A stretch of DNA of 64,000 bases from Planctomycetota bacterium (GTDB taxonomy: Bacteria > Planctomycetota > UBA1135 > UBA2386): positions 1 to 64,000 of the forward strand of contig JADLFX010000085.1 in NCBI GenBank assembly GCA_020849665.1, given 5' to 3'. Below the pieces are notes generated by a model. It did not search any database. It saw only the letters and a list, made by a program, of their open reading frames with translations, and was not told the origin of the DNA. The translations under genes and the position numbers were made by a program. Below, in pieces: positions 1 through 64,000 of this stretch. The stretch's first letter is position 1; the number at the start of each line of letters is the position of its first letter.

Positions 1-2
1 GC

Positions 3-116
3 GCGGTCGCCATCGGCGAGACGATCGGCCTCTATCGCGACTGGCCGGTGTCGAAGGGCTGCACGCCCCCCTACGTGCCGGTGTGGGTGGAGGCGATGGT
101 GAAGCGGAAGGCCTGA
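3..116 (+). CDS. C-terminal end of a truncated unknown protein
   Basis: An open frame runs from the window edge to a TGA at 114-116 and gives 37 residues, ending in PVWVEAMVKRKA. The 5' part lies outside the window. I do not recognise the family. The following 227 bases up to the next gene on the other strand hold nothing I can support. The call rests only on an uninterrupted frame with reasonable amino-acid composition. Confidence 0.4.
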   Translation, partial: AVAIGETIGLYRDWPVSKGCTPPYVPVWVEAMVKRKA

Positions 117-343
117 GCCGGGCCGCGCGGGGTCCCGAGCGCCGGCTGCGCCAAGGGCCACGCTTCGGTCCTGGGTCGAAGCCGAAGTGCGTGCGGGCGG
201 GCGGCCGCCCTGGTGCCTGCGCACGGAAGGGCGGGGCCGCGCGACGGCTCCGCACGCGCAGGCGCGTCAGGGCGCGCAGGGTATTCTCGCCCGCCCAGCG
301 CCCGATCCACACCGCTCGTCCCGAACTCGTGCGCGACGGCGGC

Positions 344-841
344 TCACAGCTGCCGGATCCACGCACGGAGGATCTTCTGCAGCGCCGCCTTCCGTTCCTC
401 GATCTCGGCGCCGCGGCCCACGGTCACGAGGCAGCGCTCCTTCGCCAGCCAGCGCACCATGCCCAGCGGGTCCTCGATCCGCATGCCCGCAGTGGAGTCG
501 TCCTTCACCTTGGCGCCCCGGTGCAGGATCAAGTGCACCTGCTCCGTCGATCGCAGGTGGATCGTGGCGAAGTACTCCTCGGTGCGGAAGCTCGGCGCGT
601 TCCACTTCACGCCTTCGCGGATCTTCGGGCTGGCACCCAGGACGATCCTGCGGACCGCCTCGATGTCCTGCTTCCGCGGATGGTCGAGAGCGCGCAGGAG
701 CGCGACGACGCCGGGATCCTCCACCGCCTCGCTCCTCGCGTCCGCCCGCCCCCGCCCGCCGGGTCTCGCGGCGCCTTTGCGGGAACGCCGGGCGGGCGCG
801 CGGCCCGCGGGCGTGGTCTTGCGGGCACGGGGCCGGCTCAT
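344..841 (-). CDS. DUF1801 (YdhG-like) domain protein
   Basis: This 165-residue protein has a basic, Arg/Ala-rich N-terminal tail of about 40 residues. The rest looks like a DUF1801 domain: IREGVKWNAPSF, then EEYFATIHLRS, then VHLILHRGAKVK. The KWNAPSF block is typical of this small alpha/beta family, whose biochemical role is not established. I chose the ATG at 841 because it is the first ATG outside very Arg-rich, unlikely coding sequence; a shorter product starting nearer EAVEDPGV is possible. It stands alone, with 245 bases of featureless sequence between it and the katG stop. Family call good, function unknown. Confidence 0.75.
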   Translation of the reverse strand: MSRPRARKTTPAGRAPARRSRKGAARPGGRGRADARSEAVEDPGVVALLRALDHPRKQDIEAVRRIVLGASPKIREGVKWNAPSFRTEEYFATIHLRSTEQVHLILHRGAKVKDDSTAGMRIEDPLGMVRWLAKERCLVTVGRGAEIEERKAALQKILRAWIRQL

Positions 842-1086
842 GGCGACCCCTGCGCCCGACGGGCGCGGGCGCCGGCGTCGCGTACGGAGGCGCGGACCGT
901 CCGCAGCGCGGCCACGTGAGGCGGGATCGGCCCGCGGGTCGGGTCCCCGCCGGCCGCCGGGATCAGGGTGCGTGCAGCCACGCACCCCATCCTGGGCGGC
1001 GCCGCGTCCGGATCAAGGGCCAGCCCGCGCGCGCCGCCGCGCGCGAGGCGCCCGGGCGGCGTGCGGAGCCGCCCGGCACGTCGCGG

Positions 1087-7118
<6,032 letters not shown>

Positions 7119-7152
7119 GCCGGGCGGGGAGCGGCGCGGCAGGGTCCCCTTG

Positions 7153-7893
7153 CTAGGCCAGCGCCACGACCCGCGAGCGCAGCGCGCCGTCGGGCTCCAG
7201 CTCGAGGACGCGGTACGCCGGCCGCCAGGAGGCCTTGCCCGGCAGCCACGCACGCGGCGCGAACTGGTAGGCGGTGGACGGCGAGGTGAGTACCGGCACG
7301 CCGCCGAACGCGCCCTCGTGCGGCTGGTGGACGTGCCCGCACACGATCGCGCGCACACGGCTGCCGCGCACGGCGCTCTCGAGGCGGCGCCGGTCCCGGG
7401 GCAGGTCCTTGTCGAGCCACCAGGTCCCCACGCGGATCGGAGGGTGGTGGACGAACACCAGCACCGGCGCGCCCGCCTCCCGCACCCGCGCGGCGAACCA
7501 CGCGAGCTGGACGCGCCCGAAGGCGCCGTGCACGAAGGGCCGGCGCACCGAGTCGAGGCCGAGCAGACGCCAGCCGCGGCAATCCAGTTCGAACGCCGCC
7601 GCCGGCCCCACGCGCTCCAGCAGGTCGCCGAACTCCGCGAGCAGCATCCGCCGGGAGTCGTGGTTGCCGGGCAGGACCCGCAGGCGTCCCTGGTACGCGC
7701 CGAGGGCCTCGCGCAAGCGCGCGTAGGACGCCGCGCGCCGGCGCGCGACCAGATCCCCGGTGAGCACGAGCAGGTCGGGGGTGGCTTCGTGCCTTCCGAG
7801 GTGCTCGAGGACGCGGCGCAGGTTGGCCCACGCGGGCGCGGCGGCGTCCGGGGGCAGGTGCAGGTCGGTGAGCTGGACGATGCGCAGGGTCAC
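7153..7893 (-). CDS. calcineurin-like metallophosphoesterase (CpdA-like)
   Basis: Metallophosphoesterase of 246 residues with the complete dimetal motif set in order: QLTDLHLPP, LTGDLVARR, LPGNHDSRR, FVHHPP and CGHVHQPH. The order and size match class III cyclic-nucleotide phosphodiesterase/CpdA-type enzymes, but the substrate cannot be read from the sequence. No signal peptide is seen. GTG 7893 is chosen because the protein then starts directly before the first beta strand; a GTG at 7944 would add 17 Arg-rich residues. A TAGTGT box lies at 7907-7912. A diverged partial copy of this gene forms half of the chimera at 9987-10529. Confidence 0.9.
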   Translation of the reverse strand: MTLRIVQLTDLHLPPDAAAPAWANLRRVLEHLGRHEATPDLLVLTGDLVARRRAASYARLREALGAYQGRLRVLPGNHDSRRMLLAEFGDLLERVGPAAAFELDCRGWRLLGLDSVRRPFVHGAFGRVQLAWFAARVREAGAPVLVFVHHPPIRVGTWWLDKDLPRDRRRLESAVRGSRVRAIVCGHVHQPHEGAFGGVPVLTSPSTAYQFAPRAWLPGKASWRPAYRVLELEPDGALRSRVVALA

Positions 7894-7906
7894 GTCGATC
7901 CGCGGG

Positions 7907-7912
7907 ACACTA
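7907..7912 (-). promoter_or_regulatory. -10-like box near the metallophosphoesterase start
   Basis: TAGTGT on the minus strand ends 13 bases before GTG 7893. No Shine-Dalgarno is seen between. One of several such boxes in the window. Confidence 0.35.
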
Positions 7913-7977
7913 TCCCGGCGCCACCGTTCCGCGGCGACCCGCACTCGCGTCGCGCCCTGCCGTCGCGGGCCGGCGCG

Positions 7978-8358
7978 TCACACGGGTCGGTCGCCGCGGC
8001 GCCAGTCCTTCCAGCGGCCGTGCCACCGGAACAGCGCCGCGAGCATGCCGTGGGCGACGGCCCGCAGCGGGGGCACGCGGTCCGCGACCTTGCCCAACGC
8101 GTCCGCCAGCCGGTAGCGCATCGTGTCGTGGCGCAGGCGGCGCGCGGCGGCGACCGGGACCTATCAGTGATCCGGCCGCCGGCCCAGCGCGGCGAGGAGG
8201 GCCCCGATGCCCCATCCCTGGGCGAGGTTGGTCAGCATGGCCTTCTCGTCCGCGCCGTCACCCGGCGGCAGGTGGCGCTCGATCAGGAGGCCGAGGAGCG
8301 CCCACGCACGGCAGGGTGGCGGCAGCGGCCCATGGCCGCTGCCGCGCAGCACATCCAC
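7978..8358 (-). pseudogene. possible gene remnant with a double stop
   Basis: One minus-strand frame reads through 8358-8164 (including TNLAQGWGIGALLAALGRR), meets TGA and TAG back to back at 8166-8161, and continues in the same frame through 8160-7978 (including YRLADALGKVADRVPPL and HGRWKDWRRGD). Both pieces have normal amino-acid composition rather than the Arg/Pro-rich look of the shadow frames here. I do not recognise the family. It sits between the metallophosphoesterase and LamG genes, a zone that also holds a chimeric gene, so decay of a former gene is plausible. Two unrelated chance frames remain possible. Confidence 0.3.
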
Positions 8359-8388
8359 GCGCTGCCGATCCGCTCTGGGGCGGAACGA

Positions 8389-9510
8389 TCAGAGGCCGAT
8401 GCCGATGGCGAGGCCGTTCGTCGTCTGCTGCGTGCCCGTGCCCACGATGATCGCCTGGCACCAGAGCGGCACGCCATCCAGAGACGGGCTCGCGGGAATG
8501 GGGACCGGGATCGTCACGGCGCCGCCAACCACGACGCCGTTCACGAAGAGGTCACCGCTGCACTCCCACAGACAGCCGGCCAGGCCGGGGAACACGGCGC
8601 CGAGATCGAAGGGCAGAGGCACGCCACCGAGGCTGAGCCGGTTGATGCCGACGCCCAGCGCATAGGCGCCATTGCCGCCGCCGAGGTTCAGCGTGTAGGC
8701 CATGTTGCCCAGCTTGGGTGCACCGCCGCTGCTGGCCAGGGTGCCACCGTTGCAGGCCTTGCCATAGGGGCCGTCCGCGGGCGAGGTCTGGGTCTTCCAC
8801 GCCAGGATCTCGGCGGCCGAGGCGGCGCGCTTCGAGAACCGGAACTCGTCGATGTCGTAGAGGCCGCCGTTCGTGGTGGAGAAACCGGCAGCGGTGAAGA
8901 GCCCCGCGGTCGTGTTGGTGGCGCCCGCGGAGATCGTGATTGGCGTCTGCGCGACGCCGTCGATGTAGTAGGTGGCGGTCAGTGCAGTGGCGTCCACGAC
9001 CAGGGCGATGTGCACCCAGTTGGCGGCGGCCAGGGTCTGGACGTCCGTCGTGAGGATCAGGTCGGAGGGGGTCCCCCCCGCGGTGTTCCAGCTGCGCGTG
9101 TAGAGGCCACGGCCGGCGACGCCGCCGGTGAAGCTGCGGAATCCGGCGTTGCTGTAGAAGAAGTAGCTCGTGCTGGGTGGCGCGGTGCGCTGCTTCATGT
9201 ACCAGGCGACCGTGAAGCTCGAGCCGGTCATCGAGTTCTGGTACCCCGTGGCCACGTACGTCGAACCGGCTGCAGTCGTGGCGGTGCCGCCGGAGAGGCA
9301 ACCCGGTCCGAAGCGTCCGGCCTGGAACTGAGGCGTGTTGTTGCCGACGAGCGAGCCTTCGGCAGGAGCCAGGCCCGAGCCCGAGGCGTAGTTGACGACC
9401 TTCTTGCCGCCGGTCTCGTCGAACTTGTAGTAGAGGACGTCCTGCTGCGCGGCGACGGGTGCCGCGGCGGCGAGGAGGAGGGACGCGAGGAGCTTCACAG
9501 GGATGTGCAT
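8389..9510 (-). CDS. secreted LamG/concanavalin-like protein
   Basis: Protein of 373 residues. It has a signal peptide (about 1-20, ending APVAAQQ), then a LamG-like laminin G/pentraxin-type domain at about 22-235: YYKFDETGG at the start, GSSFTVAWYMKQR, VHIALVVDATALTATYYIDG, and the closing YDIDEFRFSKRA. The last 120 residues start at YGKACNGG, contain GVPLWCQAIIVG, and match the C-terminal module shared by secreted proteins in the window. The ATG is preceded by AGGAACCACC, and a promoter candidate lies about 40-65 bases upstream. LamG folds usually bind carbohydrate or other extracellular ligands; the ligand here is unknown. Confidence 0.85.
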   Translation of the reverse strand: MHIPVKLLASLLLAAAAPVAAQQDVLYYKFDETGGKKVVNYASGSGLAPAEGSLVGNNTPQFQAGRFGPGCLSGGTATTAAGSTYVATGYQNSMTGSSFTVAWYMKQRTAPPSTSYFFYSNAGFRSFTGGVAGRGLYTRSWNTAGGTPSDLILTTDVQTLAAANWVHIALVVDATALTATYYIDGVAQTPITISAGATNTTAGLFTAAGFSTTNGGLYDIDEFRFSKRAASAAEILAWKTQTSPADGPYGKACNGGTLASSGGAPKLGNMAYTLNLGGGNGAYALGVGINRLSLGGVPLPFDLGAVFPGLAGCLWECSGDLFVNGVVVGGAVTIPVPIPASPSLDGVPLWCQAIIVGTGTQQTTNGLAIGIGL

Positions 9511-9986
9511 GGTGGTTCCTGTCAGAAGGGAGAGAGAAGCGTGCAGGCTGTAGTGGGCGCTGGAGCCTGTCAACGCCTCCACCTCCGGGATCCGGCGGCG
9601 TGCGCACCTCGGGCATACTCCCGAGAGCAATCGGTGTCGCCCCTCTGCCGGAACGCTTGCACTGGCGGCGGATCTGGAGGGCCGGCTGCGGCGCATGCAG
9701 ACCTCGCGCGCTGGGTTCCGGTCCCAGGAGGATGCCGCATGCACGCCCGACCCCGCAGGCTTCCAGCTCGCCGGCGCAAGGCACCGGGATCGGCGGGCCA
9801 CCGGGAGTTGCAGGGCAATGCGATCCGGTGGCGCCAGGGTTCATGCACAACTGCCCCGCAGCCGTCCACGACCCACCGTGGCCCGGATCACCGGACGGCG
9901 GGAACCGACCGGGACCGGGGCGCGAAGCCCCACCGGCGCGCCGGCCTCGTCGGAGAGGGAGATTCTGCGCGCCGGGGCCGCGCTGC
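9511..9986. other. 476-base region without a gene
   Basis: It holds the LamG promoter candidate and one small inverted repeat, CTCGGG-CATACT-CCCGAG at 9608-9625, which could be an operator. Open frames here are compositionally unlike real genes. Beyond this I see nothing. Confidence 0.35.
9547..9573 (-). promoter_or_regulatory. sigma70-type promoter candidate for the LamG gene
   Basis: On the minus strand a perfect TTGACA (9573-9568) is followed after 15 bases by TACAGC (9552-9547). Transcription would start near 9540, giving a leader of about 30 bases that includes AGGAACCACC before the ATG. The spacer is a little short and the -10 is weak, but the -35 stands out in such G+C-rich sequence. 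Confidence 0.45.
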
Positions 9987-10529
9987 CTATGACCCGCCCT
10001 GCCGCTCGGGCTCGCGCGCCTCGTCCTCCGGTCCGGAGTTCCGCTGGTCTCGTGCCCGGCGCAGGTGCCGGTAGCCGACCAGCTTCTTCGAGGACCCGTC
10101 CCGGAGCCGCAGGCCCAGGGAGCGCAGGCTGCCGAGCAGGGTCATCGGCCGCACCTGCTGGAACATGGGGTCGGACTTGTGGCAGCGCTCGAGGTTGTCG
10201 TCGGGGATCCGCGGACCGAGGTGGTGGAGGAGGTGGAAGCCGATGTTGCCGGGGAACCACTGCGGCAGCCGCCGGGAGTCGCAGTTGCCGGGCAGGACGC
10301 CCAGGCGTCCCTCGCACGCGACGAGGACCTCGCGCAGGCGTGCGGAGGTCGGCGCGCGCCCGTACGCGACCAGGTCCCCGGTCCACATGAGCAGGTCGGG
10401 CCTGGGCTCACGCGTGCGCACGTGCTCGAGGCCCCAGTGCACGCTGACCAACGCCGCCCGCATACGGTGCGGGCGCAAGCGCAGGTCGGTGCGCTGGACG
10501 ACGCGGAGGACCACGGCGACCCACGACAC
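9987..10529 (-). pseudogene. chimeric gene: metallophosphoesterase front joined to desaturase tail
   Basis: A 180-codon frame made of two local genes. Residues 1-82 follow the N-terminus of the 7153-7893 phosphoesterase (LRVVQRTDLRLRP, LLMWTGDLVA, VLPGNCDSRR). Residues from about 88 follow the C-terminus of the 13358-14485 desaturase (QWFPGNIGF, NLERCHKSDPMF, SKKLVGYRHLRR). The stretch 10061-10263 differs from 13429-13631 at only about 11 bases with no gaps by eye; the phosphoesterase part is more diverged. Catalytic residues are damaged: TDLH is TDLR and GNHD is GNCD, and only the last desaturase His box region remains, as HLLHH. The frame is nevertheless intact across the junction. Probably a non-functional product of recombination; a short expressed protein is possible. 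Confidence 0.8.
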
Positions 10530-10588
10530 AAGCCTGCGCGATCTGCCGTAGACTGTCCGTGCCTGCTGCCCCGCCGGGAGTCCCTCCG

Positions 10589-13324
10589 ATGCGCGTTCCT
10601 GCTCTCGCCGCTCTCGCCACCCTGGCCGCCGCCTGCTCGACGCCGGATCACCTCGAGCGACTCGCCTCGGCCCGCGGACTCTCGCTCCGGGACCTCGCCG
10701 ACCTGCAGGCCCAGCGCGGCCTCACCGACGACGAATTCGCCACCCTGCCCCCCGAGGTGCTGACGCGGACCCTTCGGCGCATCCGCGAGCCTCGTCCGGA
10801 TCATCCGGCGGAAGCCCAGGAGCATCGACTGCTCTCGCTGCGCGACGAGCACGGGCGCATCCCCCACAACGCCGACCTGACCGCGAAGGCGCAGATGGAC
10901 GCGCTGGCGATCGAAGGGATCTCCGGCGGATTCGACTCGACGCGCTGGGCCGATCTGGGACCCGGGAACATCGGCGGGCGGGTGCGGGGCTTCGCGGTGC
11001 ATCCGATCACGCCGAACACGATGTTCGTGGGCAGCGTCGCGGGTGGGATCTGGAAGTCGACCGACGCCGGCGCGAGCTGGGCACCCGTCGACGATCTGAT
11101 GACCAACCTGTCGATCACCACGATCGCGTTCCAGCCCGGCGACCCATCGGTCCTCTACGCATCGACCGGGGAAGGCTTCCGCAACAGCGACGCCGTGCGC
11201 GGCGCGGGAGTGTTCCGCAGCACGGACGGGGGCTCCACCTGGAGCCAGTTGGCGTCCACCAACACGCCCGACTTCTACTACGTGACCCGGCTGGCGATCT
11301 CGCCCGACGGCAGCACGATCCTGATCAGCACCCGCACGGGCATTCACCGCAGCACCGACGCGGGAGCTACCTGGGCGCGGGTGCACGGCAGCCCGAACGC
11401 GTTCTGCCTGGACGTGAGGTTCCATCCCACGAAGTCCAACGTCGCCGTGGCCCACATCGGCGACAACTTCGGCGGCACCTACCTCGCCACCGTGGCGTTC
11501 ACGACCGACGCGGGCGCCACCTGGACCAACGCCAACGGGATCGCCACCACGGGCGTGATGAGCACGCGCATCGAGCTGGCATGGCACAAGGGCTGGACCG
11601 GCGCCGGCAACGGCTGCGTCTATGCGCTCAAGGAGACCAACTCCACGCTGTACCGCTCCGTGGACGGGGGCGCGAACTGGACCCAGATCTCGACCGCCAC
11701 GATCCTCGGCAGCCAGGGCTGGTACGACAACGCGCTCTGGGTCGACCCGGGCGACCGCGACGCGAACCCCGCCAATGACGTGCTCGTGGCGGGCGGCATC
11801 GACCTGTGGCGCAGTACCAACGGCGGCAGCTCCTGGACCAAGATCAGCCAGTGGTCGAGCTGGCCGAACAGCGCGCACGCCGACCACCACGTGATCGTCG
11901 AACACCCGAACTACGACGGGGTCGCCAACCGCACCGTCTACTTCGGCAACGACGGCGGGATCTGGCGCACCGACAACGTCCACACCGTCACCCTGACCAA
12001 CGGCTGGGTGAACCTCAATCGCTCCCTGCGCATCACCCAGTTCTACGGCGCCTCACGCAACCAGGCCGCCGGCATCATGATCGGGGGGACCCAGGACAAC
12101 GGCACGCTGCGGCGCACCGAGGCCTCCGGCCAGAACGGCTGGACCACGATGTTCGGCGGCGACGGCGGGTTCTGCGCCAGCAACGCCATCAACGGCAGCT
12201 ACCACTACGGCGAGTACGTCTACCTGCAGATCCACCGGAGCAGCAACGGCGGCACCTCCTCCAGTTACGTCCACTCGGGCATCAGCGACGCCGGTAGCGC
12301 CGCGAACTTCATCGCGCCCTTCGTGCTCGACCCCAACGACCAGAACACGCTGCTGGCGGGCGGGCGCAGCCTGTGGCGCTCCACCAATGCCATCGCGACG
12401 CCGGTGAGCTGGGCCGCGATCAAGCCTTCGGTGAGCAGCAACATCAGCGCGATCGCGGTACAGCCCGGCAATGCGGCGACGATCTGGGTCGGCCACAACA
12501 ACGGCGATGTGTACCGAACGGTCAACGGCACCAGCCCGATACCGGCGTGGACCAAGATGGACGACGGCACGCCCGCCCTGCCCGGCCGCATGGTCCTGCG
12601 CATCACGCTCGATCCGGCCGACGCCAACCACGTGTTCGTCTGCTTCGGCGGCTACAACTCCGACAATCTCTGGGAGTCGACCAACGGCGGCATGACCTGG
12701 GCCAGCAAGCCAGGAATGCCGGCCGTGCCCGTGCGCGACCTGGAGCTGCACCCGGCGCGCGGCTCGTATCTCTACGCGGCAACCGAGGTGGGTCTCGTGG
12801 TGAGCGAGGACGGCGGCGCCACGTGGAGCAGCAGCGCGGCTCCGGCGCACGCTTCGATCGACGAGATGTTCTGGCAGGACGGTGAGCTCTACCTGGTGAC
12901 GCACGGCCGCGGCATCTTCCGCCAGCGGCCGTACGGACTCGCCAACGCCGTGAGCCGCGGCACGCCCTGCACCTTCCAGGGAGGCATTGCGGCACTGCGA
13001 CTGGTCGCGCCTGCGCCGGTGCTCGGCTCGCGCGCGACCTTCCGGTGCAGCAGTGGCCCAGCGGGGGGAACCGCGTTCCTCCTGCTCAGCGCCGTACCGG
13101 CCGCACCCACCGAGATCTCGCCCGGCTGCTACCTGCAGCTCGACCTCGGTCCGATGGTCACCCTGCCGGGCATCGTCCTGGACCCCACCGGCGCTGGCAG
13201 TGTGCCGCTCGACCTGCCGGATACCCCTGCCCTGGTCGGCAACCGCCTGATGGCCCAGCTCGCCGCGGTGTCGGGTGTGACGCTCCAGCTCTCGAACGGC
13301 CAGGAGCTGACCCTTGGCTACTGA
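10589..13324 (+). CDS. BNR/sortilin-repeat lipoprotein (exo-alpha-sialidase/VPS10-like propeller)
   Basis: Protein of 911 residues with a lipoprotein signal (LATLAAAC, Cys16). Many BNR/Asp-box repeats follow: IWKSTDAGASW, VFRSTDGGSTW, IHRSTDAGATW, STNGGSSWTK, STNGGMTW, SEDGGATW. These form one or two beta-propellers as in sortilin and Ycf48-like proteins. No sialidase catalytic set is evident. The last 120 residues, from GTPCTFQGG, look like the C-terminal module shared with other secreted proteins here. GGGAG lies nine bases before the ATG, and TAGACT at 10547-10552 could be the -10. The gene is divergent from the chimera at 9987-10529. Its ligand is unknown; surface-anchored binding is inferred. 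Confidence 0.88.
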   Translation: MRVPALAALATLAAACSTPDHLERLASARGLSLRDLADLQAQRGLTDDEFATLPPEVLTRTLRRIREPRPDHPAEAQEHRLLSLRDEHGRIPHNADLTAKAQMDALAIEGISGGFDSTRWADLGPGNIGGRVRGFAVHPITPNTMFVGSVAGGIWKSTDAGASWAPVDDLMTNLSITTIAFQPGDPSVLYASTGEGFRNSDAVRGAGVFRSTDGGSTWSQLASTNTPDFYYVTRLAISPDGSTILISTRTGIHRSTDAGATWARVHGSPNAFCLDVRFHPTKSNVAVAHIGDNFGGTYLATVAFTTDAGATWTNANGIATTGVMSTRIELAWHKGWTGAGNGCVYALKETNSTLYRSVDGGANWTQISTATILGSQGWYDNALWVDPGDRDANPANDVLVAGGIDLWRSTNGGSSWTKISQWSSWPNSAHADHHVIVEHPNYDGVANRTVYFGNDGGIWRTDNVHTVTLTNGWVNLNRSLRITQFYGASRNQAAGIMIGGTQDNGTLRRTEASGQNGWTTMFGGDGGFCASNAINGSYHYGEYVYLQIHRSSNGGTSSSYVHSGISDAGSAANFIAPFVLDPNDQNTLLAGGRSLWRSTNAIATPVSWAAIKPSVSSNISAIAVQPGNAATIWVGHNNGDVYRTVNGTSPIPAWTKMDDGTPALPGRMVLRITLDPADANHVFVCFGGYNSDNLWESTNGGMTWASKPGMPAVPVRDLELHPARGSYLYAATEVGLVVSEDGGATWSSSAAPAHASIDEMFWQDGELYLVTHGRGIFRQRPYGLANAVSRGTPCTFQGGIAALRLVAPAPVLGSRATFRCSSGPAGGTAFLLLSAVPAAPTEISPGCYLQLDLGPMVTLPGIVLDPTGAGSVPLDLPDTPALVGNRLMAQLAAVSGVTLQLSNGQELTLGY

Positions 13325-13351
13325 GGTTCGCCGATCCCCGGGCGGCACCTC
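13323..13351. terminator. hairpin between convergent genes
   Basis: GAGGT-tc-GCCG pairs with CGGC-ACCTC across a nine-base loop. It overlaps the end of the BNR gene and precedes the desaturase stop. There is no T-tract, as usual in this window. A bidirectional terminator role is inferred. Confidence 0.45.
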
Positions 13352-13357
13352 TGCGCA

Positions 13358-14485
13358 TCAACCCTGCGGCGATTCCGACTTGCGTGCCGCCTCGCGATCC
13401 TCCACCCGGCGCTCCTTGGCCACGCGCCGCAGGTGCCGGTAGCCGACCAGCTTCTTCGAGGACTCGTCCCAGAGCCGCAGGCCCAGGGAGCGCAGGCTGC
13501 CGAGCAGGGTCATCGGCCGCACCTCCTGAAACATCGGGTCGGACTTGTGGCAGCGCTCGAGGTTGTAGTTGGGGATCCGCGGACTGAGGTGGTGGATGTG
13601 GTGGAAGCCGATGTTGCCGGAGAACCACTGCAGCACCCGCGGCAGCTTGTAGAACGAGGAACCCTGCAGCGCCGCCGCGGCGTAGTCCCAGTTCTCGCCG
13701 CGCTCCCAGTAGGCGTCCTCGAACTGGTGCTGCAGGTAGAAGAGCCAGACGCCCGCGGCGCCGGCCACCATCAGGATCGTCAGCTGGATCAGGAGGTACG
13801 GCAGCACGCCGAAGAGCGTGGCCATCCCCACCACCTTGAGCAGTACCGCGAGGTTCATCCACCACACGGAGACCCGCTCGTGCTCCTTGGCCCCCTTCCG
13901 GGGGATCCTCTGCAGGACCAGGAAGAGCACCAGAGGCGCGATCACGAAGAGCACCACCGGATTGCGCGCCAGCCGGTAGCTGAACCGCTTCCAGCGCGAG
14001 GCCTGCAGGTACTCCTCGACGGTCATCGTCCAGATGTCGCCGATGCCCCGGCGATCGAGGTCGCCCGTGGCGCCATGGTGGATCGCGTGCTCTCCGCGCC
14101 AGTGGTAGTAGGGCGTGAACGTGAGCAGGCCGGTGAGGAAGCCCCACACGTCGTTGGCGATGCGCGACGCGTAGAACGAGCCGTGGCCGCAGTCGTGGAA
14201 GATGATGAACACACGCACCAGCAGCCCGCCCGCGAGGACCGCCAGGGGGATCGTGAGCCACCACGAGACGCCGAGGCTGAAGTAGATCAACACCCACACG
14301 GCGAGGTACGCCCCCACCGTGTCGAGGATCTGCCACGTGGCACGCCCGGCGTGGGGCTGCTGGTACCTGGCCACGACGGCCTTCCATGCGGCGGCGGCAT
14401 CCCGCCGGCGCGCGGCGTCGTCCCCGGCCTCGGAGGTCTGGCGATCCAGTTCGGGCGGAGAGTCCTTCGGATCGCTGGTCGGCAT
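13358..14485 (-). CDS. membrane fatty acid desaturase (delta-12/omega-6 type)
   Basis: Integral-membrane di-iron desaturase, 375 residues. The three His clusters are HDCGH (near residue 104), HAIHH (near 141) and HHIHH (near 297), in the spacing of the DesA/omega-6 group. Hydrophobic segments at about 60-105 and 190-255 would cross the membrane. The enzyme would introduce a double bond into acyl chains. ATG 14485 is preceded by a TAGGAT box only 11 bases upstream and no Shine-Dalgarno. The last 200 bases of the gene are duplicated in the chimera at 9987-10529. Family is secure; regioselectivity is not. Confidence 0.92.
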   Translation of the reverse strand: MPTSDPKDSPPELDRQTSEAGDDAARRRDAAAAWKAVVARYQQPHAGRATWQILDTVGAYLAVWVLIYFSLGVSWWLTIPLAVLAGGLLVRVFIIFHDCGHGSFYASRIANDVWGFLTGLLTFTPYYHWRGEHAIHHGATGDLDRRGIGDIWTMTVEEYLQASRWKRFSYRLARNPVVLFVIAPLVLFLVLQRIPRKGAKEHERVSVWWMNLAVLLKVVGMATLFGVLPYLLIQLTILMVAGAAGVWLFYLQHQFEDAYWERGENWDYAAAALQGSSFYKLPRVLQWFSGNIGFHHIHHLSPRIPNYNLERCHKSDPMFQEVRPMTLLGSLRSLGLRLWDESSKKLVGYRHLRRVAKERRVEDREAARKSESPQG

Positions 14486-14496
14486 CGAAGAGGGGA

Positions 14497-14502
14497 ATCC
14501 TA
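14497..14502 (-). promoter_or_regulatory. -10-like box close to the desaturase start
   Basis: TAGGAT on the minus strand ends 11 bases before the ATG, so the leader would be only a few bases. No ribosome-binding site is visible. Confidence 0.4.
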
Positions 14503-14666
14503 GCGAAGCCGTGCGACGTCCACTGCCGATGGTTTGCTCCAGGCCGGGGCATGCCTCGCCCCCGCGTGCCCAGCCCGCGGGCCGGCGCACGCCGGGCCGC
14601 GACGCTTCCGGAAGGTGCCGGAGGGCCAGTGGGCAAGGGACGGCGGCCGCGCCGCCACCCCACCCC

Positions 14667-15176
14667 TCACCGCACGGTGGTCACCACCGCCACCGAGAAC
14701 GCGGGACCGTCGCCACCGGTGGCGAGAGGCACCGCCGCGACCGCCTGCGTGGCGAACTGGAACCCGGTGGGCAGGGTCGGCGGCAGCGGCAGGCTCAGGT
14801 CCTGCCTGCCGTCCCAGCAGGCGCGGACCGGGCTCTGCTGGCTCACGACGCCGAGCGCGAGCGTGAAGAAGGGCGCGTCCAGCACCAGGGCGTTGGCGAG
14901 GCCCGGGATCTGGATGCAACCCGACGCCGACGGCGCCACGGCGATGCCGAACACCGCCTGCCTCGGGGCGTTGACGGTGAGCGTGAGGGTCTCCCCCGCC
15001 ACCACGGCGAGGGCGCGCGGCGTGCAGTCGAACACGTGGCAGAACTCGCCGGCCTGCCCCGCCTGACCCCGGACCAGGTAGCCGTAGATGCCGGGACGGA
15101 CCTGGGCGAGGGCCTCCGGGACGCAGACGCCGGCCAGCAGGACCGCGAGGGAGACACCGAGGGAAGGAAGACGCAT
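14667..15176 (-). CDS. small secreted protein, unknown
   Basis: Protein of 169 residues with a clear signal peptide (about 1-24, ending PEALAQ). The mature part begins with YGYLVRGQ and includes two Cys near residues 46-51 and two further on. Its end, LPTGFQFATQAVAAVPLATG, resembles the final strands of the C-terminal module in the larger secreted proteins, so it may be little more than that module. GGAGG lies eight bases upstream of the ATG, and TACCAT at 15206-15211 is a possible -10. No known function. Confidence 0.75.
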   Translation of the reverse strand: MRLPSLGVSLAVLLAGVCVPEALAQVRPGIYGYLVRGQAGQAGEFCHVFDCTPRALAVVAGETLTLTVNAPRQAVFGIAVAPSASGCIQIPGLANALVLDAPFFTLALGVVSQQSPVRACWDGRQDLSLPLPPTLPTGFQFATQAVAAVPLATGGDGPAFSVAVVTTVR

Positions 15177-15259
15177 CGTCGAGACCTCCGCGCGACAGCG
15201 ACGGCATGGTAGCCCGGAATCCGTGTGCCGTAGCGGCCGGCTCCTCCGCTTGGGGGTCC

Positions 15260-15667
15260 ATGCGCCTCGAGGAACGGAACAAGGCCGTAGTCCTGGCCTA
15301 CGTGGACGCGTTCAACCGCGGCGACTTCGCCGCCCTGCGCCGCATCTACGCCGCGGATGCCGTGGTGCAGGGCGTCCTGGGCCGCGGCGGCATGGGCTTC
15401 GTGCTCCCGGTCTGGCAGGAGCTGCACGAGGCGTTCGGGATCCAGCTGCAGGTGGACGACATGGTCGTCGCGGGCGAGACCGTGGTCGTGCGCTACACCG
15501 AGCGCGGCACGTTCCGCGCGCCGTTCCGCGGCAATCCCCCGACCGGACGGAGCTACGAGCTGGTGGCGATGGAGTGGTTCCGCCTGCACGAGGGCCGGAT
15601 CGTCGAGCGCTGGGGCGCGCGCGACGCGGCCGCGCTGGCGCGCCAGGTGGGGATGAAGCCGGCCTGA
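15260..15667 (+). CDS. SnoaL/NTF2-like protein
   Basis: Protein of 135 residues with an NTF2-like cone fold: VLAYVDAFNRGDFAALRRIYAADA at the start, then VVRYTERGTFRAPF, and ending in WFRLHEGRIVERWGARD. This ester-cyclase/SnoaL-like subgroup is common as small stand-alone enzymes or binding proteins, and many have no assigned substrate. The ATG at 15260 is chosen because homologous folds begin directly after it; ATG-like codons upstream lead through unlikely sequence. It ends 28 bases from the convergent polyketide synthase gene. A link to that pathway is possible but not shown. Confidence 0.8.
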   Translation: MRLEERNKAVVLAYVDAFNRGDFAALRRIYAADAVVQGVLGRGGMGFVLPVWQELHEAFGIQLQVDDMVVAGETVVVRYTERGTFRAPFRGNPPTGRSYELVAMEWFRLHEGRIVERWGARDAAALARQVGMKPA

Positions 15668-15694
15668 CGCACGCCGCCCCGTACCGCCCCCCGC

Positions 15695-16849
15695 TCAGCG
15701 GCGCAGGAGCACCACCTCGGAGCAGAACCCCGGGCCCATGGCCAGGAGCAGGCCCAGGCTGCCCTCGGGCCAGCGCCCCGGCGTCGCCAGCGTGCGCCCC
15801 AGCACCATCAGGACCGAGGCGCTGCTGAGGTTGCCCTGTTCCGCCAGCATCTGCCACGAGAGTGCGAAGTCCTGGTCGGTGAGCGCGAGGCCGTCCTGCA
15901 TGCCCTGCAGGACCTTCGGCCCGCCCGGATGCGCGATCCACGCGGCGATGTCGGCACGGCCGAGACCCTGGCTGGCCAGGAACGCATCGACGTCCACCGG
16001 CAGGCGCGTGCGCGCCACCTCCGGCACCGCCGGCGAGAGCACGATGCGGAACCCCCGCTCGGAGATGTCCCAGCCCATCACGTCCTCGGTGTCGGGATAG
16101 AACGTCGAGCGGGTCGCCACCAGCTCCGGCCACGCCGCGCCCGCGACCGCGGCACGCGGGTGCTGCGGCCCGACCAGCACCACGGCCGCGGCGCCGTCGC
16201 CGAAGAGGCCGGTGGAGATCAACGCCGCGACCGAGAGGTCCTCGCGCTGGAAGTTCAGGGAGCAGAGTTCGACGCAGAGCAGGACCGCCGCCTGGTCCGG
16301 GTACGCCCGGAGGTAGTCGGCGACGCGCGCGAGGCCCGCGGCGCCCGCCACGCAGCCCAGGCCGAAGAGCGGCATCCGCTTCACGTCCGGGCGCAGGCCG
16401 AGCTCGTTGATCAGCATCGCGTCGAGGGACGGCGAGGCGATGCCCGTGACCGTCGCGGCGAAGATCGCGCTGAGATCGCCGGCCTCCAGCCCTGCCGCGG
16501 CGAGGGCCGCCCGCACCGCCTCGCCGCCGAGGCGCCGCGCGACGCGGATCCACGCGTCGTTGGCCTTGCCGAAGGTGTCGAGGTGCTCGTACTCCTGGAG
16601 CGGCAGGGCGAGATGCCGGGCGCTCACGCGGGTGTGCTCGTGCAGGCTGGCCAGGCGCCGCAGCACCGCGGGCCGGTCGTGCCACATCCGCGCGAGATGG
16701 GCCACGATCTCCTCCTGGCGGTAGCGGTGCTCGGGCAGCGCCTGCCCCACGCCGGCCAGGAGCGCCGCGGCCGTGGCCGAGCCACGTTCGTGGGGCAGGG
16801 CCGGGGACGGGCGCGGCGGCGCGGGAAGGATGCTGGGACGCGGGGTCAT
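15695..16849 (-). CDS. type III polyketide synthase (alkylpyrone/alkylresorcinol type)
   Basis: Chalcone-synthase-fold homodimeric ketosynthase, 384 residues. The catalytic triad is Cys166 (FGLGCVAGA), His307 (WIAHPGGPKVL) and Asn340 (EQGNLSSASVL). Bacterial relatives extend fatty acyl-CoA with malonyl units to give alkylpyrones or alkylresorcinols. Its ATG overlaps the stop of the upstream methyltransferase gene (ATGA), so the two are translationally coupled. This is the last gene of a four-gene run (YceI, lipoprotein, methyltransferase, synthase). PKS type III plus ICMT-like methyltransferase is the known BpsA-BpsB arrangement of Bacillus, and Srs of Streptomyces adds a flavoprotein. The product here is inferred, not known. 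Confidence 0.93.
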   Translation of the reverse strand: MTPRPSILPAPPRPSPALPHERGSATAAALLAGVGQALPEHRYRQEEIVAHLARMWHDRPAVLRRLASLHEHTRVSARHLALPLQEYEHLDTFGKANDAWIRVARRLGGEAVRAALAAAGLEAGDLSAIFAATVTGIASPSLDAMLINELGLRPDVKRMPLFGLGCVAGAAGLARVADYLRAYPDQAAVLLCVELCSLNFQREDLSVAALISTGLFGDGAAAVVLVGPQHPRAAVAGAAWPELVATRSTFYPDTEDVMGWDISERGFRIVLSPAVPEVARTRLPVDVDAFLASQGLGRADIAAWIAHPGGPKVLQGMQDGLALTDQDFALSWQMLAEQGNLSSASVLMVLGRTLATPGRWPEGSLGLLLAMGPGFCSEVVLLRR

Positions 16850-17616
16850 CTCCACCTCGGGATCAAGTAGGGCACGCGCGCACGGTAGGCAGCGAAGCCC
16901 GCGCCGTGCATGCGCGCGTAGCGGCGCTCCTTGAGCCGCGGACCGAACCCACAATACGCGCTCCACAGCACCGCCAGGAGCAGGCGGTCCAGGGTCATGG
17001 TCGGCCCGGTCCACAGGACCAGCGCGAAGCCGAGATAGATCGGTTGCCGGCACAGGGCGAAGAGGCCCGAGGTGCGCAGCGGCCCGAACTCGGGCCGCCG
17101 GCCGCGGAACACCGCCCACCAGCCGAGGAGCCCGGTCTGCAGCGCGAGGCCGCCGTCCAGGATCGCCTTGTTCAGGAAGAGCCACGCGGCGACGTGCGTG
17201 GCGAAGAGCACCGTCCGACCCGCGCCCGCGGGCGCGTCGTAGAGCACGACGCCCGAAGGCGACCAGAGGCCGAACGCCAGCAGGAGCTGGAGCGAGGCCA
17301 CGATGGCGAACAGCGTGCTCGAGAGGTCGCGGGCGAGGTCGCCGGGCGCGAGGCGCAGCAGCCACGCGCGGCCGCGGCCGTTCAGGAGCGCGCTGTGCAG
17401 GAGCGGGAACTGGAGCACCAGCAGGGCATCGGCGGCGAATGCCCCGGCGCCGTGCAGGGTCCCCAGGCCGCTCTGCAGACCCGTGTGCAGGCCGACCGCC
17501 ATGCACGCGATCGCCGCGACGAAGAGCGTGTGGCAGGAGAGGCCGTACGCGAGCGCGACGGCGCTGCGGCGGAAGGCGCCGGGCAGGGCCGCGGCCCCCG
17601 GGTGCGACGGGCCCAT
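16846..17616 (-). CDS. ICMT-like membrane methyltransferase
   Basis: Integral-membrane methyltransferase of 256 residues with five or six hydrophobic segments. The C-terminal signature of the isoprenylcysteine carboxyl methyltransferase/phospholipid methyltransferase superfamily is present: LFALCRQPIYLGFALVLW and KERRYARMHGAGFAAY. It overlaps the polyketide synthase gene by four bases (ATGA) and starts two bases after the lipoprotein stop. In BpsB-like systems such an enzyme O-methylates the type III polyketide product, which is the best guess here. No Rossmann SAM motif is expected in this membrane family. Confidence 0.85.
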   Translation of the reverse strand: MGPSHPGAAALPGAFRRSAVALAYGLSCHTLFVAAIACMAVGLHTGLQSGLGTLHGAGAFAADALLVLQFPLLHSALLNGRGRAWLLRLAPGDLARDLSSTLFAIVASLQLLLAFGLWSPSGVVLYDAPAGAGRTVLFATHVAAWLFLNKAILDGGLALQTGLLGWWAVFRGRRPEFGPLRTSGLFALCRQPIYLGFALVLWTGPTMTLDRLLLAVLWSAYCGFGPRLKERRYARMHGAGFAAYRARVPYLIPRWR

Positions 17617-17618
17617 GC

Positions 17619-18062
17619 TCAACGCAGCTCCACCCGCCGCAGGACCACGGTCCCGTCGCTGCCGCGCAGGCGCAGCAGGTCCTGCGCCATCTCCGCCTGG
17701 GCCGGCTCCGCGCCTTCGCCGAGCACCACGGCGCCGCCCTGCAGGGTGAACGCACCGCTCAGCGTGGCGAAGCGCTCCTCGCCGCCGTCCTGCAGGAGCG
17801 CCGCGCCGGTGAACCGTCCGCCCGGTCGGAACAGGTAGTAGACCTTGCGCAGCGCCGCCGCCGCCGCGCCGGTGATCTCGACGGACTCGTAGAGGCCCGC
17901 GAACGCCTCGGCCGTGGCCGGCACGAACTCGGCCGTGGCGATCGGGGTCGCCACGGCGCGGTCCTCCACCGCCACGACGTTGCTGGGGATGCAGCCGGCC
18001 AGCAGGACGGCGAGGAGCGCCGACGGGGCCCAGGAGCGCGCCATCACCCGACCGCACCTCAT
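17619..18062 (-). CDS. small lipoprotein in the polyketide operon
   Basis: Protein of 147 residues with a lipoprotein signal: LLAVLLAGC, Cys24 counting from ATG 18062 (a second ATG at 18044 would also give a good signal). The mature part contains GLYESVEITG, KVYYLFRPGGRFTGAALL and SGAFTLQGGAVVL, which looks like a small beta-rich, perhaps lipocalin-like, domain. I do not recognise the family. Its ATG overlaps the YceI stop (ATGA). An envelope role in handling the product of the neighbouring polyketide synthase is inferred from context alone. Confidence 0.75.
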   Translation of the reverse strand: MRCGRVMARSWAPSALLAVLLAGCIPSNVVAVEDRAVATPIATAEFVPATAEAFAGLYESVEITGAAAAALRKVYYLFRPGGRFTGAALLQDGGEERFATLSGAFTLQGGAVVLGEGAEPAQAEMAQDLLRLRGSDGTVVLRRVELR

Positions 18063-19240
18063 TCGGCCGCCTTCCCGGTGCAGCGGGCGCGCAGCGCCAC
18101 CCACACCTTCACCTCGGGCGCCATCTTGATCAGGCCGAGCTTGCTCGGCACCGGCACCTTGTACTCGTCGAGCCGGATCGTGGTCTCGCCGCGCACCTCG
18201 AGCCGGCGGCTCGCATCGATCGCCGCAGTGACCGGAATGACCAGCTCGCGGGTCTCGCCGCGGATCGTCATCCGGCCCTTCACCGTGCCGGCGACGGACT
18301 CCTTGGCGGCGTCGACGCGGGTCGGCTCGAAGCCGGTGATCTCGTAGCGGATCGCATCGTGGTGCGCAGTGTCGAGGTGCTCGCACATCGCCGCATCGCG
18401 GTCCGGGAGGCCGGTGGTCAGCGTCTTCGCCTCCGCCACCACCTCGCCGCGCAGGGAGCTGCCGGCATCCGCGAGGTTCACCGTGAGCGTGCCCTGCACC
18501 TTGGAGGTCACGCCGGTGAAGTCGTGCAGCGTGCTCTTGGCATCGAAGCCGACCCGCGACAGGGACGGCACGACCTCGAAGGTCTGGCGCTGGTCGAAGC
18601 GGAAGGGGTCCTGCGGCACCTCGAAGGCGAGGAAGCTGCGCTTGCCCGCTGGGCGCGAGGCCGGCGTGCCCTGGGCCGCCGGCGGCGGCGGGGACTCGGC
18701 CGGCGGCGCGGGAGCCTGCGCCGCCGCGGCACCGGCGCCGCCGGGCGCCGCCCCGGGTCTGGCCTCGGACTCGCCTCTGGGCACGGCCGCGATGCCGGGC
18801 CGCGACTCCGCGACCGGTTCGCCGGCGGCGCGCTGGGCGCGGGCGGCGCTCGCCGCGTCGTCGACCGCGCGGGCGAGCTCGCCGACCCTCGTCTCCTGGG
18901 CGCGCAGGGCCGCGGCCAGCCGTTCGATCCGGGCCTGCAGATCCGCGAACCCGGCCTGCGTGGCGTCGTGGCGCTCGCCCGCGCCCTGGTCGAGGCCCTT
19001 GGCCAGGGTCTCGAGGTTGCGCGCCGTCGAGGCGCCGAGCGCGCGCACCTCGGTCTGGACCTGGCGCAGGTCCTCGCGCAGACCCGCCATCGGATCCTCG
19101 CCGCCGCGCTGCGCAGCCGCGCTCTCCTCCTGGATCGTGATGGCGAGGCGGTCCTTGACCAGGGCCCACGCCGCCACTCCGCTCCCGGTGAACGCCAGGA
19201 GGGCGAGGAGCCCTCCGGCCTGCAGGATCTTGCGCACCAT
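18059..19240 (-). CDS. membrane-anchored YceI-family lipid-binding protein
   Basis: Protein of 393 residues: one N-terminal membrane segment (about 7-28), a coiled-coil-like region (about 45-130), an Ala/Pro-rich linker (145-200), and a YceI domain (about 205-390). The YceI part reads FEVVPSLSRVGFDAKSTLHD, VKGRMTIRGETRELVIPV and APEVKVWVALRARC. YceI folds are known to bind isoprenoid quinones and similar amphipathic lipids in a lipocalin-like barrel. The long spacer suggests the barrel reaches into the periplasm from an inner-membrane anchor. First gene of the four-gene operon ending in the type III synthase; its start is 264 bases from the divergent exporter. Confidence 0.88.
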   Translation of the reverse strand: MVRKILQAGGLLALLAFTGSGVAAWALVKDRLAITIQEESAAAQRGGEDPMAGLREDLRQVQTEVRALGASTARNLETLAKGLDQGAGERHDATQAGFADLQARIERLAAALRAQETRVGELARAVDDAASAARAQRAAGEPVAESRPGIAAVPRGESEARPGAAPGGAGAAAAQAPAPPAESPPPPAAQGTPASRPAGKRSFLAFEVPQDPFRFDQRQTFEVVPSLSRVGFDAKSTLHDFTGVTSKVQGTLTVNLADAGSSLRGEVVAEAKTLTTGLPDRDAAMCEHLDTAHHDAIRYEITGFEPTRVDAAKESVAGTVKGRMTIRGETRELVIPVTAAIDASRRLEVRGETTIRLDEYKVPVPSKLGLIKMAPEVKVWVALRARCTGKAAE

Positions 19241-19354
19241 GTCCGGCGGACGAGCAAACGCCGGACCAACCCGGCGCCGACCGCGATCCGCACATGCAGC
19301 GCCCGCCGCAGCGCACGTCAGGGTGGCGCGGGGCGCCGCGCGGGCGCGGCCGCG

Positions 19355-19386
19355 CTTGTAAGAGTTACCAAGGCGTGCAAGTTCTT
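19355..19386. promoter_or_regulatory. AT-rich island between the divergent lipid operons
   Basis: In the 264-base gap between the YceI and exporter genes, this stretch is conspicuously AT-rich against flanks near 85% G+C. On the minus strand it offers GAACTT/TTGCAC-like elements, and CTTG...CAAG marks a small inverted repeat at its borders. It is the likely place for promoters or an operator serving both arms. No precise promoter can be fixed. Confidence 0.4.
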
Positions 19387-19504
19387 CCGCGCCGGCGCGG
19401 CGCGACGCGCCCCACGCCGCGCGAGGAACGGCCGTCGCGGCGGGGCAGGCGCGGAATCGCGGCCGCAGCCCGACTCCGGCACGCCGCGTGCTCCGTGGGA
19501 ACCC

Positions 19505-21532
19505 GTGCAACGTTGGCGCGACATCGCGGTGCTCGTGGTCCTGGCGCTCGCCGCGGCGGTGCTGGCGCCGCTGCACCTGCGCCTGCGGGTCGACCTGGAG
19601 AACCGGGCGATGAAGTCGCAGGGCACGCCCGAGGCGGCCGCCATGGCGGAACGCAACCGGGTCTTCGGGGCGGAGCACACGGCGCTGGTCCTCCTGGAGC
19701 CGCGCACTCGCGAGGTCGCGGTGCGTCCCGACGATCCCGCGGTGCTGGCCCTGACGCGGGCGCTCGGCTCCCTGGCCGGCGTGACCCACGTGGCGGCCGT
19801 GCCCAGGCCGAACGCCGACTGCCACCTCCTCGCCGTGGAGATCGACGCGGCGAGGGCCGCGGGCACCGCACCCGTGGTGCGGGACGTGCAACGGGTGGCG
19901 CGGGAACTCGCGCCGGTGACCTTCCACGTCGCCGTGTCGGGGCAGCCGGTCGGCGAGGTCGCCATCGCGGACGCGATCCGCAACGAGCAGATGCGCATCG
20001 TCCCGGCGATCGCCGTCGCGCTCTTCGCCCTGCTCTGGCTGCGCTACCGCCGGGCGCGCCTCGCGTTCGCGGTGATGCTGCCCTCGCTCCTGGGGATCGT
20101 GGCCATCGGCGCGCTCCAGGTCGGTCTCGGCCACCAGCTCGATCCGGTCTCCGCGCTGCTCCACCCCGTCCTGCTGACGGTCGGCGTGGCCGGGGCCGTG
20201 CATCTCGTCGAGGGAGTCCTGCTGCGCGTCCGCCTGGGCCAGGAACCGGGACCGGCCACGCGGAATACGGTGCGCGACCTCGTCCTGCCCACGGCGCTGA
20301 CCTGCGGCACGACCGTGGCCGGATTCGCGAGCCTCGCCAGCAGCGCCGTCCCCGCCATCACGCGTTTCGGCCTGCTCGCGGCGTCCGGCGTGGTCCTGGT
20401 GGTGCTGCTGGCCTTCGCGCTGATTCCTGCGTGGCTGCGCCTGTGGATCGGCCCCGCACAGGTGCGCGCACTGCGCCAGCGCGGCGCGCTGGCGCCACCG
20501 GCCAGCCCGCTCCTCGCCGTCTGGCTGCGCAAGTCGGCCCGGCCCCTGGTGGTCGCGGCCGGCGTGCTCGCGCTGCTCGGCGCCGCGGCCTGGAGCCAGC
20601 TGCGCGTCGACACCGATCCGCTGCGGGTCCTGCCCGAAGAGCATGCCTTCCGCCACGACACCGGACGCTTCGCGGCACGCCTGGGTGGGATCGAGACCTT
20701 CGACCTCCTGCTCCCACCTCCTGCCGCCGGCAACCAAGGACGGCTCGCCCGCGCCGCCGGTCTCCTGCGCCTGCAGGCCGGTCTCCTGGCCGATCCCCAG
20801 GTCGTGACCCTGATCGGTGCGCCGCGCATCTCGGCCGAGGGTCACGCCCTGGTGCGTGCGCTGCTGGCGCCAGGGTCGAGCGAGGTGCGCGAACGGCTCT
20901 TCTCGGCCTGCGAGGCACGCGCACGCCAGCTCGGCTGGCCGGGCGCCGTGGCCACCGGGCCCACCGTGCAGATCCTGCGCGACTCGGCCGCGCTGGTGCG
21001 CGGCCAGCTCGGCAGCCTCGCGTCGACCCTGGTGGTGCTGCTCCTCGCGCTGTGGGCCGGGTTCCGGTCGCTGCCCATGGCGCTGCTCGGCCTCGTCCCC
21101 AACCTGATCGCGTGCCTGCTCCTCTACGGCGGCCTGGCCGCGCTCGGCCAGCCCCTGAGCGTGGCGACGGCGATGATCGGTGCCGTGATGCTGGGGCTGG
21201 TGGTCGACGACTCGGTGCACTTCCTGCACCGCTTCCTGCAGGCGCGGCGCGCGGGGAGCAGCCGGATCTCGGCGGTGGCGCGCGCCCTGCACCGCACCGG
21301 CTCGGCGGTCACGGTCACCTCGCTGGTGCTGGCCGCGGGCTTCGCGGTGGGGCTGCTTGGTGACCTGACCACCACCCGCGAGTTCGGCGCCGCCGCGGCG
21401 GCCGCGATCCTGCTCGCCCTGCTCGCCGACCTGGGGCTCACCCCGGCCATCCTGCTCTGCCGCGAACCCGCGCCGCGGGTCCGGCAGCAACCCGAAGCCC
21501 TCCCATGTCCAGAGTCAGCACCTACGACCTGA
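19505..21532 (+). CDS. RND/MMPL-type lipid exporter
   Basis: Membrane protein of about 675 residues with the RND repeat plan: one TM helix, a periplasmic loop, five TM helices, a second loop, five TM helices. The second TM4-like helix carries GAVMLGLVVDDSVHFLHRF, the Asp-rich signature of the MMPL/HAE3 group that moves lipids and hopanoids. A shorter related segment is HPVLLTVGVAGAVHLVEGV in the first half. GTG 19505 is chosen because it directly precedes the first TM helix; the frame is open far upstream but compositionally poor. It overlaps the next gene by 28 bases. Likely exports the lipid made by the divergent operon. Confidence 0.87.
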   Translation: MQRWRDIAVLVVLALAAAVLAPLHLRLRVDLENRAMKSQGTPEAAAMAERNRVFGAEHTALVLLEPRTREVAVRPDDPAVLALTRALGSLAGVTHVAAVPRPNADCHLLAVEIDAARAAGTAPVVRDVQRVARELAPVTFHVAVSGQPVGEVAIADAIRNEQMRIVPAIAVALFALLWLRYRRARLAFAVMLPSLLGIVAIGALQVGLGHQLDPVSALLHPVLLTVGVAGAVHLVEGVLLRVRLGQEPGPATRNTVRDLVLPTALTCGTTVAGFASLASSAVPAITRFGLLAASGVVLVVLLAFALIPAWLRLWIGPAQVRALRQRGALAPPASPLLAVWLRKSARPLVVAAGVLALLGAAAWSQLRVDTDPLRVLPEEHAFRHDTGRFAARLGGIETFDLLLPPPAAGNQGRLARAAGLLRLQAGLLADPQVVTLIGAPRISAEGHALVRALLAPGSSEVRERLFSACEARARQLGWPGAVATGPTVQILRDSAALVRGQLGSLASTLVVLLLALWAGFRSLPMALLGLVPNLIACLLLYGGLAALGQPLSVATAMIGAVMLGLVVDDSVHFLHRFLQARRAGSSRISAVARALHRTGSAVTVTSLVLAAGFAVGLLGDLTTTREFGAAAAAAILLALLADLGLTPAILLCREPAPRVRQQPEALPCPESAPTT

Positions 21533-22755
21533 TCGTGGTCGGCGCCGGACCTGCCGGCGCGCACCTCGCGCTGCGCATGGCGCGTGCCGGATTCTCCGTC
21601 GCCCTCCTCGATCGCAAGCGCTTCCCGCGCCCCAAGGCGTGCGGCGAATTCCTGAGCCCGGAGTGTGCGCCCCTCCTGGCGGAGCTCGGCCTCTACGAGC
21701 CCGTCGTGGCCGCCGGCGCATGGCCCGTGGCGGGAATGGACCTGCACGGCTACGGCCGTCATGCCCGCGGCGGATTCGTCCCGGTGGGCCCCTACGCGGC
21801 CCCGCTCGAGCACGGCCTGGCGGTGCGCCGGGAGGTCCTCGACGCGATCGCGGTGCGTGCTGCCGCGGCGCGCACCGAGGTGCATCTGGCGGAAGGACAC
21901 ACGGTGACCGGGGTGCTGCGCGATGCCGATGGCGCCGTGACCGGGGTCACCGTCATGGACAGCGAGGGCGAGCCGGGCGAGCTGCGCGCGCGGTACACGG
22001 TCGGCGCCGACGGCACGCGTTCGGCGATCGCACGGGCACTCGACCTGTGGCGGCCGGTCCCCTGGCTGCGCCGCTTCGCCCTGGTCACCCGCTACGCGGA
22101 GATCGAGCTCGGGCCGCGTGCGGAGGTGCACTTCTTCCCGCGCGGCTACTTCGCGGCGACCCCGGTCGACAGCGGGCTCTTCTCGGTCAACCTCGTGGTG
22201 GACGAGGATCACCTGCGCGCCTCGCCGCTGCCGGCGGCGGAGTACTTCGCTGCCCAGCTCCGCCACGTGCCCGCGTTCGCCGAGAAGCTGGCGCGCGGCC
22301 GGCGCGGCGAGGCGGTGCGCGGCATCGGCCCCATGGCATGCACCACCACGACGCCCGTGTTCGCGGGCGGCGCCCTGGTCGGCGACGCCTGCGGCTACGT
22401 CGATCCGGTGACGGGCGAAGGACTCTTCTTCGCCATGCGCGGCGCGGAGCTCCTGGCCGGCGAGCTCGCCACCGCGCTGCACGCGGGCCGCACGGGCCCG
22501 CGTGCGCTCGAGGGCTATCGCCGTGCGCGGCGCCGCGAGTTCGGGCCCCGCCTGACCATGGCCCGCCTGCTGCAACGCGGCCTGCGCAGCGGGCTGGTCA
22601 CCAAGACCTTCCTGGGACTGCTGCAACGCCGCCCGCGGCTCGCCGATCTCCTGGTCTCGGTGACCGGGGACTACGCCCCGCCGCGGGCGCTGCTGGCGCC
22701 CAAGGTGTGGTGGCCGGCACTCACCTCCTGCGCCGGATCCGTGGCCGGCGCATAA
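21505..22755 (+). CDS. FAD-dependent oxidoreductase, geranylgeranyl reductase family
   Basis: Flavoprotein of 416 residues. The N-terminal dinucleotide motif is IVVGAGPAGAHLALRMARAG, followed by DRKRFPRPKACGEFLSP, which is typical of the geranylgeranyl-reductase/PHBH superfamily. The second FAD motif is GALVGDACGYVDPVTGEG. Members hydrogenate isoprenoid double bonds or hydroxylate aromatic rings. It overlaps the exporter gene by 28 bases, so the two are probably co-translated. Next to a type III polyketide synthase and a methyltransferase it recalls SrsC, which converts alkylresorcinols to quinones; reduction of a polyprenyl chain is the alternative. Confidence 0.88.
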   Translation: MSRVSTYDLIVVGAGPAGAHLALRMARAGFSVALLDRKRFPRPKACGEFLSPECAPLLAELGLYEPVVAAGAWPVAGMDLHGYGRHARGGFVPVGPYAAPLEHGLAVRREVLDAIAVRAAAARTEVHLAEGHTVTGVLRDADGAVTGVTVMDSEGEPGELRARYTVGADGTRSAIARALDLWRPVPWLRRFALVTRYAEIELGPRAEVHFFPRGYFAATPVDSGLFSVNLVVDEDHLRASPLPAAEYFAAQLRHVPAFAEKLARGRRGEAVRGIGPMACTTTTPVFAGGALVGDACGYVDPVTGEGLFFAMRGAELLAGELATALHAGRTGPRALEGYRRARRREFGPRLTMARLLQRGLRSGLVTKTFLGLLQRRPRLADLLVSVTGDYAPPRALLAPKVWWPALTSCAGSVAGA

Positions 22756-22756
22756 T
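22751..22756 (+). promoter_or_regulatory. -10-like box before the histidine kinase gene
   Basis: CATAAT lies ten bases before ATG 22767, so a transcript from it would have a leader of only a few bases. It lies across the end of the upstream oxidoreductase gene (stop at 22753-22755). Confidence 0.35.
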
Positions 22757-22766
22757 CGCGGGCCAC

Positions 22767-24313
22767 ATGTCCGCAATGGCGCCGCTCCGCAGCCCACGGC
22801 CGCACTCGCGCCATCTCTTCTCCCTCGGCCGCGTCCTCGGCCTCGCGGTGGGGCTCCTGGTCGTCTCGCTCGGCTCGGTGTGCGCACTGGTCCTGCACCA
22901 CCTCGGCCAGATGCGCGACGACGCGCGCCGGGTGATGGAGGAGACCGGCGAGTCCAATCTCTCGACCCAGCTGGTGGCCGCGCTCGAGGGCGCACAGAAC
23001 TGTGCGGCGCTGGGCGGCGAGACGCGCGAATCCGGCGAGAGCGTGGCGCAACGCGGGCGCGTGTTCCTGGGCGAGGCGCGCGGGATCCTGGGACGCCTGG
23101 AACGCGTGGCCGGCGCCGCCGACCAGACCCATGGCGAGCACGAGGCGGTCGAGCAGCGCCTGTTCGACAAGATCCACGGCGGCCTCGATCAGCTGGAGGC
23201 CGTCCTGGCCGGCGCGACCCCCGCCGCCGGAGCCGCGCTGGCCTCGGAGCTGCGCAGCGAGGCACACCGGCTGGCCGGCGTGTTCGCGGCCGAGAACCGC
23301 GCCGAGGCCGAGCTGGCCAACGCCGACCTGCTGCGCCGGGTCCGCGCCACCTCCAGGGTCATGTTGATCACCGTGGCCGCCAGCGCCGTCGCGCTCTGCC
23401 TGGTGCTCTGGCTGGTGGCGCGGCGGATCGTCGCGCCGATCCGCACGCTGCGCGACGGCACCGAGCGCTTCGGGCGGGGCGAACGCGCCATCCGCATCGG
23501 CCTGCGCACGCGCGACGAGATCGGCGACCTGGCGGCGGCCTTCGACTGGATGGCCGAACGCGTGGCGCTCAACCAGAACCTGCTCGAGGCGCGGGTGAAG
23601 AGCATGGCGCGTGAAGTCGTGCGCGCCGCCAGGCTGGCCGAGCTCGGCACGCTCGCGGCGGGCGTGGCACACGAGATCAACACGCCGCTGGCCAGCATCG
23701 CCTCCGCCGCCGAGGGGCTGCAGCGGCGCATCGAGCGCGGCGAGCTGGATCGCGCGGACCAGCTGGAGTACCTGCGCACCATCGCCGGCGAGGCGTACCG
23801 GGCACATGAGATCACGGCGCGCCTGCTCACCTTCGCCCGCCAGGATCGCGGCGACGTCGGTCCCGTCGACCTGCGCGCGTGCCTCGGGGAAGTGGAGCGG
23901 ATCCTGCGCCACCAGCTCGAACAGTCCGGCCTGCGGCTCCACCTCGACCTGCCTGAGAGCCTCCCCGCGGTGCGCAGCAACGCCGGGGAGCTGAAGCAGG
24001 TGCTCCTGAACCTGCTGGTGAACGCGCGCGATGCCAGCCCGCCGCACAGCGAGATCCGCCTCGCGGCGCGCGGCGTGGACGGCACCGTGGAGCTGACCGT
24101 CCAGGACCAGGGCAGCGGCGTGCCGTCGGAGTACCTGGAGCGCATCTTCGACCCGTTCTTCACCACCAAGCCGCCCGGCAAGGGCACCGGCCTCGGGCTG
24201 GCCCTCTCCCTCGCGCTGGTCGAGGGCCACGGCGGGAGGCTCGAGGTGCACAACACGCCGGGCAGCGGCGCCTGCTTCACCCTGACCCTGCCTGCGCATC
24301 CCGGGGTGGCGGT

Positions 24314-24317
<4 letters not shown>
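22767..24317 (+). CDS. sensor histidine kinase
   Basis: Protein of 516 residues. Two TM helices (about 21-44 and 198-218) flank a periplasmic domain of about 150 residues that looks helical. They are followed by a HAMP domain (220-275), a HisKA helix with phospho-acceptor His302 (GVAHEINTPLAS), and a HATPase domain with NLLVNARDA, DQGSGVP, IFDPFFTTKPPGKGTGLGL. The TGA stop overlaps the TTG start of the response regulator gene, so the pair is coupled. It belongs to the NtrB-like group that partners sigma54 activators. The signal is unknown; envelope or lipid stress is a guess from the neighbours. Confidence 0.92.
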
Positions 24318-25666
<1,349 letters not shown>

Positions 25667-25725
25667 GCGGCCGGGCCGCACGCCATGCGGGGCACGAGGC
25701 TGTTCCGCGCCCACGCACCCGCCTC

Positions 25726-25731
25726 TAGACT
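25726..25731 (+). promoter_or_regulatory. -10-like box before the second ICMT-like gene
   Basis: TAGACT ends 13 bases before ATG 25745, with no Shine-Dalgarno in between. Confidence 0.35.
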
Positions 25732-25744
25732 CCCGCCCCGATCC

Positions 25745-26383
25745 ATGGCCGACACCGCTCCCACATCCGGCACCGGTGCCGCGGCCGCGGCGCCGCGCGC
25801 GTCCCGACCGCTCTCCGACCTGCTCTCGCCGCGCCAGCTGCTCACCTACGCGGCGGTGGTGGCGATGCTGCTCCTCGCGCAGCCCCAACCGGTCACCTAC
25901 GGGATCGGCGCGACGCTGGCCGCGCTCGGCATCGGCGTACGGGTGTGGGCCTGCGGCCACCTGCGCAAGAACAAGGAGGTGGTGACGTCGGGGCCGTACC
26001 GCTTCGTCAAGAACCCGCTCTACGTCGGCACCTTCCTGATCACGGTCGGCGGCATCCTCGCCGCCGGCGGGCCAGAGCTGCCGTCCTTCCTGGTGTGGAG
26101 CGCCCTCGGCCCGGTGTTCGTCCTGGTGTTCTTCGGCTACTACATGCCCAAGAAGAAGCGCATCGAGTCGGCGCGCCTCGCGAAGTACTTCGGCGAGGCC
26201 TACGCGGTCTACGACCGCGCCGTCCCCGACTTCGTGCCCTCTCTGCGGCCCTATCCGCAGGCCGCGCGCCTGCCCTGGCGGTGGGACGTGTTCGCCGACA
26301 ACCACGAGATCGGCATGGACCTGCTGATCGCGGCGCTCTTCGCACTCATGCCGTTCGCCCGCGGCTGGTTGCTCGGCGCATGA
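25745..26383 (+). CDS. ICMT/NnrU-like membrane methyltransferase
   Basis: Protein of 212 residues with four hydrophobic segments. The family hallmark is clear: CGHLRKNKEVVTSGPYRFVKNPLYVG, then KKKRIESARLAKYFGEAYAVY. The GPYRxxRNPxY-type core with the later E..L.. helix defines phospholipid/isoprenylcysteine methyltransferases. The first 30 residues are Ala/Pro-rich and the true start may be later. Its TGA overlaps the ATG of the kinase-like gene that follows. It is a paralogue of the 16846-17616 enzyme only at the superfamily level. Substrate unknown, probably a lipid or lipid-linked group. Confidence 0.85.
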   Translation: MADTAPTSGTGAAAAAPRASRPLSDLLSPRQLLTYAAVVAMLLLAQPQPVTYGIGATLAALGIGVRVWACGHLRKNKEVVTSGPYRFVKNPLYVGTFLITVGGILAAGGPELPSFLVWSALGPVFVLVFFGYYMPKKKRIESARLAKYFGEAYAVYDRAVPDFVPSLRPYPQAARLPWRWDVFADNHEIGMDLLIAALFALMPFARGWLLGA

Positions 26384-27069
26384 ACGAACTCGGCCTCTCC
26401 CGCGCGGCGGCGGAAGCCCTGATCGGCACGGCACCCGCCGCGGTCCCGTGGAAGCCGACCCTGTGGCCCATCGTGGTCGGGGACCGCGAGTTCATCGTGA
26501 AGGACGTGCGCCGCTGCCGGTGGATCTACCGCTACACGGTGGGACGCTGGCTCCTGCGCCGCGAGGCCAGGATCTACGCGGCGACGCGCGGCCTCCCGTT
26601 CGTGCCGGTCTGCTACGGCCGCCTCGACCGCGACGCCCTGATCTTCGAGCGCCTGCGGGCCACGCCGCTCAGCTCGTTCCCGGAGGTGCACCTGCGCGCC
26701 GAGTTCTTCGAGCGCCTCGCAGCCGCCCTGGACCAGCTGCACGCGCGCAGCATCGCGCACATGGACCTGCGGCACCGCTCCAACATCATGGTGACGGCGG
26801 AGGGCGAGCCGCGCCTGATCGACTTCGAGAGCTCGTTCGACCTCGGGCGCCGGCCGCTCCTACGCCGGATCTTCTGGCGGCTGCTGCGCGCCGTGGACCG
26901 GGCCGGCCTGATCAAGTGGCGATTGCGGTACTTCCCGGACCACGTGTCGAGCGAGGACCGCGACTGGTTCGCGCGCTTCGAGCGCTGGCGCCGGTTTTGG
27001 CCGGCCGGCCGGATCTGGCCGCCGTCGTTCCTGCGCCGCCGCGGCAAGGTACGGCCGACGGCCACCTAG
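26380..27069 (+). CDS. lipopolysaccharide kinase (WaaP/Kdo-kinase)-like protein
   Basis: Protein of 229 residues with a minimal protein-kinase-like fold. The ATP-site Lys is in REFIVKDVRR. The catalytic loop is HMDLRHRSNIMV, with Asp and Asn in place, and the metal motif is LIDFESS in place of DFG. The IYRYTVGRWLLRREARIY region is typical of the WaaP/RIO-like lipopolysaccharide kinases. It overlaps the methyltransferase gene by four bases (ATGA). The pair could modify a glycolipid by methylation and phosphorylation. No signal peptide, so it acts at the cytoplasmic face. Confidence 0.83.
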   Translation: MNELGLSRAAAEALIGTAPAAVPWKPTLWPIVVGDREFIVKDVRRCRWIYRYTVGRWLLRREARIYAATRGLPFVPVCYGRLDRDALIFERLRATPLSSFPEVHLRAEFFERLAAALDQLHARSIAHMDLRHRSNIMVTAEGEPRLIDFESSFDLGRRPLLRRIFWRLLRAVDRAGLIKWRLRYFPDHVSSEDRDWFARFERWRRFWPAGRIWPPSFLRRRGKVRPTAT

Positions 27070-27079
27070 CCGCACACTC

Positions 27080-28096
27080 TCAACCCTCGCGGTTCACCAG
27101 GAACGCCGCGGTGTGCGCGAAGTAGCGGCGCATCACCCCCGCGGCCGGCTCGGGGATGCCGACCTCGGCCATCGCCGCGACCATGTTCTCGAGCCAGGCC
27201 TCGCTGGCGGCCCGGGTGATCGCGAACGGCGCGTGGCGCATGCGCAGGCGCGGGTGGCCGCGCTGGCGGCTGTACTCGGACGGACCGCCGAAGAACTGCA
27301 CCAGGAAGCGCGCCTGATGCTCGATCGGCGCCGTCAGGTCCTGCGGGAACATGGCGCGCAGGCGCGGATCGCGGTCCACCTGGCCGTAGAACGCGCGCGC
27401 CAGCCGCCAGAAGGTCTCTTCGCCCAGCAGCGCGTAGAGGCTGAGCGCACGGCGGTCGCGCCACGCCGCCAGGGCGACCACTTCCTCGAACTGCCACGCC
27501 TCGTGGTCCGGGCTCAGCGCGTGCAGGGTGGCGAGCTCCCGGAACCCCCACGCCACCGCACAGGTCGCGGTCCCCGCGGCGCGGCCGGCCCGCAGGTCGC
27601 CGGCGGAGTCGCCCACCATCAACGCGCTCCACGGCGGAGCCGACACCTGCTCCAGGGCGGCCCGCACCGGCGCCGGATCCGGCTTGCGGCCCGCGGCTGT
27701 GTCGCCCCCGACCACCACGTCGACGAGGTGGGCGATGCCCAGCCCCGCCAGGATCTGCTGGCTGAACGCCTGCGGCTTGTTGGTGACCACCCCCACCGCG
27801 GCCTTGCCGCGCAGCTGCTGCAGGCCCTCGGCCACGCCCGGGTAGAGGCGGGTGTGGTCGAGGAGGTGCTCGCGGTGATGGTCCCAGTACACCGCGCGCG
27901 CAGCGTCCACGTCGCTGCCCTCGGGCAGCGTGCGGTTCAGGAGCTGCAGCAGCCCGTCGCCCACGGCGCCGCGCACGTGCTCGGCGGAGAGCGCCTCGAG
28001 CCCGTGGTGCGCCCGGACCACGTTTACGCTGGCGGTGATGTCGGCCAGGGAGTCGATCAGCGTGCCGTCGAGGTCGAAGAGGAACGTCTGGTACAT
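27080..28096 (-). CDS. HAD phosphatase fused to a truncated haemoglobin
   Basis: Protein of 338 residues in one uninterrupted frame. Residues 1-215 form a HAD hydrolase of the Gph/phosphoglycolate phosphatase type: FDLDGTLIDS (Asp8, Asp10), VVTNKPQ, GRKPDPAP and VGDSAGD. Residues about 218-336 form a group II truncated globin of the GlbO/YjbI kind: AFYGQV with Tyr237 at B10, MFP (Phe at CD1), GHPRLRMRHAPF with proximal His288, and Trp301 at G8. Fusion of the two is unusual. It could tie phosphoglycolate or other phosphoester removal to O2 or haem state, which is inference. The ATG is 59 bases from a divergent glycosyltransferase gene. Confidence 0.92.
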   Translation of the reverse strand: MYQTFLFDLDGTLIDSLADITASVNVVRAHHGLEALSAEHVRGAVGDGLLQLLNRTLPEGSDVDAARAVYWDHHREHLLDHTRLYPGVAEGLQQLRGKAAVGVVTNKPQAFSQQILAGLGIAHLVDVVVGGDTAAGRKPDPAPVRAALEQVSAPPWSALMVGDSAGDLRAGRAAGTATCAVAWGFRELATLHALSPDHEAWQFEEVVALAAWRDRRALSLYALLGEETFWRLARAFYGQVDRDPRLRAMFPQDLTAPIEHQARFLVQFFGGPSEYSRQRGHPRLRMRHAPFAITRAASEAWLENMVAAMAEVGIPEPAAGVMRRYFAHTAAFLVNREG

Positions 28097-28117
28097 CGCG
28101 GGGCGGGCAGGATAGCG

Positions 28118-28137
28118 GCGCGGCGCGCGCGCCGCGC
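28118..28137. repeat. 20-base perfect palindrome between divergent genes
   Basis: A perfect self-complementary stretch of G and C lies midway between the HAD-globin start and the glycosyltransferase start. It could be an operator or cruciform. At this base composition, chance remains a fair explanation. Confidence 0.35.
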
Positions 28138-28141
28138 TGGC

Positions 28142-28147
28142 TAGAAT
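28142..28147 (+). promoter_or_regulatory. -10 box giving a probably leaderless transcript
   Basis: TAGAAT ends eight bases before GTG 28156, so transcription would begin at or next to the start codon. No ribosome-binding site is present. This is the clearest example of the pattern in the window. Confidence 0.5.
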
Positions 28148-28155
28148 CCGCGCGC

Positions 28156-29103
28156 GTGCAGCGGGTCGTCGCGTTCCACTCCAACCAGCTCTCGTGGCGC
28201 GGCACCGAGGTCTCCCTCTACGACTACGCCCTGCACAACGAGACCCTGCTCGGCAACCGCTCGCTGATCGTCAGCCAGGCGCACGCCGACCTGGCGGCGC
28301 TGGCGAAGTTCACGGCCCGCTTCCCCGTGGTGCTCTACCGCGAGGTGGCCGAGCTGCCGGAGCTCCTGCGCCCGCACGGCGTGGACACCGTCTACTGGCA
28401 GAAGGCCGGCGAGGCCGACGGCCGGCTCGTGCCCGGCGTGCGCAACGTCGTGCACGTGGTCTTCCGCAACCGCGAACCGCACGGCGACGTGTACGCGTAC
28501 ATCTCGCCCTGGCTGAGCGAGGTGTGCACCGGCGGCACGGCGCCCTGGGTGCCGTACATGGTCGCGCTCCCGCCGGGCGGCCACGGCGACCTGCGGGAGC
28601 GCCTGGGCATCCCCCGCGACGCGGTGGTGTTCGGCCGGCATGGCGGCGCCGGGCAGTTCGACATCCGCGAGGCCCGCGAAGCCGTGCTGGACGTGGCGCG
28701 CCGCCGGCCGGAGCGCTGGTTCGTGTTCCTGAACACGCGCGAGTTCGGCCCGCATCCCGCCAACGTGGTGTTCCTGCCCCCCACGTTCGACCTGGTCGAG
28801 AAGGTGCGCTTCCTCGACACCTGCGACTACATGCTGCACGCGCGCGCCGAGGGCGAGACCTTCGGCCTCGCGGTGGCGGAGTTCCTGCTGCGCGGCAAGC
28901 CCGTGCTCACCTGCCGCTACGGCTACGACCAGATGCACCTGCGCGTCCTGGGCGACACCGCGCTGCTCTACGACAGCGCGGCCAGCCTCGTGCGGCTCCT
29001 GGAGACCCTGGCGCGCGGCGCCGACCCCGAGCCGTGCCGCGCGCGGGTGCGCGCGTACGCGCCCGAGCCGGTGATGGAGCGCTTCGCGCGCGTGTTCCTC
29101 TGA
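28156..29103 (+). CDS. glycosyltransferase, GT4-like
   Basis: Protein of 315 residues, GT-B-like. The N-terminal half starts VVAFHSNQLSWRGTEVSLYD, as in glycosyltransferases with a Gly-rich first loop. The C-terminal half holds HARAEGETFGLAVAEFLLRG, the ExFGxxxxE nucleotide-sugar motif of family 4-type enzymes. It is shorter than most GT4 proteins. No membrane segments are seen. GTG 28156 is chosen from the -10 box eight bases upstream and the immediate start of the first beta strand. Donor and acceptor are unknown. Confidence 0.78.
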   Translation: MQRVVAFHSNQLSWRGTEVSLYDYALHNETLLGNRSLIVSQAHADLAALAKFTARFPVVLYREVAELPELLRPHGVDTVYWQKAGEADGRLVPGVRNVVHVVFRNREPHGDVYAYISPWLSEVCTGGTAPWVPYMVALPPGGHGDLRERLGIPRDAVVFGRHGGAGQFDIREAREAVLDVARRRPERWFVFLNTREFGPHPANVVFLPPTFDLVEKVRFLDTCDYMLHARAEGETFGLAVAEFLLRGKPVLTCRYGYDQMHLRVLGDTALLYDSAASLVRLLETLARGADPEPCRARVRAYAPEPVMERFARVFL

Positions 29104-29173
29104 GCAGCGGGGCGCTGCGGCGCTCTCCGCCGGCTGGACCCGCGACGCGGCACCGGGTAAGGGCACGGCACCC

Positions 29174-31495
<2,322 letters not shown>

Positions 31496-31671
31496 GCGAC
31501 ACCGGCGGCGAAGCCCTCCGGCCGGGGGGCTTGCCGGCCGTCCGGGTGGAACGCCAGACTCCCATGGCCTCGCGCCAGCCGGCCCGCGCCGCGACCCGGG
31601 AGGGGTCGGGCGACGGCCGGGGTTTGCGGGGCATGTCCTCTCTCTCGTCTCGTTCCGGAGTGGTGAATCCC

Positions 31672-33003
<1,332 letters not shown>

Positions 33004-33020
33004 GCCGGTCCGCCCCCCTC

Positions 33021-33059
33021 GAGCCGCCCGCCCGTGGACCAGGACTCCGCGGGCGGCTC
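33021..33059. terminator. hairpin between subtilase and permease genes
   Basis: An 11-base perfect stem (33021-33031 with 33049-33059) and a 17-base loop lie between the convergent genes and reach into the permease stop codon. No T-tract. Probably serves both directions. Confidence 0.6.
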
Positions 33060-34443
33060 AGCGCGGGCGCCGCAGGAATGCCGCGTACACCACCACCCCG
33101 GCGCCGAGGATCCCCAGGCCGACGAGGGCGTTGGTCCGTTCGTTGGGATCGAGCAGCGTGTAGCCGTCCACGAAGAGCGTGACGCCGATGAAGAGCAGCG
33201 GCGTGAACGGGTAGCCGAAGCAGCGATACGGCCGCTCCCGCTCCGGCGCGCGGACGCGCAGCACGTACACACCGGCGACCGTCAGCGCGTAGAAGAGCAG
33301 CGAGGCGAACACGACGTAGACGGTCAGGTCCTTGAAGCCCGGGAAGAGCACGATCAGGAGCATCGCCCACAGCGCCTGGCTCCAGATCGCCACCGTGGGG
33401 GTGCGCCAGCGCGGGTGCACCGTGTTGAGCCGGCGCGGCAGGAGTCCGTCGTTGGCCATCGCGTAGAAGCCGCGCGGCGACGACAGGAGGTTGGGGTTGG
33501 CCGCACCGAACACCGAGAGCGCGATCAGGAATGCCAGGAGCCCGGCCACGTCCACGCCGAACACGCGCGACACGACGGTGTAGGGCACGTCGAACTCGCT
33601 GCCGAGTCCGCGCATCTCGCCGATCGGCACCACCAGGAGGTACACCGCGTTGACGGCCAGGTACACGCCGATGAGCAGGAGGAGGCCCCAGATCAGCCCG
33701 CGCGGCAGGTCGCGGTGCGGGTTCTTCAGCTCGGCGGCGTTGAAGGGCAGCTGGTACCAGCCCTCGTACGCCCAGAAGATCGCCACCGCGGCCGCGACCA
33801 GTCCGGCGAGGAAGTCGGGGTTGGCGGCGGCCGCGGCGGCCGGAGCGGCCGCGGCACCGTCCGGGAGCGCGAAGAGCACCCCGCCGCCGACGATCGTGGC
33901 CAGCGCGCCCACCTTGGCGAAGGTCGAGAGGTTCTGGATCAGCGCGCCCCAGTCGACGCCGAAGTGGTTGACCACGCCGAGCAGCAGGATCATGCCGCAG
34001 GCACAGAGCTTGGCCGGGCCCAGCTCGAACGCCAGACCCTGGACCAGCGGGACGGAGAAGTACACCTCGTCCAGCGCGAACCCCGCCTTGCGGCTGAGCG
34101 CCAGCGCGAACGCCGCGGCCAGCGCCGCCATGGTCCCGCTGTTGATCACCAGCAGGAAGGTCCAGCCGTAGAGGAACGCCGGGAAGCGGCCGAACGCCTC
34201 GCGCAGGAACGCGTACTGACCGCCGGCCTCGGGGAACATCGCGCCGAGCTCGGCATAGGCGAAGGCGCCGAAGAGGCAGACGATGCCGAGCACGATCCAG
34301 GCCGCGAAGATCCATGCCTCGCTCGGCAGGTTGCGCGACACGTCCAGGGCCTTGAAGAAGATCCCCGACCCGATCACGGCCCCCACCGTGATGTTGATCG
34401 CGGACGTGAGGCCGAGCGTGCGGCGGAGCTCCGGTTGCGACAT
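33058..34443 (-). CDS. APC-superfamily amino acid permease
   Basis: Protein of 461 residues with about 12 TM helices. The TM1 signature of the APC fold is TVGAVIGSGIFFKAL, followed by PSEAWIFAAWIVLG and AYAELGAMFPEAGGQYAFL. It resembles LAT/SteT-type exchangers and basic or neutral amino acid permeases. The ATG directly precedes a hydrophilic 10-residue N-terminus and TM1. An Ala-rich external loop near 195-215 is specific to this protein. Substrate cannot be read from sequence. No gene overlaps; the upstream neighbour on the same strand starts 134 bases away. Confidence 0.9.
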   Translation of the reverse strand: MSQPELRRTLGLTSAINITVGAVIGSGIFFKALDVSRNLPSEAWIFAAWIVLGIVCLFGAFAYAELGAMFPEAGGQYAFLREAFGRFPAFLYGWTFLLVINSGTMAALAAAFALALSRKAGFALDEVYFSVPLVQGLAFELGPAKLCACGMILLLGVVNHFGVDWGALIQNLSTFAKVGALATIVGGGVLFALPDGAAAAPAAAAAANPDFLAGLVAAAVAIFWAYEGWYQLPFNAAELKNPHRDLPRGLIWGLLLLIGVYLAVNAVYLLVVPIGEMRGLGSEFDVPYTVVSRVFGVDVAGLLAFLIALSVFGAANPNLLSSPRGFYAMANDGLLPRRLNTVHPRWRTPTVAIWSQALWAMLLIVLFPGFKDLTVYVVFASLLFYALTVAGVYVLRVRAPERERPYRCFGYPFTPLLFIGVTLFVDGYTLLDPNERTNALVGLGILGAGVVVYAAFLRRPR

Positions 34444-34576
34444 GGCCGGCGGAGGATGCGGCCGCCGCCAGAGACGCTCAAGCGGAACATCCGTGCGGGC
34501 GGGGTTTTGGCGCCCCGCCGCGCCGGCGCCGCCCGTCGCCCGCGGCCCGGCCACGGGGCGGCGGGCGGCGCGGGAC

Positions 34577-35800
34577 TCAGCTGGCCGAGATCGGGATCGT
34601 GATGCAGTTGGTCACGCCGGTCCCGAGCAGGCCGCCGGCGGGGCAGAGCACGAGCCACTGCGCGGCGAGGTTGAAGCCGCACAGCGCCGGGTTGGGCGGG
34701 ATCGGCAGGCCGACGGTGGCGCCACCGCCGCAGGGCGGCGTGCCGGCGAGCGGGAAGCCGCCGAGCACGATCGGCCCGGGGGCGCCGAGCGGCACGAGGA
34801 GCGGCCCGCAGAACGGCGGGATCGGCAGGCCCGGGGGCGAGCAGGCTCCCAGGTTGAGCACCAGGTAGGCCGTGCCACCGCTGGGCGCGCCGCTCAGGGT
34901 GATCGCGAAGGCCGGGTTGGCCAGGGTGGCGTCGCCGATCGTGCCCGCGGTCATGGTCGGGCACGCAGGGCAGGGATTCGCCGTGCACGAGGCGCCCGAG
35001 CTGGTCGCGTGGGCGGCCTCGAGGCAGAGGCCGATCAGCGGCGTGCCCGACGTGTTGGGGCAGCACGACACCATCTGGGTGTTGCAGCCGGCCGCGGTCA
35101 CGTTCACGAAGAGGCCCACGGTCTGCTTGCCGTCGGTGGCATAGAGCACGAACTTGCAGTCGTCGAAGGCCAGCCCGGTGATGGGGCCCATCGGGTTGTT
35201 GCCGCAGAGCGGCACGGGGAACGAACAGATGGGCGTGCAGGGATTCTGCAGGGGCGCGACGAACACGATGTTGTTCGCCGGCACGCCGGCCGCCCACACC
35301 GAGGCGCTGTAGAAGATCAGGTCCTTCACGTCGCTGAGGGCGAGGCCGCCGATCTGCGAGCCCGCCGGCACCGGGGCCGGGCAGCTGCCGATCGGACTCA
35401 CGGGACAGCTCAGCGCGTGCCAGCTGATCACGTTGCCCTGGTGCGACATGTAGATGCGCCGCTGCTTCTCCAGCACGGCGAGGCCGGTGACCGGGCCGGG
35501 GCCGGGCGCGGGGAAGGGCGGGCAGAAGATCGCGCAGGTGCCGGGCTTCACGACCTGGATGAGCGGGCCGTTGCTGACCCACACGTTGCCGCGCAGGGCC
35601 TCGTAGGCCGTGCCACCGTGGAAGTTCAGCGCCGGCGCCGGCAGACCCAGGGGGCAGACCTGGGTGTTGCAGGTGCCCAGGCTCTGGCGCACCAGGAGCG
35701 AGGGCGCCGAGGTGTTGCCGATGAGGACCTGGGGAGTCTGGGAGACGAGCGGGAGCGCCAGGGCGAATGCGGCCCAGGGCGCGAGCAGGCGTGCGTGCAT
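34577..35800 (-). CDS. Cys-rich secreted protein with shared C-terminal module
   Basis: Protein of 407 residues with a signal peptide (about 1-21, ending LPLVSQ). The body holds repeats of about 60 residues resembling propeller blades (GPVTGLAVLEKQRRIYMSH, IGGLALSDVKDLIFYS, GPITGLAFDDCKFVLYAT), with many Cys pairs (CNTQVC, CSFPVPLC, CCPNTSG, CPACP). The last 100 residues, from DATLANPAFAITLSG, match the module found in other secreted proteins here. GGAGG lies upstream of the ATG. The high Cys content suggests a disulphide-bonded extracellular protein. No known function. Confidence 0.82.
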   Translation of the reverse strand: MHARLLAPWAAFALALPLVSQTPQVLIGNTSAPSLLVRQSLGTCNTQVCPLGLPAPALNFHGGTAYEALRGNVWVSNGPLIQVVKPGTCAIFCPPFPAPGPGPVTGLAVLEKQRRIYMSHQGNVISWHALSCPVSPIGSCPAPVPAGSQIGGLALSDVKDLIFYSASVWAAGVPANNIVFVAPLQNPCTPICSFPVPLCGNNPMGPITGLAFDDCKFVLYATDGKQTVGLFVNVTAAGCNTQMVSCCPNTSGTPLIGLCLEAAHATSSGASCTANPCPACPTMTAGTIGDATLANPAFAITLSGAPSGGTAYLVLNLGACSPPGLPIPPFCGPLLVPLGAPGPIVLGGFPLAGTPPCGGGATVGLPIPPNPALCGFNLAAQWLVLCPAGGLLGTGVTNCITIPISAS

Positions 35801-36046
35801 GGATACCTCCGGGGGCGGGACGAACGTTCCGCCAACCCTTGGGGAATGCATTGCCCGCAGAGGGCGCACGCGCCGGATCGGGATTCGCATTCTTCCCGGG
35901 CGGAGCACCGGCCCGGCGCGCGGATGGGCCGGCCCCGGATCTCCGGCGCCGCGCGAGGCGGAGGGTGGAGGCCGGACCCGGAGGCGGCGACACTGCGGCA
36001 CCGTCCGCACCATCCACGGCGCGGCGCAAGCCGCCCCCTCCCGCGC

Positions 36047-37588
36047 ATGCCCGACATCCTGCTCGCCACGCTGAACGCCCGCTGGCACCACTGCGCGTTC
36101 GGGCTGCGCTACCTGTTCGCCAACCTGGGCGAAGTGGCGGCGCGGGCCGGGCTCATGGAGTTCGTGGTGCGCGAGCCGGTGGCGCGGATCGCGGCGCGGA
36201 TCCTGGCGGCGCGTCCCCGGATCGTGGGTCTAGGGGTCTACATCTGGAACGTGCGCCAGACCACGGAGCTGGTCGCCCTCCTGAAGCGCGCCGACCCGGC
36301 TCCGACCGTGGTCGTGGGCGGCCCCGAGGTGAGCCACGAGGTCGAGGAGCAGGCGATCTGCAGACTCGCCGATCACGTCGTCACCGGCGAGGCCGACCTC
36401 GCGTTCCGCGACCTCTGCGGGCGGCTGCTGGCCGGCGCTCCGGGCGTGCCCCACGTGGTGCACGCGCCGCCCCCCGACCTCGGCGCGCTGGCGCTCCCCT
36501 ACCACCTCTACGACGCCGACGACGTGGCGCGGCGCATGGTCTATGTCGAGGCCTCGCGCGGCTGCCCGTTCACCTGCGCCTTCTGCCTCTCGGCCCTGGA
36601 CGTGCCGGTCCGGCGCGTGGACCTGGCCCGCCTGCTGCCGGAGCTGGAGCGGCTGCTCGCGCGGGGGGTGCGGCACTTCAAGTTCGTGGACCGCACGTTC
36701 AACCTCGACCTCGCCACGAGCACGGCGATCCTCGACTTCTTCCTCGCACGGATCACCCAAGGCCTCATCCTGCACTTCGAGATGATCCCCGACCGCCTGC
36801 CCGAGGCGCTGCGCCGCAGGATCGCCGCGTTCCCGCCCGGCACGCTGCACCTGGAGGTGGGCGTGCAGAGCCTGGATCCGGCGGTGAACCGGCGGATCGC
36901 CCGCCGTCAGGACGAGGAACGGCTCGCCGAGAACCTGCGCTGGCTGCACGGCCAGGACAGCGTGCACGTCCACGCCGACCTGATCCCCGGCCTGCCGGGC
37001 GAGACGTGGGAGGGCTTCGCGCGCGGCTTCGACCGGCTGTGCGCGCTCCGCCCGCACGAGATCCAGGTGGGGATCCTGAAGCGGCTGCGCGGCACGCCGC
37101 TCACCCGGCACGACGCGGCGTGCGGCATGGTGTGGGATCCGGAACCCCCCTACGAGGTGCGCGCCACGGCCGCACTCGACTCCGTGGCGCTCGCGCGCCT
37201 GCGCCGCTTCGCGCGCGTGCACGACCTCGTGGCCAACCGCGGCAACTTCGTGCACACCACCGAGCGGCTCCGCGGCGAACCCTCGCCGTTCGCGGCATTC
37301 CTGGCGCTGGCCGAGTACGTGCACCGCGCGGCGGGCCGGAGCCACGGCCTCGCCCTGCACGAGCTGTACCGCCTCGTGCATGGCTGGCTGGTGGAGGAGC
37401 GCGGCGCGGATCCCGTGGCGGCGGCGCGGCTCCTGGCCCTGGACTACCGGCGCACCGGCCGCTGCGATCCGCCGCGCTGGCTCTCGGCCCTCGCGCCGGC
37501 GGAGCGCTGCGAGCGCGGCCGCCTCCTGGCCGCCGCGCACGCGCGGCGCCAGGCACGGCACCGGGGCGTGGCCGCGACCCCACCATGA
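36047..37588 (+). CDS. B12-binding radical SAM protein with DUF4080-like tail
   Basis: Protein of 513 residues. The N-terminal cobalamin-binding-like domain (1-140) has PRIVGLGVYIWNVRQ and TVVVGGPEVSHE. The radical SAM core has the cluster motif CPFTCAFC (Cys173, 177, 180) after VYVEASRG, and later IPDRLPEAL and LHLEVGVQSLDPAVNRRI. The C-terminal 140 residues resemble DUF4080. Such proteins are often methylases or modify lipids or small metabolites, but this group has no settled substrate. Its stop overlaps the ATG of the next gene (ATGA), so the two proteins probably act together. Divergent from the Cys-rich secreted gene. Confidence 0.9.
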   Translation: MPDILLATLNARWHHCAFGLRYLFANLGEVAARAGLMEFVVREPVARIAARILAARPRIVGLGVYIWNVRQTTELVALLKRADPAPTVVVGGPEVSHEVEEQAICRLADHVVTGEADLAFRDLCGRLLAGAPGVPHVVHAPPPDLGALALPYHLYDADDVARRMVYVEASRGCPFTCAFCLSALDVPVRRVDLARLLPELERLLARGVRHFKFVDRTFNLDLATSTAILDFFLARITQGLILHFEMIPDRLPEALRRRIAAFPPGTLHLEVGVQSLDPAVNRRIARRQDEERLAENLRWLHGQDSVHVHADLIPGLPGETWEGFARGFDRLCALRPHEIQVGILKRLRGTPLTRHDAACGMVWDPEPPYEVRATAALDSVALARLRRFARVHDLVANRGNFVHTTERLRGEPSPFAAFLALAEYVHRAAGRSHGLALHELYRLVHGWLVEERGADPVAAARLLALDYRRTGRCDPPRWLSALAPAERCERGRLLAAAHARRQARHRGVAATPP

Positions 37589-38745
37589 CCGCACCCGATC
37601 CCGCCTGCCGTTGGCTCCCGCCGCGCGCGCCGGCCAGCCTCCGCACCGCCCTGGCACGGGCCGGGACGCCCGCGATCCCTCTGGTGCGGCGCGGCGCCCA
37701 CCACGGCTATCTGGTCCCCGCGGCCGAGGGCCCGCTGCCCGCCGCGGACGTGCTGGCGCGTTGGCGCAGCGACCGGCCCGTGCTCCTGCGCGGCGTCCTG
37801 CGCGCCCGCATCCGGCCGTATCGCCAGGCACTGGGCGAGACCCTGCGCCTCTTCGCGCGCCTGCGCCGCGGGGCGCGCTTCTTCGACTGGGTGATCGGAC
37901 GCCTGGCCGGCCAGGGGGTCTACCAGAGCGTGGGGTCCTCGATCGACCTGGGGGATCCGCGCGAGGTCGAGAAGGCATTCGCGCGCGCCCGCGGCGCGCG
38001 CCGCGGCGACGGCGACCTGTGGGCCAAGCTGGCCTGGATCGCGCACGACCCCCGCGATCCCTCGCTGCGGATCCGGTTCTCCTGGGGCGTGGAGGCGCTG
38101 CAGGAGTGGCATCGGGATCCGCGGCAGGCGCGCCGCGCCGACGGGCTGGCCGCCGCGCTCTTCCCCGAATGCGCCGTACTGGGCGGGCACCGGCTGCTCT
38201 TCGACCTGCTCCGGCACCTGACCGGCGGCCCGGTGCGCCTCTCCGAGCGGATCGTCTACAACAACGTGCCGGGCGGCGGCGCGGTGTTCCACCACGACGC
38301 CGAGGCGACGCAGCTCGGGGTCTGCTTCGGCCAGCTGGCGGGCGAGACGGCGTGGCTGGCCCTGCCCCGCCGTGAACTCGCCGAGGTGGTGGCCGAGGTG
38401 GCGCACGGGCGCGCGACGCTGCGCCGGTTCCTCGGTACGCCGGCGCGGGCCTTCGCAGCCCTAAAGGACACCCGCGAGCCGCGGCTCGACCGCCTGCTCA
38501 ATCGCGACCCGGTCCTCACCCGCCGCCTGGTCGAACGCGGAGCCGCCTTCCGCATGCGCGCCGGCGACGCCGTCCTCCTGCCCTCGCACTCGCGCGAGGA
38601 CGTGGCGTGGCACTCGGTGTTCGGCATCGGCCGGAGCCCCAGCCTCGCCCACAGCTACGGCATCTTCGCCGCCGCGCCGTCGCGCCACGGGCGCCGCTCG
38701 CGCGCGAATCCTCGCGCGCCTGGGACGCACCCGCGCCCGCCATGA
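37585..38745 (+). CDS. uncharacterised protein, possible HxD...H metal-dependent oxygenase
   Basis: Protein of 386 residues, no signal peptide. I do not recognise the family with certainty. Near residues 229-236 it has NVPGGGAVFHHDAEATQLG, and near 330-345 VLLPSHSREDVAWHSVF. An HxD followed about 100 residues later by His is the metal-site pattern of Fe(II)/2-oxoglutarate and cupin-type oxygenases. The DFFDWVIGRLAGQGVYQS-like stretch before it is unmatched. Translationally coupled to the radical SAM gene by a four-base overlap. A two-step modification by the pair is a reasonable inference. The C-terminal 20 residues are basic and low-complexity. Confidence 0.7.
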   Translation: MTAPDPACRWLPPRAPASLRTALARAGTPAIPLVRRGAHHGYLVPAAEGPLPAADVLARWRSDRPVLLRGVLRARIRPYRQALGETLRLFARLRRGARFFDWVIGRLAGQGVYQSVGSSIDLGDPREVEKAFARARGARRGDGDLWAKLAWIAHDPRDPSLRIRFSWGVEALQEWHRDPRQARRADGLAAALFPECAVLGGHRLLFDLLRHLTGGPVRLSERIVYNNVPGGGAVFHHDAEATQLGVCFGQLAGETAWLALPRRELAEVVAEVAHGRATLRRFLGTPARAFAALKDTREPRLDRLLNRDPVLTRRLVERGAAFRMRAGDAVLLPSHSREDVAWHSVFGIGRSPSLAHSYGIFAAAPSRHGRRSRANPRAPGTHPRPP

Positions 38746-38836
38746 CCGCCACGCTGGAGCGCCTCGCGCCCGTTGCGTACCGTGCCCCGCTGCCGACCCT
38801 CGCCCTCCACGCCCGCGCCACGGGCGCGCCTCGCCC

Positions 38837-40735
38837 ATGACCACGATGGACTTCTTCGGCCGCCAGGCGGCCGCCCGTCGCAACACCACCACGCTCGTGG
38901 TGCTCTTCTCGCTGGCGGTCGCGGCCACGGTCGCGCTGGTCTACGCGCTCTTCGCCGCCCTCTTCCTGGAGCAGGGCGTGGCGGCCGGTCGGAGCTGGCG
39001 CTGGTTCGAGCCGCAGCTCTTCGCCGGGGTCGTGGCGGGAACCCTGGCCGTGGTGGTCGCATGCATGCTCTACAAGGTGGCGCAGCTGGCCCGGGGCGGC
39101 GCCGCGGTCGCCCAGATGCTCGGCGGACGGCAGGTCTCGCCCAACACCACCGCCCTGCACGAGAAGACCCTCGTGAACGTGGTCGAGGAGATGGCGATCG
39201 CCTCGGGCGTGCCGATCCCCAAGGTCTACGTCCTGGACCAGGAGCCCTCGATCAACGCGTTCGCCGCCGGCTTCGGCACCAAGGACGCGGCGGTCGCGGT
39301 CACCCGCGGCGCCCTCGACGCGTTCCCACGCAACGAGCTGCAGGGAGTGATCGGCCATGAGTTCAGCCACATCCTCAACGGCGACATGCGGCTCAACATC
39401 CGCCTCATGGGCTGGCTGGCCGGCATCACCGCGATCTCCACGGCGGGCTACATCCTCCTGCGCTCGGTGCGCCACGTCCGCTCCGGCGGGGGCAAGAAGG
39501 GTGGCGGGATCGCGGGCATCCTGGCGCTCGGGCTCGGACTCCTGGTGATCGGCGCGATCGGCACCCTGTTCGCGAAGCTGATCAAGGCGGCAGTGTCGCG
39601 CCAGCGCGAGTTCCTCGCGGACGCCGCCTCGGTGCAGTTCACGCGCCACCCCGAGGGCATCGCCAACGCCCTGCGCCGGATCGGCGGCTATCCGAGCGGC
39701 TCGCGCATCGGCAACGCCCACGCCCAGGAGGCGAGCCACTTCTTCTTCTGCAACGCGGTGGGCGATCCCATGGCCCGGTGGTTCGCCACCCACCCGCCGC
39801 TGGCCGAGCGCATCGCGGCCATCGAGCCGCTCTCGCGCCTGCCGCAGTACCGGGACGCCGCCGCGCCCGCGGGCGCCGCGCGCGCCGGCGGCGCCACGCC
39901 CGAGGCCGTGGTGGCGAGCATCGCCAGCCCGGGACCGGCGCACGTCGAGTACGGCGCGGAGCTCCTGCGCTCGCTGCCGATGCAGCTCGCCGTCGCGGTG
40001 CGCGAGCCGTTCTCCGCGCACGCGCTGGTGCTCGCGTTCCTGCTGGAGCGTGACGGCCCGACGCGGACCGCGCAGCGGGCCCTCGTGCAGGAGCGGGCCG
40101 GGCCCGAGATCGCCCACGAGACCTCCGTGCTCGCCCCCATGGTCGCGCAGTTGCCGGTCGAACACCGGCTGCCGGTGCTGGCGCTCGCGGTGGGCGCCCT
40201 GCGCCAGCTCTCGCGCGAGCAGTTCGAGCGCTTCCGCGGCCTCGTCGACGCCCTGATCGAGGCGGACGCCAGGGTCACGCTCCCCGAGTACGCGCTGCGC
40301 AAGATGGTGATGCGGGTGCTCGGCCAGCACTTCGCCCCCACCCCCCCGCCGAAGGTCGTCCACCACCGCATCGCGGAGCTGCGCCGCGAGACGGCGGCCG
40401 TGCTGGCCGCCCTGGCCAAGGTCGGCCACGAGGACGCCACCAGGGCCGAGGCCGCGTTCGCCCAGGGCATGGCGCTCCTGGCCAAGGACCTGGGCGAGGC
40501 GCCGGCATTCGCCGAGGTGGCCGCCAGCAGCCTGGCCGACGTCGACGCGGCGTTGGAGCGCTTCGTCCACGCCTCCCAGGGCGTCCGCCGCCAGCTCCTC
40601 ATCGCCATGGCCCACGTGGCCGGCGTGGACGGGACGGTGCGCGGCGCGGAAGGCGAACTCCTGCGCGCGGTGGCCGACGGCCTGGGGATGCCGATCCCGC
40701 CGCTCCTGCCGTCCTCGCCGCCGCCCCGGGTCTGA
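38837..40735 (+). CDS. membrane M48 metalloprotease (HtpX-like) with C-terminal extension
   Basis: Protein of 632 residues. Two TM helices (about 18-44 and 62-80) precede an M48 peptidase domain with zinc motif HEFSH (174-178) and third-ligand segment RQREFLADAASV (near 259). Two more hydrophobic segments lie between (about 185-240). HtpX-type enzymes degrade damaged membrane proteins with the active site in the cytoplasm. The last 300 residues are an added region, helical, ending in a part that resembles a TerB-like domain (LIAMAHVAGVDGTVRGAEGELL). That extension is larger than in classical HtpX. ATG 38837 is the natural start; a TACCGT box lies about 55 bases upstream. Confidence 0.9.
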   Translation: MTTMDFFGRQAAARRNTTTLVVLFSLAVAATVALVYALFAALFLEQGVAAGRSWRWFEPQLFAGVVAGTLAVVVACMLYKVAQLARGGAAVAQMLGGRQVSPNTTALHEKTLVNVVEEMAIASGVPIPKVYVLDQEPSINAFAAGFGTKDAAVAVTRGALDAFPRNELQGVIGHEFSHILNGDMRLNIRLMGWLAGITAISTAGYILLRSVRHVRSGGGKKGGGIAGILALGLGLLVIGAIGTLFAKLIKAAVSRQREFLADAASVQFTRHPEGIANALRRIGGYPSGSRIGNAHAQEASHFFFCNAVGDPMARWFATHPPLAERIAAIEPLSRLPQYRDAAAPAGAARAGGATPEAVVASIASPGPAHVEYGAELLRSLPMQLAVAVREPFSAHALVLAFLLERDGPTRTAQRALVQERAGPEIAHETSVLAPMVAQLPVEHRLPVLALAVGALRQLSREQFERFRGLVDALIEADARVTLPEYALRKMVMRVLGQHFAPTPPPKVVHHRIAELRRETAAVLAALAKVGHEDATRAEAAFAQGMALLAKDLGEAPAFAEVAASSLADVDAALERFVHASQGVRRQLLIAMAHVAGVDGTVRGAEGELLRAVADGLGMPIPPLLPSSPPPRV

Positions 40736-40775
40736 GCCCGCCGCCGCACGCACCGCGCACCGCGCGCACGTCGGC

Positions 40776-40781
40776 TACAGT
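40776..40781 (+). promoter_or_regulatory. -10-like box before the 1011-residue protein gene
   Basis: TACAGT ends 11 bases before ATG 40793, with no ribosome-binding site between. Confidence 0.4.
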
Positions 40782-40792
40782 GCCGGCCCACC

Positions 40793-43700
40793 ATGCGAGC
40801 CGCACTCCTTTCCGGTCTGCTCCTCGCCTGCCCCCTCGCCCCCCAGGACCCGACCCTGCCCGCCGAGCGCCAGCTCGCGGAGGCCCGCGCCCTGGTCGCG
40901 GACGGCAAGCCCGGCGACGCCTGGGCCGCGGTGCTGCGCGCCCTGGAGTTCGACCCGCGCCACTACGGCGCACTCGCCCTGGCCGCGCGCCTCGCCGCGG
41001 ACCAGGGCGACCGCGACGCCGCGGTCCATGCCTGGCACCTGTGGCTCGACGTGCACGACGGCCAGCGGCGACCCGCCGCCCTGGGCAAGGAGCGCGGGGA
41101 GATCCTGAAGGCGCTGCTGGAGAAGGACCCCAAGGCCCAGGCCTGGGCGACCCTGCAGGAGGAGTACGTCCGCAACCTGGTCCAGCTGGCGCGCGACTAC
41201 CGGAGCCGCAAGGACCTGCTCGGCGCCATCGAGGCGCTCGGCCACGTGCTCCAGGTCGATCCGCACCACGAGGCCGCCAAGGCCGCGATCGCCGAGATCC
41301 GGCGCACCGGCGGCCGCGAGGTGGCGGTCGAGGACCTCTACGCCGGCGGCGACCCGACCGCCGGGCTCTCGGCCGAGCAGATCGAGTCCGAGGACCGCAA
41401 GCACGCCGAATGGGACAAGGCCTGGACCAAGGAGACCGACAACTACCGCTACCGGACCAACGCCGGCTTCCTGGTCCTGCAGACCTCGGCCATCGCGATG
41501 GAGCAGATGAACCGCTTCTACCGGCGCTTCTTCCGCTTCAAGGAGGACGGCGGCAAGACGCCGCAGATCGAGATCCGCATCTTCAAGAGCCGTGACGAGT
41601 ACCTGAGCCTCGGGCGCAACCCCGCGCCGTGGTCCGGCGGGCACTTCACGGGCGACAGCGTCGAGACCTATGTCGGCGGCGTCTCCGGCAAGGAGTCGGT
41701 GCGCGACATGTACCGCACGCTCTTCCACGAGGCCGCGCACCAGTTCGTGTCGCTGACCGGGCCGATGGTGCCCGGCTGGCTGAACGAGGCCTTCGCGTCG
41801 TTCTTCGAGGGCTGCACGATCCTCAGCAACGGCACGGTGCGCTGGAACCAGGTCCCCGCCGGCCGGCTCTTCCCGCTGGCCACGCGGCTGGAGAACGGCT
41901 TCGCGGCGAGCGCGGAAGAGGGCGTGCGCGACGAGAAGGGCGAGTGGGCCGAGCCCAGGACCGCGCCGCGCTTCCGCCACGTGGTGCAGGGTGGCTACGC
42001 GTGGGGCCCGCCGTGGTACGCGCCGACCTGGGGCGTCGTCTACTTCCTCTACAACTTCCGCGACCCGCAGGGACGACCGGTGTACCGCGACGTCCTGCAC
42101 GCCTACTACCTCTCGTTCAAGCGCGGCCAGCCCAAGGATCCGATCCTGCACTTCGAGGAGACCGTGCTGCGCGCCGCGCCGCTCTCGCCGGTGCGCACCA
42201 TCGACGAGCTGGATGACATCTGGCGGCGCTGGATCCTCGAGCTGCGCGACCGCGAGACCGGCAAGACCCAGCGTGGCGCCGAGCTGCTGCGGCTGGCCAA
42301 GGCCGCGCGCGAACGTGCCGACCTCGCGCTCGCGCTCGAGTTCCTCGACGAGGCCAACGGCGCCGAGCCCGGGCGCATCGACGTGCTGCAGGAGCTCGCC
42401 ACGCTGCTGGAGGAGCTGAAGCTGTACCCGCGCGCCGCGGCGGCGTGGCGCGAGCTGGCGCGCGAGCTGGAGCTGGGTGGGCGCGAACCCGAACTCCTGG
42501 GCCGTGCCAGGGACCGGGTTCTGGCGCTCGACCCTCTGGCCCGCGCCTACCAGCGCATGAAGACCGACCTCGCGCGGCGCGGCATCGAGCTGGCCAGGGA
42601 CTACGAGGCCCGCGGCCTGCCCACCATGGCCCTGGAGATCGCGCGGCGCATGAGCGCCAACTTCTCGATCCCCGAGGCGATGGGGTTCTACGCCGCCCTG
42701 GCCGAGCGCACCGGCAAGAGCCTGGCCCGCTGGCGGGTCGCGTACGACGAGCGCAGCCTCGCGGGCTGGTCGGGCGGCGACGGCGTCTACCAGGCGTACG
42801 GCGCCACGATCCGGGCCCAGGTGCCGGCTGGCGAGGCCATGGGCAGCGCCGTCGTCACCAGCGAGCTCACCTGCGACGTGACCTTCGACGCCGACTTCTC
42901 CCTGGAGGCGGAGATGCGCATTCCCAAGGACGAGGAGGGGCTCGCCACCGGCTCGCTGATGGGACTCTGCTTCGGCCGCAAGGACGCGGACCACTTCCAC
43001 GCCGTGGTCCTGCACGCCAAGGGCTTCCTGGATGTCGCGACCAAGAACGGCGGCTCGGTGTGGACCGTGCGCGACCACCGGCAGGTGACGGTGAGCGACG
43101 CGTGGCGCCGGCTGCGCATCGACGTGGTCGGCCGCAGCGTGGACCTCTACCTCGACGGCCTCTACGTGCGCTCGCTGGAGCTCGAGAACCGCGAGACGGT
43201 GCGGGGCACGTTCGGACTCATCACAGGCCCCGGCCGCGCCGAGTACCGGCGCATCCGTCTGCTGGCGCGCGAGCGCTTCGACCCTGCGGCCCGCATCGAG
43301 CGGAGTCTCGCCATGCAGCGCGTCGCCAAGGACCTGGCGCTGCGTGCCCCGGGCTCGTTCACTGGGCTGGAGCCGCCGCCGCTGCGGCTGCGCACCGTGG
43401 TGCAGGGCGATCCCGCGGCGCTGGCCGAAAGGAAGGGCAAGCCGGTGATGCTGGTGTTCTGGACGCCGGCGCAGGACCGCGCGATCCCCACCCAGGCGTG
43501 GCTCGCGCACGTGGCGGAGGCGTATCGCCAGCACGGCCTGGTCATGATCGTGGTCTGCGACGGCGGCACGCGCGAGAGCGAGGTGCGCGCGTATCTGGCC
43601 GAGAAGCCCCTGCCCGGCGCGATCGTCGCGCTGGACGAGATCAATGCCACCTACGACGCGTACTTCCTCAGGCCGGGCTTCTTCGGGCTGCCGCGCGTCC

Positions 43701-43828
43701 TGCTCGTCGACCGGGACGGCAAGGTGACCTTCGAGGGCGACCCGGGGTTCCGCGCGGGGATCGGCTGGCGCCCCGAGGACGGCCCCACCTACGTGGACGA
43801 GTCCCTGCGCCGCCTGCTCGGGCTCTAG
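40793..43828 (+). CDS. multidomain TPR, metallopeptidase, DUF1080 and thioredoxin-like protein
   Basis: Protein of 1011 residues with a short N-terminal signal (about 1-17). Parts in order: TPR-like repeats (22-170); a DUF1570/gluzincin-type peptidase region with HEAAH at 312-316 and downstream WLNEAFASFFEG supplying a likely third ligand; further TPR-like helices (about 440-640); a DUF1080/3-keto-disaccharide-hydrolase-like concanavalin fold (about 645-835: DFSLEAEMRIPKDE, LRIDVVGRSVDLYLDGLYV); and a thioredoxin/AhpC-like domain (about 870-1000: KPVMLVFWTPAQDR, GLPRVLLVDRDGKV) in which the CxxC is absent. All zinc ligands are present. Exported or periplasmic by its signal. Substrates unknown. 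Confidence 0.85.
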   Translation: MRAALLSGLLLACPLAPQDPTLPAERQLAEARALVADGKPGDAWAAVLRALEFDPRHYGALALAARLAADQGDRDAAVHAWHLWLDVHDGQRRPAALGKERGEILKALLEKDPKAQAWATLQEEYVRNLVQLARDYRSRKDLLGAIEALGHVLQVDPHHEAAKAAIAEIRRTGGREVAVEDLYAGGDPTAGLSAEQIESEDRKHAEWDKAWTKETDNYRYRTNAGFLVLQTSAIAMEQMNRFYRRFFRFKEDGGKTPQIEIRIFKSRDEYLSLGRNPAPWSGGHFTGDSVETYVGGVSGKESVRDMYRTLFHEAAHQFVSLTGPMVPGWLNEAFASFFEGCTILSNGTVRWNQVPAGRLFPLATRLENGFAASAEEGVRDEKGEWAEPRTAPRFRHVVQGGYAWGPPWYAPTWGVVYFLYNFRDPQGRPVYRDVLHAYYLSFKRGQPKDPILHFEETVLRAAPLSPVRTIDELDDIWRRWILELRDRETGKTQRGAELLRLAKAARERADLALALEFLDEANGAEPGRIDVLQELATLLEELKLYPRAAAAWRELARELELGGREPELLGRARDRVLALDPLARAYQRMKTDLARRGIELARDYEARGLPTMALEIARRMSANFSIPEAMGFYAALAERTGKSLARWRVAYDERSLAGWSGGDGVYQAYGATIRAQVPAGEAMGSAVVTSELTCDVTFDADFSLEAEMRIPKDEEGLATGSLMGLCFGRKDADHFHAVVLHAKGFLDVATKNGGSVWTVRDHRQVTVSDAWRRLRIDVVGRSVDLYLDGLYVRSLELENRETVRGTFGLITGPGRAEYRRIRLLARERFDPAARIERSLAMQRVAKDLALRAPGSFTGLEPPPLRLRTVVQGDPAALAERKGKPVMLVFWTPAQDRAIPTQAWLAHVAEAYRQHGLVMIVVCDGGTRESEVRAYLAEKPLPGAIVALDEINATYDAYFLRPGFFGLPRVLLVDRDGKVTFEGDPGFRAGIGWRPEDGPTYVDESLRRLLGL

Positions 43829-43834
43829 GCACCG

Positions 43835-43860
43835 CGCGGCTCCCGCGGAGCGGGACCGCG
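43835..43860 (+). terminator. intergenic hairpin after the 1011-residue protein gene
   Basis: CGCGG-c-TCCCG pairs with CGGGA-CCGCG around a five-base loop, beginning seven bases after the stop codon. No T-tract follows. The next gene starts 46 bases further on the same strand. Confidence 0.5.
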
Positions 43861-43905
43861 CCCTCGGCCTTGTCGCGGCCCACGGTCCCGGTCCACACTG
43901 CCGGG

Positions 43906-44634
43906 GTGCGGATCGTCCACTCCTTGAGCCTGCTTCTGGCGTTGGCCCCGCTGGCCGCGCAGGGCACGCCGGCGACCGCCGCGGCCAGCCGTCCCGCGGG
44001 CACGGAGTTCCGGGCCCCTTCGGGCTCCTTCTCCCTGGTGCTGCCTCCTGGGTGGAGCGTCCTCACTCCGGACCAGGCACGGCTCCTGCGCCGCACCCAG
44101 CCGGGTTTCCCCAAGGACCTGCTGGAGCTGGTGCCCGGCCGCTACTACCACGTGGGCGCCGTGGCCCGCTGGCTGGAGGGCGGCTTCGACGGGCGGGCGG
44201 TGACCTTCCTCGAGCAGGAGGGCGCGCTGACCGTCGACGAGGCCGGGATCGCGGCCGTCCGCGAGTCCGTGGCGGAACATGCCCGCACGCAGGGCACGCG
44301 CCTCGAACTCGCCGGCGTCGAGTTGGTGCGGCTGGGGATCCGCCAGCACCCGGCCATCGCCGCGCGGCTCCTGGCCGAGGCCGAAGACGGGCCGATCACG
44401 GTGCTGCGCCACTACGTACCCACCGGGACGCGCCTGCTCGTGGTCTCGCTGCGGGCACGCACGGCAGATGCAGCGGACGCGATCGCCCTGTGGCAGGAGC
44501 ATCTCCCCACCCTGTCCTGCGCGCAGCCGCCCCGCGAGGCCGCTTCGTCCGGCGGCAAGCTCCTCTACGCCGCCGTGCTCGGTGCACTCATCGGCACCCT
44601 CCTGCTGGTGCTGCGCCGCCGCCGGGTTCCTTGA
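43906..44634 (+). CDS. membrane-anchored exported protein, unknown
   Basis: Protein of 242 residues. GTG 43906 gives a good signal peptide (IVHSLSLLLALAPLAAQG). The mature domain (about 35-205) starts FRAPSGSFSLVLPPGWSVL, a pattern seen in small PsbP/Mog1-like or DUF1795-type domains. A C-terminal TM helix (about 215-236: LLYAAVLGALIGTLLLVL) ends in RRRRVP, so the domain faces outward with a positive cytoplasmic stop. I do not assign a function. The hairpin at 43835-43860 separates it from the gene before. Confidence 0.75.
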   Translation: MRIVHSLSLLLALAPLAAQGTPATAAASRPAGTEFRAPSGSFSLVLPPGWSVLTPDQARLLRRTQPGFPKDLLELVPGRYYHVGAVARWLEGGFDGRAVTFLEQEGALTVDEAGIAAVRESVAEHARTQGTRLELAGVELVRLGIRQHPAIAARLLAEAEDGPITVLRHYVPTGTRLLVVSLRARTADAADAIALWQEHLPTLSCAQPPREAASSGGKLLYAAVLGALIGTLLLVLRRRRVP

Positions 44635-44691
44635 GTTTGCCGGGACGTGCCGGCACCATGGGGCACCCGGACCCCTCTTCCACTACAGCCC

Positions 44692-46197
44692 TTGCCCAAG
44701 TCCGAATCCAAGGCGGCCAGCAGCCGGCCGCTCGACAAGGCGCTCTTCGCCGCGGGTGCGCAGTGCGCGAAGCGCCTCTACCTGGAGTACCACCGCCCGA
44801 AGCTCGTCCCCGCGCCCTCGGAGAACCAGGAGAACCTGGCCGAGGTCGGCCGCGAGCTGGTCGAGATGGCCTGCAAGGCCTTCCCCAAGGGCGAGGCGAT
44901 GGACACCGCGGACTTCGCCGCGGCGACCCGGCGCACCAAGGAGATCCTCGAGCAGGCGAAGCCGGTGGTGCTCTTCCATGCGGCCTTCGGCCACGAAGGC
45001 GTCGAGGTGCGCGCCGACATCGTGCTGGGCGGCACCGACAAGAGCGTGATGCTCTACGAGGTGAAGTCCGGGACCAAGGTGAAGCCGCGCCACGTGCAGG
45101 ACGTCGCGCTGCAGATCCACGTGATCGAGGCGTGCGGCTACAAGGTGCGGACCGCCAGCGTCCTGCACCTGAACCCGGGCTTCGTGCACGACGGGAAGGG
45201 CGCCCCGCCGGTGCAGCAGCTCTTCAAGAGCGTGGACATCACCGAGCGCGCGCGCCGGCACTTGGAGCGGGTGCGCGACCAGCTCGGCAACTTCCGCGCG
45301 GTCCTGGCCGACCGGGGCAGCGAGGACCTGCCCATGGGCACGTGGTGCCACATGCCGTTCCGCTGCGTGTTCTACGCGCACTGCCGCGAACAGGCCCCGG
45401 AGCACCCGCTGGTGGAGATGCCGGACCTGACGCGGTCGCAGGAGAGCCGCTGGCACGAGGCCGGGATCGAGACCATGACCCGGGTCGATCCCCAGCAGCC
45501 TGGGCTCACCCTGCTGCAGCGGCGCGCGCTCAAGGCGATCGAGACCGGCGGGCTGGTGGTCGAGGACTTCGTGCGCGCCGAGATGGCCGAACTCGAGCAC
45601 CCGGTGCACCTGATCCACATCGGCTACCTGATCGACGTGTTGCCACGCTTCGCCCGGTCGCGGCCCTGGCAGGCGATCCCGTTCCAGTGGTCCTCGCACG
45701 TGCTGCACGCGGACGGGAAGGTGGAGCACCGCATGTACTTCCACGCCGAACGCGAGGACCCGCGCCCGGCGCTGGTGCGCGCCCTCAGCGACCACGTGCG
45801 CGGTGCGGGGACCGTCGTCGTGTACGGCGGTCAGTTCGAGGACCGGATGCGCGAGCTCCTCGAGGACGTTCCCGAGCACAAGGCCGACGTGCGCCTGCTC
45901 CTGAACGCCCCCTACATCGATCTGCAGCGCCTGCTGCGCGCGGGCGTGTATCACCCCGGCTTCCGGGGTTCGTTCCAGCTGGCCGACGTGGCCGCGGGAC
46001 TGGGGGCGCCGATCGCGCCGACCGAGGACATCGCCGACGTGGACGCCGCGTCGCTCGCCTACGCGCGCTACCTCAACACCCGCACGCGCGCCAACACGCG
46101 CGAGCGCCTGAAGGCCGGCCTGGAGGCGTTCGCCAAGGCGCAGAGCCAGGCGAGCCTCGCCATCCTGCGCGCCCTGCTGGCCGTGCCCGCCGGCTGA
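44692..46197 (+). CDS. DUF2779 protein with RecB/Cas4-like nuclease domain
   Basis: Protein of about 501 residues. The N-terminal 230 residues look like a PD-(D/E)xK nuclease of the Cas4/RecB kind: KRLYLEYHRP near the start, VEVRADIVLGG with the active-site Asp, and VMLYEVKSGTKVK with the ExK. Cys residues at CAKRLYLEY and later WCHMPFRCVFYAHC could hold an Fe-S cluster as in Cas4. The C-terminal half is DUF2779, an RNase H-like/exonuclease-like domain. No CRISPR array or other defence gene is near. TTG 44692 is my best start; GTG 44647 would add 15 residues. It converges on the NYN gene. Confidence 0.82.
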   Translation: MPKSESKAASSRPLDKALFAAGAQCAKRLYLEYHRPKLVPAPSENQENLAEVGRELVEMACKAFPKGEAMDTADFAAATRRTKEILEQAKPVVLFHAAFGHEGVEVRADIVLGGTDKSVMLYEVKSGTKVKPRHVQDVALQIHVIEACGYKVRTASVLHLNPGFVHDGKGAPPVQQLFKSVDITERARRHLERVRDQLGNFRAVLADRGSEDLPMGTWCHMPFRCVFYAHCREQAPEHPLVEMPDLTRSQESRWHEAGIETMTRVDPQQPGLTLLQRRALKAIETGGLVVEDFVRAEMAELEHPVHLIHIGYLIDVLPRFARSRPWQAIPFQWSSHVLHADGKVEHRMYFHAEREDPRPALVRALSDHVRGAGTVVVYGGQFEDRMRELLEDVPEHKADVRLLLNAPYIDLQRLLRAGVYHPGFRGSFQLADVAAGLGAPIAPTEDIADVDAASLAYARYLNTRTRANTRERLKAGLEAFAKAQSQASLAILRALLAVPAG

Positions 46198-46219
46198 GAC
46201 CGCGCGCTGCCGCGCTCAG
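46194..46219. terminator. stop-codon hairpin between convergent genes
   Basis: CTGAG-ac-CGCG pairs with CGCG-CTCAG. The two arms contain the TGA stops of both converging genes, so the structure lies exactly over the gene ends. No T-tract. Confidence 0.45.
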
Positions 46220-47214
46220 GACGACTTGCGCTGCTGCAGGCGCACCTTCGCCGCCTGGGCCAGCGGGTGCGACTCCTGGATCACGATCACCGAGTAGGGG
46301 TGGTCGGCGTAGAGGTTGTCGCGTTCCTCGATCCGGATCGCGCCGCGATCGCGCAGGTCGTTGACCAGGGCGCGGCGTTCCGGGTGGATCAGGCGCGGGA
46401 AGTGCTGGGTCATCGGACCCTTGAGGAACGGGGAGAGCCAGATGTCGGGCGAGTTGTGGCGCACCTGCGCCTTGAACAGCAGCTCCAGGCACTGGAGCAG
46501 CCGCTCCTCCTGGTCCTCGGGCGCGGCACCACGGGAGCTCTTCCAGGTGACCGGGATGTGCCCCACGACGTTGGGTGCCTCGCCGCGCGGTGCGGCCTCG
46601 GGTGCGGGGGCGGAGGGCGTGGCCGGGGTCGCGGCCGGGACCTCGGCCGGTTCTTCGGCGCGGGCGGGCGCGCTGCGCGGCCCGCGGCGCTCGCCGCCGG
46701 CCCCGCGGCGCTGGCTCTCGGCCAGCTCCAGGGCGTTCCAGAACCGGCCCGAGCCCACGCGCTGGAGCAGGTCGCCGGAGGTCGCATCCGGGATCGAGAC
46801 CACCCGCAGCTCGCGCCCTTCCTCCAGGACCTGCCGCGCCAGGGGGATGAAGTCGCGGTCCCCGGACACGATCACGATCTCCTGGATGTCGGGCCGGCGG
46901 AACAGGACCTTGGCGACGTCGAGCGCGAGTTGGATGTCGCCGGAGGCACGGCTGCCGGCCGTGGCCAGCACGTATTGGGGATCCAGTCCCATCAGCGCGA
47001 GGTCGTGCGCGACCTCGGAGCCGGGATGCACGTCGAAGCACGCGTAGCTGCGGCCCAGGACCACGGGGTTGCCGGCCTCCCGCAGACGGGCCAGGAGTCC
47101 GCTCAGCACCTGCAGGCAGAGGTCGCGGACCTCGCCGCCGTGCTCGGGGGCACGGCTCTCGAGGGAGTGATGCAGGTTCTCGAAATCGACGAAGACGGCC
47201 ACGTTCGTGGACAT
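46216..47214 (-). CDS. NYN-domain (LabA-like) protein
   Basis: Protein of 332 residues. The N-terminal NYN/PIN-like domain (1-165) has the acidic residues in FVDFENLHHSL, ASGDIQLALDVAK and IVSGDRDFIPLARQV, as in LabA/MARF1-type putative RNases. A Pro/Ala/Glu-rich linker (about 172-225) leads to a C-terminal helical/winged-helix part (230-332, QECLELLFKAQVRHN-like region, then NDLRDRGAIRIEERDN). That part may be an OST-HTH-like RNA-binding domain. It is an RNA-handling enzyme by family; the target is unknown. A TATCCT box about 50 bases upstream is a possible -10. Confidence 0.88.
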   Translation of the reverse strand: MSTNVAVFVDFENLHHSLESRAPEHGGEVRDLCLQVLSGLLARLREAGNPVVLGRSYACFDVHPGSEVAHDLALMGLDPQYVLATAGSRASGDIQLALDVAKVLFRRPDIQEIVIVSGDRDFIPLARQVLEEGRELRVVSIPDATSGDLLQRVGSGRFWNALELAESQRRGAGGERRGPRSAPARAEEPAEVPAATPATPSAPAPEAAPRGEAPNVVGHIPVTWKSSRGAAPEDQEERLLQCLELLFKAQVRHNSPDIWLSPFLKGPMTQHFPRLIHPERRALVNDLRDRGAIRIEERDNLYADHPYSVIVIQESHPLAQAAKVRLQQRKSS

Positions 47215-47294
47215 TGGTGATGCTCGAGAGTCAGAGTCAGGGGCAACAGGGACAGGACAGTCGCGGCGCTAGGATAGCTGGACACGGCGCAGGG

Positions 47295-48584
47295 TCAGCG
47301 GTTGCGCTGCAGCCATCCGGCCAGGGCACCGGCGATGCGGCGGTGCCCCTCCGGATCGGGGTGATGGTCGCGCGCGTAGCCGGCGAAGCCGCGCTCGGCC
47401 AGGACCACGCTGAGGTCCAGCACCGGGACGCCCTTGGCCTGCAGCGCCGCGAGGGCGGCCTGGAAGCGGACCAGGGCCTCCGGCTGCTGGTAGGTCCGCC
47501 GCTCGGGCGCCGCCGCGAACACGAAGCGCGCGCCCTCGCGCTCGACCTCGGCCTGGAGAGTGCCGAGGATCGTCACGCTCAGGTCGGAGACCGCCGCCCC
47601 GGCGCGGCGCTGCCGCCACGCCACCCAGGCCTCGGTGAACCGCTCCCCCACGATCGTGGCCCTGCCCAGGTGGTCGAAGAACAGGGAGTGCAGGGCCGAG
47701 CGGGGGCCCACCACCTGTGCGGCCAGCGCCTCGCGGGCCACGCGCAGCCGTTCGCCCGGCGCTTCGACCGACGGCACCGGCACGCCATGCACCACCAGCC
47801 TGCCGCCGATGGACTGCATCCAGGGCTTGGGCAGGCCGTAGGTGACCGGATGGCTCTGGTCGAATCCCAGGCGCAGCAGGACCAGGCACACCACCACGTC
47901 GGGACGCAGGGGCCGGACGTCGCGGCGCCAGGCCAGGAGCATCTGGTCGAGCGAGTACGACTGGCAGCCCTGCTGGAACACCTGATGGTCCGGCATCTGG
48001 GTGCGCAGGACGTGGCAGGCGCCCTGCTCCAGATCGACGCCGTAGCCCTCGGCGAGCGAGTCGCCCAGCACCACGACGCGCCGGCCGCGGCGCAGGTCGG
48101 GATCCTGCTCCACGTCGCGATAGCCCCGAGCGTTGTTCTGGTACACGAACCCCCCTTCGGCGATCCGGTACTCCGCGCGCGCCCCGGGCCGCCCGGACCA
48201 CCCCAACATCGGGTCGAAGCGATGCAGCCCGCCCAGGGAGCCGTCACCCGCGAGGGGATGCGGCGGGAGCGGCTTGTAGGTGCGCCATGCCACCTCGAGC
48301 GCCACGACGCCGGCCAGGAACGCGCCCAGCGATCCCAGGCCCGCGACCACGATGCGGTCGAACCCGGGCCGGCGGCGCGCGACGGCGTGCACCAGGGCGG
48401 CCAGCAGGGAGAGGGCCAGCGTGCCGAGCGCCCCGAGCCAGCGCAGCGCGGGACCCAGGCCGCCGGCCTGCGTGCCAATGGCGAGGCCCACCACCGCGGC
48501 GAGGCCGCAGAGGCCGGCGAGGATCAGCAGCCTCCGCGACCCGCGCGGGACGCCACTCGACGGGGACGGGGTCGTGGTGTGCAT
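47295..48584 (-). CDS. SGNH-hydrolase-like membrane protein (surface O-acylation partner)
   Basis: Protein of 429 residues. Three hydrophobic segments occupy about 18-95, then an extracytoplasmic SGNH/GDSL domain follows: block I VVVLGDSLAEGYGV (Ser in GDS) and the catalytic Asp-His block HHPDPEGHRRIAGAL near the C-terminus. AlgJ/AlgX, PatB and DltD-type partners of MBOAT enzymes have this kind of domain. The gene starts five bases after the MBOAT stop on the same strand, so it is in one operon. The most likely role is transfer of acyl groups to a surface polymer after export by the MBOAT protein. Confidence 0.85.
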   Translation of the reverse strand: MHTTTPSPSSGVPRGSRRLLILAGLCGLAAVVGLAIGTQAGGLGPALRWLGALGTLALSLLAALVHAVARRRPGFDRIVVAGLGSLGAFLAGVVALEVAWRTYKPLPPHPLAGDGSLGGLHRFDPMLGWSGRPGARAEYRIAEGGFVYQNNARGYRDVEQDPDLRRGRRVVVLGDSLAEGYGVDLEQGACHVLRTQMPDHQVFQQGCQSYSLDQMLLAWRRDVRPLRPDVVVCLVLLRLGFDQSHPVTYGLPKPWMQSIGGRLVVHGVPVPSVEAPGERLRVAREALAAQVVGPRSALHSLFFDHLGRATIVGERFTEAWVAWRQRRAGAAVSDLSVTILGTLQAEVEREGARFVFAAAPERRTYQQPEALVRFQAALAALQAKGVPVLDLSVVLAERGFAGYARDHHPDPEGHRRIAGALAGWLQRNR

Positions 48585-48589
48585 CGCGG

Positions 48590-50023
48590 TCAGAACTGGA
48601 AGTACTGGTAGGGAAGCTGCGGCCGGCCCAGCAGGAGCGCCGCCGCGATGCCGGCCGCGAGCACGGCCTGGAGCCCGCGGCGCGCGCCCCACGGCCAGCG
48701 CAGCCACGGCTCGGGACTCGCGGATCTGGCCTCGAGCAGGTCCAGGAGCAGGATCGCGAGGACATGGGCCAGGGCGGCGCCCACCTCCTGGGCGCGGAGC
48801 TCGGCACCCCAGGGGGGCACGGCGATCGCGGCCAGCACGTTTCCGGCTGCGGCAAGGTCTGCGGTCGCGAAGAAGATCCCGCCGCCGAACACCACGGACT
48901 GCGTGGCGAGGATGCCGGCCAGGTCCCACGCCGTGCGCCCGCGCGCCGCCAGCGCATTGCGGAACCTGTGCAGGCGCGGGCGGAGGCGGCCATAGAGCGC
49001 CAGCAGGAAGCCGTGGTAGAGCCCCCAGAGGACGAAGTTCCACGACGCCCCGTGCCAGATCCCCATGACCACCATCGTGACCACCGCCAGGCCGCCCGTA
49101 CCCAGGCGCGGGCCCAGGCGGGGGTTGAGCGCCATGGGGTAGTAGAGGTAGTCGCGGATCCACAGCGAGAGCGTCATGTTCCAGCGGCCCCAGAACTCCT
49201 GGACGTTGCGGGCGAAGAGGGGCTGGCGGAAGTTGGGGGCGAGCTCGTAGCCGAGCAGGCGCCCGGCCCCGCGGGCCACGTCCGTGTAGCCGGAGAAGTC
49301 CGCGTAGATGCGCGTGCCCGCCAGGACGAGGACGAGGACCGCATCGCCGCCGCGGCCCGTCAGACCCGAGGCCAGGTGCGGATCCACGATGAGTCCCAGC
49401 GGGTCGGCGACCGCCACCTTCTTGAAGAGACCGACCAGGATCAGCCAGCCGCCGGCGAGGCTGCGTTCCACCGTCGGCGGCGGATCGGCGCGGATCTGGG
49501 CGAGCAGGCCGCTCGCGCGCTCGATCGGCCCGGCCGCGAGCTTGGGGAAGAACGCCAGGAAGAGCGCGTAGTCGAGCAGACGGGCCGGCTCGGCGCGGCC
49601 GCGGTGCACGTCGAAGACGTAGCCGAGCGACTGGAAGACATAGAACGAGATCCCCACCGGCAGGAGGAGACCGGTCACGTGCCACGGCGGGGTGGCGCCG
49701 AAGACCTCGAAGAGCTGCGCCAGGGCGCCGGCGAAGAACCCGTAGTACTTGAAGGTGGCCAGCGCCCCGAGGTCCACCGCCACGCTGATCCAGAGCAGCC
49801 GGCGGCGCAGCGCGCGGTCCTGCGTGGCTGCGATCCTCCGCGCCACGCCGTGATCGACCACCACCACCAGCGCGAGCAGCGCCAGGAAGCGCGGGTCGAA
49901 GCTCGCGTAGAACACCGCGCTCGCGCCCAGCAGCACGAGGCGCCGGGCGTCGCCCCGCAGCAGCGCCGAGAGTGAGGCCACCGCCACCAGCAGCGCGAGG
50001 AACTCGAGCGAGTGGAACAGCAT
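48590..50023 (-). CDS. MBOAT O-acyltransferase (AlgI-like)
   Basis: Polytopic membrane acyltransferase of 477 residues with about 11 hydrophobic segments. Family signatures: LLPVGISFYVFQSLGYVFD, FPKLAAGPIERA, NVQEFWGRWNMTLSLWIRDYLYYP, and the catalytic His in GIWHGASWNFVLWG. This is the AlgI/PatA/DltB group that passes acetyl or other acyl groups from cytoplasmic acyl-CoA or carrier to the outside. First gene of a two-gene operon with the SGNH protein. The acceptor (exopolysaccharide, lipid or cell-wall polymer) is not shown by the neighbours. Confidence 0.93.
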   Translation of the reverse strand: MLFHSLEFLALLVAVASLSALLRGDARRLVLLGASAVFYASFDPRFLALLALVVVVDHGVARRIAATQDRALRRRLLWISVAVDLGALATFKYYGFFAGALAQLFEVFGATPPWHVTGLLLPVGISFYVFQSLGYVFDVHRGRAEPARLLDYALFLAFFPKLAAGPIERASGLLAQIRADPPPTVERSLAGGWLILVGLFKKVAVADPLGLIVDPHLASGLTGRGGDAVLVLVLAGTRIYADFSGYTDVARGAGRLLGYELAPNFRQPLFARNVQEFWGRWNMTLSLWIRDYLYYPMALNPRLGPRLGTGGLAVVTMVVMGIWHGASWNFVLWGLYHGFLLALYGRLRPRLHRFRNALAARGRTAWDLAGILATQSVVFGGGIFFATADLAAAGNVLAAIAVPPWGAELRAQEVGAALAHVLAILLLDLLEARSASPEPWLRWPWGARRGLQAVLAAGIAAALLLGRPQLPYQYFQF

Positions 50024-50242
50024 TCGCGGCGTGGGGAGTGCCGAGGAACCGGTGGCGGACTCTCCGACCCGGCCCTGGCATCGGCAGGACCCGGGCTTCG
50101 ACTTGGGTGTGCGCCGTCACCTTAGACGGAGCCGCCGGCGGAGTCTCGCGGTCGGCGGGATCCGGGATCCCCCCGGCCCGCGCCCCTGCCGGCCCGCCTG
50201 CGCCGCGCGCGCGGGGCCGCCCGCCCGGCCCGCGCACGCCCG

Positions 50243-50260
50243 GGCCGGCTGGCGCCGGCC
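50243..50260 (-). terminator. second hairpin downstream of speA
   Basis: GGCCGGC-TGGC-GCCGGCC, a seven-base perfect stem with a tetraloop, lies ten bases past the speA stop. It may act with the hairpin over the stop codon. No T-tract. Confidence 0.45.
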
Positions 50261-50283
50261 CCGGGACGCTCAGGGCGTCCCGG
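50261..50283 (-). terminator. perfect hairpin over the speA stop codon
   Basis: A nine-base perfect stem (50261-50269 with 50275-50283) has the TGA of speA in its loop and stem edge (50272-50270). Such a structure would fold at the very end of the message. Termination or mRNA protection are both possible. Confidence 0.5.
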
Positions 50284-52411
50284 CGTCCTTCGTCGCGGCC
50301 GGGGCAGGCGCGGTGGCCGTCGGCTCGGGCACCCGGCCGCCGGCGCCGTTCCCCGGATGCGCGCCGCCGTTGCCGTTCGCCCCCTGGCCGTTCGCCGGAG
50401 CGGCCGCGGGCGCGCGCGGTTCCAGGACCACGGGGTAGGGCTCGTGCTCCTGCTCGTCCTGCTGCAGGTAGGTGTAGCCCTCCAGGCTCTCCTCGAAGCG
50501 CTTGAGCAGGAGCGCCTGCTCTTCCATGGAGATCTGGCCGCGGCGCATCGCGTACTCGGCGGTGTCGCGCACCCGCTTCATGAGGTCCTGCTTGGCGTAC
50601 TGCACGTAGCTGAGGACTTCGCTCACGCGGTCGCCCTCCACCACGCGCTCGATCCGGTAGCCGTGCTCGGGATCGAGGCTGACGTGGATGGCGTTGGTGT
50701 CGCCGAACAGGTTGTGCAGGTCGCCGAGGATCTCCTGGTACGCGCCGACCAGGAACATGGCCAGGTAGTAGGGCTTGCCCTCGGTCACCGTGTGCAGCTC
50801 CAGCACGCTCTTCACGTCGCGCAGGTCGATGAACTGGTCGACCTTGCCGTCGCTGTCGCAGGTGAGGTCGGCGAGGATGCCCTTGCGCGTCGGCTTCTCG
50901 GTGAGCCGATGGATCGGCATCACCGGGAAGAGCTGCTTCACCGCCCAGTGGTCGGGCGCCGACTGGAACACCGAGAAGTTGCAGTAGTACGTGTCGCAGA
51001 GCGCGCGCTCGAGACCCTCCAGCTCGTCGGGGACGTACTCCAGCTCGTTGACGACCTGCAGGATCCGCTGGCAGATCGCCCAGAACACCGTCTCGACGAT
51101 CGCCCGGCCCTCCAGGTCGAGGAAGCCCAGGTTGAAGAGGCTGGTCGCCTCCTCCTTGAGCTGCAGCGCGTCGTGGTAGCTCTCCTGGAAGTTCTTGCGG
51201 CTGAGCCCCTTCCAGATCTCGTAGAGCGACTGGATGGCCTGCGTCTCGTGGTTGGCGGCCTCGGGCGGCGCCACGCCGGTGAACGCCTCGTTCACGCCCA
51301 GCACGTCGAACACCAGGATCGCGTGGTGCGCGGTGAGCGCGCGCCCCGACTCGCTGACGATGTCCGGATGCGGGATGTCGTGCTCGTCGCAGGCGCTCTG
51401 CACCGAGAACACCACGTCGTTGGCGTATTCCTGCAGCGAGTAGTTGGTGGACGACGCGAACGAGGTCTTGGAGCCGTCGTAGTCGACCGCCAGGCCGCCG
51501 CCGACGTCGATGAACTTCATCGCCGCGCCGAGCTTGCTCAGCTCCACGAACACGCGGGTCGACTCGCGCAGGGCGTCCTTGATCGCGCGGATCGTCGTGA
51601 TCTGGCTGCCGATGTGGAAGTGCAGCAGCTCGAGGCAGTCGAGCATCTCCTCCTCGCGCAGCCGCTTGGCGACCCGGACCAGCTCGGAGGCCGAGAGGCC
51701 GAACTTCGACTTGTCGCCGGTCGACTCCACCCACTTGCCCGCGCCCTTGGTGGACAGGCGGGCGCGCACGCCGATGTGCGGCCGCACGCGGAAGCGGCGG
51801 CTCACCTTGATGATGGTGTCGAGCTCCTCGTAGCGGTCGACGACGATGATCGTGTAGCGGCCGAGCTTCTGTGCCAGCAGCGCGGTCTCGATGTACTTCG
51901 CGTCCTTGTAGCCGTTGCAGATGATCAACGCGCCCGGGTTGTCCATGTGGGCGAGCGCCACCAGGAGCTCGGGCTTGCTGCCGGCCTCCAGTCCGAGGTC
52001 GTACGGATTGCCGAAGTGCACCAGCTCCTCGACCACGTCGCGCTGCTGGTTCACCTTGATCGGGTACACGCCGCGGTAGCGGCCCTTGTAGCCGTACTCC
52101 TGGATCGCGTTGCGGAACGAGTCACAGAGCTTGGCGACCCTGTGCTTCAGGATGTCGGAGAAGCGCAGGAGCATCGGCAGCTCGTAGCCGCGGCGCTGCA
52201 GGTCCTCCACCAGGTCGAAGAGGCTGATCGACTGGCTGGCGGGACCGGCGGGCGTCACCGTCACGTGACCCTTCTCGTCGATCGAGAAGTAGTCGTCGCC
52301 CCAGGACGAGACCTGGTAGAGCTCGGAGCTGTCGCGAATGGTCCAGGCGCGAAGTTCGGGGTTCTTGGTCTTCAACTCGTTGTCTCGCTGCCGCTGCGCG
52401 GCAATCGCCAC
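50270..52411 (-). CDS. speA: biosynthetic arginine decarboxylase
   Basis: PLP enzyme of the SpeA group, about 713 residues, making agmatine from arginine for polyamines. The PLP lysine is Lys119 in GVYPIKVNQQ. Also present are LGLEAGSKPEL, LHFHIGSQ, IDVGGGLAVDYDGS, and SESGRALTAHHA. The domain order, with the helical insert and C-terminal beta domain (GDTNAIHVSLD), is standard. The last 60-70 residues are a low-complexity tail rich in Ala, Pro, Gly and Asn, absent from classical SpeA. The start is uncertain: GTG 52411 is chosen, with GTG 52435 and TTG 52375 as alternatives; the conserved part begins at WTIRDSSELYQV. Identification secure. Confidence 0.95.
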   Translation of the reverse strand: MAIAAQRQRDNELKTKNPELRAWTIRDSSELYQVSSWGDDYFSIDEKGHVTVTPAGPASQSISLFDLVEDLQRRGYELPMLLRFSDILKHRVAKLCDSFRNAIQEYGYKGRYRGVYPIKVNQQRDVVEELVHFGNPYDLGLEAGSKPELLVALAHMDNPGALIICNGYKDAKYIETALLAQKLGRYTIIVVDRYEELDTIIKVSRRFRVRPHIGVRARLSTKGAGKWVESTGDKSKFGLSASELVRVAKRLREEEMLDCLELLHFHIGSQITTIRAIKDALRESTRVFVELSKLGAAMKFIDVGGGLAVDYDGSKTSFASSTNYSLQEYANDVVFSVQSACDEHDIPHPDIVSESGRALTAHHAILVFDVLGVNEAFTGVAPPEAANHETQAIQSLYEIWKGLSRKNFQESYHDALQLKEEATSLFNLGFLDLEGRAIVETVFWAICQRILQVVNELEYVPDELEGLERALCDTYYCNFSVFQSAPDHWAVKQLFPVMPIHRLTEKPTRKGILADLTCDSDGKVDQFIDLRDVKSVLELHTVTEGKPYYLAMFLVGAYQEILGDLHNLFGDTNAIHVSLDPEHGYRIERVVEGDRVSEVLSYVQYAKQDLMKRVRDTAEYAMRRGQISMEEQALLLKRFEESLEGYTYLQQDEQEHEPYPVVLEPRAPAAAPANGQGANGNGGAHPGNGAGGRVPEPTATAPAPAATKDAGTP

Positions 52412-52654
52412 CGGGGAACACCCACCCACCCGCACCGCGCACTGCGGTGGACGAGGGAATCGGAGCGAGCCGTGGATGGGTGTGTCGGTCTCCGGAGCGG
52501 CGCGAATTGAACACCACAGCCGCGGGGAATTGCAGGGGCTAGCGCCGGGCCTGCCGGCGCTGGACCGCCCGGCCCGCCGCCGGCGCGGTCGAACCGCGGC
52601 GAGCGAGAGTCCTCGTCAGGGCACGCCGCTGCGGGTAAAGGAGGCGCCACCTTC

Positions 52655-53902
<1,248 letters not shown>

Positions 53903-53909
53903 GGAGGCT

Positions 53910-53938
53910 CCGGCCGGTCACGTCGGGTGACCGGCCGG
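53910..53938. terminator. strong bidirectional hairpin between glyA and a subtilase gene
   Basis: A 12-base perfect stem (53910-53921 with 53927-53938) and a five-base loop lie eight bases after the glyA stop and eleven bases from the converging gene. It is the best hairpin in the window, again without a T-tract. Confidence 0.7.
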
Positions 53939-53948
53939 ATTCAGGGGC

Positions 53949-56327
53949 TCACTGCACCTTGACGCGCGACGCGTTGGAGACGCCGATCACGTTGAAGCTG
54001 GCGTCGTAGGCCACGGCCACGCCGTCGAACGTGAGGCCTGCCACGGCCGCGGCGATCGCCGGCGGGAACGTGTAGGTCGTGTTCGGGTAGACCGAGGCCG
54101 CGGTCGAGGTGAACGCGAACACGTTGCCGGCCGCCGGCGTCGCCGAGAGGCTGGCCAGGGCCAGGGCGTCGAACTCGATCCCGAGCACATGCCCGAACGA
54201 GAGCGGCTGGCTGGCAGTGGCGGAGAAGAACGTCCAGCCCCCGGTGTAGCCGACCGGCAGATTGCTCAGCTTGACGCTGAAGTCGCCGGGTCCGGACGAA
54301 CCGAGGTCGAGGGTCATGCCGGTGCGATCGCGGCCGCCACCGATCCCGCTCACCACGAGGGCGAAGTCCGCGTCGACCACGCCCACGGTCTCCAGCTTGG
54401 CGTCCTGCACGATGGTGGAGCCGACCACATCCACGCGGTAGAGGCCCGCCGCGGGGTTGCGCAGGAACACGTTCTCGACGGTGTCGAGAGTGTTCGCCGT
54501 GCCACCGGCCGTGCTGACCAGCCCGGTGCCGCTGAGGCCGTTGTTGCCCCAGTAGATCGAGCTGTTCGGCGCGGTGACGCGCAGGCTCAGGTCGTTGATC
54601 CGGTTCACCGGCGAGCTGGGCGCGCCGGCGGGGTCGTTGTAGACCATGGTGGCGCGGAACTGCGGCCGGCCGGAGGGCACCCACACGAGGTACGAGCTGG
54701 TCTGGCCGTTCAGCACCGCGTCCCGCTCGTCCACCGCCAGGATCTGGTCGCGCAGGTCGTAGAGGTCCTGGACGCTGGGGAAGCCCCAGCCCTGGTGGAT
54801 GCGGGTCACGCCGGTGTTGACCGCCGGGTCGTACTGGCGCGCGGTGTTCACCAGCAGCGCCTTGGTCGTGGTGAAGTGCGGCTTGTTCTGGAAGCGCGCG
54901 GTCCAGCCGCCCGCCGCCACCGGGTGGCCGAGGAGGCCGTCGGTGAACACCTCCAGGGTCAGGCCGACGTAGCCGGCCACGATCGGCGTCGCACCCGAGG
55001 TCCCACCGAACCCGGTCTGGTACCCGGTGGCCGCGTACGCCGTCGTCCCGATCTGATCGTAGTACGCGCAGATGTCGGGCTTGATGCGGCCGTCCGGGGC
55101 AGGGCCGATGCTGGCGCCGCTGATCCGGTCATCGGCCGGGTTGGCGGTGTTGTAGTGGTTGAGCGCTCCCACCGAGATGATGTTCTTGGCCCACGCCTGC
55201 GGGCGCGAGTTGCGGTTGCCGGTGTTGCTCTGGCTCTGCGTGATGGGCACGTCGAAGGTGAAGATGATGTTGTCCATCTCCGCCGAGCGCGCGTCGTAGA
55301 TGATGTTCTGCGCGTAGCCCCACGACGCGGTCTGGAACATGCCCTTGTACTGCTGGGCGGGATCGACCATGTCGCGCACCACGCCGTACCGGCTGGCGGG
55401 CACCGTGCTGCCCGCGGCCGCGCTGTAGACGTAGTTGTAGTTGCAGTACATCCCCTGGCCGTCGGGCAGCAGGCCGCGGTAGAGCGGGCTGACGCCCTTG
55501 GAGAACACCTCGCCGAAGGTCGAGTTGCCGTGGCCGTCGGGGTTGGCCGCGGTGCCGGTGCCGACCACGAGGGGCACCACGCGGTACGGCGGCGTCGCCG
55601 CGAACTCGGGGTGGGTGGCGTAGACGCCCTCCATGATCATTCCGCGCACGCCCTTGCCGGTGAACCCCTCGGCCTTCTTGGGCTCGAGGTAGTTCGCGCC
55701 GCCCTGGATGCGCGCCTGGTCGATGTCCTCGCTGGCCGCGGTGAAGCGCTGGATCCACTGCACCTCGTCCTGGTTCATCAACCAGGCGAGCTGGCGGCCG
55801 TCGACCTCGACCTCCATCACGATGTTGCCGTCTTCCGGCGTCACGACGTGGCCGCCGATCTGGGCGATCTTGCGGCTCAGCACACCGGCGTCGCCGAGTC
55901 GCCCGTCCACGACCATCACTACGTAGCGCTCCCTGCCGATCTCCTTGCCGGAGACGACCGCGTCGACCAGTTCGGGCTCGAGGCGGAACGCAGGATGGAA
56001 GGGCAGCAGGGCACGCACGAACGGCAGCTTGCGCACGGCATCGCGCTGCGCGCCGTCGAAGCGCATGAGGTAGGCGAGTTCCGGCAGGTACTGGTGCACG
56101 GTCACGCCAGCGCCGGCGAGCTTCGCGAGCTCCGCGGTGCCGAGCGGCGCGCTCACCTGGACCAGGAAGAGCCGCGAGGCCGGCTGGGCCATCAGGGCGG
56201 CGGGGATCGCGACGGTCTCCTGGGCTGGGTCGAAGACCCGGTAGTGGAGATGGACCTTGAGGTCCTGGGCGGTGATGCCACAGGTGGCAAGCACGGCGGC
56301 CAGGAGGGTCGAACGGGCGTTGGACAT
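53949..56327 (-). CDS. secreted S8-like serine protease with Glu at the Asp position
   Basis: Protein of 792 residues with a signal peptide (1-20, ending CGITA). An N-terminal region of about 200 residues follows, then the S8 domain. His266 is in PDGHGNST, Asn368 in QSQSNTGN, and Ser444 in GFGGTSGATP. At the position of the catalytic Asp the sequence reads GVRGMIMEGVYATHPEF, giving Glu233. Substitution by Glu is known in the related sedolisins, so activity is possible. C-terminal to the protease are beta-rich domains (about 560-690, pre-peptidase-C-like, with TGLYRVDVVGS-type strands) and a final 100-residue part. AGGAACCACC-like spacing (GGAACCACC) precedes the ATG. Confidence 0.88.
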   Translation of the reverse strand: MSNARSTLLAAVLATCGITAQDLKVHLHYRVFDPAQETVAIPAALMAQPASRLFLVQVSAPLGTAELAKLAGAGVTVHQYLPELAYLMRFDGAQRDAVRKLPFVRALLPFHPAFRLEPELVDAVVSGKEIGRERYVVMVVDGRLGDAGVLSRKIAQIGGHVVTPEDGNIVMEVEVDGRQLAWLMNQDEVQWIQRFTAASEDIDQARIQGGANYLEPKKAEGFTGKGVRGMIMEGVYATHPEFAATPPYRVVPLVVGTGTAANPDGHGNSTFGEVFSKGVSPLYRGLLPDGQGMYCNYNYVYSAAAGSTVPASRYGVVRDMVDPAQQYKGMFQTASWGYAQNIIYDARSAEMDNIIFTFDVPITQSQSNTGNRNSRPQAWAKNIISVGALNHYNTANPADDRISGASIGPAPDGRIKPDICAYYDQIGTTAYAATGYQTGFGGTSGATPIVAGYVGLTLEVFTDGLLGHPVAAGGWTARFQNKPHFTTTKALLVNTARQYDPAVNTGVTRIHQGWGFPSVQDLYDLRDQILAVDERDAVLNGQTSSYLVWVPSGRPQFRATMVYNDPAGAPSSPVNRINDLSLRVTAPNSSIYWGNNGLSGTGLVSTAGGTANTLDTVENVFLRNPAAGLYRVDVVGSTIVQDAKLETVGVVDADFALVVSGIGGGRDRTGMTLDLGSSGPGDFSVKLSNLPVGYTGGWTFFSATASQPLSFGHVLGIEFDALALASLSATPAAGNVFAFTSTAASVYPNTTYTFPPAIAAAVAGLTFDGVAVAYDASFNVIGVSNASRVKVQ

Positions 56328-56595
56328 GGTGGTTCCGGGGTGATCGTTCCGGCTCTTGGGGCACGGGGTCCGCGCCGCGCGCGGACTCGAGGCAGGAGCC
56401 CCGGATTGTGCCGCCAACTCGCGCCCTGGCAAGGTGACCCGTGCGATCCCGGAGCGTCGCCGTGCAGCGGTCGCGGCCACCGCATCGCAACCTCGACGCC
56501 CGCCACCAGCAGGGCGGAGACGGGCCGGGCGAAGTGCCCGCGGCGGACGGATGCCCGCCAACCGAGTGGGCGGTCCGCGCACCGGAGCGGCGGAG

Positions 56596-57855
56596 TCAGC
56601 GTTGCAGGAGCGCCTGGATCCTTCGGTCCCGGGCGCGCGCGGGGTCCAGCTTCAGTCGACCCTCCGCGGCGAGCCTGGCCTTGTCGACGACGAGCTGGTC
56701 CAGCTGCCACCCGTCCTTGGTGATCGCGCGCAGCGTAAGCGCCGGTCCGTCCACCTCGACCACGCAGTAGTGGAAGAGCGGCGCGGTGACGCGCACCTCC
56801 GGGTGGCCGCGGATCTCGTACACGCTCTTGCCCCCCCCACCCGTGCCCACCTGGACCAGCTCGCCAGGGTCGCCGAAGCGCTGGTAGACATGGTCGTGAC
56901 CGACGAAGAGCAGGTCCACGCCCAGCGCCCGCAAACGCGGAAGCACGTGCTGCTTGAGGTCGCCGCGGTCGCCCTGGCGCGAAGCCGAGAGGATCGGGTA
57001 GTGGGCGAACACCAGCACCCAGGGCTCCTCGGCCCTGGCCAGTTCGCTCTCGAGGTACAGGAGGGCGGGGTGGTCGGGACCGATCGGCCCGCGGTTCCAG
57101 TCGACGCCCACGAAGCGCACCGGGCCATGGGCGAACGACCACATCCGCTCGTCGCGCGTCAGGGCGTTGCGCGGCTGCACGAAGTTGGCCAGGAACGGAT
57201 GGCTGTCGTCCAGGCCCTCGCGGTTGCCCAGGTCGTGGTTGCCCAGGACCGCCACGCACGGCGTGCGGCGCAGGGTCGCGCCGAAGGGGCGGAACCAGCC
57301 GGTCCGGTAGTGGCGGTTCTCCCCGTGGGGGTAGATCACGTCGCCGACATGGACCAGGAGATCGAGCTCCTCGCGTGCGAGCCGCGCGCCGATGGCGCCG
57401 GGCTCGGCGTCCACGGGCAGCAGGTCGAAGCGGGCCACCGGCCAGAAGAGCGGCATGCGCGCCACCCAGACCCACCAGGGCAGGCCGCCGGAGTCGCCCA
57501 GGACGCCGAAGCGCACCTTGGCCGCGTCGCTGGTGGCGAAGGTGCGGAACTCGCCCGTCTCGCCGGCGCGGCCCTGCGCGTCGAGGAGTTCGTAGCGGTA
57601 GCGCGTCCCGGGCCGGAGGCCCTCCACGCGCAGCGCGTGGCGGCGGCGTGCCTCCTTGGCCTGGATCTCGTGCCGGAACCCGCCGTCCTCGCTCGTGACG
57701 CGCACGCCGCGCGCGCGCGGCGCAGCATCGATCTTGGCGACCGTGACCGCGGTCGCGCTCATCTCCTGCAGGTATGGCCCCGAGTGCAGGGGCGGCTCGG
57801 GGAGGAGGGGCAGGAAGAGCGCCGCGAGGACCGCGATCCAGAGCAGCTTGCGCAC
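56596..57855 (-). CDS. secreted purple-acid-phosphatase-like metallophosphoesterase
   Basis: Protein of 419 residues from GTG 57855, which gives an ideal N-terminus (RKLLWIAVLAALFLPLLP) for export or membrane anchoring. A fibronectin-like domain (about 25-105, with LRPGTRYRYELLDAQGR) precedes the metallophosphatase: GVLGDSGG, HVGDVIYPHG, VLGNHDLGN, FAHYPILS, GHDHVYQR. This order is that of purple acid phosphatases. A TAACGT box ends seven bases before the start, implying a leaderless message; GTG 57864 overlaps that box and is less likely. Substrate unknown, probably extracellular phosphoesters. Confidence 0.9.
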   Translation of the reverse strand: MRKLLWIAVLAALFLPLLPEPPLHSGPYLQEMSATAVTVAKIDAAPRARGVRVTSEDGGFRHEIQAKEARRRHALRVEGLRPGTRYRYELLDAQGRAGETGEFRTFATSDAAKVRFGVLGDSGGLPWWVWVARMPLFWPVARFDLLPVDAEPGAIGARLAREELDLLVHVGDVIYPHGENRHYRTGWFRPFGATLRRTPCVAVLGNHDLGNREGLDDSHPFLANFVQPRNALTRDERMWSFAHGPVRFVGVDWNRGPIGPDHPALLYLESELARAEEPWVLVFAHYPILSASRQGDRGDLKQHVLPRLRALGVDLLFVGHDHVYQRFGDPGELVQVGTGGGGKSVYEIRGHPEVRVTAPLFHYCVVEVDGPALTLRAITKDGWQLDQLVVDKARLAAEGRLKLDPARARDRRIQALLQR

Positions 57856-57862
57856 GGCCGGC

Positions 57863-57868
57863 ACGTTA
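57863..57868 (-). promoter_or_regulatory. -10 box seven bases before the phosphatase start
   Basis: TAACGT on the minus strand is followed by seven bases and GTG 57855. Transcription would begin on the start codon. TTCCTG lies 17 bases upstream as a weak -35. Confidence 0.45.
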
Positions 57869-57922
57869 GCCGGTACGGCTCACTCCAGGAACCTTCCGTT
57901 CCGCGCGCGGGTCACCGGCTGG

Positions 57923-58900
57923 TCACTGCACCGTCACGCGCAGTGCGTTGGTCATCGTGATCGGCGTCGGGCGGCCGCTGTTCACGTCCAGGATCGCGAC
58001 CTGGCACTGGAACTGGACGCCGGCGAGGCCCGGGCTGTTCGGGATGGGCATCGGGAACGAACCCGTGGCGGAGGCACGCTCCGGATCGCCCGCGGTGGTC
58101 GTGCCGTTGAACACGATCACATTGGCCGGGTCGACGAGCAGGTTGCAGCCGCCCGTGATCCCCACGACCGCGAGGTCCAGGGTGAAGTTGCTGGGGCCGT
58201 TCACCAGCAGGGCCATGCCCGCGCTCGACGGCACGCTGAAGAGCTCGAAGCCGAATGCCGCGTTGCCGCGCTGCGGGGCCTGCTTCGCGCCGAACACCGG
58301 CACGTTCTCGTAGCTGCCCGCGCAGGCGCTGCCTACCGGCACCACGCCGGGGGCGTTGACGTAGAGGCGCACCGCCGTGCCCTGCACCGCCGCGCTGTTG
58401 AAGGCCGCGAAGCCCCAGATGTCGCCCGAGGTGCCGCTGCCGTTGGAGGTGAGCAGCGTGGCGTACATCTCGATCAGGCCGGGATTGGTGCTGGCCGTGT
58501 AGCCGTACGTCCACGAGCGGTTGTGGCCGGAGTTGCGGCTGTGGGTGATGGCGTCCGACCGCGAGGTGAGCCTGGAGTTCGTCCCGGCGGTGAACGCGCC
58601 CGAGCTCACGTCGCAGGTGAAGCCACCGCGCAGCTGGGCATCCGCGACGCCGCCGGTGGCGGAGAGCGTGACCGAGAGGGACTGGCCCGGGGTGAGGGCG
58701 CGCGCCGTCGGCGCCAGCTTCACCTTGAGGCTGTTGGCGCCCTGCGTGCCCGAGTGGCAGTTGCCGCAGGACGGACGCGCCTTGGTGAGGTTCGCCACGC
58801 CGACCGTGTAGGGATCGACGCCGCTGCCGTACGAGTAGAGCGAGGAGGCGAGGAGTGCGGCCAGCGGTACGCCGGCGAGGAGATAGGTGCGTGCGGACAT
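57923..58900 (-). CDS. secreted single-haem-motif protein, paralogue 1 (choice-of-anchor V type)
   Basis: Protein of 325 residues with a signal peptide/anchor (about 1-24). A CxxCH motif, CGNCH at 45-49, follows GVANLTKARPS. The next part (60-165) is beta-rich with RGGFTCDVSSGAFTAG and SWTYGYTAS, and the C-terminus (about 215-325) is the shared module ending GRPTPITMTNALRVTVQ. The CxxCH would bind haem c if the cell has a cytochrome c assembly system, which is not in this window. Same length as its upstream paralogue (325 residues); third copy further upstream. GGAG precedes the ATG. Function unknown; electron transfer or metal binding at the surface is inferred. Confidence 0.85.
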   Translation of the reverse strand: MSARTYLLAGVPLAALLASSLYSYGSGVDPYTVGVANLTKARPSCGNCHSGTQGANSLKVKLAPTARALTPGQSLSVTLSATGGVADAQLRGGFTCDVSSGAFTAGTNSRLTSRSDAITHSRNSGHNRSWTYGYTASTNPGLIEMYATLLTSNGSGTSGDIWGFAAFNSAAVQGTAVRLYVNAPGVVPVGSACAGSYENVPVFGAKQAPQRGNAAFGFELFSVPSSAGMALLVNGPSNFTLDLAVVGITGGCNLLVDPANVIVFNGTTTAGDPERASATGSFPMPIPNSPGLAGVQFQCQVAILDVNSGRPTPITMTNALRVTVQ

Positions 58901-59133
58901 GAGGGACTCCGGTGGGGCAGGTCCGGAACGACGACCTCCACGCAACTCCAGGCAGATCCGGACCAACGAGGTTGGTGTCCGCAACGCCGGGGCACCCGCC
59001 TCGGTGACGCTCGGACACCTCGGGCTGCGAATGCAAGCCTCGGCCGCGAATTGCCGCCGTCGCGCGCGAGAAGCGAAGCCCTGACCAAGACCTCACGCGA
59101 GAGTGAAAGTGCGAAGCGCCGCGCCGCGGCCGA

Positions 59134-60111
59134 TCACTGCACCGTCACGCGCAGGCCGTTGGTCATCGTGATCGGGGTCGGGCGGCCGCTCGCGAGGTCG
59201 AGGATCGCGGCCTGCACGACGAGGACGTTCCCGAGCACGCGCGAGTCGTTGGGGATCGGCAGCGGGAAGTTCGCCGTGGCCGTGGCACGCTGCGCGTCGC
59301 CGGTGCCCGAGAGACCGTTCAGCACCACGAGGTTCACGGGATCCACGTGGAGGGTGCAGCCGGCCATGCCGATCGGCCCGAGTTCGATCGGCGTGAAGTT
59401 CGTGGGAGCGTTGAGCAGCAGCGCCACGCCGGTGCCGGGCGGCAGGCCATGCGCCTCGACGGCGAAGGCCTGGTTGCCGACCTGCGGCACCTGCCGAGCC
59501 CCCAGGACCGGGACGTTGCCGAAGCCGCCGGCACAGGCGGTGCCCACCGGTTGCACCCCTTGTGCGTTCACATAGAGGCGCACGGGGGTCGGGACCGTGG
59601 CGGACGCCTGGAAGCCGTGGAAGCCCCAGATGTCGCCGCTGTTGAAGCCGTCGCCGTTGACCGTGTTCACCGTCACGAACATCTCCACGGGCCCGGGCGA
59701 GAGCGGGGCCACGTAGCCGTAGGTCCAGGACCTGCCCGGTGTGCGCTGCGAGTGGCTGATGGCGTCGGGGCGGATCGCGACGCGGGTGTTGGCCCCGGCG
59801 GTGAACGTGCCGGCGGTCACATCCGAGGAGAACCCGCCGCGCAGCTGCGGGTCCGTCGTGCCGCCGGTCGCCGAGGTCGTGATCGAGATGGCCTGCCCTG
59901 GCGCAAGCGAGTGCGCCGAGAGGTCGACGCGCACCCGGAGGTTGTTCTGCCCCTGGACGCCGAGGTGGCAGCCGCCGCACGAGGGCAGGGCCCGGTTCAG
60001 GTTGGCGATCCCGCTGCTGAGCGGATCGATGCCGGCGCTGAACGAGTGCAAGGCCGAGGCCAGCAGGATCGCGGCGGGTACGGAGAGGACGACGTGGCTC
60101 GCTCTGGACAT
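59134..60111 (-). CDS. secreted single-haem-motif protein, paralogue 2
   Basis: Protein of 325 residues, co-linear with its neighbour along its length. Signal segment about 1-24; haem motif CGGCH at 45-49; RGGFSSDVTAGTFTAG; SWTYGYVAPLSPG; and a C-terminus ending GRPTPITMTNGLRVTVQ. The spacing of Cys45 to the signal is identical to paralogue 1, showing a recent common origin. The 233 bases between the two genes hold no other gene, so each may have its own promoter. The residues between strands differ much more than the motifs, so the copies are not fresh duplicates. Confidence 0.85.
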   Translation of the reverse strand: MSRASHVVLSVPAAILLASALHSFSAGIDPLSSGIANLNRALPSCGGCHLGVQGQNNLRVRVDLSAHSLAPGQAISITTSATGGTTDPQLRGGFSSDVTAGTFTAGANTRVAIRPDAISHSQRTPGRSWTYGYVAPLSPGPVEMFVTVNTVNGDGFNSGDIWGFHGFQASATVPTPVRLYVNAQGVQPVGTACAGGFGNVPVLGARQVPQVGNQAFAVEAHGLPPGTGVALLLNAPTNFTPIELGPIGMAGCTLHVDPVNLVVLNGLSGTGDAQRATATANFPLPIPNDSRVLGNVLVVQAAILDLASGRPTPITMTNGLRVTVQ

Positions 60112-60158
60112 CGAACGGGTGGGTGCGGGCGCTGCGGGCGGGCCGGCCCTGGCGCGAA

Positions 60159-61145
60159 CTACTGGATCGTGACCTCGAGCCCGTTGGTCATCGTGATCGG
60201 GGTCGGGCGGCCGTTGTTGGTGTCCAGGATGGCCACCTGGAACATCAGCTTCGCGCCCCGCAGGTTGGGATCGTTGGGCAGCGGCAGCGGGATCGTCGCG
60301 GCGCCTTCGGCGCGGAACAGGTCGCCGTTGCTGGTGGTGCCGGGGAGCGCCAGCGAGTTGGTGGGATCCACGAGCAGCGTGCACCCGGTGATCCCGATCA
60401 GGCCGAGGTCGAGCCCGGCGAAGGCGGTCTTGGCATTGAGCAGCATCACGAAGGGGGCGGTCGGCGCCGCGCCGAAGAGCTCGAACGCGAATGCGGCGTT
60501 GCCCACGGTCGGCGTGGCCTTGCTGCCGAACACCGGATACTGGCCCCAGCTCCCGACGCACGCGGCGCCCGCCGCGGCCACGCCCACGGCGTTCACGTAC
60601 AGGCGCACGGGCGTGCAGAACGCCGAAGCGGCGTTGAAGCCGTGGAAGGCCCAGTAGTCCCCGAGGGTCGTGCCCGAACCGTCGACGGCGTTCACCACGG
60701 TGTAGAGCTCCACCAGCCCGGGCGCGGCCGGCGCCGTGTAGCCGTAGGTCCAGGTGCGGTTGCTCAACGCGGTGTTGTGGGTGAGGAAGCGCCCGTTGGC
60801 CGAGGCGCGGGCATTGCTGCCCGGACTCAGCGTGCCCGCGGAGGCCTCCACCACGAATCCGCCGCGCGTGCCCGCGGGTCCCCCGGCGGCCTGCGTGGTG
60901 GCCTGGATCGCCTCCCCCAGGTCGAGGACGCGCTTGGTCGGCGTGAGCGACACCTTCAGGTTCAGCCCGCCCGGAAAGGCCCGATGACACTGCCCGCACG
61001 CGGGTGCCTGTCGGGTGACGTCGGCGGGGACGTTGCCCGAGCCCTGGTTGTCGCCCGGGAGCGCACCGGAGCTGTACGAGTACACGGCGCTGGTCGCGCC
61101 GACGGCTGCGGCGGCGGCCAGGAGAGAGAGGGTCAGGAGGCGCAT
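60159..61145 (-). CDS. secreted single-haem-motif protein, paralogue 3
   Basis: Protein of 328 residues. Signal peptide about 1-20; haem motif CGQCH at 50-54 in QAPACGQCHRAFPGG; then RGGFVVEASAGTLSPG, RTWTYGYTAPAAPG and GDYWAFHGF; C-terminus ending GRPTPITMTNGLEVTIQ. It is the most diverged of the three: its haem motif sits five residues further in, and its ending has EVTIQ. Only 47 bases separate it from paralogue 2, so these two could share a transcript. A TACTCT box about 18 bases upstream of the ATG is a weak -10 candidate. Confidence 0.85.
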   Translation of the reverse strand: MRLLTLSLLAAAAAVGATSAVYSYSSGALPGDNQGSGNVPADVTRQAPACGQCHRAFPGGLNLKVSLTPTKRVLDLGEAIQATTQAAGGPAGTRGGFVVEASAGTLSPGSNARASANGRFLTHNTALSNRTWTYGYTAPAAPGLVELYTVVNAVDGSGTTLGDYWAFHGFNAASAFCTPVRLYVNAVGVAAAGAACVGSWGQYPVFGSKATPTVGNAAFAFELFGAAPTAPFVMLLNAKTAFAGLDLGLIGITGCTLLVDPTNSLALPGTTSNGDLFRAEGAATIPLPLPNDPNLRGAKLMFQVAILDTNNGRPTPITMTNGLEVTIQ

Positions 61146-61296
61146 GATCGGTTGGACAGACTCAGAGTAGCCGGCGTGGGAGACCGCCAGGATGGGACAC
61201 GGCGCTCAGGGCGCAAGTAGGCCCGGGGTCGCAAGTGGGTAACGGCCACGCCAGCGCGAGGTCGCGCCGGATGCGGCGGCACGCAAGCAGGAAGGT

Positions 61297-61665
61297 TCAG
61301 CCACGCAGCAGGTCCGACAGCGCGCCGTGGCGCGCGGTCACGTGGGTCGTGATCCCGCCGCGCACGTGGAAGAGACCCTTCACCTCGAGGAAGCGGGGTT
61401 GCATGGCCTGGACGAGGTCGTCGCAGATCCGATTGATCACCGCCTCGTGGAACGCGCCCACCTGGCGGTAGCTCCAGAAGTAGAGCTTGAGCGACTTCAG
61501 CTCCACGCAGAGCCGGTCCGCCACGTACCGGATGGCCAGGGTGGCGAAGTCCGGCTGCCCGGTACGCGGGCAGACACAGGTGAACTCGGGGCACGTGAAC
61601 TCGATCAGGTAGTCCCGTTCGGGCTTCGGATTCGGAAAGGTCTCGAGCATCTCTGCAACGCTCAT
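61297..61665 (-). CDS. queF: NADPH-dependent 7-cyano-7-deazaguanine reductase
   Basis: Short-type QueF of 122 residues. The active-site segment is FTCVCPRTGQPDFATLAIRY, with nucleophile Cys32 and Asp39. SLKLYFWSYRQVGAFHEAV carries the substrate-binding Glu. It reduces preQ0 to preQ1 in queuosine synthesis. No other queuosine gene lies in the window. The ATG overlaps the stop of the GT9 gene (ATGA), so it is the last gene of a glycosyltransferase operon, an odd partner. Identification is secure. Confidence 0.95.
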   Translation of the reverse strand: MSVAEMLETFPNPKPERDYLIEFTCPEFTCVCPRTGQPDFATLAIRYVADRLCVELKSLKLYFWSYRQVGAFHEAVINRICDDLVQAMQPRFLEVKGLFHVRGGITTHVTARHGALSDLLRG

Positions 61666-62726
61666 ACCGCGGACCCGGGTGTGCGCCAACCGGGCACGAG
61701 CCGGGCCTGCGCCAGCCCGAAGTCCATGCACACGGGTCCGGCGTGCCAGGCACACGTACGCCGCCGGCAGGGCATGCAGGGTGGCGGGTCCGCGTGGCGG
61801 GCGACCGCCGCGGCCGCGGGCGCGGTGCGCGCCGGGTCCTGCGGACCGAAGAGCGCGAGGGTCCGGGCACCGCCACAGGCCAGGACGTGCGTGGCGCCCA
61901 CGTCGGGACCGAACGCGACGCCGTGGGCCCGCGCGAGCAGCGCGCCGAGGGCGACCAGCCGGCGCACCCCGCCGGGTCCGTGGCGGAGCGCAGGCAGCTC
62001 CTCGGGCAGCCTTGCGTCCGCCTCATCGGGGCCGGCCACGAGCACGACGGGCCAGGGCGCTCCCGGGTCCGGCAGGCCCAGCGCCGTCCGCAGGTGGGCC
62101 GGCACGGTCCCGGAACGGGCGAACTCCGCGGCCCGCGCCAGGGGCCAGCTGCGCGGGTCGTCCAGCGGACCGATCACGGCGACGGCGAAGGGGCGCAGCG
62201 GATCGACCCCGAGGCCGCGCAGGACCTCCGCCTCCGCCGCCTCCTCTTCGGCGCGGGCCACGAGCCGCGGCGGCCGGCTGGCGGCGCCGGGAGCCAGGAC
62301 GCGCACGACCGCCAGGGCGAGGTCCGCGGGATGGCAGAGACCGGGCGCGGGCACCCGCTGGTGCAGCAGCGTCGCGCTCCAGCCCTCGCGCCGCTCGCGC
62401 GCGCGGATGCCCACGGCGCGGCCCGCGCCGCTCGCGCGCGCCAGGAGCGCGCTCTTGGCGTTCCCCTGCAGGTCCAGGGCGCAGGCATAGCCCTGGCGCC
62501 GCAGCTGCCGCGCCGTGCGCACGAATCCGCGCACCCCCGCGCCGCGCTCGTGCCGGATCACGGCGGCGAGCCAGGGCAGGTTCTCGAGCAGGGGCGCGAA
62601 GCGCTCCTGCACCACCCAGTGCAGCTCCAGGTCCGGGCGTGCCGCCGCCAGCGCCTCGGCCGCGCCCAAGGACTGCACGACGTCGCCCATCGCCGAGAGG
62701 CGGACCAGGAGCACGCGCTCCGTCAT
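61662..62726 (-). CDS. glycosyltransferase family 9 (heptosyltransferase-like)
   Basis: Protein of 354 residues of GT-B fold. The start ERVLLVRLSAMGDVVQSLGA is the classic GT9 N-terminus with its acceptor-site Asp. ALDLQGNAKSALLARASG is typical of the first domain, and GPDVGATHVLACGGARTLALFGPQDP of the second, nucleotide-sugar domain. The tail has four Cys in CMPCRRRTCAWH and nearby. Family members transfer heptose or related sugars to lipopolysaccharide. Overlaps both neighbours by four bases (ATGA at each end). Acceptor unknown. Confidence 0.9.
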   Translation of the reverse strand: MTERVLLVRLSAMGDVVQSLGAAEALAAARPDLELHWVVQERFAPLLENLPWLAAVIRHERGAGVRGFVRTARQLRRQGYACALDLQGNAKSALLARASGAGRAVGIRARERREGWSATLLHQRVPAPGLCHPADLALAVVRVLAPGAASRPPRLVARAEEEAAEAEVLRGLGVDPLRPFAVAVIGPLDDPRSWPLARAAEFARSGTVPAHLRTALGLPDPGAPWPVVLVAGPDEADARLPEELPALRHGPGGVRRLVALGALLARAHGVAFGPDVGATHVLACGGARTLALFGPQDPARTAPAAAAVARHADPPPCMPCRRRTCAWHAGPVCMDFGLAQARLVPGWRTPGSAV

Positions 62727-64000
62727 CGCCGCTCCTGCAGCACGAGGGTCTTGCCGCGCACGCGCAGCCGGACGCGATCCTCGTAGCCCTCGGCGCGCGA
62801 GGCGTCGACCGCGACCTGGGCGTCGGGATCCTCGACCAGGAGCCAGCGGGTGCGCGGCGCACGCGCCGCCAGTTCGTCGCCCGGCGGGAGCAGACCTGCG
62901 GCGAGGAGCACCTGCGAGGGGAAGTGCCCGCGGGTGCCGAGATCCTGCGCGGCGCGCGTGCGCACCTCCTCCGCCAGGGTCGCCCCGGCGCGCGCCAACG
63001 TGCGCGGTCCGCTGCCCAGCGGATGCGCGAACACGCTCCACGCCGCGCTCGCGCACACCAGCGCCAGCGCCGCCAGCACCCCGGCGCGCGTGCGGGCCAC
63101 CAGGGGCACCGCGCCGAGGCCGAGGGCCAGGCCCGGCACGATGGCCTGGACTTGCGCCGGGAGCAGGGGCACCGCCGCGAGGAGGCCGACCCCCGCGAGC
63201 CCGAGCCCGCGCACGACGGCGGCCAGCCACCGCGGCACTCCCCCGCCCTGCAGCCACGCCAGGACCCGGGGCAGGAGCGCCACGACCAGGAGCGGGAATC
63301 CGGGCAGGAGGTAGCGCGTGGGGCGGCCGGGGAAGAGCGCCACGAGGAGGATCGCGCCGATCCCACCCCAGGCGCACAGGCGCGCGAAGCGCCGTTCCGG
63401 CGCGGTCTCCTCGGCCGCCGGGCGCGCGAACACGAAGAGCCCCAACGGCAGGGTGAGGAGCGCCATGCGCAGCAGGTAGCCCGGCGTCTCGACCACCTGC
63501 TCGCGGGTGAAGTAGAGCAGGCGGCCCACGCTCTCCTCTCCCGCCACGCGCGAGGCCTCGCCCGCGTCGACCTCCTTGCCGAGCAGCGGCACCAGCCACA
63601 CGAGGGGCAGGGCCACCAGCGGCACGAGATACGCCGCCAGCATGGCCGCGCTGCGTCCGGACTCCCGCGCACCCCGGCCGCGCAGCGCCGCCACGGCCAT
63701 GCCCGCCAGGAAGAGGAGATACGGGGGCCCCTTGGTCAGCAGCGCCAGTCCGCCGCACACGCCCGCGAGCCAGGCGGCGGAGCGCGGCCCGCCGCAGCAT
63801 GCATCGGCCAGCGCCAGCAGCGAGACCGCGGTGAACGCGGTGAAGAGCGGGTCGATCTCGGCACGCGGCATCGCCTCGAGCAGCACGGGCATCAGCAGGA
63901 TCGCGAGGGCGGCCACGAGGCCGGCGTGCGGCCCGCGCCGGCGCCGCAGCAGTGCGAAGACGTAGGCGGCCAGGAGCGCATGCGCGAGCACCGAGGGCAC
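62723..64000 (-). CDS. ArnT/PMT-like membrane glycosyltransferase (5' end outside window)
   Basis: At least 425 residues; the N-terminus with the usual first catalytic loop is cut off at the window edge. What is visible are about nine hydrophobic segments, MPRAEIDPLFTAFTAVSLLAL early on, GLALLTKGPPYLLFLAGMA and GRPTRYLLPGFPLLVVAL, as in GT39/GT83 polyprenyl-phosphate-sugar transferases. A soluble C-terminal domain of about 120 residues ends LRVRGKTLVLQERR. It overlaps the GT9 gene by four bases, so the two probably build the same lipid-linked glycan. Donor would be a polyprenyl-phosphate sugar. Confidence 0.85.
   Translation of the reverse strand: MPSVLAHALLAAYVFALLRRRRGPHAGLVAALAILLMPVLLEAMPRAEIDPLFTAFTAVSLLALADACCGGPRSAAWLAGVCGGLALLTKGPPYLLFLAGMAVAALRGRGARESGRSAAMLAAYLVPLVALPLVWLVPLLGKEVDAGEASRVAGEESVGRLLYFTREQVVETPGYLLRMALLTLPLGLFVFARPAAEETAPERRFARLCAWGGIGAILLVALFPGRPTRYLLPGFPLLVVALLPRVLAWLQGGGVPRWLAAVVRGLGLAGVGLLAAVPLLPAQVQAIVPGLALGLGAVPLVARTRAGVLAALALVCASAAWSVFAHPLGSGPRTLARAGATLAEEVRTRAAQDLGTRGHFPSQVLLAAGLLPPGDELAARAPRTRWLLVEDPDAQVAVDASRAEGYEDRVRLRVRGKTLVLQERR

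Follow-up and report, generated by a model that had tools for sequence, protein, structure and literature searches.

The stretch of DNA analyzed (the window, 64,000 bases) corresponds to bases 1 to 64000 of a 128-kb contig that belongs to a 5.24-Mb draft MAG (122 contigs, 94.8% complete). A phosphoesterase gene (7153), a chimeric open frame (9987), and a desaturase gene (13358) lie in this order on the minus strand. According to Pfam, the genes flanking the chimera encode a laminin-G-type protein on its left and a VPS10/BNR protein on its right. The features of the locus are as follows.

9987..10529, minus strand: chimeric pseudogene, whose open frame has 180 codons and ends with TAG at 9987-9989
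10262..10525, minus strand: phosphoesterase-derived 5' half of the chimera, copy of 7641-7904 with 76.6% identity
10057..10272, minus strand: desaturase-derived 3' half of the chimera, copy of 13425-13640 with 93.5% identity
10262..10272, no strand assigned: joint of the chimera; GCAGCA[C/T]CCGC in the parents (10 of 11 bases alike), GCGGCAGCCGC in the chimera today
9987..10056, minus strand: tail of the chimera frame; its match to the end of the desaturase gene (13358-13424) is strongly diverged and doubtful
7153..7893, minus strand: parent 1, intact metallophosphoesterase (PF00149), metal-site motifs retained
13358..14485, minus strand: parent 2, intact fatty acid desaturase (PF00487), assigned by Pfam
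7978..8304, minus strand: glycosyltransferase remnant, a C-terminal piece with two in-frame stops; intact counterpart in the relative G006

The two stops of the glycosyltransferase remnant, TGA and TAG, are adjacent, and the remnant shares 56% identity with the end of the intact G006 gene; no intact close copy was found in its own genome. With such a remnant nearby, the stretch has the character of a small gene graveyard. Self-comparison of the window also revealed three head-to-tail stretches at 57916-60762 that are about 66 to 69% alike and represent tandem paralogues, as well as a weak internal direct repeat at 5006-5279 (70% over 121 bases).

A sequence-only reading had described the frame as an in-frame chimera of two parents, and the alignments bore this out. 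BLAST matched 10057-10272 to 13425-13640 without gaps (216 bp, 93.5%, 1.6e-91) and 10262-10525 to 7641-7904 (76.6%, 8e-51), so that homology to two intact genes, as in a chimeric pseudogene, is recognizable. Both halves retain the strand and reading frame of their parents. Pfam placed a Metallophos domain at residues 40-98 and an FA_desaturase domain at residues 83-118 of the same frame, the latter with 26.9 bits, just below the curated cut-off of 29.7. The count of about 11 differences in 203 bases made by eye between 10061-10263 and 13429-13631 proved to be exact, without gaps, and the phosphoesterase half is indeed the more diverged of the two. The joint had been placed in sequence shared by both parents, and the partner changes exactly at the shared motif (parental sites 13630-13640 and 7641-7651), at which the codon phase is equal in both parents (CGG GTG CTG versus CGG ATG CTG). 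The assignment of the entire 3' part to the desaturase tail stood for 10057-10272 but not for the last ~22 codons (9987-10056), which have no clear match to the desaturase end and whose resemblance to it is doubtful (p = 0.02 in codon shuffles and 0.26 in residue or base shuffles). Homology to the parents ends at 10057 and 10525, that is, on both sides of the chimera. The genome search detected neither of the chimera fragments elsewhere in the genome. In the flanks, no remainder of the phosphoesterase or the desaturase, no upstream homology, and no homology to the VPS10 end left of the chimera were found beyond chance or near-chance levels; in 9511-10056, the only trace of the phosphoesterase was an 18-base G+C-rich match (p 0.04).

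Taken together, the substitutions show that the chimera is a decaying pseudogene and not a maintained protein, and we assign a probability of about 0.9 to its being a chimeric pseudogene, whatever its origin. The desaturase half differs from its parent at 8, 3, and 4 sites of the first, second, and third codon positions, respectively (4 synonymous and 11 nonsynonymous changed codons), and the phosphoesterase half at 26, 24, and 14 sites (6 synonymous and 41 nonsynonymous). Pairwise omega values of the chimera were 0.32-0.65 and 0.43-0.95, depending on which codons were included and which composition model was used, whereas the functional desaturase and its relatives gave 0.03-0.11 in nearly all comparisons, a set that contains one unreliable fit of 0.001. 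With such omega values and all codon positions altered, purifying selection on the protein is absent, as in chimeric pseudogenes. Ten of the 15 differences in the desaturase half fall on sites at which the seven relatives listed all match the intact gene, and in the tree of this half the branch of the chimera measures 0.082, as compared to 0.001 for the intact desaturase. Intact homologues of the phosphoesterase have 24 invariant N-terminal columns, of which 8 have changed in the phosphoesterase half, two metal ligands among them. That catalytic histidines were lost while the frame was kept, as had been noticed from the sequence, was confirmed by the changes from DLH to DLR, from GNHD to GNCD, and from HHIHH to HLLHH within 180 open codons. 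The chimera is therefore no active metallophosphoesterase (PF00149), an enzyme that needs the metal-binding motifs D-x-H, GD, and GNHD together with histidines near the C terminus, since D-x-H and GNHD are altered and the C-terminal half with its histidines is missing. Nor is it an active fatty acid desaturase (PF00487), which needs membrane helices and three histidine boxes; only the third box region is present, in altered form. Mutagenesis by a diversity-generating retroelement was considered and ruled out, as the changes are not limited to adenines.

Stop codons or frameshifts, which are usual but not obligatory in pseudogenes, are absent from the chimera. In simulations of neutral decay towards an equilibrium G+C of 0.70-0.73, which is near the lower of the local intergenic values (0.71-0.81), the frame remained open with a probability of ~0.75 for the desaturase half and ~0.5 for the phosphoesterase half. 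An open frame is thus expected in ~38% of neutral decays, and its persistence is no evidence of function. Counted over 10056-10271 versus 13424-13639, all nine differences of the desaturase half that alter base composition lead from A/T to G/C (0 in the opposite direction) and its GC3 stays at 0.95, a pattern unexpected for decay towards a G+C content of 0.70-0.73 (p about 0.001-0.02). This drift may reflect G+C-favoring fixation in the absence of coding constraint, or simply too few events. As a minor point, the drift of such a dead desaturase piece bears on what keeps these genomes G+C-rich, although the sample is tiny.

The chimera is, as far as visible, private to its lineage. No genome carried both halves together among 33 others searched in the family and 153 others in the order, and among the GTDB contigs scanned with the chimera protein there was no match carrying both halves. 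The desaturases closest to the parent gene are carried by Planctomycetota MAGs. Synteny in relatives was uninformative, as the genomes with the closest desaturases lack this phosphoesterase and their VPS10 gene does not adjoin the desaturase.

Considering that the frame is open, that its GC3 is high, and that the parental start codon position is kept as GTG, we asked whether the chimera could be a young fusion protein, translated and specific to its lineage, that has taken on a new role with altered selection and is being tried out after a tandem duplication before either a function was fixed or the frame was lost. This is very improbable: the open frame is expected by chance, metal ligands and core motifs are lost, and no other genome examined carries the chimera. 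The retention of GC3 and the lack of G/C-to-A/T changes in the desaturase half, which at first suggested selection for translation, were dropped as a sign of it, because the nearby glycosyltransferase remnant, which contains two stops, has an equally high GC3 of 0.945. An artefact of assembly or binning, for which the fragmentation of the draft MAG into 122 contigs might speak, is hardly credible. The locus lies inside a 128-kb contig, and both halves have many pseudogene-type substitutions of their own at family-invariant sites, none of which would result if the parents had been collapsed or misjoined in assembly.

The phosphoesterase half is approximately threefold more diverged, with Fisher p values of 0.006, 0.00008, and 0.046 at codon positions 1, 2, and 3. 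The sequence-only reading had taken this as a difference in age, a claim that held under equal mutation rates, for which two ages were strongly favored over one (2*delta lnL of 15-24) with neutral substitutions per codon of about 0.2 for the desaturase half and 0.5-0.8 for the phosphoesterase half. Without a clock, the extra divergence could instead be placed on the phosphoesterase branch in most settings (2*delta lnL of 0-8); this would imply that the phosphoesterase gene itself is changing fast, mainly at nonsynonymous sites, while its metal site is kept. Overall, the desaturase half is probably the younger one. The same reading had proposed the plain transfer of a recent desaturase end to an old paralogue, which is unsupported in this form. 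The unequal divergence does not have to be read in this way: the excess could lie on the phosphoesterase branch if no clock is imposed, the donor may have been other than the present gene at 7153-7893, and the geometry fits a tandem-duplication joint. A diverged phosphoesterase donor, or later conversion of the chimera by the intact desaturase, would account for the different ages. A two-step version, in which illegitimate recombination later inserted a 216-bp copy of the desaturase end into an older, already dead phosphoesterase paralogue, would account for the threefold divergence, also under a clock, and for the sharp boundaries that the desaturase block has on either side. We consider it unlikely, since an insertion should leave a phosphoesterase remainder past the block, whose near-complete absence from 9511-10056 calls for an extra deletion, and since the position between the parents with swapped halves is left unexplained. 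Furthermore, divergence in the phosphoesterase half climbs away from the joint, from 6-10 to 15 differences per 44 bases, which makes a simple two-step picture too neat; conversion, misalignment due to an indel, or divergence of the parent itself may be responsible. Conversely, both halves might be of one age if the phosphoesterase half came from a diverged allele, or from a copy that has since been replaced, and not from today's gene; the extra divergence would then predate the fusion. The phosphoesterase is patchy, occurring in 5 of 154 genomes of the order, including the present one, at E <= 1e-25, with only 43-46% identity to the relatives there, and without a clock a single age was not rejected in most settings. 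Such a fusion is nevertheless quite improbable, because a functional donor should contribute mostly synonymous changes whereas the excess is nonsynonymous, and because it is the chimera that lost invariant residues.

The founding event that we infer is a tandem duplication. The chimera has one parent on either side, all three on the minus strand, and its halves are swapped (desaturase tail left, phosphoesterase front right), with short homology at the joint, as in a tandem-duplication joint. This novel joint would have arisen when the phosphoesterase gene recombined illegitimately with the desaturase gene, assisted by microhomology, most likely in a duplication of the interval from 7641, within the phosphoesterase, to 13640, within the desaturase. 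The product would have had the order phosphoesterase - A - [desaturase tail|phosphoesterase front] - A' - desaturase, and subsequent deletion of the redundant genes in between would have led to the present order, with the laminin-G-type and VPS10/BNR genes either as single surviving copies of the doubled interior or as later arrivals. A single gene conversion, with the intact gene 3.4 kb away as donor, probably renewed the desaturase part, giving the 216-bp block a young look next to an older tail, and the frame would have decayed neutrally since. Such a conversion patch fits the sharp inner edge of the block at 10057 about equally well. Three observations weigh against this sequence of events. 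No homology of a larger duplicated block persists past the chimera on either side, and the model consequently needs later deletions ending near the chimera; a conversion patch requires a diverged remainder of the desaturase tail, which is weakly supported by the p values given above; and divergence in the phosphoesterase half increases with distance from the joint. We therefore give the whole scenario of tandem duplication, interior deletions, desaturase conversion, and neutral decay roughly even odds.

The chimera is well documented and ordinary in kind. It offers a clean example of how a local rearrangement produces an in-frame fusion of unrelated neighboring genes, and it illustrates that a long open frame in DNA of 73% G+C is no sign of function. 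Like the bacterial pseudogenes and gene fragments covered by a survey of prokaryotes (PMC522871) and a study of extinction dynamics in Salmonella (PMC2916853), it is decayed, private to one lineage, and free of amino acid constraint. It differs from them in having two parents joined in frame without a stop codon, so that automated annotation could mistake it for a gene, and would likely report one with two domains. In a Salmonella study, all confirmed spontaneous deletions and duplications had short direct homology at their end points (PMC3411829). The chimera shares with these joints a short direct repeat where the rearrangement begins and ends, but it is old and diverged, its duplicated block is gone, and its event is reconstructed. 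Finally, its halves resemble the Metallophos (PF00149) and FA_desaturase (PF00487) enzymes in sequence, whereas each of them lacks the required catalytic residues and most of the domain.
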